Shown here: positions 1 through 39,155 of the stretch, piece by piece
Position numbering within the stretch: the first letter of the stretch is position 1
How the letters are laid out: each line of letters opens with the position of its first letter
Source of the DNA: Chitinophaga pinensis
GTDB lineage: Bacteria; Bacteroidota; Bacteroidia; UKL13-3
Direction: 5' to 3'
DNA: 39,155 nucleotides
Assembly: GCA_945870425.1 (NCBI GenBank)
Contig: CAMBSD010000021.1
Span: 1 to 39,155 of the forward strand
The notes under the pieces: generated by a model
What the model was told of the DNA's origin: nothing
What the model saw: only the letters and a program-made list of their open reading frames with translations
Databases searched by the model: none
Translations under genes and position numbers: made by a program

Positions 1-3000
1 ATGAATACACCTGATCCATCATTTACCGCGTTATCTCCAAATGATTGCGTTAATGCTGAACTGAAGTCAAACGATGTGTTTGAAGCATTAATCTGAACCG
101 GATTTGCACTTGATGTAGTGATAGAGTTACGATGTTTGATATAGATATAATAAGAATTACCTATAGCTCCACCAGGGAAGGTAACATTAGCTATTCCACT
201 AGTATTTAATAAAGCAGTAGCACTATAAGATATAACAGCGCTATTAGTTGGGTCGTGCAACTCAACAGTAATTGTATCTGCTATTGAGCTTGATGTAACA
301 CCATCAGCATTGAATGGAGAAGCTGTCATTGCTCCAGCTCCAGTATACAAACCTTGTAAATAAGCCGTTAAGTATATCGACACATTACTTACAGTAGTTT
401 CAGTTAATGATGATGAATTTGAAGAAGCTCCACAACCGTTAACAGCTCTAACTCTAAAGTAGTAGGTAGTTCCTGCTGATAATCCTGTAACAGATTGAGA
501 ATTACTACTAACACTTAAGTTATTATAACCAGAAACCATAGAAGTGAAATTTGAATTTGTAGCCACATCTAATTGGTATCCTGTTGCACCTGAAGTAGCG
601 TTCCAAGTTACATCAATTGAATTTGAAGTTGTACTAACAGTCGTAGGGGCATTGGTTGCAATTGGCAATGGGTTAGTTGATACCGCAACAGTTGTTGAAT
701 CCAAACATCCAAGTATGTTCATTACCACTTTGTAAGTAGTGTTAACAGTTGGATTAGCCACCTGAGGGTTAGTTGAACCAATTACCGAAGTACCATTTGA
801 CCAACTTAATGAATTAAACGCAGGACCAACAATACCTGAGAAGGTAACAAATGGTCTATTTGCATAAGTTGCAGTTCCAGTTGTGTTAGTACAAGCACCG
901 ATATTTGCTAATAAACTAACATTAGATACATTCGAAGGAGTTGTAGCTGCAACGGCAGATGATCCACCAAATGTAGAAACATTGTAGCAAATATTAATTA
1001 ATAGGTCTGAAGTACCATTCCAATTGTATGGTGTATTGAAGGTATGAACATTAGTTCCAAAAACAGGTTGGTATGTTGCAGCTGTATACACTTGTGTTAA
1101 AGTTGCGGCATCAAATGTAGTAGATAATGTAGATGAACTAGCGGTACCTAAGCTAATGGTATAATTGTTAGTTGAGCCTGTTCCAGCGGCTGTTACATCA
1201 AATGCAATCGCAGTAATGTCTCCCGAACCTAAACCTAAAGCATTTAGTTCAGCAGCTGTGAATACTAATTGATGTCTAAAGTCGCCTGTTCCTGCACCTG
1301 TGCGATAAACACTTCCACCGAACTCAGTTGTTGTTGCAGTACCAGAAGTAGTACCAGCATTACCGGCTAACAATGTTAAAGTTGTTGGGCTACCAGCACA
1401 AACTGTTGAAGGATTTGCTGACGCAGATCTTGTTAATCCATTATATGGATCAACTACATTGATGCTTACATTTGATGAAGTTACACAACCGGTAGAAGTC
1501 TCAACACCTGAAATAGTGTAAACATAATTACCAGCTGCTGACGGAGAAATAGTTAATGGAGTATTTAATGCCCCCGTTGTACTAGAACCCAAACCACTTC
1601 CTGCATAACTATTGGCTGTCCATGTTAAACTATAACTATTATTAGTCAACGCTTGGCTAACTGATAAATCTATAGTTGAATTTGCACAAACATTGGTAGT
1701 TTTGGTTGAACTAGCAACAATTGGGTTAGGTGTTGAAACAGTTATTAAAACAGGTATTCTTGCGCTTTCGCAGGTACCATTAGAAATAGAAACATAAAGC
1801 GTTGTTGTTGTTCCTACATAGTATGAACTTAAGGTGCTATTTGTTTCACCCTGTAAAGCAAATCCACCTATGATATCAGTGTACCAACGGTAATCTCCAT
1901 TGTTTGCACCTGAAGCAGAGCAAGTTGGAATTTGGTTACCACAATGTGCTGAAGGAGATGTAGTTGGATCACTAGGGATGGCAGTTGGATTAACCACAAC
2001 CATGGCAGTATCAGTACATCCCATTACATTCATGCTTACAGTGTAAGTAGTTGTAGCACTAGGGCTAACAAACACTGGGTTTGTTGTTCCTACATTGGTA
2101 GTTCCATCATTCCAAGTAAATGAAGCCGAACCTGTAATATTCATGGTATACTCTTCCCATTCTCCATAGAATATGGCTTGAGTTGGGCTAGTTAAAAGTG
2201 CTTCGGTAGTACCAATACGCATTCTAGTTGCGCCAATTTTTGCATTGGTAGGAACTGTGAACGAACCAGTTTCAGTATGTGCACCAGAAGTGGTTGTAGC
2301 CGAACTATATACCATTTCTCCCGCATCAGTGAAAACTCCATTGCGGTTGAAATCTATAAAGATACCGAAACCATGATTATATGCAAAACCTTGATCTGAT
2401 GAACTTATTGAGAAATTATAAGTCGAACCAGGTGTTATACCATAAGGTCCAAAGCTAGTAAAATCTGAAAAACCACCAGCAACACCAGTTGCAGTACCAA
2501 TGGTTCCAACTAATTCATTGTTTAAAGAAGAATTATCAAGAATGGTAGTTGCACCACTTGTAATGGTAATATTAGAAATATCCTCATCAGCAGTTGGAGA
2601 AGTAACAGCTGGTGGAGGTGTGTATGAAGGTGTGCCTGATAACAAGGCAGATGTAAATGTTAAGGTGGTTGGTGTATTTGCGCAGAATGTTGAAGGATTA
2701 ACTGTTATTGTTTTTCCTACGAATGGAGCAATTACGCTAACCGTTACTTGCGAACTTACCGAACATCCTGTTGAGGCTTCTGTTCCAGACACAGTGTACA
2801 CGTATGTACCAGTAGCAGCTGGGGTCAAAGTCAATGGGTTATTTAATGAAGTTCCTATTGAAGCAGTCAAACCGCTATTGATAGAATCTGATGAAGTCCA
2901 ATTTAACGAGTAGCTGTTGTTTGACGATGCTTGAGATACACTTATATCAAAAGAATTACCTAAACATGCAGCTTGAGCCACTGATGCTGATGCAATAATT

Positions 3001-6000
3001 GGGTCAGGAGTAGTTACAGTTAAGGTAACTGGCACACGGCCTGAATTATTCACACAGAATCCATTATAAGTTTCAACATAATACGTTTTAGTTGAAGTTA
3101 AATTTGGAGTAGTGTATGAAGCACCCCATGCAATTGGAGAACCACCAATTGAATCGTTATACCACTTAATGGTATCAGTTGCATTCAATGAAGCAGAATT
3201 CGATATTGTCAATAAAGCTGAACCTTGTCCACAAACTGTATTACCAGCTGTTATAGGATCCACAGGTTTTGCAATCGTAACGATATCAATGGTTGAAGGG
3301 CTAGCAGCATTCGAACAACCCGTAGTTAAGTTGGTTAATACCAAAGAAACAGAAGTGGTACCTACACTAGAAATATTAGTTGTAGCTTGGAATATGTTGG
3401 TTCCTGAGGTAGTTCCAGATAAAGAACCCGATGGAGACCAAACAGTGCTATAATTTGACGGAGGTGAAAATCTGTAAGCAACTGGAGTGGTTATAGCTGC
3501 AGTTGAAGCATAAGCCAGAGCGCCAATTGTACCATCTCCATTATTGATACCGCAAACTTTATTGTTTGTTGAAGCTGAATTTAATATATGTTCTTCAATG
3601 ACACCAGTAGTTTCATAAAAAATGGCTTGGGCAGTTGTTAAATTTCCTGTATTAGCATATTGAGGAGCTTGGAAATACTCTATAACAAATTTCCTATTTG
3701 GAGCTGTACCTTCTGTCCAATAACGAACTATACCTGCTGTTAAGTTATTATCATTGGCACATAATGCCAACATATTAAACGGTTCACCAGTACTTGGTAA
3801 AGTTGTGAATGTAAAATCACCCAAACCATATGGAGCAGTAAATCCTCCATTAGCATTGTATGTGCCAAACATCATTGTTCCATTTGTTCCAACATTAATG
3901 GTTGAATAAGGGGTACCAAAGAAATTGAAAGAAAATCCGATAGGAATAGAACTCCAACCACCATCATCTAAACCACCTGAAGCTAAAGCAACTGTTGCTG
4001 TTCCACCTGAACATAGGTTAGTAGCACTAACTGGAGCGGTTAAAGGAGAATAAGCTATCGTGCTAGATGAGAATGCACCTGCCACCAAACCAGTACCAAT
4101 AGTTACTGGAGTGCCTAAACAAACCGTATCGTTTGGTGTAGTTGTAAAATTAGGAGTTGGGAAATCATACACCCCTACAGTGATATCAGCATTTTGAGTA
4201 CAATTTCCGTCAGTTGCGGAAACTCTAAACAAGCTAGTAGCATTTAAATTAGCAGTAACCGGGTTACCTACATTTGAATTGAAACTTGCACCAGGACTGG
4301 TAGTTGACCAAGTATAGCTGGTAAAGTTTATATCTGAAGAAGTTGCAGTTAAATCATCCGTTTGAGCGCCTTGTCCGCAGAACCAAGGGGTAACTGCAGA
4401 AATAGTTAAAGCATTCACTTTTGAAATGATTTGTTGTCTTGGTGAAGATTCACAACCAGTCACCGTATCAATTTCAGTAACATATGAAGTATCAGTAGCT
4501 GTTAATGAAGTGCTATAAGTAGTTGAATACGAGTTTTGTTTTGTAGTGCCTGCTGTAGCTGCACTATACCATTTATACTTAGGTGCAGCGTAACCTGAAG
4601 TTGAAGCCACAGATGCAGTAGGCAAACCAGGACAAGAAACTGCACTGGTGGTAGAAGGAGCTGTAGGAGGTGTTGCCACGTTTAAAGTAATGCTTGGGCT
4701 AGGAGTAAAAGTACATCCTGCAGCAAAAATCGTTGCTGTATAGGTTGTAGTTGAACTTGCCGAAACAGTTACTGGATTTGAAGTAGAGAAGTTACTAGAA
4801 CCATCACTCCAAGAATAAGTTGGCAGTGTACTTGGTGTAAAAACAAACTTTGGTCTTGTAGTACCAGTGGTACCAGTAGTGTAAGCGGCCATAGCAGCCA
4901 TGGGTTGGTTATCTGCTTGGTTATATACTGAACATGTAAAACCAGGGTTATCAACTTGCATAGTTGTTGGAGTAGATGTACCAGCCAACGGATTGAGTGA
5001 CCAACTGATTGAAATTACCAAGTTAGAAACACCATCCCAAGTAAATGAACTGGCTGAACCTGTTCCTGTTCCGAATACCAAATTATTCACAACATTGGCA
5101 ACAGGTAATATACCTGAATTGGTAAGTGTACCTTCAAATACTTTAGTCAAACTTGCATTTGGCACATAGGTAGAAGTTGTTGTAGTTTGTGTTGTATGAC
5201 CAACCAACATTTGAAATCCTTGATAAGTTTGTCCTACAACTGTTGGCACATAACCAATTTGGGAAATACCACCTGCCAAAACACCCGCTGCAGATAATTC
5301 AGATGCTCTGATGATATATTGAGTTTTTGCGCCACCCCAGAAACCTGGGAAGAAAGATGCAGCCGTTGCACTTGAAGTACTAGCTCCAGCACCAACTGAA
5401 ACAACACCCCCTGTACCTGAATAATTCGCGGTTAGCGTTGCAGTAGATCCCGAACAAATAGTTGAAACTGAAGAAGTAACATTTGCCGAAGAACTAAACA
5501 ATGGCTCATCCTTATATGAAGTACCTGTAGCTGATTTTGTTAAACTGTTAGCATCAGTGGCAGTTACACTCCAAGTTACAGTTGCATTGGCAGGCGTAAC
5601 AGTTGGAATATCACCTGACCAGTCATTACCACTTGTATTGGTCATGGCAATAGCTGTTTGTGCAACACCATTCAGACTGTAGTTTAAGGCCACGCCAATT
5701 ACTGCTGCTCCACCAGGAGTGGCAGTAACTGTAACTGTTCTTAAAACATTTGTACAAGCATTACCTGTTGGGGTAATAGCCAATGCACTTAAGGTAGCAG
5801 CTGCTTTGTTACCCATACAATAAAATCCAACAATATTGGTAGCAGCAGGGGCTGTTGTTGTTAATGAAGTTGAAGTAGATGTTATAGAAACACCACCCAC
5901 TATATCATAAGCACCTGTTAAAGTGGCACTAGCTGCGATAGCATCAGCACCAGCAGGGGCATCATTCAATTTAATTAATGCATCAGTAAAATTGGCAGCA

Positions 6001-8714
6001 CCAGAAGTGATAGATGCAGCCCAATACCTGTTGGTATTTAATGTTCCCATTAAAGTACCAGCCGTACCACCTGCATTGGCATCAAATACCTCTGCCTGAA
6101 CAGTAACTGATCCGCCTGTGTTGGTGTTTGGATTTACCAATTCAAAAGCATTTAAAGATCCTTTACCCACAGGGAAAATATAATTTGAGGCTGTTGCGTA
6201 ATTTGCGGGAATACTTCTAGCAATGGCACCTTTAACATAAGATGTAGCTGAACCTCCAGAAATAGCTCCAACAGCGGTATTTGATAATGTCAAAACATAT
6301 CCGCTATTATCTAGGATACCAGCAGTAAGTGTCAACACACCTGCAGTTCCGTTTAATGTAGTTGAATATGGAATAGTAACCACATTGGCAGGAGAGGTTG
6401 AAGTATTGTTAATGGTTAATGAAGATGGCCCGCCTGTGGCAGGTAATTCAAAACTAGTAGCAGTTTGAGCGCCTGTTGAACCATTGTATGTTAAAACAGA
6501 AGTTGAACCATTATAAGAAATCGAGCCAGTACCCGAGATACCACCTCTAGTAATTATTACATTACGTGCAGAATATGCTGAGGTTAAATTTACACCTGCA
6601 GCATTATTCACTCTCAAATTAATAACATTGGTTCCATGAGAACCTGTAACTAAAGTTAAAGTAGATGCACTTGTTCCATTAAATTCTAAAGTACCGGTAG
6701 CAGATGTTTGAATAATTGAACCGCCAGTTTGAACAAAATTTCCAGAAACTCTTAAAAAAGAAGAACTACCTTGGGCGATATCAAATGTACCACCTGCGAT
6801 ATTTACATTACCTAAAACATTTAAAATACCTGTTGTACTGGCTACTTCAAAAGTTCCACCATTTACGTTTAAATTTCCGTTAATAGATATATTACCAGAA
6901 GTTAATGCTCTAAATCTACCCGTATTGGTAGCATTTATCGTCAAATTACCTTTAATAACAGCAACTGTTCCAGTAGTCCAAGCACTCATTGTAGCTGTTG
7001 CGCTAGCACAGTTGTAAGTAACATTACCAAATGACTGTGCATTATTTGTAAAGCCAGTTGCTGTAGTTATACTGTTAAAAGTTAGTGTAGATGTTGTAGC
7101 CCAAGTAGCCAATGGAACCGTTACACCAGTTGTTGCACCATTAACATTATAAGCCGAACCAGCTGCAAAAGACATAGTAGCCACAGAACCTGTGAAATAA
7201 CTTCCTGTTCCAACTGTACCATTATTAATAACACCTGTAGAACCAATAGTTACTAAAGTACCAGTACCGCCCGTAGAATTGAAAGTATTAGAAATACTTC
7301 CACCTAAATTGTAAGTACCAGAAATATCACCTGTATTACCTGTACCAGAGAATGCAAATGAAACGGCATTTGTGGTACTTGTGGTAGTTAAGGTACTTCC
7401 AGATTCAATAACAAAATCAGCTCCAGGGCAACCTGTAACTGTAATAGCTCTTGTAGTTGTAGCGCTAGAAACTAGAGATAAAGTAGTATTGCTAGTCACT
7501 TTAAATTGACCAATTGAAAAACTGGTAGCATCAACAGATATAGATACACTTCCACCAGGAGTGGTGCCTGCACCATCCACAATCATAACATCTGTAGTTG
7601 CTACAACAGATCTAGTGCTTCCTGTACCTGCAGGATCTGTATTCCAGTTAGCAGCTGTATTCCAAGTGCCACTTGTTGATCCTACCCAATAGTAAGTTGT
7701 TGGATTTACAGTAGCCTGAGTGGCAAGAGATGAGATTGCATTACCTTCTAGGTATGCTGCAACCCTGTAATAATAAGTAGTTCCGGGAGTTAAACCTGTT
7801 TGTGCAGAAGAATAAGTAGTTCCAGAACCTGCAACCGTTGTTGAAGTAATATTAGCTCCAATTTGAGTAAAGTTTACATTATCTGTAGAACGGAAAACCC
7901 TAAAACCAGTTTCGTCTGTTGAATTATCTGTCCAACCTAAAGTCATACTGGTGGTTGTAACAGCGGTTGTGGTTAAAGAAATAGGCGCTGACGTTGGAGC
8001 AGTGCCTTCACGTACCACCAAATTATCGATAAATACGTCAGAACTTCCGTAAGTTGCTGCCATTTGAAATCCAAACTTAGCATTTGCAACATTATATCCA
8101 GGAGGAATAGCTAAAACTCTTGTTGGCCACACACCTGATGTAGTAGTTGCAAGCGCACTGATGGTATTCCAAGTTAGCCCACCATCATTAGAACCTACAA
8201 ATGTGCATGCTGTTCCGCTGCCTGCATAGCTAAATGAAAACGATACAACAGGGCTAGTTGATGTACTTAAATCAATAGCTGGAGATTCTATTCTTCTGGT
8301 ATTACCAGTATAGGTATTTCCATCATAGAACCAAAGTACGTTTGAACCTTGAGGCGGTAAAGTTGGAGCACCACCATAAGGAGCACATCCGCTTGTACTA
8401 GTACCTGCGAAGTTAACAGCAGTATAGGAAGTACCCCATAACATTTGCCCCCAATCGTGCGGTGCGCCTGCGCACGCGCCTGGCACAACATTGTTAAGTA
8501 CCCTAGTTTGAGTCCAAGTACTAGGTGCATTAGGACCTGCTGCAGTAGCAGCAGTAGCAGAGTTTCCATTAAGGTACCAGGTACCTTCGAAACCCTCCGT
8601 AAAATAGGTTTGCGCTTTCAACGCATTCGTTCCAAGCAGTAGTAATAAAATTACTGTGGAAGCTAAGGTCCTGAACACTGTCAGTCCCCTTCGTTTTGTA
8701 ATTGTTTTTGTCAT
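1..8714 (-). CDS. Giant secreted multidomain adhesin-like protein, 3' end outside window
   Basis: One frame stays open from the ATG at 8714 to the left edge, giving at least 2904 residues with no stop. Residues 1-35 form a signal peptide ending near LKAQ. Then, approximately: a MAM/jelly-roll-like domain (40-240); FN3 (243-326); a YYWVG...WNTAANW module leading into Gly/Ser/Thr/Asn-rich beta-helix-like sequence (341-880); several Ig-like/PKD-like domains marked by CxGxxxTL and TTTYTV strands; a GEVED-like domain (2079-2188, ending YGEWEEYTMNI); a second FN3 (2691-2771); and a domain with YYIYIKHRNS (2774-2904) that in Bacteroidota usually comes shortly before the C-terminus. It is very rich in Thr/Ser/Gly and poor in Lys and Arg. 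Inference: a cell-surface or secreted T9SS client used in adhesion or matrix. The sorting domain is not visible, so the export route is inferred from the family. Ligand unknown. Confidence 0.9.
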   Translation of the reverse strand, partial: MTKTITKRRGLTVFRTLASTVILLLLLGTNALKAQTYFTEGFEGTWYLNGNSATAATAAGPNAPSTWTQTRVLNNVVPGACAGAPHDWGQMLWGTSYTAVNFAGTSTSGCAPYGGAPTLPPQGSNVLWFYDGNTYTGNTRRIESPAIDLSTSTSPVVSFSFSYAGSGTACTFVGSNDGGLTWNTISALATTTSGVWPTRVLAIPPGYNVANAKFGFQMAATYGSSDVFIDNLVVREGTAPTSAPISLTTTAVTTTSMTLGWTDNSTDETGFRVFRSTDNVNFTQIGANITSTTVAGSGTTYSSAQTGLTPGTTYYYRVAAYLEGNAISSLATQATVNPTTYYWVGSTSGTWNTAANWNTDPAGTGSTRSVVATTDVMIVDGAGTTPGGSVSISVDATSFSIGQFKVTSNTTLSLVSSATTTRAITVTGCPGADFVIESGSTLTTTSTTNAVSFAFSGTGNTGDISGTYNLGGSISNTFNSTGGTGTLVTIGSTGVINNGTVGTGSYFTGSVATMSFAAGSAYNVNGATTGVTVPLATWATTSTLTFNSITTATGFTNNAQSFGNVTYNCASATATMSAWTTGTVAVIKGNLTINATNTGRFRALTSGNISINGNLNVNGGTFEVASTTGILNVLGNVNIAGGTFDIAQGSSSFLRVSGNFVQTGGSIIQTSATGTLEFNGTSASTLTLVTGSHGTNVINLRVNNAAGVNLTSAYSARNVIITRGGISGTGSISYNGSTSVLTYNGSTGAQTATSFELPATGGPSSLTINNTSTSPANVVTIPYSTTLNGTAGVLTLTAGILDNSGYVLTLSNTAVGAISGGSATSYVKGAIARSIPANYATASNYIFPVGKGSLNAFELVNPNTNTGGSVTVQAEVFDANAGGTAGTLMGTLNTNRYWAASITSGAANFTDALIKLNDAPAGADAIAASATLTGAYDIVGGVSITSTSTSLTTTAPAATNIVGFYCMGNKAAATLSALAITPTGNACTNVLRTVTVTATPGGAAVIGVALNYSLNGVAQTAIAMTNTSGNDWSGDIPTVTPANATVTWSVTATDANSLTKSATGTSYKDEPLFSSSANVTSSVSTICSGSTATLTANYSGTGGVVSVGAGASTSSATAASFFPGFWGGAKTQYIIRASELSAAGVLAGGISQIGYVPTVVGQTYQGFQMLVGHTTQTTTTSTYVPNASLTKVFEGTLTNSGILPVANVVNNLVFGTGTGSASSFTWDGVSNLVISISWSLNPLAGTSTPTTMQVDNPGFTCSVYNQADNQPMAAMAAYTTGTTGTTRPKFVFTPSTLPTYSWSDGSSNFSTSNPVTVSASSTTTYTATIFAAGCTFTPSPSITLNVATPPTAPSTTSAVSCPGLPTASVASTSGYAAPKYKWYSAATAGTTKQNSYSTTYSTSLTATDTSYVTEIDTVTGCESSPRQQIISKVNALTISAVTPWFCGQGAQTDDLTATSSDINFTSYTWSTTSPGASFNSNVGNPVTANLNATSLFRVSATDGNCTQNADITVGVYDFPTPNFTTTPNDTVCLGTPVTIGTGLVAGAFSSSTIAYSPLTAPVSATNLCSGGTATVALASGGLDDGGWSSIPIGFSFNFFGTPYSTINVGTNGTMMFGTYNANGGFTAPYGLGDFTFTTLPSTGEPFNMLALCANDNNLTAGIVRYWTEGTAPNRKFVIEYFQAPQYANTGNLTTAQAIFYETTGVIEEHILNSASTNNKVCGINNGDGTIGALAYASTAAITTPVAYRFSPPSNYSTVWSPSGSLSGTTSGTNIFQATTNISSVGTTSVSLVLTNLTTGCSNAASPSTIDIVTIAKPVDPITAGNTVCGQGSALLTISNSASLNATDTIKWYNDSIGGSPIAWGASYTTPNLTSTKTYYVETYNGFCVNNSGRVPVTLTVTTPDPIIASASVAQAACLGNSFDISVSQASSNNSYSLNWTSSDSINSGLTASIGTSLNNPLTLTPAATGTYVYTVSGTEASTGCSVSSQVTVSVIAPFVGKTITVNPSTFCANTPTTLTFTSALLSGTPSYTPPPAVTSPTADEDISNITITSGATTILDNSSLNNELVGTIGTATGVAGGFSDFTSFGPYGITPGSTYNFSISSSDQGFAYNHGFGIFIDFNRNGVFTDAGEMVYSSATTTSGAHTETGSFTVPTNAKIGATRMRIGTTEALLTSPTQAIFYGEWEEYTMNITGSASFTWNDGTTNVGTTNPVFVSPSATTTYTVSMNVMGCTDTAMVVVNPTAIPSDPTTSPSAHCGNQIPTCSASGANNGDYRWYTDIIGGFALQGETNSTLSSYYVGTTTTLYVSISNGTCESARIPVLITVSTPNPIVASSTKTTNVCANSTIDLSVSQALTNNSYSLTWTANSYAGSGLGSSTTGALNTPLTISPSAAGNYVYTISGVETSTGCVTSSNVSINVVDPYNGLTRSASANPSTVCAGSPTTLTLLAGNAGTTSGTATTTEFGGSVYRTGAGTGDFRHQLVFTAAELNALGLGSGDITAIAFDVTAAGTGSTNNYTISLGTASSSTLSTTFDAATLTQVYTAATYQPVFGTNVHTFNTPYNWNGTSDLLINICYNVSTFGGSSAVAATTPSNVSNVSLLANIGACTNTTGTATYANRPFVTFSGIVGPAFNSLSWSNGTSVIGSTNPQVANPTVNTTYKVVMNILGCLDSTTVAVSTNPLPIATNAPTTVSTTSNSIDVTWNATSGATGYQLDVATNSNFTSMVSGYNNLSVSSNSQSVTGLSAGTTYYFRVRAVNGCGASSNSSSLTETTVSNVSIYLTAYLQGLYTGAGAMTASPFNADGVTSSSIADTITVELHDPTNSAVISYSATALLNTSGIANVTFPGGAIGNSYYIYIKHRNSITTSSANPVQINASNTSFDFSSALTQSFGDNAVNDGSGVF

Positions 8715-8942
8715 AATTGTTTATTTGGTTTTTGGTTTTATTTATTGAATTGTTTTGATTGTTATTATAAGCAACATAAAAATAACAGACAATAATCGCC
8801 CGAAATTTATTCGAACTGAAACAAAAGCTATTTAAGCTGCTAAATAAGCATTTTAACGCTGTCGCAATCTGCAAAAACTGATGTGTACCATATTCATTAG
8901 TGATTATTTTTTCATAAAAAATCTCTTCAAAAAACTCAAAGC

Positions 8943-8981
8943 AACAACTGTTAATTAAATATGAACTTACAGTTGTTTTTT
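8943..8981. other. Terminator-like hairpin in the leader of the giant gene
   Basis: AACAACTGT (8943-8951) pairs with ACAGTTGTT (8969-8977) around a 17-base loop. A run of six T follows on the plus strand. No plus-strand gene precedes it, so terminator function is uncertain. On the minus strand it would lie in the 5' leader of the giant gene. Confidence 0.4.
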
Positions 8982-9129
8982 ATTGTAGAGATAGTACTAC
9001 AAACTTATTTTTAGTTTCGAATTTTCCAAATGTAGTTGAGTGAAATTTACAATCAGATTGTATAAAATTACAAATCAGGGAAATAAATTAATAAAACAGA
9101 TTAAACGGCTTTCACAAATCCGTATAAAT

Positions 9130-9215
9130 AGTTTTGCCGTCATGGCGAGATAAAAGCCATTTTACTTATAAAGAGATTGCTGGATCCCGATGCATCTGGT
9201 ATGACAAAGACGTTC
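9130..9215. repeat. Possible decayed dispersed intergenic repeat
   Basis: The pieces GCCGTCATGGCGAG, GAGATTGCTGGATCCCGATG and GGTATGACAAAGACG resemble the 'GTCATTGCGAG...GCAATCTC...ATGACAAA' type of intergenic repeat common in Bacteroidota genomes. The copy is degenerate and its ends no longer pair well. It is called by resemblance only; no second copy is present in this window. Confidence 0.3.
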
Positions 9216-9272
9216 AATTATGAATGAAGTCTATGATTGATTGGAATAAAAAATTCAACTAAATGGAAGCCT

Positions 9273-9308
9273 AAAAAAAAGCCACTCAAAAAATATTTGA
9301 GTGGCTTT
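9273..9308 (-). terminator. Rho-independent terminator of the 9329-10345 lipoprotein gene
   Basis: On the minus strand a perfect 10-bp stem (GCCACTCAAA with TTTGAGTGGC, extended by A-T pairs) and a 5-base loop are followed by a run of eight T. It begins about 20 bases after the stop codon of the lipoprotein gene. Confidence 0.9.
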
Positions 9309-9328
9309 CATACTATTTGGATAAAAAA

Positions 9329-10345
9329 CTAGTATATAAAATTAGGGCCATATTTTGCTATAAAAAACAAAGAGGAATCTATCAACGCCTGCTCTTCATA
9401 CAAATAATTTCTGCTAGTAAAGATTCCAATACCAATTTGTTTACCATTTACTTTTATATTAGAATACTCTGTGTTGCGCTGCACAAATCCAACTACAGGC
9501 TTAGTCAACTCTTGAAGATCAGCAAAATCTCTACTACCTCCATAGGCCGAATAGGTTATATTAGTAACCCTTCTTACTTTGGTATCGTCACGTTTTAAGG
9601 CTTTAGGAAGAAATCTCAAAAATTCTATCCAAGGAATTTTTTTATTGAAAGAGGTAGAATTATTTCTGTATGGAAAATTATTGTTGGCCAGATAGCCTTT
9701 AGCTAAATAAAAATCTAATGTTTTGTCTATTGAAATCGTTGTATCAGCAACATTCATTTCTTTATAATAAAGACGAACAAACATATCATACATATGGGCA
9801 TTTTCGCCTTTGTTAAACACATACTGAATAACACGAGAAGGAGATTCATTGATGGCAATGTTTCTATTGCTACCAAAACTGGTAAAATCGCCTCCTCTTA
9901 TTATATTGGCAGTTGCGGTATATGTTTTACCACTCTTTGGGTTAAAAATTTCTAAGCGAAGCGAACCAACTGTAGTTGGCAATGTTAAAGTGGTATAGAG
10001 CGTATTGCGCAAGGTGGAGAAAGTGCCGCTGTCTTTTGGATACTTTGCACCATCATATCTTTCAAGTGTCACAAAATTTGAGGGATTATAAGCATCAAAT
10101 AACTTAACCACCAATGTATCGAAATACAAAGAATCTGGAATCTGGGTTATATTAGCTGAAGATACATTTTCGGAATTTTGAAATGCTTTCTCAATTCTTA
10201 TATAATGCTGATCTTCGCTTACATCAATCATTCCATAAACTATGGGTATTTCGTTATAGGGCGCATTTATATCCACTTTATTGTCGCAAGAGGATAGAGT
10301 AAGAACCCATATAAAGGTATAAATAATTAATAAATATCTGCTCAT
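9329..10345 (-). CDS. Hypothetical lipoprotein, DUF4249-like
   Basis: 338 residues from the ATG at 10345. A TTG 21 bases upstream would extend the frame but lies within the likely promoter. The N-terminus is a lipoprotein signal with lipobox LSSC, so the mature protein is anchored in an envelope membrane through that Cys. The remainder is beta-rich, starting CDNKVDINAPYNEIPIVYG. The layout (Cys, short acidic stretch, then 'VYGMIDVSEDQHYIRIEKAF') resembles the DUF4249 class of Bacteroidota lipoproteins, but that link is by eye only. It lies 70 bases downstream of the subtilase gene, has its own candidate promoter, and ends in a strong terminator. Function unknown. Confidence 0.8.
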   Translation of the reverse strand: MSRYLLIIYTFIWVLTLSSCDNKVDINAPYNEIPIVYGMIDVSEDQHYIRIEKAFQNSENVSSANITQIPDSLYFDTLVVKLFDAYNPSNFVTLERYDGAKYPKDSGTFSTLRNTLYTTLTLPTTVGSLRLEIFNPKSGKTYTATANIIRGGDFTSFGSNRNIAINESPSRVIQYVFNKGENAHMYDMFVRLYYKEMNVADTTISIDKTLDFYLAKGYLANNNFPYRNNSTSFNKKIPWIEFLRFLPKALKRDDTKVRRVTNITYSAYGGSRDFADLQELTKPVVGFVQRNTEYSNIKVNGKQIGIGIFTSRNYLYEEQALIDSSLFFIAKYGPNFIY

Positions 10346-10353
10346 TATAGCGT

Positions 10354-10386
10354 CAAAAATAGACAATTTATTAGAAGTCGATCAAA
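10354..10386 (-). promoter_or_regulatory. Candidate Bacteroidota promoter for the 9329-10345 gene
   Basis: Reading the minus strand: TTTG (plus 10383-10386), 21 bases, then TATTTTTG (plus 10354-10361), matching TTTG-N19-TAnnTTTG apart from two extra spacer bases. The -7 element ends only 8 bases before the ATG, so the mRNA would have almost no leader. Confidence 0.5.
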
Positions 10387-10415
10387 TCAATAAAAAGGTT
10401 GCGTTTGTTTTTTAT

Positions 10416-12008
10416 TTATTTAGACATTTGCTCGGCCATTAATACAGCTTGATAAGCATTTACAATGCCGCCTGTTTTGCATAGTGATTTAAGCTTTGCC
10501 TTTTTACGTTTACCAGGAATAAAAACTCTTTTATTATATTTTACTGATGATTTTAAAATAATATCTTTTAACTGCGATGCTGTTAATTGAGGATAATATG
10601 ACTTTAACAAAGCAGCAACACCCGCAGTAACTGGAGCTGCCATACTTGTACCGCTAAATGCTGCATATTTTGATTCAGGAATACACGAATTTATATCAAC
10701 CCCTGGAGCAAAAACATCTACCCTATCTTTACCGTAATTAGAAAAATCGGCAGTAAGGTGTTTTTTTAACTTCCAACTCGAGGCTCCTACTTCAATCCAA
10801 TTTGCAGCATTTCCACCACCATAAGCTTCCGCTTTAGGAAAATTATCTTCAATATCGGTATTCTTTGCATCATTTCCTGCAGCATGAATTAATAATACAT
10901 TCTTGGTAAGTGCATACTTAATAGCTTCGTCAACCACATTCTTATTTGAAGAAAATGATTTGCCAAAACTCATGTTTATGATTTGTGCTCCATTGTCAAC
11001 GGCATACCTAATAGCATTCGCCACATCTTTGTCTCTCTCGTCTCCATCAGGCACTGCCCTAATCACCATAATTTTTACATTATCGGCCACCCCATCAATT
11101 CCTTTTCCATTGTTGCGATTAGCCGCAATAATGCCGGCTACATGCGTACCGTGTTCTGCACTTGGACCCATAACACGATTACAGCCATATTTATTTTCAT
11201 ATACATCATTATAATTATCACCAACAACACTGCGAGAATCGAAATCTACATTATAACTGTAATCTACAAACTTGTTGACCTCATTCATTGACTCCTCTAT
11301 GCTTCCATATACTTTTGAAAATACAAAATAGTTTTTACCACTCCTTTTTAATCCATCTAAAATAGCATTTTTTGCCATTGCATCTGATTGTGAAGTAGGT
11401 TTGTAGGCATTTAATTCATCCTTAGTAAGCGAGTCCTTAGCAGTTGATTGCTGAATTAATTGCGCACCTGCTAATATGTTTTTAAACAAACCTTGATACA
11501 TAAAAAACTGACTGCTGCCCTGCTTATAAGCAGCTTTAATTTTCAAATAATACCTATATTCTTTTTCTTGTTCGGGGCTCACATATCCTTTGCTTGTATC
11601 AAGATCATCATATATTTTTTTATACTTAGCATACAATCGAGTTACCTCAAGGTTATCTTGATCTACATCGCCTTTTGCACCCCCAATAAAACTCCAGCCA
11701 TTTACATCATCAATATACCCATTATTATCATCGTCCAAACCATTTTGTTTCTCATTAGGATTTATCCAAATGACAGATTGTAAATCTTCGTGATTCACTT
11801 CAGTACCACCATCAATAACAGCTACAACAACTGGAGTTGACTTCTTACCTTTAAGCAATTCCCTGTATGTTTTTTCAGTACTCACACCATACACCTTATC
11901 ATCACTTGGGTCCAAGTTAAACCAATTTTTAGGCGCTTCTTTTTGCGCAATAATTTGAATTGAAAATAGCAATGAAAAGCTACTAAAAAATAAAATCTTT
12001 TTAATCAT
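10416..12008 (-). CDS. Secreted subtilisin-like serine protease (S8 family)
   Basis: 530 residues with a signal peptide (1-21, ending IIAQ). The peptidase S8 triad is intact: Asp66 in VVAVIDGGTE, His286 in AEHGTHVAGI, Ser455 in FSGTSMAAP, with the oxyanion Asn379 in AAGND. It should hydrolyse peptide bonds outside the cytoplasm. About 220 residues separate the catalytic Asp and His, against roughly 30-40 in classical subtilisins. The insert (about 105-280) is charged and alpha-helical in character (EQEKEYRYYLKIKAAY). The protein ends soon after the catalytic domain with a basic stretch (PGKRKKAKLK) and no recognisable T9SS sorting domain. No separate inhibitor-like propeptide is visible before Asp66. 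Substrate unknown. Confidence 0.93.
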   Translation of the reverse strand: MIKKILFFSSFSLLFSIQIIAQKEAPKNWFNLDPSDDKVYGVSTEKTYRELLKGKKSTPVVVAVIDGGTEVNHEDLQSVIWINPNEKQNGLDDDNNGYIDDVNGWSFIGGAKGDVDQDNLEVTRLYAKYKKIYDDLDTSKGYVSPEQEKEYRYYLKIKAAYKQGSSQFFMYQGLFKNILAGAQLIQQSTAKDSLTKDELNAYKPTSQSDAMAKNAILDGLKRSGKNYFVFSKVYGSIEESMNEVNKFVDYSYNVDFDSRSVVGDNYNDVYENKYGCNRVMGPSAEHGTHVAGIIAANRNNGKGIDGVADNVKIMVIRAVPDGDERDKDVANAIRYAVDNGAQIINMSFGKSFSSNKNVVDEAIKYALTKNVLLIHAAGNDAKNTDIEDNFPKAEAYGGGNAANWIEVGASSWKLKKHLTADFSNYGKDRVDVFAPGVDINSCIPESKYAAFSGTSMAAPVTAGVAALLKSYYPQLTASQLKDIILKSSVKYNKRVFIPGKRKKAKLKSLCKTGGIVNAYQAVLMAEQMSK

Positions 12009-12028
12009 GTCAATAAATAATAATGTGT

Positions 12029-12059
12029 AAATATAAAACTACCCGAAAAGGTCGGGTAG
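12029..12059 (-). terminator. Terminator after the transaldolase gene
   Basis: CTACCCGA (12039-12046) pairs with TCGGGTAG (12052-12059) around a 5-base loop. On the minus strand it is followed by TTTTATATTT. It sits between the transaldolase stop and the subtilase start, so it should separate those two transcripts. The T tract is imperfect. Confidence 0.7.
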
Positions 12060-12114
12060 CATTTTATATATGTGGCAATAATATGTGATGTAATAGAGAA
12101 ATTAATTGTTCAAA

Positions 12115-12771
12115 TTATGCATTCGATTTTTTATGATCAGCTAGGAATTTTTCCAAGCCAATATCTGTTAGCGGATGCTTTAATAGAGCCAAAATACTTT
12201 CTAAAGGACTTGTGATAACATGAGCCCCTACTTCAGCAGATTTAATAATATGCATTGGATTTCGAATGGATGCAGCTAAAATTTGTGTTTCATATCCTTG
12301 AACTGAATAGATATGAGCAATCTGTGCAATTAAATCCATTCCATCATAACTAATATCATCTAATCTTCCAACAAAGGGTGAAAGATAGGTAGCACCAGCT
12401 TTGGCAGCTAATATAGCTTGACCTGCCCCAAATACCAGGGTGCAATTGGTCCTGATACCTTTAGAAGTGAAGTACTTTATGGCTTTAATACCATCCTTAA
12501 TCATGGGAATTTTAACTACTATGTTGTTATGTAATGCCGCAAGTTTTTCACCTTCAATAATCATACCTGCATAGTCGGTACTGATAACCTCTGCACTTAC
12601 ATCACCATCTACAATATTGCAGATATCAACATAATGTTGCAAGATGGCAGTCTCTCCTTTGATACCCTCTTTTGCCATAAGTGAAGGATTGGTAGTTACG
12701 CCATCTAATATTCCTAAGTCGTTGGCTTCTTTGATTTGTGCAAGATTTGCTGTGTCGATGAAAAACTTCAT
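12115..12771 (-). CDS. tal: Transaldolase / fructose-6-phosphate aldolase family (TalC/MipB-like)
   Basis: 218 residues, the length of the short, single-domain (alpha/beta)8 transaldolase subfamily, against about 315 for TalB. It carries MKFFIDTAN at the start, DGVTTNPSL near 23-31, and the Schiff-base lysine Lys87 in NNIVVKIPM, followed by TNCTLVF and the phosphate-site region AASIRNP. Transaldolases of this subfamily move dihydroxyacetone units between sedoheptulose 7-phosphate, glyceraldehyde 3-phosphate, erythrose 4-phosphate and fructose 6-phosphate in the non-oxidative pentose phosphate pathway. Some members are instead fructose-6-phosphate aldolases, and sequence reading does not settle this. 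Cytoplasmic. Apparently monocistronic, with a hairpin terminator downstream. Confidence 0.93.
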
Positions 12772-13117
12772 TTTAATAAAAATTTGAGCAGCAATTTTAG
12801 GTTAAATTTTTGGTTTCAACCAACAGATTTTTTATCAATTTATATTCGCAGGAATATATTCACTAAAAGGTAGCCGAAACAACAAAATAGAGCATTCTAC
12901 ATGTTGAAGGTATAATACCATTGCCGAGATAATTGGTGGCTCGTAAACTGAAGCAATTTTCATTCAACAGGTTGTTTAAGCCAAATTTAATTGATCAGTT
13001 TGAATAGATTATATAGGTCTATGTAAAAATAACCAACGGTAAAACAACAAAAAAAGAATATACGAAATGTCATTACTAAAAGGAAGTGAAAATGCAGTAT
13101 GAAAATCATGACAAATA
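12772..13117. other. Intergenic region without recognisable gene
   Basis: About 350 AT-rich bases upstream of the transaldolase gene. No open frame, RNA gene or clear terminator was seen. The only structure noted is the short palindrome GAATATATTC at 12852-12861. It presumably holds the transaldolase promoter, but no good -33/-7 pair was found. Confidence 0.5.
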
Positions 13118-13342
13118 CTATTTTCTTACCGCGGAATTTTTCAGTTTTTTCCTGCTTAATCTTTGTTGATCAAGCATTTTTTTTAAGGAATCGAACTGCC
13201 TTTGATTATCAACGCCCGGGTGTGGTAATTGTATAAACTTCTTTCTAGCTTTGGGCTTGGTTATTTGCGCAGAAATAGCAAAACAAGAAAGTCCCAAACT
13301 AATGAGACACAACAATCTTTTTATTGAATAAAACATTTTCAT
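13118..13342 (-). CDS. Small basic secreted protein
   Basis: 74 residues from the ATG at 13342; a second ATG at 13336 (Met3) is equally possible. Residues 1-26 look like a Sec signal peptide ending CFAISAQ. The roughly 48-residue mature part is strongly basic (KPKARKK, RLSRKKLKN) with a central FDSLKKMLDQQ stretch that could be helical. The start lies 44 bases inside the 3' end of the upstream T9SS protein gene, in another frame, suggesting translational coupling. I recognise no family. The signal peptide and placement argue for a real gene, but its size leaves doubt. Confidence 0.6.
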   Translation of the reverse strand: MKMFYSIKRLLCLISLGLSCFAISAQITKPKARKKFIQLPHPGVDNQRQFDSLKKMLDQQRLSRKKLKNSAVRK

Positions 13343-15158
13343 TTTGTTTCACATAAAGTACATACATTCCACTTGACAAATCAGATGCATCAAAACTAAA
13401 ATTATTCAAACCTGCATTGGCCTTATCTCGCAATAAAGGTATTTCTCTGCCTTGCATGTCAACCAACGAAAAGTCTACTAATAAAGATAGCCTCATCTCA
13501 AATTGCACATTTACTATTTCGGATGAAGGAACTGGATATACTTGAAGATTTGAACTTGAATTGGTATTTTCATTCACAGATAAAAATGGGTCTGTACTTT
13601 TTACTTTAGCCAACCAAGTTGAATTGGTATTGTTGCTACCATAGCTCCCAACCAGCCAACAAACCCCTAGCTCGTTATACTTCTGTTGAATACCCGTATA
13701 ATCACCCCAACGCTCCACTGTATCAAAAAGCAGTTGAATAATAGATTCACCTGCCTTCACTCGAGATGGAAGAGATACATTTAAGTTTCTATCAATATAG
13801 GCGACAGAAGTCCCTGGAAAGGTTTTATCAGAGGTATGGGAAAAAGTAATTAAGGCACTTTTATCACCTTTTCCTCCACCTGCATAGGCAATACATGGAT
13901 AGCCAAAATCAAGGGTATCTGAAGAAATAATTCTACCCGAAATTTTCGGATTTGCTTGATTCAAAAAATCAATATGACCCACATAAATCGCTGGACTAAA
14001 TGTATTGGTATCAATGGTATTTGAACCATAATACAATGCATTATTTTGATATAAGGCAGTCAATATCCTTGCATCATTGGTTTGAAGTTTTTTTCCATTC
14101 GACATATAAGCATTTGGCTGTAAACCATAACTTAAATCAGTCTTCAAAATCTTCATGGATAATTTGGCATTTCCACTCTTCAAACTTCCACTAATTTCAT
14201 GTAAAAACACAGTATCATTTTGCAAGTCACTTGGTCTTACTGAAACCAAATGCATCCAACCATTTTGCATATCATTCCCCTGTTTTGCAGGGCAAATACT
14301 CCAAATAGATTTGCCTCCAAAGGCGATATTAGTATAGGCTTTTTGAGGAAGTGAATCTCCCCTATAGCCAGCTTGCTTATCCACCTGCCAAATGATGCTC
14401 TCCATAAAACCATTCTTCCAATAGGTATTATCTTTTAAGCGATTCACGGTAATAAATAAATCGTTTTTATTAATAGCAATAATGGGATAATCACTCCAAC
14501 TGCTATCGCCAAAAATATTACCCGGAATAGCATAAAAATTCCAATTTTTAGTTGGATCATTGGTTTGAGTAAAACCAACTATAATACGAGTATCACCACT
14601 ATATGCACCTTGCAAAAAAACCAAAATAAATCGATCATTTTCTGGATCATAAATTATTCTAGGGTCAAATGTTCTGTTCAAATTGGTAATGCCTTTTGCC
14701 ATAGCAGATAATGAACGATTAAACGCCCATTTACCAGTATCGTTAAAAACACCCACAGCTTGATTTAACACGCTCACAATTACATTTGAATTACTTATCG
14801 CCATATCGTTATCATTAGGTGTGCCTGAAGTAGTGTTTCCTTTAAAACCTTTTAACACTTCTGGTTTTGGAACAGCAGCTTTGTTCAAGGCCTCACCAGC
14901 TCTTTTGTTAAGTTGAAATCTTAGATTTCTTTGCTCATCCAAGAATTTTTTATTCATGGAAAAGTCTGTTAAAGGTGATGGATTAGCTGCTTTCAAGAGT
15001 TGCAGCTTAGGTGCATAATCAGGCTCCTCTTTTGAAAAATCAATTACACCTGATAAGGCAGTCTTTTGATAAAATTCTTTATAAGTAAAACCGTTTTGAG
15101 ACAAAGCTGAAACACTCACAAAAACGACTAAAATAAATAATTGAAATATCTTCTTCAT
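13299..15158 (-). CDS. T9SS-exported protein with C-terminal sorting domain
   Basis: 619 residues. Signal peptide 1-20 (ending VSALSQ). The central part (about 90-520) is beta-rich with Tyr/Trp/Asp repeats such as FDPRIIYDPENDRFILVF and DYPIIAINKNDLFITVNR, suggesting a propeller-like fold; no catalytic motif is evident. The last 80 residues are a type A T9SS sorting domain: LQVYPVPSSEIVNVQFE, then VDMQGREI, then LSSGMYVLYVKQNE and a terminal KKIVV. The protein is therefore predicted to cross the outer membrane by the type IX system and be released or anchored at the surface. It follows the EamA gene by 68 bases. Confidence 0.88.
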   Translation of the reverse strand: MKKIFQLFILVVFVSVSALSQNGFTYKEFYQKTALSGVIDFSKEEPDYAPKLQLLKAANPSPLTDFSMNKKFLDEQRNLRFQLNKRAGEALNKAAVPKPEVLKGFKGNTTSGTPNDNDMAISNSNVIVSVLNQAVGVFNDTGKWAFNRSLSAMAKGITNLNRTFDPRIIYDPENDRFILVFLQGAYSGDTRIIVGFTQTNDPTKNWNFYAIPGNIFGDSSWSDYPIIAINKNDLFITVNRLKDNTYWKNGFMESIIWQVDKQAGYRGDSLPQKAYTNIAFGGKSIWSICPAKQGNDMQNGWMHLVSVRPSDLQNDTVFLHEISGSLKSGNAKLSMKILKTDLSYGLQPNAYMSNGKKLQTNDARILTALYQNNALYYGSNTIDTNTFSPAIYVGHIDFLNQANPKISGRIISSDTLDFGYPCIAYAGGGKGDKSALITFSHTSDKTFPGTSVAYIDRNLNVSLPSRVKAGESIIQLLFDTVERWGDYTGIQQKYNELGVCWLVGSYGSNNTNSTWLAKVKSTDPFLSVNENTNSSSNLQVYPVPSSEIVNVQFEMRLSLLVDFSLVDMQGREIPLLRDKANAGLNNFSFDASDLSSGMYVLYVKQNENVLFNKKIVVSH

Positions 15159-15226
15159 TGGTTAAAATTTAGCGGAAGTAAAAGAAAAAAAATGTAATGT
15201 AAAAGGAAGGGAAAAAACATATGTCC

Positions 15227-16123
15227 TTATCCGTAATAATAACACTTTTTCACAAACGGATAGGTGAAAACAGAAAATAAAATAATGAGAGCTCCCAAAT
15301 AAAATTGTGTCGACATCATCTCACTTTCACCAAATATCAACAGAGAAAAAATCACACCATAAATAGGTTCTAAATTATTCGTGATAATAACTGTAAAGGG
15401 GTCAAATTGCTTCAGTATTTCAACACTCAAGGTAAAGGCCAAGGTCGTACAAAGTATGCTTAAAACAAGTAAAAAAATCAAATCATGCATACCTAATTTT
15501 GGAATAAATGTTTGCAAATCTCCATCTACTAATTTGGCAATTGAAATGATAAAAAAAGCACCTAAAAATTCAATCAAAGTAATGACACTGCTGTTATGTT
15601 TCACTATCAATTTACCATTATAAACGCCAAAAGCCGCTCCAGTTAACGCTGCAAGTACCCCATACAAAACGCCACTAAATGCAAATGCTTCATAATGTAA
15701 AATAAATGCCAGACCTAGCAGAATAATAAAGCCATAAACCAAATCTCCCCAGAAGAACTTTTTACCCAAAAATATAGGTTGCATGATACTAGCAAAAATA
15801 GTGATGGTACTAAATCCAGATAATGCAATAGAAACATTTGAAACCTTAATGGCATGATAGAAGAAAAACCAATGAGCCCCTACAATAAAACCCATTATTA
15901 CAACAGGAATGCAGTCCCTAAGTGTAATATGCAAACTATGTTGTTTGAAATAAATAAAAGCAAAAAGGCTAAGCGATGAAATGAACAATCTCCACCAAAC
16001 CAAATCAAATGCTTGTAGCGAAATCAACTTACCTAAAACTGGCGTAAAACCCCATAAAAGGATAATAAAATGCAACCAAAGATATTTGTGTTTTTCCAAT
16101 TGCGATAACTTACTTAGGTGCAT
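15227..16123 (-). CDS. EamA/DMT-family inner-membrane transporter
   Basis: 298 residues, strongly hydrophobic, with about ten membrane segments in two five-helix halves, as in the EamA (drug/metabolite transporter) superfamily. Supporting pieces are LHFIILLWGFTPVLGKLIS in the first helix and FTVIITNNLEPIYGVIFS in the second half, the latter with the NLEP-type motif usual in this family. It should export or exchange a small metabolite across the inner membrane; the substrate cannot be read from sequence. Its ATG lies 14 bases inside the end of the LptF/LptG-type gene, so the two are probably co-transcribed. Confidence 0.88.
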   Translation of the reverse strand: MHLSKLSQLEKHKYLWLHFIILLWGFTPVLGKLISLQAFDLVWWRLFISSLSLFAFIYFKQHSLHITLRDCIPVVIMGFIVGAHWFFFYHAIKVSNVSIALSGFSTITIFASIMQPIFLGKKFFWGDLVYGFIILLGLAFILHYEAFAFSGVLYGVLAALTGAAFGVYNGKLIVKHNSSVITLIEFLGAFFIISIAKLVDGDLQTFIPKLGMHDLIFLLVLSILCTTLAFTLSVEILKQFDPFTVIITNNLEPIYGVIFSLLIFGESEMMSTQFYLGALIILFSVFTYPFVKKCYYYG

Positions 16124-17210
16124 TTCTTGCCAATATCAAAGATATAATTAGAAAGACAGATGGTGGAATCCAAACAGCTAGTCCAGGGTTTATAACACCG
16201 GTATTCCCAGTAGTATTAAAAATCTGAATAAGCAACAAATACATAAACATAAGAAAAATACCAACACCCAAATGGAATCCAGTACCACCGCGGCTTTTAC
16301 GGCTTGAAACAGAAACAGCCAACAAAGTTAGTATAAAAAAAGAAACCGGAACTGCTATTCTCCTGTAAAGCTCCACTTTATATTTCGGCACATTTGCAGA
16401 TCCTTTCTCTGTTTCTTGTCTTATATATTCATTCAACTCAGGATTGGTCATAGATGAAACATAATTGCTTTTGACAACAAACTCTTCTGGCCTAATCTTG
16501 AGGAAAGTATCCAAAATGGCACCGCGACTTACATACTCACCATCAGACAAATAAACACGTTGCTGATAACTTTCAAAACGCCATAAGCTTTTATCTCTTA
16601 ACCATATCATGCGTGAAGCTGTTATTCTACGATGTAATTTATTATCCTCATAGGCATCAAGGCTCAAGTTAAACCCCAAACTATCATTGTAATTGTAGGA
16701 ATCAAGACGAAGAAGGGTTGAATCGTTCATCATATAATTGATGTGATTGCTCTGCGTGACCTTCTTTTCATGTATCCAATCATCTTCAAACTTCAAACGA
16801 TATCTATCACATAAAGGAAGTATTTGGGTATTTAACCAAATAAACAAAACAAATAAAATGGATGCCGATAGCAAATAAGGTTTTAAAAACCTAAAATAAC
16901 TTGCCCCACTCCCAAGAATAGCAATGATTTCTGTATTCTGCGCTTGTTTTGAATTGAAGAAAATAATTGAAAGAAATAAGAAAACAGGGCTGAACAATCC
17001 CATGAAATAAGGGATAAAATAAATATAATAATCAAATACCAATACCTTTAATGGTGGTTTATGTTTTATAAAATCATCTGTTTTTTCAGAAATATCAATC
17101 AAAATAGCAATTAACGTAAAAAGTAATACAGAATAAAAGAAAGTTTGTAGGTACTTTTTCATGATGTACCTATCAATAATTCCTAAACCTAATTTTTCTA
17201 AAACTTTCAT
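16110..17210 (-). CDS. LptF/LptG family permease (lipopolysaccharide export)
   Basis: 366 residues from the ATG at 17210 (a TTG one codon earlier is also open). The N-terminus IIDRYIMKKYLQTFFYSVLLF and the QNTEIIAILGSGASYFRFL region are typical of the YjgP/YjgQ (LptF/LptG) family. Three membrane segments precede a periplasmic beta-jellyroll (about 130-270), followed by three more (from about 275). In the LptB2FG complex these permeases extract LPS from the inner membrane and pass it to the periplasmic bridge. Whether this copy is F or G is not decided. It lies 36 bases after a GT9 glycosyltransferase gene, consistent with LPS assembly. Confidence 0.92.
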   Translation of the reverse strand: MKVLEKLGLGIIDRYIMKKYLQTFFYSVLLFTLIAILIDISEKTDDFIKHKPPLKVLVFDYYIYFIPYFMGLFSPVFLFLSIIFFNSKQAQNTEIIAILGSGASYFRFLKPYLLSASILFVLFIWLNTQILPLCDRYRLKFEDDWIHEKKVTQSNHINYMMNDSTLLRLDSYNYNDSLGFNLSLDAYEDNKLHRRITASRMIWLRDKSLWRFESYQQRVYLSDGEYVSRGAILDTFLKIRPEEFVVKSNYVSSMTNPELNEYIRQETEKGSANVPKYKVELYRRIAVPVSFFILTLLAVSVSSRKSRGGTGFHLGVGIFLMFMYLLLIQIFNTTGNTGVINPGLAVWIPPSVFLIISLILARNAPK

Positions 17211-17246
17211 CAATTGTGCAACAATAGAAAATATTATACCAATCTG

Positions 17247-18245
17247 CTAATTCAAAAAAAATTGTTGGATAGTTCGAGCTAATTCTGCTATGCTTATTTG
17301 ATTCATACAGTTGAAATGTTTCTTTGGACACGCATCAAAACCAATTTTAGAACATGGCCTACAAATCAAATTTTGGATTTCAAATGTAGCATGTTTAACT
17401 TCATATTTTCCGTAGCAAGGCGTCATACCGAACTCTGGGCTGGTATTACCCCATAATGAAACAATGGGTTTCTTGAGGGCAGCACCAATGTGCATGAGGC
17501 CAGTATCATTGCTAACTAATAGCTTAGCATTCTTCACCATCATTGCTGATTGATGAATACTTAAAATGCCACAGAGATTAACAACTTGGCCTGAAAGTGA
17601 GGCTGCAATTTGATTTGCTTCATCTTTATCTTCATTTCCTCCAAGTAGCACTATTTTCATTTGAAGCAATTTACAAACAGCTATTATCTTTTGGCCAGGG
17701 AAACGTTTAGTGAAATGCTGCGCACCAATAGCCCATGCCACGTAACCTTCTCCTATTTGACTTATAAAATCATCAATATTTTCTTCAGGATTGAGGAAAA
17801 AATCCAATCCCTCATTATCATTTGAAACACCTAATGATTTACAAGTATTTAGATACCTATCAACAATATGAACTTGAGGTAAAACAGAAACTTGTTTAAA
17901 ATTGACTACCAGCCATTTCTCAAAATTCAACTTATCAAATGCTCGTGATTCTGCTCCCAATACAGACTTAAAAACTTGGGTTCTTAAGTTGTTATGCAAA
18001 TCAATTACAAAGTCATACCCTTCTTTTTTCATTTCCAATGCTTTTGATGCAGGACTTTTATCAAGCACGTGCAGCTTATCAATGTAAGGATTGAAGGCCA
18101 AAAGGCTAATATATTGAGCTTTGGTTAAAAAGTGAATTTCAGCCTTTGGGTACTTAATTTTTATGCAACGAGGAACAGGACTTGTTAAAACAATATCGCC
18201 AATGGAACTAAATCGAATGATGAGTATTTTGGGTGCAGACTTCAA
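17247..18245 (-). CDS. Glycosyltransferase family 9 (heptosyltransferase-like)
   Basis: 332 residues. The N-terminal ILIIRFSSIGDIVLTSPV (7-24) and C-terminal SNDTGLMHIGAALKKP (245-260) are the two hallmarks of GT9 ADP-heptose:LPS heptosyltransferases, which add heptose to the LPS inner core at the cytoplasmic face. A Cys-rich stretch near 294-313 (CRPCSKIGFDACPKKHFNC) is a pattern I associate with this family. Start: no ATG is available upstream in frame or near the N-terminus, so translation most likely begins at the TTG at 18245, which puts the family motif six residues in. A -7 element (TATATTTG) just upstream supports this. Sugar specificity is unproven. Confidence 0.92.
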   Translation of the reverse strand: MKSAPKILIIRFSSIGDIVLTSPVPRCIKIKYPKAEIHFLTKAQYISLLAFNPYIDKLHVLDKSPASKALEMKKEGYDFVIDLHNNLRTQVFKSVLGAESRAFDKLNFEKWLVVNFKQVSVLPQVHIVDRYLNTCKSLGVSNDNEGLDFFLNPEENIDDFISQIGEGYVAWAIGAQHFTKRFPGQKIIAVCKLLQMKIVLLGGNEDKDEANQIAASLSGQVVNLCGILSIHQSAMMVKNAKLLVSNDTGLMHIGAALKKPIVSLWGNTSPEFGMTPCYGKYEVKHATFEIQNLICRPCSKIGFDACPKKHFNCMNQISIAELARTIQQFFLN

Positions 18246-18261
18246 AAATTCTATTTTGGCG

Positions 18262-18269
18262 CAAATATA
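18262..18269 (-). promoter_or_regulatory. -7 promoter element of the GT9-LptF/G transcript
   Basis: The minus strand reads TATATTTG, a perfect TAnnTTTG, 16 bases before the TTG start of the GT9 gene. No TTTG was seen at the expected -33 distance, so only the -7 half is supported. Confidence 0.45.
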
Positions 18270-18610
18270 AATGATATATGAAACTTTTATGAGCCTATCC
18301 CTAAATCCCTCTCTTAAGGAGAAGCACTTTTGCAGCCCTTGAAGCCTTTGTCTCAGAAATCTATTAATAATCTTCCGTTTTATTTAAATGCTTTTCCCTG
18401 TCATATAAATGTTTAATAGGGTGCATTTTAAAAGTTACAAACTTTTACTACATTGCATCACAATAGACGATGCGCTTAACTCCTGCGAGATTGAATATAT
18501 TTATCTAATATCAAGGAAATTTATCGGATAAATCAGGTCATTTTGTGCAATTTGAGAGAGCAGAAGTATGCAACGCTTCCCTTAAAGAGTTTATTTTGAA
18601 ATAATTATTT
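18270..18610. other. Intergenic region between the GT9 gene and rplU
   Basis: About 340 bases with no open frame worth calling. The stretch around 18295-18345 (CCCTAAATCCCTCTCTTAAG then GAGAAGCACTTTTGCAG) resembles a 'CTAAATCCCTTCTCC...GGAGAAGGACTTT' phrase often seen in Bacteroidota intergenic DNA and may be a decayed repeat. No RNA gene was recognised. Confidence 0.4.
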
Positions 18611-18619
18611 ACAAAACAC

Positions 18620-18650
18620 TTTGGATATGTAAATAGAAGACATATATTTG
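18620..18650 (+). promoter_or_regulatory. Promoter of rplU-rpmA
   Basis: TTTG (18620-18623), exactly 19 bases, then TATATTTG (18643-18650): an exact match to the Bacteroidota vegetative promoter TTTG-N19-TAnnTTTG. Transcription should start near 18657, giving a leader of about 35 bases before the rplU ATG. Confidence 0.85.
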
Positions 18651-18690
18651 CTGCCCTTTAAAATTTTTAAAACTTAAATATATATAAATC

Positions 18691-19002
18691 ATGTTTGCAA
18701 TAGTTGAAATTGCTGGCCAACAATTTAAAGTTGAAAAAGACCAATACTTATATGTGCATCGTTTGCAACAAGAGGTTGGCGCCAGTATTGAACTTGACAA
18801 AGTACTCCTTGTAAATAACAACGGAAGTATTTCAGTAGGTTTACCTACAGTTAGCGGAGCCACCATCCAAGCTAAAGTGTTAGATCACTTAAAAGGCGAT
18901 AAAGTAATTGTGTTTAAGAAAAAACGCAGAAAAGGATATCGCAAATTGAACGGTCACCGTCAAATGTTTACTAAAATTCAAATAGAAGCTATTAAAGCTT
19001 AG
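18691..19002 (+). CDS. rplU: 50S ribosomal protein L21
   Basis: 103 residues, the normal length for bL21. It starts [20 protein letters not shown] and ends with the RNA-binding segment [19 protein letters not shown]. bL21 binds 23S rRNA in the large subunit. It is followed 33 bases later by rpmA, the usual rplU-rpmA pair, under one consensus promoter and closed by one strong terminator. Confidence 0.98.
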
Positions 19003-19035
19003 TTGTTTAACAAATAAAAAGATAGATTAAATACC

Positions 19036-19305
19036 ATGGCACACAAAAAAGGAGTCGGTAGTTCAAAAAATGGACGTGAATCGCATAGCAAACGCTTAGG
19101 TGTAAAAATATATGGCGGACAATATGCAATTGCAGGTAATATTATAGTTCGTCAACGTGGCACAAAACACCACCCAAGCACCAATGTAGGAATAGGTAAG
19201 GATCATACCTTATTTGCTTTGGTTGACGGTAATGTAGTATTCAAAAAAGGCAAAAACGATCGTAGTTTCGTTTCAGTAGAGCAAAGAGTTATAGCTGAAG
19301 CATAA
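19036..19305 (+). CDS. rpmA: 50S ribosomal protein L27
   Basis: 89 residues beginning [20 protein letters not shown], the conserved bL27 N-terminal tail that reaches toward the peptidyl transferase centre, followed by GVKIYGGQ and [12 protein letters not shown]. The N-terminus starts directly with MAHKKG, with no Firmicutes-type cleavable extension. Second gene of the rplU-rpmA operon. Confidence 0.98.
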
Positions 19306-19325
19306 AATACCCATTAAACCATATT

Positions 19326-19357
19326 AAAGCTGCTATATTCATAGCAGCTTTTTTTTT
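19326..19357 (+). terminator. Rho-independent terminator of rplU-rpmA
   Basis: AAGCTGCTAT (19327-19336) pairs perfectly with ATAGCAGCTT (19341-19350) around loop ATTC, followed by an unbroken T run to 19357. It begins about 20 bases after the rpmA stop. Confidence 0.95.
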
Positions 19358-19369
19358 ACGTAATCACAT

Positions 19370-19399
19370 TTTGAATATTCATTAAATTAATCATATTCG
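19370..19399 (+). promoter_or_regulatory. Weak candidate promoter for the 19418 lipoprotein
   Basis: TTTG (19370-19373), 18 bases, then CATATTCG (19392-19399), which matches TAnnTTTG at the second A, two T and the final G only. It lies between the rpmA terminator and the lipoprotein ATG, where a promoter is needed. Confidence 0.35.
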
Positions 19400-19417
19400 C
19401 AGCACTAAATTTTAAAA

Positions 19418-19942
19418 ATGAAAAAACTATTTATTCCAATTCTAGTATTACTTAATCTGGCAGTTTCATGCGATAAAACACCATCTGCACCGCCAGCACC
19501 AGCAGCGCCTGACACTGCTATGTTTATGAGTTACAGCATCGGTAACACAAACTATAATATGTCGTATGTGGGAGCGGTTAAAGATTCATTATCCGATCCT
19601 AATTTGTTCATTTTATCAGCCACCACAACCAAGTCATCTTTATTCCCTAGCTTAGTGTTTGTTCTCACAAAACCTGTTAATGGATGGAAAACATCCATAT
19701 CTAATATGGATCAGAACAATCAAGCAAATTTTGTTGAATTTAAATTAAGCGCAACCAATAAATGCAATTCGAAAAATATAATTCCTACTGATAGTACCGG
19801 TATGAATATTAACTTTTCTAAATTCTCATATACTTACGCAGACATTATCGAAGGAACTTTTTATGGCTCAGTTGCTCCGCAAGAAGACCCTAACCAACTT
19901 ACTTTTATAAAGAATGGTAAGTTTAGGTTGAGAGTTAACTAA
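19418..19942 (+). CDS. Hypothetical lipoprotein
   Basis: 174 residues. A lipoprotein signal with lipobox AVSC (Cys18) is followed by a short linker, KTPSAPPAPAAP, rich in Pro/Ala. The remainder looks beta-rich and has no motif I recognise. It is separated from rpmA by a strong terminator, so it should have its own promoter. It converges on the Kir channel gene; the two share one bidirectional terminator hairpin. Function unknown. Confidence 0.82.
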   Translation: MKKLFIPILVLLNLAVSCDKTPSAPPAPAAPDTAMFMSYSIGNTNYNMSYVGAVKDSLSDPNLFILSATTTKSSLFPSLVFVLTKPVNGWKTSISNMDQNNQANFVEFKLSATNKCNSKNIIPTDSTGMNINFSKFSYTYADIIEGTFYGSVAPQEDPNQLTFIKNGKFRLRVN

Positions 19943-19952
19943 TCATATTATT

Positions 19953-19979
19953 AAAACCAGCTTAGGCTGGTTTTTTTTT
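19953..19979 (+). terminator. Shared convergent terminator
   Basis: AAAACCAGC (19953-19961), loop TTAG, GCTGGTTTT (19966-19974), then T to 19979 on the plus strand; the minus strand reads the same stem followed by TTTTAATA. The minus-strand stop codon of the Kir channel gene (plus 19962-19964) lies in the loop, so one hairpin serves both converging genes. Confidence 0.9.
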
Positions 19980-20927
19980 GCCTATTTCCAATATTTCATA
20001 AGCACCAATCATATCCATATGCAGAACTGTGGCTTGGCCATCTTTATCTCTTTCGAACATTGGTATAAATTTGGCTCCAAACACAATTTCTTGCGCGGTA
20101 TACGAAAACCTGTAATGAACTATTTGAGAATAGGTATCATCAAAACCTTTGAAGGCCAAAATCAATTCGGACTCGGTATCCAACAAATCTTGCATCGAAA
20201 GACCATACATTGGGCTATCCTCTTCAATAGGATGCACAATGGTCCAACTTAATGAGAGGGCACTCACTTTTTCATATTCTAATTTTAAAGTTAAAAATCG
20301 TCTTACTGAGGTTTCTTTTTCAATGTAACTTAACATCATTCGCGCTTCGCATTCTATCAATTGGTTGTTTCTTGCATTGGCAATTCTTAGCATAACGGCT
20401 GTTTTATTTTGAAAGGGTGAAATAACAGCATTTTCACTTCTAATAAGTTTAACATTAGGTCTTGAAAAACGACCATAAAGCAAACCTGTGGCCAAGGCAA
20501 ATGCCATCAAACCTATGAGTGACTCGATAGCCGCAACAGTACTTGCAGCATTACCAATTGGATTAATCCTACCAAAACCAACAGTGGTGAAGGTTTGAGT
20601 GCTAAAGAAAAAAGCTTCGAAAAATTTATCTTTTTGTGTATACCCAATTATGCCCCCTAAGTGCTCAATTCCAATATAAAAGTATAGAAAGGCAAAAATT
20701 AAATTTACCGTAAAATAAAATGCGAAGATTATTAAACTAAAGTGCATCCACGACATTAATATTAGGTCGTGAAAGGGGTTGAAACGATTAAATAATGGAA
20801 GTCCGTCTCGTTTTACATTAAAACTTCCATCCTTATTTACCAGTCGGTTTCCTTGGACCTGCGCTTGAGAACCAAATCCAGTATACTTATCTTCATTTTG
20901 CCTATTGAATACTATTTTTCTTCTCAT
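19962..20927 (-). CDS. Inward-rectifier potassium channel (KirBac-like)
   Basis: 321 residues. An N-terminal slide-helix-like region (PFHDLILMSWMHF) precedes TM1 (about 62-84), a pore helix, the selectivity filter TVGFG (115-119, in TQTFTTVGFGRINPIG) and TM2 (about 127-150). Residues 155-315 form the beta-rich cytoplasmic domain of Kir channels (SENAVISPFQNKTAVMLRIAN). KirBac proteins are tetrameric K+ channels of the inner membrane. The filter has TVGFG rather than TVGYG, which is common in Kir channels. The gene starts 5 bases after the murI stop, so the two share a transcript. Confidence 0.95.
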   Translation of the reverse strand: MRRKIVFNRQNEDKYTGFGSQAQVQGNRLVNKDGSFNVKRDGLPLFNRFNPFHDLILMSWMHFSLIIFAFYFTVNLIFAFLYFYIGIEHLGGIIGYTQKDKFFEAFFFSTQTFTTVGFGRINPIGNAASTVAAIESLIGLMAFALATGLLYGRFSRPNVKLIRSENAVISPFQNKTAVMLRIANARNNQLIECEARMMLSYIEKETSVRRFLTLKLEYEKVSALSLSWTIVHPIEEDSPMYGLSMQDLLDTESELILAFKGFDDTYSQIVHYRFSYTAQEIVFGAKFIPMFERDKDGQATVLHMDMIGAYEILEIGKKKPA

Positions 20928-20932
20928 GCAAA

Positions 20933-21760
20933 TTATAAAAGGATGTGTTTCGACTTTACATCAGTTCCAAAAAAAACACTGGCTCCTTTGTCAAAATTCT
21001 CAGGAAAATCAGTAGTATTAAAGCTTACTTGGGAGTTTTTAGAACATAAAGATTCCAATACAGTGTGGCATAATAAATAATCCTGCAAACTATTTGCAAC
21101 TATCTCTCCTTGTGATAATATTTTAATATGCTCAGGAACAAATTTTCTGAGTTGATTTAGTAAAAGGGGATAATGTGTACACCCCAAAATAATGGTATCT
21201 ATTTTGCTAGATTTTGACAACAAAGCATCCACGTGTTTTTGGATAAAATAAGCGGTACCGGGATTACCAATCTCATTATTTTCAACCAATGGAACCCACA
21301 TGGGACAGGCTTCTTGGTGTACCATAATTTCAGGATAAAGCTTATTTATTTCTATAGGATATGATTGAGAGCTAACTGTACCATTGGTGGCAAATATTCC
21401 AACATGATTTGTTTGGGTGTAATGCTTCACAATTTCAGTAGTTGGACGAATGACACCCAAAACACGCTTTTTGGAATCGAATCTATGTAAGTCTTTCTGT
21501 TGAATAGTTCTTAAGGCCTTTGCTGATGCTGTGTTGCATGCTAAAATCACTAAATGACATCCTTCTGAAAACAATCGATTAACACACTCAAAAGTATACT
21601 CATACACGGTGTCATATGATCTCGACCCATAAGGTGCACGAGCATTGTCACCCAAATAAAAATAATCATATTGAGGAAGTTTTTTTACAAATTCTTTCAA
21701 AACGGTTAAGCCACCATAACCTGAATCAAAAACACCAATTGGGCCTGGTTTCATAATCAT
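20933..21760 (-). CDS. murI: Glutamate racemase
   Basis: 275 residues. Converts L-glutamate to D-glutamate for peptidoglycan by a cofactor-independent two-base mechanism. The catalytic pair is present: Cys75 in ILACNTASA and Cys194 in ILGCTHYPLL, with the substrate-binding FDSGYGGLTV (11-20) and GDNARAPYGS. Two in-frame ATGs (21760 and 21754) are both possible. First gene of the murI-Kir pair. Cytoplasmic and almost certainly essential unless another source of D-Glu exists. Confidence 0.97.
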   Translation of the reverse strand: MIMKPGPIGVFDSGYGGLTVLKEFVKKLPQYDYFYLGDNARAPYGSRSYDTVYEYTFECVNRLFSEGCHLVILACNTASAKALRTIQQKDLHRFDSKKRVLGVIRPTTEIVKHYTQTNHVGIFATNGTVSSQSYPIEINKLYPEIMVHQEACPMWVPLVENNEIGNPGTAYFIQKHVDALLSKSSKIDTIILGCTHYPLLLNQLRKFVPEHIKILSQGEIVANSLQDYLLCHTVLESLCSKNSQVSFNTTDFPENFDKGASVFFGTDVKSKHILL

Positions 21761-21822
21761 TATTTATATTTTAGTAGCAATATTAGTATTTCATTTTTTA
21801 CATTCGCCAAAAAAGTAAAGAT

Positions 21823-22263
21823 TTGATAAATTTATTGTTGAATGTTTTACTCACTTTGTTTGCCCTTGGAATTGCTCATTCACAAACCAAAGCAGATGAA
21901 ATTTCATGAAAATGGCTTATTGGAACCGATAAAGCACAAATCAAAATTGATAATATCAAGGGATTCTATTTTGGGAGAATAGTATGGTTAAAAGAGCCTA
22001 TTAATAATGAAAACAAACCCAAAATAGATGTTAAATACCTGATAAATGCAAGAAAATCTAGGTCTTTTGGGAATAATATTGTTGGATGGATTTGAATACA
22101 AAAGTATAAACAACTGGGAAAGGGAACAATTTACGACCCTGAAAATGGAAAAACCTATATCTGCAATAAATATATCGACAATAAAAATACAATGAAAATT
22201 AGAGGCTTCATAGGAATTTCATTGATTGACAGAAAAGATACTTGGAACAGGATAAAACAGTAA
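21823..22263 (+). pseudogene. Degenerate DUF2147 family gene
   Basis: From a TTG at 21823 the frame encodes a signal peptide (INLLLNVLLTLFALGIAHSQ), then reads K-W-L-I-G, GFYFGRIVWLKEP, GTIYDPENGKTY and IRGFIGISLIDRKDTWNR before TAA at 22261. These match, in order, the conserved blocks of DUF2147 proteins, small secreted Bacteroidota and proteobacterial proteins of unknown role. Two in-frame TGA codons break it (21907-21909 and 22093-22095). Around 22067-22120 the similarity moves to another frame (LLDGFEYKSINNWERE) and then returns, implying two compensating indels. No ATG is in a suitable place. Best read as a recently inactivated gene. Confidence 0.85.
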
Positions 22264-22320
22264 ACACAATTTCCTTTCTTCAATGCGGCAATTAATTTAT
22301 TATTGCTAAAAATATTACTA

Positions 22321-22620
22321 ATGTTTGGGAAAATAGCAGAAGCAAAACAAAAGGCAGAAGAAATTAAGAGTAAGCTGTCGTTAATAACCGTTGAAGGAAA
22401 AGCGCAAGGTATTAGCATAGTTGCCAACGGTAACAAAAAAATCATATCCATTGATATACCTGCCGATATGTTGAAACCTGAATGTAAAACACAGGTAGAA
22501 GAAGCACTACATACAGCAATTGAAAACGCATTAGACCAAGCTGACAATATTGCTAAAAGCGAGATGAAATCTCTGATGGGCAGCTTATTACCGGGCGGAT
22601 TAGGGAGTCTTTTGGGTTAG
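22321..22620 (+). CDS. YbaB/EbfC family nucleoid-associated protein
   Basis: 99 residues from the ATG at 22321; a TTG six codons earlier is less likely because MFGKIAEAKQKAEEIK is the usual family start. Pattern: an N-terminal helix rich in Lys/Glu, central beta strands (VEGKAQGISIVANGNKKI), a second helical part, and a Gly/Leu-rich tail LLPGGLGSLLG. YbaB dimers bind DNA with little sequence preference. It lies 57 bases after the DUF2147 remnant. In many bacteria ybaB sits with dnaX or recR, which are absent here. Confidence 0.88.
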   Translation: MFGKIAEAKQKAEEIKSKLSLITVEGKAQGISIVANGNKKIISIDIPADMLKPECKTQVEEALHTAIENALDQADNIAKSEMKSLMGSLLPGGLGSLLG

Positions 22621-22739
22621 TTATGACGTACGACAATTGTAAAAATTCGCATTATAATTGTCTTATTTTGAAGTATTGTGCAACATATTTTTGTCTTATA
22701 GGGTCAAACCTATTAATTTGTATTATAAAGCTTCAGTAA

Positions 22740-23300
22740 ATGAAAAGAGTTTTTCCCATAATGTTAATAGCAGGTATTTTCCTTTTTGCTTCATGCAACA
22801 AGCTTGAACAATTTAATGACCTGTACATTAGATTAAACCTCTCTTCAAAGAGTTTATGGTTTAATTTTGACTCTACAGACTCCGTTAAAAGTTTCGAAAT
22901 TTCAAAAGTTGGAAACTATATTAATATTGACAGCATACTTCAGAGCAACTCGGTCGATACAAGCAAAATTCAAACAGTTAAAATATCTAAAATCAACTTC
23001 AGTATTGATACTACAAATGGTGTTTCCAAAGAAAACAATTTCGATTTCCTAAAAAACATGTCAGTCTCCTGCAAAGTTGACAATCCTTCATTTGATTATA
23101 TTGAGCTTGGGAAAGCAGACTCAATAAAATCTAGTATGATGTCATTTGATATGATTGTACCAAACATCGAAGTTAAAGATATTATTAGAATGGATGAAAT
23201 TCGATATAGAATGAAAGGTTGGAACAAAAAACCTATGGGTAAAACCAAAGTAATTGTAACAATTAACTACACCGTTGACGCTGCCCTCTCAAACAAATAA
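22740..23300 (+). CDS. Hypothetical lipoprotein
   Basis: 186 residues, lipoprotein signal with lipobox FASC (Cys19). The mature part alternates Ser/Asp/Ile/Lys, resembling a beta-sandwich, and ends with VIVTINYTVDAAL. No catalytic motif or known family recognised. A -7-like TATTTTTG at 22686-22693 lies about 46 bases before the ATG; the only TTTG upstream is at a short spacing of 15. The stop is 2 bases from the stop of the opposing T9SS gene, with no hairpin between. Confidence 0.8.
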   Translation: MKRVFPIMLIAGIFLFASCNKLEQFNDLYIRLNLSSKSLWFNFDSTDSVKSFEISKVGNYINIDSILQSNSVDTSKIQTVKISKINFSIDTTNGVSKENNFDFLKNMSVSCKVDNPSFDYIELGKADSIKSSMMSFDMIVPNIEVKDIIRMDEIRYRMKGWNKKPMGKTKVIVTINYTVDAALSNK

Positions 23301-23302
23301 GT

Positions 23303-24055
23303 TTATTCTTTTATAAACTTCGTAGTTTTCACAAAACCATTTTCGTTTACATATTTCATAAAATAAACACCTTTTGTTAGGATAGAAATATCGATTTCAG
23401 TTTTAGTTTTATTGATTGCCGTTCTTGAAATTTCGCGGCCATTTATATCCGTAATAATTCCATCTGCATTTATAAATGAATTTTGAGAAACATTTAGCTC
23501 CAATTTGTCTTTAGCAGGATTTGGGTATAAACTAATCACATCGCTATTAATCAATTCATTCACATTGCTTTGGCTTTGAACATAAATAGCATATTTCGAA
23601 TTTGAGTCATTAATGTTTTGGCTGATTGGCCCCAAAATGGTATTTGCTGTGCCTTTTATTTTTATCATCACCACCAATGGGTAATTTGTGTTTTTCATAG
23701 CCTCGGTTGCTGTTCCTGTAATTGTTACACAGCCATTGCCTCCTCCTTTGATTCCGCAATTAGTGTTGTGGCATGTATACGTAAAACCTAAAGGCATTCC
23801 TTTAACACCTGTAATAAACAAGCTATCAATAGTAGCTTTGATATTTTGGCCTAAATAATTAATTAAGGTATCTTTGGTAATGTAAAACTGCAAAACTTGG
23901 CTGTAAGCCACATTGGGCGTAGCAGCAGGTAAGGAAGAAGGAAATACACCAGAGGACTTAATACTCGCATCGGGCAGACATTGTGCATTGGTATCAATAA
24001 TAAAAAATGAAGAAATTGAAATTAAAAATGCAATTTGTTGTAATAACTTTTTCAT
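23303..24055 (-). CDS. T9SS-exported protein with C-terminal sorting domain
   Basis: 250 residues from the ATG at 24055 (MKKLLQQIAF...), which gives a clean signal peptide ending TNAQ; an ATG at 24109 would add 18 residues without a signal character. Residues 25-165 look like a beta-sandwich with four Cys (CLPDAS, TCHNTNCG, NGCVTITG) and a repeated GVPxG/VKGMPLGF strand pattern found in putative Ig domains. The end is a T9SS type A domain: ISLYPNPAKDKLELNV, TDINGREISR, LTKGVYFMKYV. Its start lies 10 bp from that of the divergent TonB receptor. Confidence 0.85.
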   Translation of the reverse strand: MKKLLQQIAFLISISSFFIIDTNAQCLPDASIKSSGVFPSSLPAATPNVAYSQVLQFYITKDTLINYLGQNIKATIDSLFITGVKGMPLGFTYTCHNTNCGIKGGGNGCVTITGTATEAMKNTNYPLVVMIKIKGTANTILGPISQNINDSNSKYAIYVQSQSNVNELINSDVISLYPNPAKDKLELNVSQNSFINADGIITDINGREISRTAINKTKTEIDISILTKGVYFMKYVNENGFVKTTKFIKE

Positions 24056-24065
24056 ATTTGTTGTG

Positions 24066-26390
24066 ATGAATATTTTTTCAAGTTTAGCATATAAATCAAT
24101 TATATGCATATTTTTATTCTTAATTTTTATAAATAGGCTTCATGCCCAAAAAATTCAATTAAGTGGTAAAGTTATGGACTTTGAGAGCAATGAAGCACTC
24201 ATAGGCGCCATCATTTCTATTGACAATAACATTATTTCATCAACTGATAATAGAGGGAATTTTAGCCTTAATTATAAACTTAACAAACAAATTAATAAGT
24301 TAAAATTGCAAGTGATGTACTTAGGATATGATACCCATTCTGATAGTATATTAATTACCAACCGAAGTGAAATAGAACTTAGCATCAAACTTAAAACTAG
24401 TAAAAACCAATTAGACCAATTAATTGTTTCCGCAGGCAGGTATGAACAATCTGTAAAAAAAGTAACTGTTTCAACCGAAGTCATCAAACCCTATTTAATT
24501 GAAAACCGCATTACCACAAATATGGATAAGTTGGTTGACCAAATTCCAAGCGTGAATGTTGTAGATGGACAAGTTAGCATAAGAAGCGGCAGCGGATGGA
24601 GCTATGGCGCAGGCTCCAGGGTAATGGTATTGTTAGATGGCATCCCTTTTCTTTCAGGAGATGCAGGTCAGCCTCAATGGAAGTTTTTGCCAATAGAAAA
24701 TGTAGAGCAAGTAGAGGTTATTAAAGGCGCTTCATCCGTTTTATATGGAAGCTCGGCATTGAACGGGATGATAAATTTTAGAACCAAATTGGCCAGCGAC
24801 AAACCCATTACCAATATCAATTTGTTTTCGGGTGTATACAACAATGCACCCCGCAAAGATTTGCAATGGAGCAATAAGGCAAGGCTACAAAATGGTTTCA
24901 ATATTTTCCATTCAAACAAATACGAAAACATGGCCTATGGCATAGGCCTCAACTATTTTAAAGATGATGGCTACCGATGGGGCGAAAATGATCAAAGACT
25001 AAGAATTAGTTTTAATACCCGTTTCAATTCAAAGAAAATTCCATCACTACAATATGGCCTAAATGGGAGCATTTTGGTAACAGATGCAGCATCTTTTCTG
25101 CTTTGGGAAAGCTACAAATATGGCTATATTGCGGGTGATACACTCATAACCAACACGAATTCATACAACCATTCATTCGACCCTTATGTGAGTTTTATTA
25201 GGGGCAGAATAAAACACAATTTTAAAGGTCGCTGGGTTTATTCGAACAATAGAATTTATAACCCCGACCCGACAGTAAATCAAAACAACGCCAATCACAC
25301 TTTGTATAGCGAATACCAATCACAGATAAGCTTATCAAAAGAATTCTTGTTAAATGCTGGACTTGTGAGCCAATACACTATAAGTAATTCACCTTTGTTT
25401 CAAGGCAAGCAGAATGCATCCAACTATGCGGGGTTTGCCCAATTGGATTATAACCACAAGCGTTGGAGTGCCAATGCAGGTATGCGCTACGAAACATATA
25501 GTATTAATGGCAATTCAGAAAGCAAACCCGTTTTCAGAACAGGTCTTAACTTTGAAGCGGCCAAAGCCACTTTTATCAGAGCTAGTTTTGGACAAGGCTA
25601 TCGCTTCCCAACCATTGCCGAAATGTTTATTTCCACTACTGCAGGTTCTATAACGGTTGTACCCAATCCAAATTTAAAATCAGAAAGCGGATGGAATGCC
25701 GAGATAGGCCTAAAACAAGGCTTTAAAATAAAAGGCTTTAAAGGATTTGTAGATGCTGCCTATTTTTTCACCCAATACCAAAACATGATGGAATTTAATT
25801 TTGGGTTATTTAAAGTTGACAAAGACAACAATGGTGTACCTGCTTTTAAAAGTTTAAATGTGGGTGAAACAAGAATAACAGGTGCTGAAATTTCAATTTC
25901 TGGAGAGGGTAAAATTGGCGAAGTTCTTATTCAAAGTATTTTAGGTTACACTTACACCAATCCTATTGCTTTGCAACCTGACTTGGTATATTCGTATGAC
26001 TTAGGGCAATCACCTACACCAAGAAATTACAGCAGTTCAAGTTCTGACACAACTGCTAATAACCTTTTAAAATACCGCTTTCAACATTTGGCAAAGTTGG
26101 ATGTACAGGCTACTTATAAAAAATGGAGTTTGGGACTTAGCTCCAGGTACAACAGTTATATGGGCAATATTGACAAATTCTTCCTTTTTCTTTATCCAGA
26201 TTTAAACGATGCAAGAGGTATGGGCAAAGAGGGCGATTTGATTTTTGATGCACGTGGTTCTTATAAAATAAACCAAAAGCTAACAACCAACTTAATGGTG
26301 AGCAACCTCCTTAACCGCGAGGTGATGACCCGCCCTGCAGACCTTCGCCCACCGCGTTTGTTTGTATTGCAATTACAAATAAAGCTATAA
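24066..26390 (+). CDS. TonB-dependent outer-membrane receptor
   Basis: 774 residues from the ATG at 24066, which gives a signal peptide (1-28, ending RLHAQ). A carboxypeptidase-regulatory-like domain (about 30-110: LSGKVMDFESNEALIGAII) precedes the plug (about 125-240) with LVDQIPSVNVVDG, VMVLLDGIPF and VEVIKGASSVLYGSSALNG, and a 22-strand-type barrel to the end (QGYRFPTIAEMF, FVLQLQIKL). Such receptors import siderophores, cobalamin, sugars or peptides with energy from TonB-ExbBD. The plug is closest in style to the FepA/BtuB group rather than SusC; no SusD-like gene is adjacent. Substrate unknown. Converges with the 26405 gene. Confidence 0.94.
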   Translation: MNIFSSLAYKSIICIFLFLIFINRLHAQKIQLSGKVMDFESNEALIGAIISIDNNIISSTDNRGNFSLNYKLNKQINKLKLQVMYLGYDTHSDSILITNRSEIELSIKLKTSKNQLDQLIVSAGRYEQSVKKVTVSTEVIKPYLIENRITTNMDKLVDQIPSVNVVDGQVSIRSGSGWSYGAGSRVMVLLDGIPFLSGDAGQPQWKFLPIENVEQVEVIKGASSVLYGSSALNGMINFRTKLASDKPITNINLFSGVYNNAPRKDLQWSNKARLQNGFNIFHSNKYENMAYGIGLNYFKDDGYRWGENDQRLRISFNTRFNSKKIPSLQYGLNGSILVTDAASFLLWESYKYGYIAGDTLITNTNSYNHSFDPYVSFIRGRIKHNFKGRWVYSNNRIYNPDPTVNQNNANHTLYSEYQSQISLSKEFLLNAGLVSQYTISNSPLFQGKQNASNYAGFAQLDYNHKRWSANAGMRYETYSINGNSESKPVFRTGLNFEAAKATFIRASFGQGYRFPTIAEMFISTTAGSITVVPNPNLKSESGWNAEIGLKQGFKIKGFKGFVDAAYFFTQYQNMMEFNFGLFKVDKDNNGVPAFKSLNVGETRITGAEISISGEGKIGEVLIQSILGYTYTNPIALQPDLVYSYDLGQSPTPRNYSSSSSDTTANNLLKYRFQHLAKLDVQATYKKWSLGLSSRYNSYMGNIDKFFLFLYPDLNDARGMGKEGDLIFDARGSYKINQKLTTNLMVSNLLNREVMTRPADLRPPRLFVLQLQIKL

Positions 26391-26404
26391 TGGATAATCG
26401 ACAA

Positions 26405-26986
26405 TTAGAAACCAATTCCAAAGGAGAGTCGTTTCATATCGTAATCCCTAAATGCCCCTGTTTCAGCCTTCGAAAAGATATATGAGAATTCACTAAAAAC
26501 CTTTATTAAACCTAAGCTGTGCTCATACCTTAAACCCGCAATAAAGCCATAACTTATTGATTTTACAGAATTCTTACTATCATCAACCCAAATATGATTG
26601 TATCCTAATTTCAATTTAATACTATTATTATTTTTTCGGTAAAGAGAATTTTGGAAACCCAAGCTAAGTTGATTTAAACTCAAAACACTATCTGATTGTA
26701 AATATGAGTATCCATTACTGATTGCAGTAAAGCTAGAAACTGAGTATTGAGCAAACAAATTAAAATTATCTTTCGGCCTACCAAGGTAAGTCCCAAAACC
26801 TGCATGAAATAATGAGGTATTATTGTATCGATTTACTAACGCTTCGTTATTTAAAAAATTAACACCAAACTCGGCATACGGACGAATAATAGAGCGTTCA
26901 GAATATGATTTGGATGATGAATTTTGGGCAAAAGCCAAAGTAGGTAAAAGAAACAGTGTTATTAATATTTGATTATAAATTTTCAT
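26405..26986 (-). CDS. Small outer-membrane beta-barrel protein
   Basis: 193 residues with a signal peptide (1-20, ending LAFAQ). The rest shows alternating hydrophobic and polar strands with aromatic girdle residues (RPYAEFGVNFL, YSVSSFTAISNGYSYL, SYGFIAGLRYEHSLG) and ends LSFGIGF, with the terminal Phe typical of proteins folded by BAM. Probably an 8-10-strand barrel, function unknown. It lies 25 bases downstream of the methyltransferase gene and is likely co-transcribed. Confidence 0.82.
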   Translation of the reverse strand: MKIYNQILITLFLLPTLAFAQNSSSKSYSERSIIRPYAEFGVNFLNNEALVNRYNNTSLFHAGFGTYLGRPKDNFNLFAQYSVSSFTAISNGYSYLQSDSVLSLNQLSLGFQNSLYRKNNNSIKLKLGYNHIWVDDSKNSVKSISYGFIAGLRYEHSLGLIKVFSEFSYIFSKAETGAFRDYDMKRLSFGIGF

Positions 26987-27011
26987 TCCATTGATCTTAA
27001 AAAATTAATAA

Positions 27012-27488
27012 TTATTTCATTGATTTGCTTAATACATCCCAAAGCACGATTCCTGCAGCTACAGAAACATTAAACGATTTTTTGGCTCCGAATTGAGGAA
27101 TTTCAATACAGATATCTGATTTAGAAATAATTTCTGGAGACACGCCATCTACTTCATTTCCTAAAACAAAGGCATAATTATCTTCAGAATTGGGTTCAAA
27201 ATCTTGCAGCATTATACTACTTGTAGTTTGTTCAATTGAACAAATAACAAAACCTGCATCCTTTAATTTACTTATCAGCTCATTTACATCAGCAAAGTAC
27301 TCCCAAGATACAGTTTCTGTGGCACCCAAAGCGGTTTTTGCAATTTCTTTATTAGGGGGTGTTGCAGAAATTCCACACAAAAAAATTTTCTGATAACCTA
27401 GGGCATCGCAAGTCCTAAAAATAGAGCCAATGTTTTGGGCACTCCTTATATTATCGGTAATAATTATATGATTTTTCTGTCCACTCAT
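27012..27488 (-). CDS. SpoU/TrmH-family RNA 2'-O-methyltransferase
   Basis: 158 residues from the ATG at 27488; another in-frame ATG at 27515 would add nine residues that do not look conserved. All three SPOUT motifs are visible: DNIRSAQNIGSIFRTCDALG, FVLGNEVDGVSPE and the knot IPQFGAKKSFNVSVAAGI. Such enzymes methylate ribose 2'-OH in tRNA or rRNA with S-adenosylmethionine. The short length, without an N-terminal RNA-binding extension, is like TrmL or minimal TrmH. The target nucleotide cannot be assigned. Confidence 0.92.
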   Translation of the reverse strand: MSGQKNHIIITDNIRSAQNIGSIFRTCDALGYQKIFLCGISATPPNKEIAKTALGATETVSWEYFADVNELISKLKDAGFVICSIEQTTSSIMLQDFEPNSEDNYAFVLGNEVDGVSPEIISKSDICIEIPQFGAKKSFNVSVAAGIVLWDVLSKSMK

Positions 27489-27665
27489 AAATTTACAATT
27501 GCTTTTATAACACATAAAAACATAATAGTCAAAAACTTAGTTTAACTCTTTAACTCAATAATACTTTATGTAGGGATATTTACCTACTAAATAAAGATTA
27601 AAATTGTATTATTGCGATATGAAGTTAGTAAAACTACATAAATTAAATTAACCAATGCAAATAAA

Positions 27666-29561
27666 ATGAAAATAATATCTAAGAACACAATAATGCTTTT
27701 AGTTTGCTTACTAAGTGCAAAGATATCCATTTCACAAAAAGCCAAAAGGCTTAGTGCAGACTTGTCACTAGGGATTCCAGTTACAATGTTTTCAATTAAT
27801 TCTGAACCTGTTGGCATTTACCAGGGTGGATTGAGATATTCTTTTTCACCTTCGATTTCATTATCTGGAAGATTAAGTTACAACTCTTTTTTTGCAAAAC
27901 CTAATAATCCGCCTGCTACTGGGATATTGAGCGAGTTTGGCGCAAAAGATCTTATTAATTACAAAAATGAATTTGTTGGCATAAGCGGCTATTTACAATA
28001 CAATTTAACCAAACTTTTAGGACTTGACAAAAAACCAAAAAATAAATTTATTCCATATCTAAGTTTGGGTGCGGGATTACTATATAACAAATTATCCCAA
28101 GTAAACACTGATGGAAATAGATATAAAATGAGCGAATATGGAAGTAAACCATTTCGTAATTATCAGGTTGGTTTAGGAGCTAGATATTTTATAACATCAT
28201 CTATTGACGCATTTGCCTCTAGTGAATTTAATTATATAGAAACATTTTGGATGGACGGAGCTTATGCAGACAAGAAAAATGACAACTATATCAATACATC
28301 ATTTGGTATTTCCTACAAAATTGGTGCAAGCAAATATAACAACCTTTTAGATTGGAGTCAAAAAAATGAGCCTAAACAAGATGAAGCCACACCCAAAGAT
28401 TACACCAAATGGAGCGCTGATGCTAATTTAGGTTTACCATTTTTATTTACACCAATTGGCTATAGTCCAACTATGATGGGAGGATTAGGAATTAGATATT
28501 CATTATCTAGAATGCTATCATTTCAACTTGCCTACAATTATGGTAAATTTAATGGTAGTCAAGATGTTTCATCAGCTTTAGTAAGTAACAGCAAACCAGA
28601 AAGCATTAAAGAATTTTCTAATGGTTTGAATCAGATTTCATTACGTATGTTAGTTAATTTAAGAAGAATAAATACCGAACCTCTTGAGTTAAATAAATGG
28701 AATTACTATGCAGTTATTGGTGTTGGCACTTTACTTTACAATATTGATGTTACAATGGCCGATAAAACCAAAAGCAATATTAACTATTATAAAGGCACTC
28801 AAAATGTTGTTTTGGGTTTACAAGCTAGAAAATACATAAACAAAAATTTTGATTTCTTAACAGGTTTTGATTTCAATTACAATGGCACTAAATGGCTGGA
28901 TGGTGCTGGAGATAAAGCATCTTTGAATCACCACATTTATGCAAGTGCGGGTATTTCATACAAAATTGCTAATCAAAATAAACGTGAACTAATCGATTGG
29001 AGTAACGGAAATTATAACAGAATTAAAGGTGCGAAAGAAATGGAGGTTGAAAAAATACCTCTGATTGAAAACAAACCAAAAGAAACACCTAAGGTTGAAG
29101 AAATTAAACCAATCGAAAAACCAAAAGTAGAAGAACCAAAAGTTGAACCACGTAATGTAGAAGAGCCTAAATTAGAAGAGCCTAAAGTTGTAATTCCTGA
29201 GACTAAAATAGAAGAGCCAAAGGCTCAAATTAGGGAAGAGCCGAAAATGGTGAAGGAAACACCAAACGTTACAAAACCTATAATTGCTGAAAAATCTGAA
29301 GAAATCGCTCCTCCACCATACAAATACAATGTAGTTGTTGCTTGTTATGGTCTGTCTCATGCTAATTCAGCATTTAAATTTAGAGACAAAATGAGATTAA
29401 GAGGTTTTGAGGCTAATGTATACAAAGATGCGGGGAATTCAAGAATATTGAAGGTGGCAACTATTTCAACAAACGACAAAGCTACAGCTACTCAAATATT
29501 GCGTAAAGCTAAAAAAGACATCGATCCTTTGAGTTGGATTCATTTGTACAATAAACAATAA
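27666..29561 (+). CDS. Tandem beta-barrel protein with acidic/Pro-Lys linker and SPOR domain
   Basis: 631 residues. Signal peptide 1-24 (ending SISQ). Two homologous beta-barrel-like domains follow: 30-231 (SADLSLGIPV to LLDWSQ) and 250-446 (SADANLGLPF to LIDWSN). Both have the order GGLRYSxS/GGLGIRYSLS, GAGLLYN/GVGTLLYN, an aromatic WMDGA/WLDGA turn and GISYKI. Residues 458-550 are a Pro/Glu/Lys/Val linker of repeating 'EEPKV' units. Residues 551-631 resemble a SPOR domain (YNVVVACYGLSHANSAFKF), a fold that binds denuded septal peptidoglycan. Inference: an outer-membrane protein that reaches the cell wall through the linker. The next gene is a related barrel with an OmpA-like domain. Exact role unknown. 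Confidence 0.85.
   Translation: MKIISKNTIMLLVCLLSAKISISQKAKRLSADLSLGIPVTMFSINSEPVGIYQGGLRYSFSPSISLSGRLSYNSFFAKPNNPPATGILSEFGAKDLINYKNEFVGISGYLQYNLTKLLGLDKKPKNKFIPYLSLGAGLLYNKLSQVNTDGNRYKMSEYGSKPFRNYQVGLGARYFITSSIDAFASSEFNYIETFWMDGAYADKKNDNYINTSFGISYKIGASKYNNLLDWSQKNEPKQDEATPKDYTKWSADANLGLPFLFTPIGYSPTMMGGLGIRYSLSRMLSFQLAYNYGKFNGSQDVSSALVSNSKPESIKEFSNGLNQISLRMLVNLRRINTEPLELNKWNYYAVIGVGTLLYNIDVTMADKTKSNINYYKGTQNVVLGLQARKYINKNFDFLTGFDFNYNGTKWLDGAGDKASLNHHIYASAGISYKIANQNKRELIDWSNGNYNRIKGAKEMEVEKIPLIENKPKETPKVEEIKPIEKPKVEEPKVEPRNVEEPKLEEPKVVIPETKIEEPKAQIREEPKMVKETPNVTKPIIAEKSEEIAPPPYKYNVVVACYGLSHANSAFKFRDKMRLRGFEANVYKDAGNSRILKVATISTNDKATATQILRKAKKDIDPLSWIHLYNKQ
27753..29006 (+). repeat. Internal duplication: two barrel domains of about 200 residues
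   Basis: Copy 1 is at 27753-28358 and copy 2 at 28413-29006, within the SPOR-domain gene. Protein similarity is clear in order and spacing (SADLSLGIPV/SADANLGLPF; FGISYKIG/AGISYKIA; NLLDWSQ/ELIDWSN), while nucleotide identity is low by eye, so the duplication is old. Confidence 0.75.
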
Positions 29562-29601
29562 TGTGTAGATAACCTTAATATTTAGTATAATACGTACTTT
29601 G

Positions 29602-29644
29602 AAAATGGCTTAGATTAGCAGTAAAATGTATCTAAGCCATTTTT
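29602..29644 (+). terminator. Terminator-like hairpin directly before the 29648 start codon
   Basis: AAAATGGCTTAGAT (29602-29615) pairs perfectly with ATCTAAGCCATTTT (29630-29643) around a 14-base loop, followed by TATTATG, where the ATG is the next start codon. It could end the SPOR-gene transcript, be an attenuator, or protect the 5' end of a processed mRNA. Confidence 0.7.
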
Positions 29645-29647
29645 ATT

Positions 29648-31099
29648 ATGAAAAAATCTAATTATATAATTTTTATGCTGTTGTTTTGCGTTCATTCATA
29701 CGCTCAACAAAAAAAGTCAAACTCCTTAAATTCAAAGGGTGCTAAGGCAACAACCACAACAAAAAGTGCTGCTGAAATCCCAAGACCTAAGCCTAAGCCA
29801 ATTGCAAACACTCAAATCGATGATTTAAACAATATAGAACTTAGCAGATGGTCTTTTGGAGCGCAATTAGGTCCTGCAGTAACGTTGTTTGACGTTAATC
29901 AAGATGGTATAAATATTGGGTATGGTGGTTATGCCAAATATTCATTTAGTCCAGTTTTTGGATTGAGAGCAAATATTACTACGGGTCTATTAACTGGATC
30001 AACCTTACCAGCAAAAAATTCATACGATAATTTACTTACTACAGTGAGCTTACAAACTATTTGGAATCTAGGTGCAATTAGTTTCAGACAAAGACATCCT
30101 AGATCTAATCTTTATGGGATATTAGGACTTGGGATTGCATTGCCCGATGTTAGGGTAATAAATTCAGGTGTAGATAAAGGGAATTACACAAAAGGATCAA
30201 AGTACACTACTCCCCTTGTAACGCTGCCTGTAGGCTTAGGATACAAATATAAATTAAATGAAAATTTTGACCTTGGATTTGAAGGCAACCTTTATATCTG
30301 CAAAAATGATGCATTGGATGGCTATACACCTGATCCAAATTCATATTCAGATTTTTATAGTTACTACTTAGTTAATCTAACCTATAATGTTACAAAAAAA
30401 GGCACTTTACAACATGCTGATTGGTACAATCCAATTGCAAAAATGTATGATGATATGTCTAAAATGTCTAAAGAAGCCATGACTGAGTTAAAAAAAGATG
30501 GTGATGGTGATGGAGTGCCAGATATGCTTGACATTGAACAAAACACAATAGCAGGATATAAAGTAGATGTAAAAGGTAAAACCCTAGATAGTGATAACGA
30601 TGGCGTGCCTGATACTGAAGATTCAGATCCTTATGGTTTTGGGCGAGCTATGAAGGTTTACTATCCTTCTGAGAATTTCAAAGCGGATAAGAAAATCAAA
30701 ACATATAGATTTGATGATAGTATTCCTCATAATGAATTTACTGAATTTGACGAGGGTACCGTTGGTTTACCAGTAATTACCTTTGCACCAAACAAATATG
30801 ATGTACATGTAGAGCACTATCCATTGTTAAATAGCATTGCTCGTATTATGCAAGCAGACACAGGTGTATCATTAGTAATCATTGGCCATGCCGACAATAA
30901 CAAACCTGATATGACCCAAATCACAATTGCTGAAAAACGCGCATTGGCCGTTAAACGTCAATTGATGAAAATTTATGAAATAGAGGATCGTAGGTTATTG
31001 GTATTTTCTATTCGTGATCCTTTCGTAAAAAAATACAAATTAAAAACTGAAGGTTTAAACAGAAAAGCTGAATTTAGATTAATTAGACAGAATGATTAG
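29648..31099 (+). CDS. Beta-barrel protein with TSP3 repeats and OmpA-like domain
   Basis: 483 residues. Signal peptide 1-20 (ending SYAQ), a Lys/Thr/Pro-rich segment (22-52, PRPKPKP), then a barrel-like domain (about 65-250: WSFGAQLGPAVTLFD, LYGILGLGIALP) ending QHADWYNP, like the barrels of the upstream gene. Two calcium-binding thrombospondin type-3-like repeats follow (DGDGDGVPDMLD at 284-295, DSDNDGVPDTEDSDP at 314-328). The C-terminus (375-480) is OmpA-like and should bind peptidoglycan diaminopimelate: VIIGHADN, AEKRALAVKRQL and LNRKAEFRL stand for the usual GHTD, RA.AV and NRRV motifs, with Asp416 and Arg431 kept. Probably tethers the outer membrane to the cell wall. The start codon abuts a long hairpin. 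Confidence 0.88.
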   Translation: MKKSNYIIFMLLFCVHSYAQQKKSNSLNSKGAKATTTTKSAAEIPRPKPKPIANTQIDDLNNIELSRWSFGAQLGPAVTLFDVNQDGINIGYGGYAKYSFSPVFGLRANITTGLLTGSTLPAKNSYDNLLTTVSLQTIWNLGAISFRQRHPRSNLYGILGLGIALPDVRVINSGVDKGNYTKGSKYTTPLVTLPVGLGYKYKLNENFDLGFEGNLYICKNDALDGYTPDPNSYSDFYSYYLVNLTYNVTKKGTLQHADWYNPIAKMYDDMSKMSKEAMTELKKDGDGDGVPDMLDIEQNTIAGYKVDVKGKTLDSDNDGVPDTEDSDPYGFGRAMKVYYPSENFKADKKIKTYRFDDSIPHNEFTEFDEGTVGLPVITFAPNKYDVHVEHYPLLNSIARIMQADTGVSLVIIGHADNNKPDMTQITIAEKRALAVKRQLMKIYEIEDRRLLVFSIRDPFVKKYKLKTEGLNRKAEFRLIRQND

Positions 31100-31140
31100 C
31101 ATTAAAAAAACTAACATCAAAACCAAATAACTGCATCATA

Positions 31141-31170
31141 AAAAAAGCCATCAATTTGATGGCTTTTTTT
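31141..31170 (+). terminator. Bidirectional terminator between the OmpA-like gene and lpdA
   Basis: AAAAAAGCCATC (31141-31152), a short loop, GATGGCTTTTTT (31158-31169). Both strands end in a T run, so it can terminate the plus-strand OmpA-like gene and the minus-strand lpdA gene. Confidence 0.9.
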
Positions 31171-31185
31171 ATGGTCTAGTTTAAC

Positions 31186-32583
31186 TTACATATGTAATGC
31201 TCTGTTTTCAGTTGCTGCCAAACAAGCTTCTTTCATTGCCTCGGTATAGGTTGGGTGAGCATGACTCATTCTTGCTATATCTTCTGCACTGGCCTTGTAT
31301 TCCATAGCGACAACAGCTTCAGCTATTAAGTCAGCACAACGTGGACCTATCATATGCACACCTAATATTTCATCGGATTCTGCATCTGCCAATACCTTAA
31401 CAAATCCATCTATATCCATGCTTGCTCTTGCTCTACCTAATGCCCTCATTGGGAAAGAACCCATTTTATATTTAGTACCTGCTTTTTTCAAATCTTCTTC
31501 AGTAGCTCCAACACCTGCCACTTCTGGCCAAGTGTATACTACTCCGGGTATCAAGTTATAGTTAATGTGCGGTTGTTGACCTGCAATGGTCTCGGCCACA
31601 AACACGCCTTCTTCTTCTGCCTTATGAGCCAACATGGCTCCTTTTACCACATCACCAATGGCATAAATACCTTTAACCGATGTTTGCAAATGAGCATCTG
31701 TTTCAATTCTTCCACGCTCATCCGCCTTAAGTCCAATATTTTCAATACCTAAACCTTCTGTATAAGCTTTTCTACCTACTGAAACTAAACAATAATCTCC
31801 TTTAAATTGAACTTCTTCTCCTTTTTCATTGTCAGCCGTAATAATTACTTCTTTTCCTTTGGTTTTCGCAGATTTTACCCTGTGACTAAAGAAAAATTCA
31901 AAGCCTTGCTTACGCAATACCCTTTGCAATTCTTTTCCTAAAGCAGCATCCATAGTTGGTATGATGCTAGAAGTGTATTCGATTACAGATACTTTAGCTC
32001 CTAATCGGGCATACACACTACCCAATTCAAGACCAATAACCCCACCACCAATAATAACAAGGTTCTTAGGTACTTCAGTCATGCTTAGTGCTTCAGTACT
32101 CGTAATTACACGTTTCTTATCTATTTCGATTCCAGGTAGGTTTGAAGGCTTAGAGCCTGTTGCTATAATAACTTTATCAGTATCTATCTCCTCAATTTTC
32201 TCTCCACTAATCTTAATTTTATTCTTGTTTACAAATGAACCCAAGCCTTTGTAAACATCAATTTTGTTCTTCTTCATCAAGAAATCAATGCCATCACAAG
32301 TCATTTTAACCACCCCATTCTTTCTATCAATCATTTGCTTCAAGTTAACTTCAACTCCGCCTTTGATATCAATACCATGGGTTTTGAAATTGTGAACTGC
32401 GTTATGAAAATGCTCACTACTATCAAGAAGGGCTTTTGAAGGAATACAACCCACATTCAAACAAGTACCACCTAGGGTATTATATTTTTCGATAAGGGCA
32501 GTTTTAAAACCCAATTGAGCACAACGAATGGCTGCAACATAGCCACCAGGACCTGAACCAATAACGGTTATATCGTATTTCAT
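31186..32583 (-). CDS. lpdA: Dihydrolipoyl dehydrogenase
   Basis: 465 residues. FAD-dependent E3 subunit of 2-oxoacid dehydrogenase complexes, reoxidising dihydrolipoamide with NAD+. FAD site VIGSGPGGYVAA (7-18), redox disulphide Cys41/Cys46 in GGTCLNVGCIPS, NAD site IGGGVIGLELGSVYARLG, FAD-binding YAIGDVV, and the acid-base pair His443/Glu448 in HAHPTYTE. No E1/E2 genes are adjacent, so it probably serves complexes encoded elsewhere. Confidence 0.97.
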   Translation of the reverse strand: MKYDITVIGSGPGGYVAAIRCAQLGFKTALIEKYNTLGGTCLNVGCIPSKALLDSSEHFHNAVHNFKTHGIDIKGGVEVNLKQMIDRKNGVVKMTCDGIDFLMKKNKIDVYKGLGSFVNKNKIKISGEKIEEIDTDKVIIATGSKPSNLPGIEIDKKRVITSTEALSMTEVPKNLVIIGGGVIGLELGSVYARLGAKVSVIEYTSSIIPTMDAALGKELQRVLRKQGFEFFFSHRVKSAKTKGKEVIITADNEKGEEVQFKGDYCLVSVGRKAYTEGLGIENIGLKADERGRIETDAHLQTSVKGIYAIGDVVKGAMLAHKAEEEGVFVAETIAGQQPHINYNLIPGVVYTWPEVAGVGATEEDLKKAGTKYKMGSFPMRALGRARASMDIDGFVKVLADAESDEILGVHMIGPRCADLIAEAVVAMEYKASAEDIARMSHAHPTYTEAMKEACLAATENRALHM

Positions 32584-32664
32584 AAATCTCTTTTAAAAAT
32601 TTTACTGCGAAAGTAGTAAATCAAATGTCTTTCTCCACGTAAATATTATCAGTTAAGTTTAGTC

Positions 32665-34521
32665 TTATTTTCTTAGTTCAATTACCATGATACTGTTAGG
32701 TGCTAAATTTATGTATTGAAGATTTCCAATGTGTATATCAGTCATTTTATCAATGCCTGAAGAATAGCCATTCAAGCGCTCTTTATACCTGTCTCCTTCC
32801 AGAGTCACTTCTTTTTTGCCACGGTTCACAGCTACCATCACACATGCATCTTCAGTATATCTAAAATATATATACGTGCTTCCTACTGGAGTGTATTGCA
32901 TGGTTTCACCTTTGCTGAAAACCTTGTTGCCTTTACGCCAATTGGCTATTTTTTTTATAAAATCAAAGGCCTCATTTTCTTTTGAAGTTCTTCCATCTTG
33001 GTTAAATTTATTGACTTTATCAGATGGCCATCCTCCTTCAAAATCAAGTCTAATCTGACCATCATTTGTTCTCGGCAATACATTATTTTGAGCCAACTCT
33101 GTTCCATAATAAATGCTTGGAATGCCCCTTAATGTCATCAACATGGCTATACCCATTTTGAATTTATTCATGTCTTCTCCTACCAAGTTATAAAAGCGGT
33201 TTAGGTCATGATTATCCAAGAAAGTTAAATTGTTTAGTGGCTGGTTGTACAAACCATCATGGGTTAATATGTAATAAATCTTAGCCAAACCTTTATCCCA
33301 TTCAGGTTCATTGTTAAGGGCATCCAAAATGGCCCAATACAATTGAAAATCAATAGCGCCAGTTAAATGGCTACTTGCTGGCGATTTTTTATAATTATTT
33401 TTTTCGGTAAAATAGGCCATATTAAGCACTCCTCCCTGCTCCCACACCTCGCCACTGCTCCAAAATCCAGGATATTCTTTTTGTATATATGCCATGCATT
33501 TATCCATAAAATCGTAATCATTATATGAATAGGTATCAATCCTAAATCCATCAATGCCAGCATAATTAATCCACCACAAATAACTTTGCATTAAGTATTT
33601 TGCTACACGAGGGTTACGTTCATTTACGTCAGGCATATGCATATCAAACCAACCATCTACCATTTGTTTTTTGTCAACTTCGCTAGCATAAGGGTCGAAC
33701 TGCGTTGATGCCCTATAATTGGTTCTTGTAAACTCATTCCATTGATTGACAAAAGACTTTTCAGGCATATCCAACATCATCCAATGCTTGCTACCAATAT
33801 GGTTTGATACCATGTCCATAACCAGCTTCATATTGCGTTTTTTCAGTTCATCGCCTAATTTTTTATATAACTCGTTTGAACCAAATCTTGGATCCGTTAA
33901 GTAATGGTCAGTAAGGGCATATCCATGATAACTGTATGCAGGTTGGTCGTTTATTAGAGTTGGATTTAACCAAAGCGTTGTAACACCCAACTCTTGAATA
34001 TAATCCAAATGATTGATTATACCTTGAATATCGCCACCATGGCGAGCTCCCAAGCTATCACGATATACTTTATCTTCTCTCAATCCTGCTACCACATCAT
34101 TGCTAGCATCGCCATTTGAAAATCTATCAGGAAAAACCAAATACACAAAATCACCGGCATTCACATGGTCAATATTCTTTTGCAACAGCTTGAATTCATA
34201 TCTCTGTATGAATTTCTTAGCACCTTTCTTAAATGTTAAAAGCAATTCATTGCCCTTAAAGCTTTGAAGATTCAAATTCACGAACAAGTAATTCAGATTT
34301 TCCACCTTTTCGATGCTTTGAATTTTGATGCTCGGTTCGCTAATACTGCATTGCCATTCGGCAATTTTGGGCCCGTATACACACAACTGCAACTCACGAT
34401 TAACAAGGTTATTCCACCAAAATTGCGGGTCGATGCGGGTGATAGGATTACTTAATTGAGCTTTACCAAACTGAATAACAAATAGTAAGCAAACTAAAAG
34501 GCTATATTTTATTCTATTCAT
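32665..34521 (-). CDS. GH13 alpha-glucan hydrolase, cyclomaltodextrinase/neopullulanase-like
   Basis: 618 residues from the ATG at 34521; a TTG 24 bases upstream lies inside the -7 promoter element, so it is rejected. Signal peptide 1-22 (ending FGKAQ). An N-terminal Ig-like domain of the cyclomaltodextrinase type (about 25-115) precedes the GH13 barrel: VMDMVSNHIG (234-243), GFRIDTYSY with nucleophile Asp329, SSGEVW with acid/base Glu358, FLDNHD with Asp439. A C-terminal beta domain (about 530-618) follows. It should cleave alpha-1,4 (possibly alpha-1,6) links in starch, pullulan or cyclodextrins in the periplasm or at the surface, as Bacteroides SusA does. No SusC/SusD neighbours, so not a classical PUL. 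Confidence 0.94.
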   Translation of the reverse strand: MNRIKYSLLVCLLFVIQFGKAQLSNPITRIDPQFWWNNLVNRELQLCVYGPKIAEWQCSISEPSIKIQSIEKVENLNYLFVNLNLQSFKGNELLLTFKKGAKKFIQRYEFKLLQKNIDHVNAGDFVYLVFPDRFSNGDASNDVVAGLREDKVYRDSLGARHGGDIQGIINHLDYIQELGVTTLWLNPTLINDQPAYSYHGYALTDHYLTDPRFGSNELYKKLGDELKKRNMKLVMDMVSNHIGSKHWMMLDMPEKSFVNQWNEFTRTNYRASTQFDPYASEVDKKQMVDGWFDMHMPDVNERNPRVAKYLMQSYLWWINYAGIDGFRIDTYSYNDYDFMDKCMAYIQKEYPGFWSSGEVWEQGGVLNMAYFTEKNNYKKSPASSHLTGAIDFQLYWAILDALNNEPEWDKGLAKIYYILTHDGLYNQPLNNLTFLDNHDLNRFYNLVGEDMNKFKMGIAMLMTLRGIPSIYYGTELAQNNVLPRTNDGQIRLDFEGGWPSDKVNKFNQDGRTSKENEAFDFIKKIANWRKGNKVFSKGETMQYTPVGSTYIYFRYTEDACVMVAVNRGKKEVTLEGDRYKERLNGYSSGIDKMTDIHIGNLQYINLAPNSIMVIELRK

Positions 34522-34542
34522 GCGATGTGTATTTTCAGAACT

Positions 34543-34550
34543 CAAATATA
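34543..34550 (-). promoter_or_regulatory. -7 promoter element of the GH13 gene
   Basis: The minus strand reads TATATTTG (perfect TAnnTTTG) 22 bases before the GH13 ATG at 34521. No TTTG is visible at -33. Its position supports the ATG rather than the upstream TTG as start. Confidence 0.5.
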
Positions 34551-34617
34551 ACTGAAAATGTTTTATCCATTCGGCTTTTAGTTAACAACAGCAACATAGA
34601 AAAAAGCTATCTTTTCT

Positions 34618-34625
34618 TATTTTTG
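34618..34625 (+). promoter_or_regulatory. -7 promoter element of aspS
   Basis: TATTTTTG (perfect TAnnTTTG) ends 34 bases before the aspS ATG. No TTTG was seen at the expected -33 distance. With the opposing element at 34543-34550, it makes a compact divergent promoter region. Confidence 0.45.
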
Positions 34626-34659
34626 CAGCTCATTACAAGGATATTTTATATAAACCAAT

Positions 34660-36420
34660 ATGCACAGATCACATACCTGCGGAGAACTACGAATTTCGGA
34701 CATTAACAAAACTGTTACACTTAGCGGATGGCTCCAAAAAAGCCGCGACCTTGGGGGCATGACCTTTATCGACCTTCGTGATAGGTATGGGATTACCCAA
34801 TTGGCTTTTAACATGGAAAGCAATGCTGCACTATGCGAGCAAGCTCGCAAATGCGGACGTGAATATGTATTGAAAGTAAGCGGTAATGTTATTGAACGTA
34901 GCAGCAAAAACACCAATCTTCCTACAGGAGAAATTGAAATAGAGGTAACCGCATTTGAAGTATTAAACGAAGCACAAACCCCTCCTTTTACCATAGAAGA
35001 TAATACAGATGGTGGTGATGATTTGCGTATGAAATATCGCTATTTGGATATTCGCAGAACACCTGTTCGCAACAACCTTTTGTTGCGCCATAAAATGAGT
35101 CAGCAAACCCGTGTATACCTAGATGCGCAGCAATTCACAGAAGTTGAAACGCCTGTTTTGATTAAGTCAACACCTGAAGGAGCAAGGGATTTCGTGGTGC
35201 CTAGCCGCATGAACCAAGGTCAGTTTTATGCCTTGCCTCAATCGCCACAAACCTTCAAACAATTATTGATGGTAGCAGGCATGGATAGATACTATCAAAT
35301 AGTAAAATGCTTTAGAGATGAGGACTTGCGTGCCGACCGTCAGCCTGAGTTTACACAAATTGATTGTGAAATGAGTTTTGTGGAGCAAGAAGATATTTTA
35401 AACATGTTTGAAGGGTTGGTGAAACACCTATTCAAAACAGTAATGGGAATTGACATAAAAGAATTACCACGCATGAGCTATGCACATGCGGCCAAATTTT
35501 ATGGCAACGACAAGCCCGACACCCGTTTCGAAATGACATTCGTTGAATTAAAATCCGCACCCGTAGAGACGTTGCATGCAACGTCTATTATACCCGCAGG
35601 TTTCCCGGTTTTTGACAATGCAGAATTAGTAGTAGGAATTTGTGCCAAAGGTTGTGCTGAATATACCCGTAAACAATTAGATGAATTAACGGATTTTGTT
35701 AAACGCCCACAAATTGGCGCTACCGGATTGGTATATGCTAGGGTAAATGCTGATGGAACTATCAAATCATCAGTAGATAAATTTTATGATGAAGCTACCC
35801 TAAAAACATGGGCTGAGAAATTTGATGCTGAGCCAGGCGACCTAATGCTAATTATGGCAGGACAAGCTGATAAAACCCGCAAAGCTTTAAGTGAGCTTAG
35901 ACTTGAAATGGGCACAAGATTGGGACTACGAAACAATAATAGCTATTCGTGTTTATGGGTAACCGATTTTCCATTGTTAGAGTTTAACGAAGAAGAAAAC
36001 CGTTGGTTTGCTATGCACCATCCTTTTACTGCGCCAAAGCCAGAAGACATTCCTTTGCTTGAAACAAACCTAGGTGCTGTTAGAGCCAATGCCTATGACA
36101 TGGTAATTAATGGTGTAGAAGTAGGTGGAGGTTCAATACGTATTTTCAATAAAGATTTGCAAGCTAAAATGTTTAACATACTCGGATTTACTGCTGAAGA
36201 AGCCCAAGCACAGTTTGGCTTTTTGATGAATGCCTTTGAATACGGAGCACCACCGCATGGTGGTATTGCCTTTGGTTTCGACAGGTTATGTTCTCTTTTT
36301 GGTGGCGAAAACTCTATCAGAGATTTTATAGCATTCCCTAAAAATAATAGCGGACGAGATGTAATGATTGATGCACCAAGTGAAATTGATACCAAGCAAA
36401 AGAAAGAGTTGGGGTTATAA
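34660..36420 (+). CDS. aspS: Aspartyl-tRNA synthetase
   Basis: 586 residues, bacterial type. N-terminal OB-fold anticodon-binding domain (1-110: [20 protein letters not shown]); class II motif 2 at 218-233 ([16 protein letters not shown]); a GAD domain inserted at about 290-410 ([15 protein letters not shown]), the mark of bacterial AspRS; motif 3 [10 protein letters not shown] near the end; and the C-terminus [16 protein letters not shown]. It charges tRNA-Asp. Whether it is discriminating or also charges tRNA-Asn cannot be decided from this window. Confidence 0.98.
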
Positions 36421-36529
36421 TTGTAATACTTTCAACTATTTTTAGTGGGTTTGATTACTTGTTTTGATATAAGAATAACTAATAAATTAACAGAGTATAC
36501 CATGCTAATTGGAATATGTAAATAATACC

Positions 36530-36564
36530 AAAAAAAGGTCGGCAAATTAGATTGTCGACCTTTT
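36530..36564 (-). terminator. Terminator of the 36587 lipoprotein gene
   Basis: A 13-bp stem with one G-T pair (36533-36545 with 36552-36564) and loop ATTAGA. On the minus strand it is followed by a T7 run about 25 bases after the lipoprotein stop. The plus side has only TTTT, so it may serve aspS weakly as well. Confidence 0.88.
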
Positions 36565-36586
36565 GAGTTTGTTAGTTTAACAATGC

Positions 36587-37060
36587 TTATTTCTTCGTTC
36601 CAAATACATCATATGTATTTCCTCTAAGCGGGCCATCAGTAATCTCAATATTATAAACAAAAGCTTTTGTAGATTCCATAAAACCAAAATGTTCATTGTT
36701 ATTTCCTTTTCCTTTTAATGATATACTAAATCCATCTTTATTTATAGTCTGAAGAGGAATATTGCCGCTGAAATTTTTACCTGAAACAAGTACGTCTCCA
36801 GTTGATATTTTACCTCCACCATCCTCAGTGATTATTAATGATTTCCCTGATCCCTTTGTAACAACAAAAGTTACGGTGGTATCTGAAATTGAATTTCCGG
36901 ATGTGTCCATTAAACTGGATAATCCTGTGTAGGTTCCTAAGGCTAGGTCACGAGCATCAGTTTCAACTGGCTTTGTGCTGGAGTTATCCTTAGAACAACT
37001 GACTATAAGGCCTGCCATAATGATGAGTGCAACAGAAAGGACTGATTTTATTTTTTTCAT
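36587..37060 (-). CDS. Hypothetical lipoprotein
   Basis: 157 residues. Signal with lipobox IVSC (Cys22), then a polar linker (SKDNSSTKPVETD). The mature domain (about 40-157) looks like a small lipocalin-type beta barrel: LALGTYTGLSSLMD, TVTFVVTKGSGKSLIIT, NFSGNIPLQ, GFSISLKGKG. No family assigned with confidence. It lies 75 bases after the beta-barrel gene and may share its transcript. Confidence 0.82.
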   Translation of the reverse strand: MKKIKSVLSVALIIMAGLIVSCSKDNSSTKPVETDARDLALGTYTGLSSLMDTSGNSISDTTVTFVVTKGSGKSLIITEDGGGKISTGDVLVSGKNFSGNIPLQTINKDGFSISLKGKGNNNEHFGFMESTKAFVYNIEITDGPLRGNTYDVFGTKK

Positions 37061-37135
37061 ATCTCTTTTATATATTGTGTTTAGTAGATTTTATTTTATG
37101 TTGATTGGCTCTATTTCTTGTCAAGGATTTGATTA

Positions 37136-37741
37136 TTAATTGAACGTATATTGAATACCACCGTTAAATAAGCCATTGTATCCATAACCTAGTTCTGCGA
37201 ATGCTCCTAGTTTTGATGTTTTGGTAAATCTGCCCTTATAACCTATTGCAGTAATATGATAAGCAAGGCCATCTGAAATGTCTGAATTTATTTTTGCGAG
37301 CTCTTTATTGCCTGATATGACCTCCAATTCGGCATTCAGTGTATACGTGCCTGCAGATAATCCTGAATAAAGCACAAATGCTCCATTTTCATTATCATAC
37401 CAACTGTAGTTTAATTGTGATAAAAAAGTTGAAAAGTTAAAGTTTGTTTTAAATGAAACATTATCAGTTCCGTTATCTATTGTAACTTTACCTGTTGAGG
37501 CAGTCTGGCTGGTGTAAGCTAACCCAATTGTTAATTTATCGGTAAGGTGATATTGGTATCCAATAATATATGGCCCAAATGTATTGGAGGCTCCTTCTCC
37601 AACACTACTTAGTGTGTTTGCTAGGGCATTTGAAGCCCCAACTCCAAAAAATAAACTCATGTTGCCTTTTTTGTAAACCTGAGCCGAAGTAAATTGGATG
37701 ATTCCTAAAGATAGTAGGATGAATAATAATTGTTTTTTCAT
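37136..37741 (-). CDS. Outer-membrane beta-barrel protein
   Basis: 201 residues from the ATG at 37741; a TTG at 37756 overlaps a -7 element and is not used. Signal peptide 1-21 (ending FTSAQ). Alternating strands such as FGPYIIGYQYHLTDKLTIGLAYTS and AFAELGYGYNGLFNGGIQYTFN resemble the 8-strand outer-membrane protein beta-barrel domain (OMP_b-brl). The last residue is Asn after an aromatic strand. Role unknown. It lies between a lipoprotein and the LytTR regulator gene. Confidence 0.85.
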   Translation of the reverse strand: MKKQLLFILLSLGIIQFTSAQVYKKGNMSLFFGVGASNALANTLSSVGEGASNTFGPYIIGYQYHLTDKLTIGLAYTSQTASTGKVTIDNGTDNVSFKTNFNFSTFLSQLNYSWYDNENGAFVLYSGLSAGTYTLNAELEVISGNKELAKINSDISDGLAYHITAIGYKGRFTKTSKLGAFAELGYGYNGLFNGGIQYTFN

Positions 37742-37753
37742 GTTTTTTTCAAA

Positions 37754-37761
37754 CAAAACTA
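37754..37761 (-). promoter_or_regulatory. -7 promoter element of the 37136-37741 gene
   Basis: The minus strand reads TAGTTTTG (perfect TAnnTTTG) 12 bases before the ATG at 37741, implying a very short leader. No convincing -33 element. Confidence 0.4.
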
Positions 37762-37836
37762 TGTTTTACTTATCTTCATTTTGCTACTTTCATCCCAAAG
37801 ATATGTTTGAATTTCCCTTTTATTGGTTTGACTTTC

Positions 37837-38592
37837 TTAACCAAACAATGTGGTATTTTTAAACCAGGCTATCAGTTTGTTTTTTGCTCGGTCGGTGATG
37901 GAGACAATAATCTGACCGGTTAGCTCTAAAGAATTGCCTTGTTGTTTGATAAATCGCCTAACATGTGTAGGATTAATTAACCACGATCGGTGAACCCTAA
38001 AGAAACCCTCAGGCGTAAGCAATCTATCCATCCAAGCCAAAGGCTTGCTTATTATGATTTTCCCGGCTTCATGTGTAAAAATTACGCAATAGCTTCGCTC
38101 AGCCTGAATCGCAATTATATCTTTAAGTTTCACAATCATTTGTCCATTTGATACAGGCAATGCAATGGATTCTATAGCACTTCTGCTTAAGTCATCCAGC
38201 ATCAGTTTATAGGGGTTAACAGAAGCAGACTGATGAATTCTTCTCCGTTGTAATGCAATTTCTATACTCTCTTTCAATCTTTTATCAGAGTATGGCTTCA
38301 TGATATAGTCAACCGCATAAAACTCAAATGCCTTGATTGCAAAATTCTGATTACCTGTAATAAATAAGAATTGCTTGCCCTCCAGCGATATATCCTTTAA
38401 AGCATTAAATATCGTAACCCCATTAATTACGATATCCAAAATGGCCAAATCAAAATCGTTTTTCTTTAGTGCTTTCTTTGCAGCTTCTAAATCTCTAAGT
38501 CCAACTACTTCAAATTCGCTAAACTCCTTCCTAAAAAAATTAATTAATCCCGATAACTGCTCAGGTTCGTCTTCTATAATTAATACTTTCAT
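37837..38592 (-). CDS. LytTR-family response regulator
   Basis: 251 residues. Receiver domain (1-120) with acidic pocket Glu7/Asp8, phospho-acceptor Asp53 in LAILDIVING and Lys99 in YIMKPYSD. A LytTR DNA-binding domain follows (about 145-247: IVKLKDIIAIQAERSYCVIF, FFRVHRSWLINPTHV). It should bind promoter DNA as a dimer when phosphorylated. Its start overlaps the stop of the upstream kinase gene by four bases (ATGA), so the two are translationally coupled partners. Possible targets include the adjacent barrel and lipoprotein genes, but no LytTR site was identified. Confidence 0.95.
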   Translation of the reverse strand: MKVLIIEDEPEQLSGLINFFRKEFSEFEVVGLRDLEAAKKALKKNDFDLAILDIVINGVTIFNALKDISLEGKQFLFITGNQNFAIKAFEFYAVDYIMKPYSDKRLKESIEIALQRRRIHQSASVNPYKLMLDDLSRSAIESIALPVSNGQMIVKLKDIIAIQAERSYCVIFTHEAGKIIISKPLAWMDRLLTPEGFFRVHRSWLINPTHVRRFIKQQGNSLELTGQIIVSITDRAKNKLIAWFKNTTLFG

Positions 38593-39155
38593 GTTGTTCT
38601 GGCAATGTTTAATAACAGTTTGTTTTGTTTAATGGAGATAGCGTCAAGATAACTGCATCCATAATAATAGTTAAAATAACTCACTCTATTAATCAAATAA
38701 AACAAACCATGGGCTTTTTTCGGCTTTCTAATAACCAGTCTTTCAGGAACATTATACCCTGATAAAGAAATCTGAAGATGATTACTATTGTTACTATTTG
38801 CCAATACTTCAATTTCATGTTCTTTATTATCGTTCAAGCCATGCTTGAGTGCATTTTCAATCAATACTCCAATAGTATATGGTGGAATTTCACAATGTAT
38901 CAGCATATCCGGAATGCTATATTTTAGCTTTACATTCTTTTTATTTTGACAGCAAAATGCAGCAACAAGATTTTCGCAACATGTTAATTCATCCTCAAGA
39001 GAAATCGACATTTTTTGGCTGTATTGGTATCCAAATCGGATAATACTGCCAACTTTTTCAAGATAATACTGCAGGTTATTTTTATTATCTAGATATACTG
39101 CATGTTGTAATAAGTTATTTATGGTATGCTCTGAAATCAGTTTGCCATTAATTAA
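38589..39155 (-). CDS. LytS/YehU-type sensor histidine kinase, 5' part outside window
   Basis: The frame is open from the TGA at 38589 to the right edge (188 visible residues); an internal ATG at 39011 is not the real start. The visible part is the end of a His_kinase (PF06580-type) domain: ISEHTINNLLQHAVYL holds the acceptor His in place of the usual NPHFLFN, then SLEDELTCCENLVAAF, and the ATPase N-box VLIENALKHGL. The later ATPase boxes are poor: where DNGxG and GxGLxN are expected it has SLSGYNVPERL and KKAHGLFYLINR. It pairs with the LytTR regulator through an ATGA overlap. Membrane sensor segments, if any, lie beyond the edge. Confidence 0.88.
   Translation of the reverse strand, partial: LINGKLISEHTINNLLQHAVYLDNKNNLQYYLEKVGSIIRFGYQYSQKMSISLEDELTCCENLVAAFCCQNKKNVKLKYSIPDMLIHCEIPPYTIGVLIENALKHGLNDNKEHEIEVLANSNNSNHLQISLSGYNVPERLVIRKPKKAHGLFYLINRVSYFNYYYGCSYLDAISIKQNKLLLNIARTT

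Follow-up and report, generated by a model that had tools for sequence, protein, structure and literature searches.

We found that a giant secreted or surface protein of a Bacteroidota genome in all probability carries split Ig-like host domains (CHU_C/Ig_7/PKD-like) that hold exchangeable modules, which would make it a rod-like adhesin showing different binding modules. The window analysed, 39,155 nucleotides in length, is one whole contig of this genome (2.96 Mb in 43 contigs), in which the type IX secretion tail family PF18962 has 90 matches genome-wide, the majority of them above the cut-off. From its N-terminus, the giant ORF consists of a signal-peptide-like start, fn3, a beta-rich region and four interrupted Ig units at aa 1075-1348, 1524-1814, 2002-2243 and 2430-2679 (window positions 678-5492). 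Between the units stand an Ig_7 domain and an uninterrupted Ig domain that is a copy of the host, giving a repeat length of about 430-480 aa. In the ORF, the domains above or near the Pfam cut-offs were limited to three stretches of Ig_7, a single GEVED and domains of fn3 type, and NCBIfam gave no match. Pfam detected no RTX family in the ORF, whose C-terminus lies beyond the contig, and the C-terminal 192 aa of an ortholog produced no Pfam match and no known sorting domain. The features are as follows.

3..8714, minus strand: ORF of the giant secreted/surface protein, 2904 aa, with its 3′ end off the contig
5415..5492, minus strand: unit 1 host opening strands, aa 1075-1100; AlphaFold2 model residues 6-31 align with the 9flw/9flv Ig domain
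4824..5414, minus strand: module of KTQYII/RHQL type inserted in unit 1, aa 1101-1297; separate alignment of model 32..228 to the PbeAcXE N-terminal CBM-like domain
4671..4823, minus strand: unit 1 host closing strands, aa 1298-1348; aligned jointly with the opening, to model residue 279, and matched by sequence profile
4419..4667, minus strand: Ig_7-type domain following unit 1, aa 1350-1432; PF19081 (3 stretches in the protein) and lineage profile
4170..4382, minus strand: uninterrupted host-like Ig copy preceding unit 2, aa 1445-1515; EMPTY2 profile, 16 bits
4059..4145, minus strand: unit 2 host opening, aa 1524-1552; sequence motif and weak profile match
3468..4058, minus strand: unit 2 inserted module, NFFG type, NIDO-like, aa 1553-1749; ortholog profile
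3273..3467, minus strand: unit 2 host closing with a variant motif, aa 1750-1814; profile scores of 7.9 bits in this protein and 16.0 bits in the ortholog
3012..3266, minus strand: Ig_7 domain between units 2 and 3, aa 1817-1901; best PF19081 stretch
2724..2990, minus strand: uninterrupted host copy e3, aa 1909-1997; EMPTY2 profile, 37 bits
2616..2711, minus strand: unit 3 host opening, aa 2002-2033; lineage host profile, model range begins at residue 3
2133..2615, minus strand: unit 3 inserted GEVED module, aa 2034-2194; PF20009, 57.3 bits; model 45..203 aligns separately to RhoGDI-type beta-sandwiches
1986..2132, minus strand: unit 3 host closing, aa 2195-2243; host profile, E 1.1e-18
1737..1976, minus strand: Ig_7 domain between units 3 and 4, aa 2247-2326
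1443..1715, minus strand: uninterrupted host copy e4, aa 2334-2424; EMPTY2 profile, 30 bits
1338..1427, minus strand: unit 4 host opening, aa 2430-2459; host profile, E 5.4e-6
837..1337, minus strand: unit 4 inserted RHQL module, aa 2460-2626; profile 237 bits, and relatives
678..836, minus strand: unit 4 host closing, aa 2627-2679; host profile, E 1.7e-18
402..635, minus strand: fn3 domain immediately after unit 4, aa 2694-2771; PF00041

An earlier, sequence-only reading of this DNA had described four Ig-like openings, each followed by a separate module and then by closing strands. The openings are present as described (STICSGSTATLTA at aa 1084, DTVCLGTPVTI at aa 1529, STFCANTPTTLTF at aa 2008 and STVCAGSPTTLTL at aa 2436), each is followed by a module (the four inserts measuring 160-200 aa each), and the closing strands resume at aa 1300, 1755, 2193 and 2636. 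The closing motif proposed for all four (W-S/N-D/N-G, STNP, TTTY, GC) was found with small changes in units 1, 3 and 4, but unit 2 carries a variant, VWSPSGSLSGTTSGTN...TTGC, without STNP or TTTYT. The GEVED-like nature of insert 3 was confirmed by PF20009 (57.3 bits against a cut-off of 24.4), and the relationship of inserts 1 and 4 by 28% identity across whole units.

We used AlphaFold2 models and structural alignment to examine how the two parts of each host pack, reading strand packing from the alignment ranges of the models. In the model of aa 1070-1820, built from 12 sequences, the blocks of unit 1 lie mostly at 70-90, with poor values beyond, and strands at model residues 7-12, 16-18 and 23-30 come before the insert. 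Single contiguous Ig domains of 76-81 residues (GhpA 9flw 3831-3911, GhpA 9flv 2563-2642 and FcgammaRIIa) align to model residues 6..279 over 75-76 residues with an rmsd of 1.9-2.0 Å, skipping about 200 residues, a match possible only if the opening (6-31) is joined by the closing (229-279) and the insert is left out. The insert, model residues 32..228, aligns alone over 149-154 residues at about 3 Å to other folds, namely the PbeAcXE N-terminal CBM-like domain (Z 11.1, 152 residues, rmsd 3.0, 7% identity), phage receptor-binding domains and the Cwp84 lectin-like domain; the FjoAcXE CBM was also listed by Foldseek. The opening and closing strands of unit 1 are thus predicted to form one Ig domain, rather than belonging to separate complete domains, with the insert as an independent fold.

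The model of aa 1995-2428, covering unit 3, was built from 7 sequences and has a mean pLDDT of 72, with the host at moderate confidence. Within its residues 3..430, 236 residues align to a 262-residue GhpA stretch of three Ig domains (rmsd 4.3 Å), and since only 183 residues lie beyond unit 3, at least 53 of the aligned residues must come from unit 3, from the opening strand onward. The GEVED insert aligns separately at model 45..203, and the model, weaker than that of unit 1, agrees with unit 3 being nested likewise. Nesting of unit 4 would follow from its homology to unit 1. The model of unit 2, whose host halves are the most divergent of the four, fell below pLDDT 50 because its alignment was cut to three sequences. 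NFFG/mixed fragments, which aligned to the wrong unit, were left out of the structure alignments.

Profile searches addressed the same question across relatives. A profile made from hosts minus the insert runs across the junction in its matches to uninterrupted domains of 60-80 aa (in G035:C1, for example, over positions 2-77 with E 4e-9). Half profiles, trained on 330 uninterrupted copies cut at the B-C turn, were searched against 445 related ORFs (447,142 aa), a set picked mainly via inserts 1 and 4 and therefore not unbiased. They yielded 260 opening and 699 closing matches; the reversed sequences gave 2 and 0, respectively. Distances between each opening and the closing that follows it were bimodal: 176 fell between −10 and 9 aa, one lay at 30-39 aa and about 54-58 at 80-370 aa, and the gaps of interrupted hosts peaked at 180-210 aa. 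All strictly paired splits (n = 20) fell at profile position 20-34, and no single profile match in the 445-ORF set contained a long insertion elsewhere in the host. The broad opening-half profile misses the giant ORF's own units, which were recovered with a profile that their own sequences had helped to build. Weak "loaded" matches in L179, L190 and L200 (gap 249), L199 and L196 (gap 82) were judged false and not used in the interpretation. In L139 and L149, gaps of about 100 aa stop within the module.

Both host halves contain a Cys in 51 of 53 interrupted copies, a count that includes the false L196 match. Every protein with an interrupted host also has an uninterrupted copy (24/24), and an Ig_7 domain followed by an uninterrupted copy comes after 17 of the 53 interrupted hosts. 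Unlike the Ig_7 domains between the units, which score above the PF19081 cut-off, uninterrupted host copies stay below it (15.3 and 23.0 bits against 27.3), and one scores 24.8 against PKD_4 (PF18911; cut-off 27). Searches of PDB sequences with the spliced host profile and with profiles of unit types 1/4, 2 and 3 returned chance-level matches only, and three scans of viral contigs found no relatives. Judged by these profiles, the host is a genuine domain interrupted at a single B-C site. Openings and closings could instead belong to separate complete domains or linkers, like beads on a string, with the inserts as tandem domains. Modules of the same families do stand free at N-termini and elsewhere, yet in unit 1 a single Ig domain takes in the opening and the closing and passes over the insert, the same two halves are often found directly joined, and each half has a conserved Cys; we regard the beads-on-a-string arrangement as extremely improbable.

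The sequence-only reading had suggested an HMM search for the same host with other inserts, and this search recovered several unrelated insert families at the same host site: RHQL/KTQYII (38 inserts in the 445-ORF set), NFFG/NIDO-like, GEVED, Reelin_subrepeat-B, MAM/Reelin-like, a lamin-tail domain (LTD) and a GWNGA module of about 104 aa. Inserts of relatives matched Pfam families with E values of 4.7e-17 (Reelin_subrepeat-B), 6.7e-13 (LTD) and 4e-20 (GEVED). Insert 2 of the giant ORF gave no match to NIDO (PF06119), and the insert of one relative fell just short of its cut-off (4.7e-5, 23.9 against 25). A further module inside an Ig-like host of the same type was seen by eye elsewhere in the genome.

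Median host identity was 0.37 between copies with the same insert class and 0.35 between copies with different classes, and in L196 hosts that are 54-60% identical hold three unrelated modules; in these alignments the class of insert makes no difference to host identity. Vertical conservation of units 1 and 2, same inserts included, extends to four relatives, and the ortholog in genome G036 has the same modules in both, the inserts being 90% and 68% identical. At slot 3, the giant ORF and three genus g4 genomes carry GEVED, whereas G036 carries an RHQL module that is 64% identical to insert 4 of the giant ORF. The domains on either side of this slot correspond position for position (50 vs 37% for the Ig before it, 68 vs 34% for the Ig_7 after it), and a tree of uninterrupted Ig copies separates e4 of the giant ORF and G036 from e3 with moderate support (91/95). 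The slot-3 host halves give no clear positional signal (closing 49 vs 46%, opening closer to others); host strands may therefore have travelled with the module in the swap. As read from these orthologs, the comparison shows slot content changing in evolution with the frame kept.

Modules of these families also occur in other contexts. Of the 150 best matches, obtained from 149 genomes of this class, 49 (in 26 genomes) comprised opening, module and closing and 44 (in 33 genomes) the module only, and some module match was found in 112 of the 149 genomes. GEVED of this subtype is nested in a second Ig-like host beside empty copies (L092) and also lies within a beta-solenoid-like region (L066-L068). 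The vertical conservation of units 1 and 2 with the same insert in four relatives would suit a single enlarged Ig family, in which a long ancestral loop was elaborated and inherited with the host. Such a history is very unlikely given unrelated inserts at one site, host similarity that does not follow insert class, an orthologous slot with different content, free-standing modules, and the nesting of GEVED inside two hosts that are unrelated. A nested scaffold with interchangeable modules, as first proposed from the sequence, is supported by the uninterrupted host copies, the unrelated inserts at one site and the changed module in an orthologous slot, although the structure of unit 2 was too poor to contribute; the evidence for exchange is evolutionary, not mechanistic. 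We suggest only tentatively that the Bacteroidota might possess a phylum-wide plug-in system, in which a single B-C socket accepts at least six unrelated modules that recombination shifts between sockets over short periods, giving adhesins new targets while leaving the rod undisturbed.

In the architecture we propose, host strands A-B would form first, over about 25-30 residues with a conserved Cys. The chain would then exit at the B-C turn, fold an independent beta-sandwich module of 160-200 residues and return for the remaining strands, about 50 residues ending with a final conserved Cys able to pair with the first, so that a disulphide may link the two host halves. By analogy with RTX adhesins, both ends of the module would be anchored on the same side of a stiff Ig rod, from which it would project sideways with its far side free. 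Uninterrupted host copies and Ig_7 domains would serve as spacers between loaded copies, and one site taking unrelated modules would let a rod-like adhesin show several different binding modules.

The modules presumably bind ligands, to judge from fold and family, and by the same token carbohydrate is the likely ligand of the RHQL-type inserts 1 and 4. The GEVED, Reelin/MAM and NIDO-like families are characteristic of proteins that mediate adhesion. Nested modules might instead be structural, providing spacing, stiffness or protease shielding. No ligand or binding-site residue was identified, and the RHQL and NFFG inserts have no Pfam function, as such a role would allow; insert 1, however, matches CBM and phage receptor-binding folds, the other families generally belong to adhesive proteins, and the modules are more variable than the frame. 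We consider a purely structural role unlikely.

In RTX adhesins, ligand-binding domains have been recognised by their emergence from split domains (PMC12077191, PMC10865825), and split Ig-like domains are known in FrhA (Vibrio cholerae), MpIBP and AhLap (Aeromonas hydrophila) (PMC10865825, PMC12077191). The two systems share a discontinuous Ig-like domain with a budding module, and several split domains with different modules and Ig extenders between them in one giant adhesin. They differ in the insertion site: the FrhA split domain has just one strand, some 12 residues long, as its first part (PMC10865825), whereas here 25-30 residues and two to three strands precede the insert at the B-C site, and the host, split at profile position 20-34, does not fit a strict RTX-type split with a short single-strand first part. 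Host, modules and phylum are also different here, no RTX repeats were found in the part of the protein on the contig, and many loaded copies alternate with Ig_7 and uninterrupted copies. The split-domain principle is already known from RTX adhesins, and the Bacteroidota version departs from it in the host, in the site of insertion and in the modules carried.

The Pfam families nearest to the uninterrupted host copies are Ig_7 (PF19081, "Ig-like domain CHU_C associated") and PKD_4 (PF18911), and neither model covers the interrupted form seen here. GEVED is a partner of CshA NR2 in fibrillar adhesins, in tandem after NR2, and domain shuffling of adhesins has been described (PMC10952558); insert 3 belongs to the same family but is nested in an Ig host, with no NR2 seen. 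The closest solved Ig domains are those of GhpA, the grappling hook protein of Aureispira (PDB 9flx, 9flv, 9flw and others), likewise a giant Bacteroidota surface protein with tandem Ig domains, although its aligned Ig domains are uninterrupted. The esterases FjoAcXE and PbeAcXE (7tok, 7tog) share the CBM fold with insert 1, with no Ig host seen around the CBM there, and three module profiles matched no solved chain in a PDB sequence search. In the literature searched, we found no paper joining split Ig-like domains with Bacteroidota, and no description of the Bacteroidota host, the B-C site, the alternation with uninterrupted copies or the breadth of modules; the main split-domain survey (Graham et al. 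2024, Proteins 92:933) lay outside this search and may mention cases.

Standard domain annotation is blind to interrupted Ig domains, and here Pfam picked out no more than the spacers and the GEVED core; the way in which giant Bacteroidota surface proteins organise display therefore goes largely unseen. The two-half profile offers a simple finder of candidate binding modules, namely the sequence between the halves. These findings extend the split-domain rule of RTX adhesins to another phylum and a different host, and point to the B-C site as a natural, repeatedly used insertion point for domain display.

Two open reading frames were found at contig ends within the genome that carries the giant gene, L092 at the end of contig C11 and L093 at the end of contig C4. 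These ends have about 50 identical residues in common, inside a GEVED unit; as judged from sequence, L092 and L093 are a single giant protein that was split during assembly. Another Ig-like host (motif NITHxTTGATGI|GLPAGVTAAW...), the second kind in this genome, was detected there, with two copies empty and two with GEVED inserted.

GEVED modules sharing 46–47% identity with that of the window were also located within a beta-solenoid-like repeat region of proteins reaching 8746 aa (L066–L068). The same units as in the window's giant protein were identified in L134, a Bacteroidota-type protein with an apparent type IX secretion tail, in record CP034120.1, named Glaciecola amylolytica (Gammaproteobacteria); the record may be mislabelled or the gene transferred.

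Overlapping or near the giant gene, the window contains:
2500-2913, plus strand, 137-aa open frame antisense to the giant gene
3112-3453, plus strand, 113-aa open frame antisense to the giant gene
10416-12008, minus strand, gene for a peptidase of the subtilase family (PF00082), located upstream of the giant one
Both antisense frames are probably due to chance.

The C-terminus of the ortholog L083 and residues 320–504 of the paralog L093 have a region in common, terminating in SGDINQDGxID..ND..D repeats. With neither a type IX tail nor a Pfam match, this C-terminal region is possibly another sorting or anchoring signal.

Follow-up and report, generated by a model that had tools for sequence, protein, structure and literature searches.

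A conserved head-to-head T9SS/TonB gene pair with each candidate core promoter lying within the partner's signal-peptide codons

Introduction

In Flavobacterium psychrophilum, TAnnTTGY has been described as an alternative -7 motif (SM5) located at -12 to -5 of the transcription start site (PMC9723704, part consulted). Two further described systems bring opposite transcripts close together. At bidirectional promoters with a shared -10, both transcripts start on either side of a single -10 element or inside it, and in E. coli competition between the two sides matters only when one of them is strongly active (PMC12825309, part consulted). In the excludon, a case of 5' overlapping transcription, a long transcript runs across the oppositely oriented neighbour (PMC7154746, part consulted). 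Here we analyse a divergent gene pair in the window, i.e. the whole stretch of 39,155 nt of DNA under study, which stems from a genome of 2.96 Mb assembled in 43 contigs. From sequence comparison we lean, with a little more confidence than doubt, towards a conserved head-to-head pair whose core promoters would be nested in each other's signal-peptide codons. None of the titles listed by the literature searches reported this T9SS/TonB pair or, for Bacteroidota, promoters nested in this way.

Results

The junction and its two proteins

The coding sequence of a T9SS-sorted secreted protein (23303..24055, minus strand; 250 aa) and that of a TonB-dependent receptor (24066..26390, plus strand; 774 aa) start back to back in the window. 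The minus ATG (CAT at 24053-24055) and the plus ATG (24066-24068) enclose a strandless intergenic spacer of 10 bp (24056..24065), equal in length in the sister species G001; the sequence-only reading, which had placed two divergent ATGs (24055 minus, 24066 plus) 10 bp apart, is thus confirmed on the window sequence. By eye, each protein opens with a stretch that resembles a signal peptide and terminates in AQ (MKKLLQQ...TNAQ and MNIFSS...LHAQ). An alternative receptor start, GTG at 24063 (plus), reads GTA in the sister species, and an alternative T9SS start, ATG at 24109 (minus), would add 18 residues ahead of the signal peptide. Further inside the genes, no ATG, GTG or TTG occurs in the receptor frame within 60 nt past its ATG, and no other one in the T9SS-gene frame ahead of codon 49 in the window. 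Comparison with the relatives' junctions favours the starts at 24055 and 24066.

A lipoprotein-like ORF (22740-23300, plus) stops 2 bp from the stop of the T9SS gene (23303, minus), which is therefore tightly packed at both ends. Elsewhere the window holds a giant ORF (3-8714, minus) of at least 2904 aa that extends past the window edge, and a homologue of inward-rectifier potassium channels (19962-20927, minus) with IRK and IRK_C domains.

The 250 aa protein is laid out as a signal peptide, a Cys-containing N-terminal domain and a C-terminal T9SS type A sorting domain (Por_Secre_tail, E=3.9e-13; TIGR04183). As type A cargo should, all 16 members scanned carry Por_Secre_tail at the C-terminus. 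No convincing Pfam match was found for the N-terminal domain in these 16 members, the weak ones being He_PIG (1/16, E=0.0037) and DUF3244 (3/16, best 0.0012). The receptor combines a CarboxypepD_reg-like domain with the plug and barrel of TonB-dependent receptors; among the best 25 of 26 NCBIfam families, none passed its own cut-off. The two proteins are probably partners, and their partnership survives changes of orientation: in the relatives, receptor paralogues stand tail-to-tail beside similar T9SS genes at 9 of 32 paralogue loci under a strict criterion. One paralogous receptor (G000:C7:16000-18330 and relatives) is 35% identical and has its T9SS-like neighbour tail-to-tail in, e.g., G020, G009 and G022. 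Receptor and T9SS genes are codirectional in G035 and G045.

Conservation of the arrangement

At E<=1e-150, 37 of 64 genomes of the family, belonging to 8 of 14 genera, contain the receptor. A T9SS homologue lies head-to-head with it at every one of the 35 tabulated junctions (blastp; weakest E=2.6e-4, for a copy cut by a contig end), with gaps of -2 to 33 bp (median 12) over 8 genera. Conservation of the arrangement, which had been proposed as a check when the pair was first noticed, is therefore borne out. Gaps of -2 bp, in which the two ATGs overlap as CATG, occur in nine genomes; the others are 7 bp (one genome), 10 (two), 12 (eight), 13 (seven), 14 (three), 16 (two), 21 (one) and 33 (two). 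Thus, in the window as at the 35 junctions, the start codons of the pair are too close for separate promoters. Aligned receptors go down to 42% identity with that of the window, and the arrangement is therefore old. The 35 junctions include the window's own; G062 and one G032 locus, both cut by contig ends, were left out (the G032 junction is readable in L048, with a gap of 12, outside the 35), as were the named-genome loci, which for the most part represent organisms already included. Starts were picked by eye wherever more than one ATG could serve (e.g. G015, G058, G067, G072), and in two of the 35 the receptor starts with another codon (GTG in G082; TTG in G020, which is uncertain).

Ten receptor loci from other families (L023, L024, L026-L031, L033, L034) showed no T9SS gene beside the receptor start; in three of them a DprA-like gene is divergent from the receptor, as judged by eye. 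At one of the ten, L028 (G036, ~1468-1490), the receptor begins MPRY with CCAAGGTAT, possibly a remnant or an independent TAnnTTGG box, and the divergent neighbour resembles dprA, not the T9SS gene. A further genome of another family, G056 (L327, contig 7490-7667), has the pair head-to-head with a gap of 176 bp, as an uncompacted version would look, and offers a useful wide-gap comparison.

Tight divergent pairs are uncommon, though not unique, since gaps of 20 bp or less were seen in 8 (simple gene caller) or 12 (leftmost ATG) of 157 divergent pairs sampled from four genomes. In a 439 kb sample of the source genome the corresponding numbers were 1 and 2 of 53, with median gaps of 288 and 233 bp, respectively. 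The samples of G000, G019 and G002 include the region of the T9SS/TonB pair itself, and the caller is crude, having dropped one gene of this very pair. In the G066 sample 6 of 51 divergent pairs had such gaps by leftmost ATG. Further nested-promoter pairs may exist in the same family.

Candidate -7 boxes in both coding regions

In the window, a candidate -7 box of the T9SS gene, TAAACTTG, lies inside the receptor coding region (24079..24086, minus; TonB codons 5-7) and starts 31 nt before the T9SS ATG. It is identical in G001, and its best hit with a position weight matrix (PWM) reaches p=0.053 against random genome windows. With the box start set at -12, the T9SS transcript is predicted to begin at 24074 (minus; TonB codon 3) with a leader of ~19 nt. 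At 34 of the 35 junctions, in 7 of 8 genera, a TAnn(n)TTG box begins 23-32 nt before the T9SS ATG, reading TATCTTGC or TATCTTGG in 25 of the 34; G007 is the one junction at which it is absent. The box falls wholly within the receptor coding sequence in 32 of 35 genomes (exceptions: G021, G010). When the search window was shifted 38 times deeper into the coding region, boxes were found at a mean of 5% (maximum 26%).

On the other side, a TonB-side box inside the T9SS coding sequence is present in 32 of 35 genomes and 7 of 8 genera (e.g. TAATATTG, TATTATTG, TATTTTGG), starting 25-54 nt upstream of the receptor start in the relatives; the corresponding shifts gave a mean of 9% and a maximum of 38%. 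The region of the relatives' box corresponds to 24026..24042 (plus) in the window, a T9SS coding stretch without a clear box: among the 35 junctions searched, none was found in G000, G001 and G015, and hence none in the window. For G003 the tabulated box is a second, more distant one, and with its nearer TATCATTG box, at 25 nt, the overlap is 27 nt as usual. Box classes and search windows were picked after viewing the alignments; in class and spacing the boxes agree with -7 types known from Bacteroidetes.

The known Bacteroidetes promoter TTG-N17-20-TAnnTTTG is enriched in the source genome (23 upstream regions versus 2.6 expected), as is TAnnTTTG (67 of 227 versus 32 expected). TATCTTG is hardly enriched upstream of the sampled genes (observed/expected: G000 0/3.7, G066 5/1.6, G019 1/1.1, G002 3/0.9). 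At the junctions themselves single-genome matches are weak: with a two-box matrix, best hits with p<0.05 were obtained for 2 of 35 T9SS sides and 3 of 35 TonB sides, and no consistent -33 triplet was found across the 35. Since the matrix does not separate single sites from random windows, we rely on cross-genome conservation and the shifted-window nulls. A sigma-70 scan, whose model is unsuited to the phylum, gave 7 sites versus 10.7 expected in shuffles and was set aside. The G000-G001 comparison does not decide the matter: the two junctions differ at 4 positions in 80 nt, and 18 of 150 windows do equally well or better.

Synonymous-site constraint

We scored each column of the codon alignments by the same-codon rate of genome pairs sharing the amino acid, relative to the gene and amino-acid expectation. 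The receptor columns bearing the T9SS box (GCA/CCA and AGA) rank first and second of 643 (0.65 and 0.64; third 0.35). The residues [A/P]RY are encoded there in 26 of 35 genomes; all 26 spell the first residue with GCA or CCA, and 25 spell the Arg with AGA, which makes up 29% of the Arg codons elsewhere in these genes. [A/P]RY keeps its codons whether it stands at codon 2, 3, 6 or 7. That the box-coding residues are a mere signal-peptide motif is weakened by this codon choice, but may hold at the level of the amino acids. Within genus g3, the receptor's conserved codons are fixed relative to the T9SS start while the receptor ATG shifts by five codons. The top five of 187 columns in the T9SS gene lie within codons 5-12; the predicted box of the receptor spans roughly codons 5-10, depending on the genus, and the conserved codon 12 falls outside. 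Synonymous conservation in 16 g3 genomes was 0.320 for the receptor and 0.284 for the T9SS gene.

Over codons 2-12 of the receptor paralogue there was no effect, neither in 29 genomes (mean -0.032, P=0.76) nor in 15 g3 genomes (mean -0.094, P=0.97). This control used signal-peptide-guided starts, obtained for 29 of 33 loci; two g2 starts still look wrong, and G015 and G022 have some minus ORF start within 60 nt. A subtilase showed no start-proximal effect either (P=0.63), and a control on T9SS paralogues (P=0.09) was too small, with 9 sequences. In contrast, an OmpA-like gene displayed a milder start-proximal effect that peaked at codons 2-3 (P=0.0002; mean 0.123, maximum 0.44). All P values serve only as guides, as the permutations assume independent columns and the genomes are related. 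Because of the OmpA-like control, a start-proximal bias that is real in some genes may explain part of the signal; in our judgement it is insufficient for its size or position. Taken together, the relatives have candidate -7-type boxes in both coding sequences that seem conserved beyond the needs of the protein; in the window a box was found on one side, and one of three control genes also displays start bias.

Discussion

The conserved boxes and codons suggest the following arrangement. The T9SS promoter would have its -7 box just inside the receptor gene, reading left, and the receptor promoter would have its own just inside the T9SS gene, reading right, so that the promoters face each other although the genes diverge. 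If transcription begins 12 nt past the first base of the box, following the published motif, the prediction is leaders of 11-20 nt for the T9SS gene and 13-42 nt for the receptor, with start sites about 23-37 bp apart and leaders that would be complementary over that stretch. For the 31 genomes with both boxes the predicted overlap is 23-37 nt (median 27), a range bounded by the search windows. The footprints of two polymerases would then overlap and, as the promoters face each other across the junction, the two could hardly initiate together. Because only the T9SS-side box is visible in the window, this full model is best supported in the relatives (g2, g3, g8) and extrapolated to the window. 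The claim of the sequence-only reading that each promoter lies inside the other gene's coding region, with overlapping 5' ends, thus finds backing in the relatives, with conserved boxes at fixed sites and synonymous conservation, and less in the window, in which no TonB-side box was found; single-genome promoter matches are weak.

The same tight junction could also be read in other ways. Transcripts might be leaderless or have very short leaders, starting in or beside the 10 bp gap, so that only the upstream promoter halves would reach into the neighbour and the leaders would not overlap. In the window, CATATTTG (24053-24060; 7/8 to TAnnTTTG by eye) would place the 5' end of the TonB transcript roughly at its ATG, and two relatives with 33 bp gaps have a perfect TAnnTTTG within the gap (TATATTTG, TACATTTG), its first base being 25 nt ahead of the ATG. 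We nevertheless consider this rather unlikely, given that just 5.5% of mRNAs are leaderless in F. psychrophilum, where the leader has a median length of 24 nt (PMC9723704, part consulted), and that the relatives' conserved boxes begin 23-32 nt upstream on the T9SS side and 25-54 nt upstream on the TonB side. Wrong annotation of one start, with a wider true gap, is highly improbable, even though mispredicted starts usually account for divergent overlaps longer than 60 bp (PMC2478687, part consulted) and the choice is uncertain in a few relatives such as G020, where a later ATG instead of TTG would give a gap of 64 bp. Signal peptides begin at both ATGs, the window offers no later in-frame start close by, and the head-to-head arrangement with its tight gap is conserved at all 35 junctions over 8 genera; the possibility of a wrong start, raised when the spacing was first noted, therefore loses most of its ground.

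The conserved DNA might instead be an operator, another binding site or a translation-initiation context, with the tight spacing reflecting compaction with a shared regulator. The start-proximal conservation of the OmpA-like control and the inconsistent -33 elements fit this reading, while the two controls without such conservation (receptor paralogue and subtilase), the g3 codons that keep their place relative to the T9SS start and the class and spacing of the boxes speak against it; we judge it unlikely. Returning to nested promoters, a mutually exclusive expression switch, by which a cell would make mainly the receptor or mainly the secreted partner at a time, could build on face-to-face promoters, whose -7 boxes apparently belong to two classes in some genera, and on ATGs merged into CATG in nine genomes, but seems quite unlikely to us. 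Polymerase mutual exclusion or antisense pairing as a means of regulation is speculative. Nested promoters are not separable by simple rearrangement, which could alone explain the persistence of the arrangement; this may need no regulation at all.

In eight genera of one family, both the residues and the codon choice of two signal peptides appear to be dictated by regulatory DNA, and entanglement of this kind may hold gene order in place. Being simple and testable, the junction lends itself to work on promoter competition in Bacteroidota; it also cautions gene finders, as the gene lost to the simple caller illustrates.

Compared with SM5, the boxes TATCTTGC, TAAATTGC, TACCTTGC and TAACTTGC conform to TAnnTTGY and sit at a distance compatible with a leader, whereas the g2 and g8 boxes end mostly in G rather than Y and the window box TAAACTTG is nearer to the sigma-A form TAnnTTTG (PMC9723704, part consulted). 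As at bidirectional promoters with a shared -10, one short piece of DNA would give rise to two opposite transcripts, with polymerases not simultaneously on both sites; unlike there, the junction would carry two facing boxes inside two coding sequences, with overlapping leaders predicted (PMC12825309, part consulted). If the boxes are real promoters, they are separate, 46-60 bp apart from start to start, and not one shared -10. Since competition in E. coli is limited to pairs with a strongly active side, the same caution applies to the T9SS/TonB pair. With the excludon and 5' overlapping transcription the pair shares opposite neighbours, predicted overlapping transcripts and possible mutual repression, but in place of a long transcript across the neighbour the predicted overlap here is just ~27 nt (PMC7154746, part consulted).
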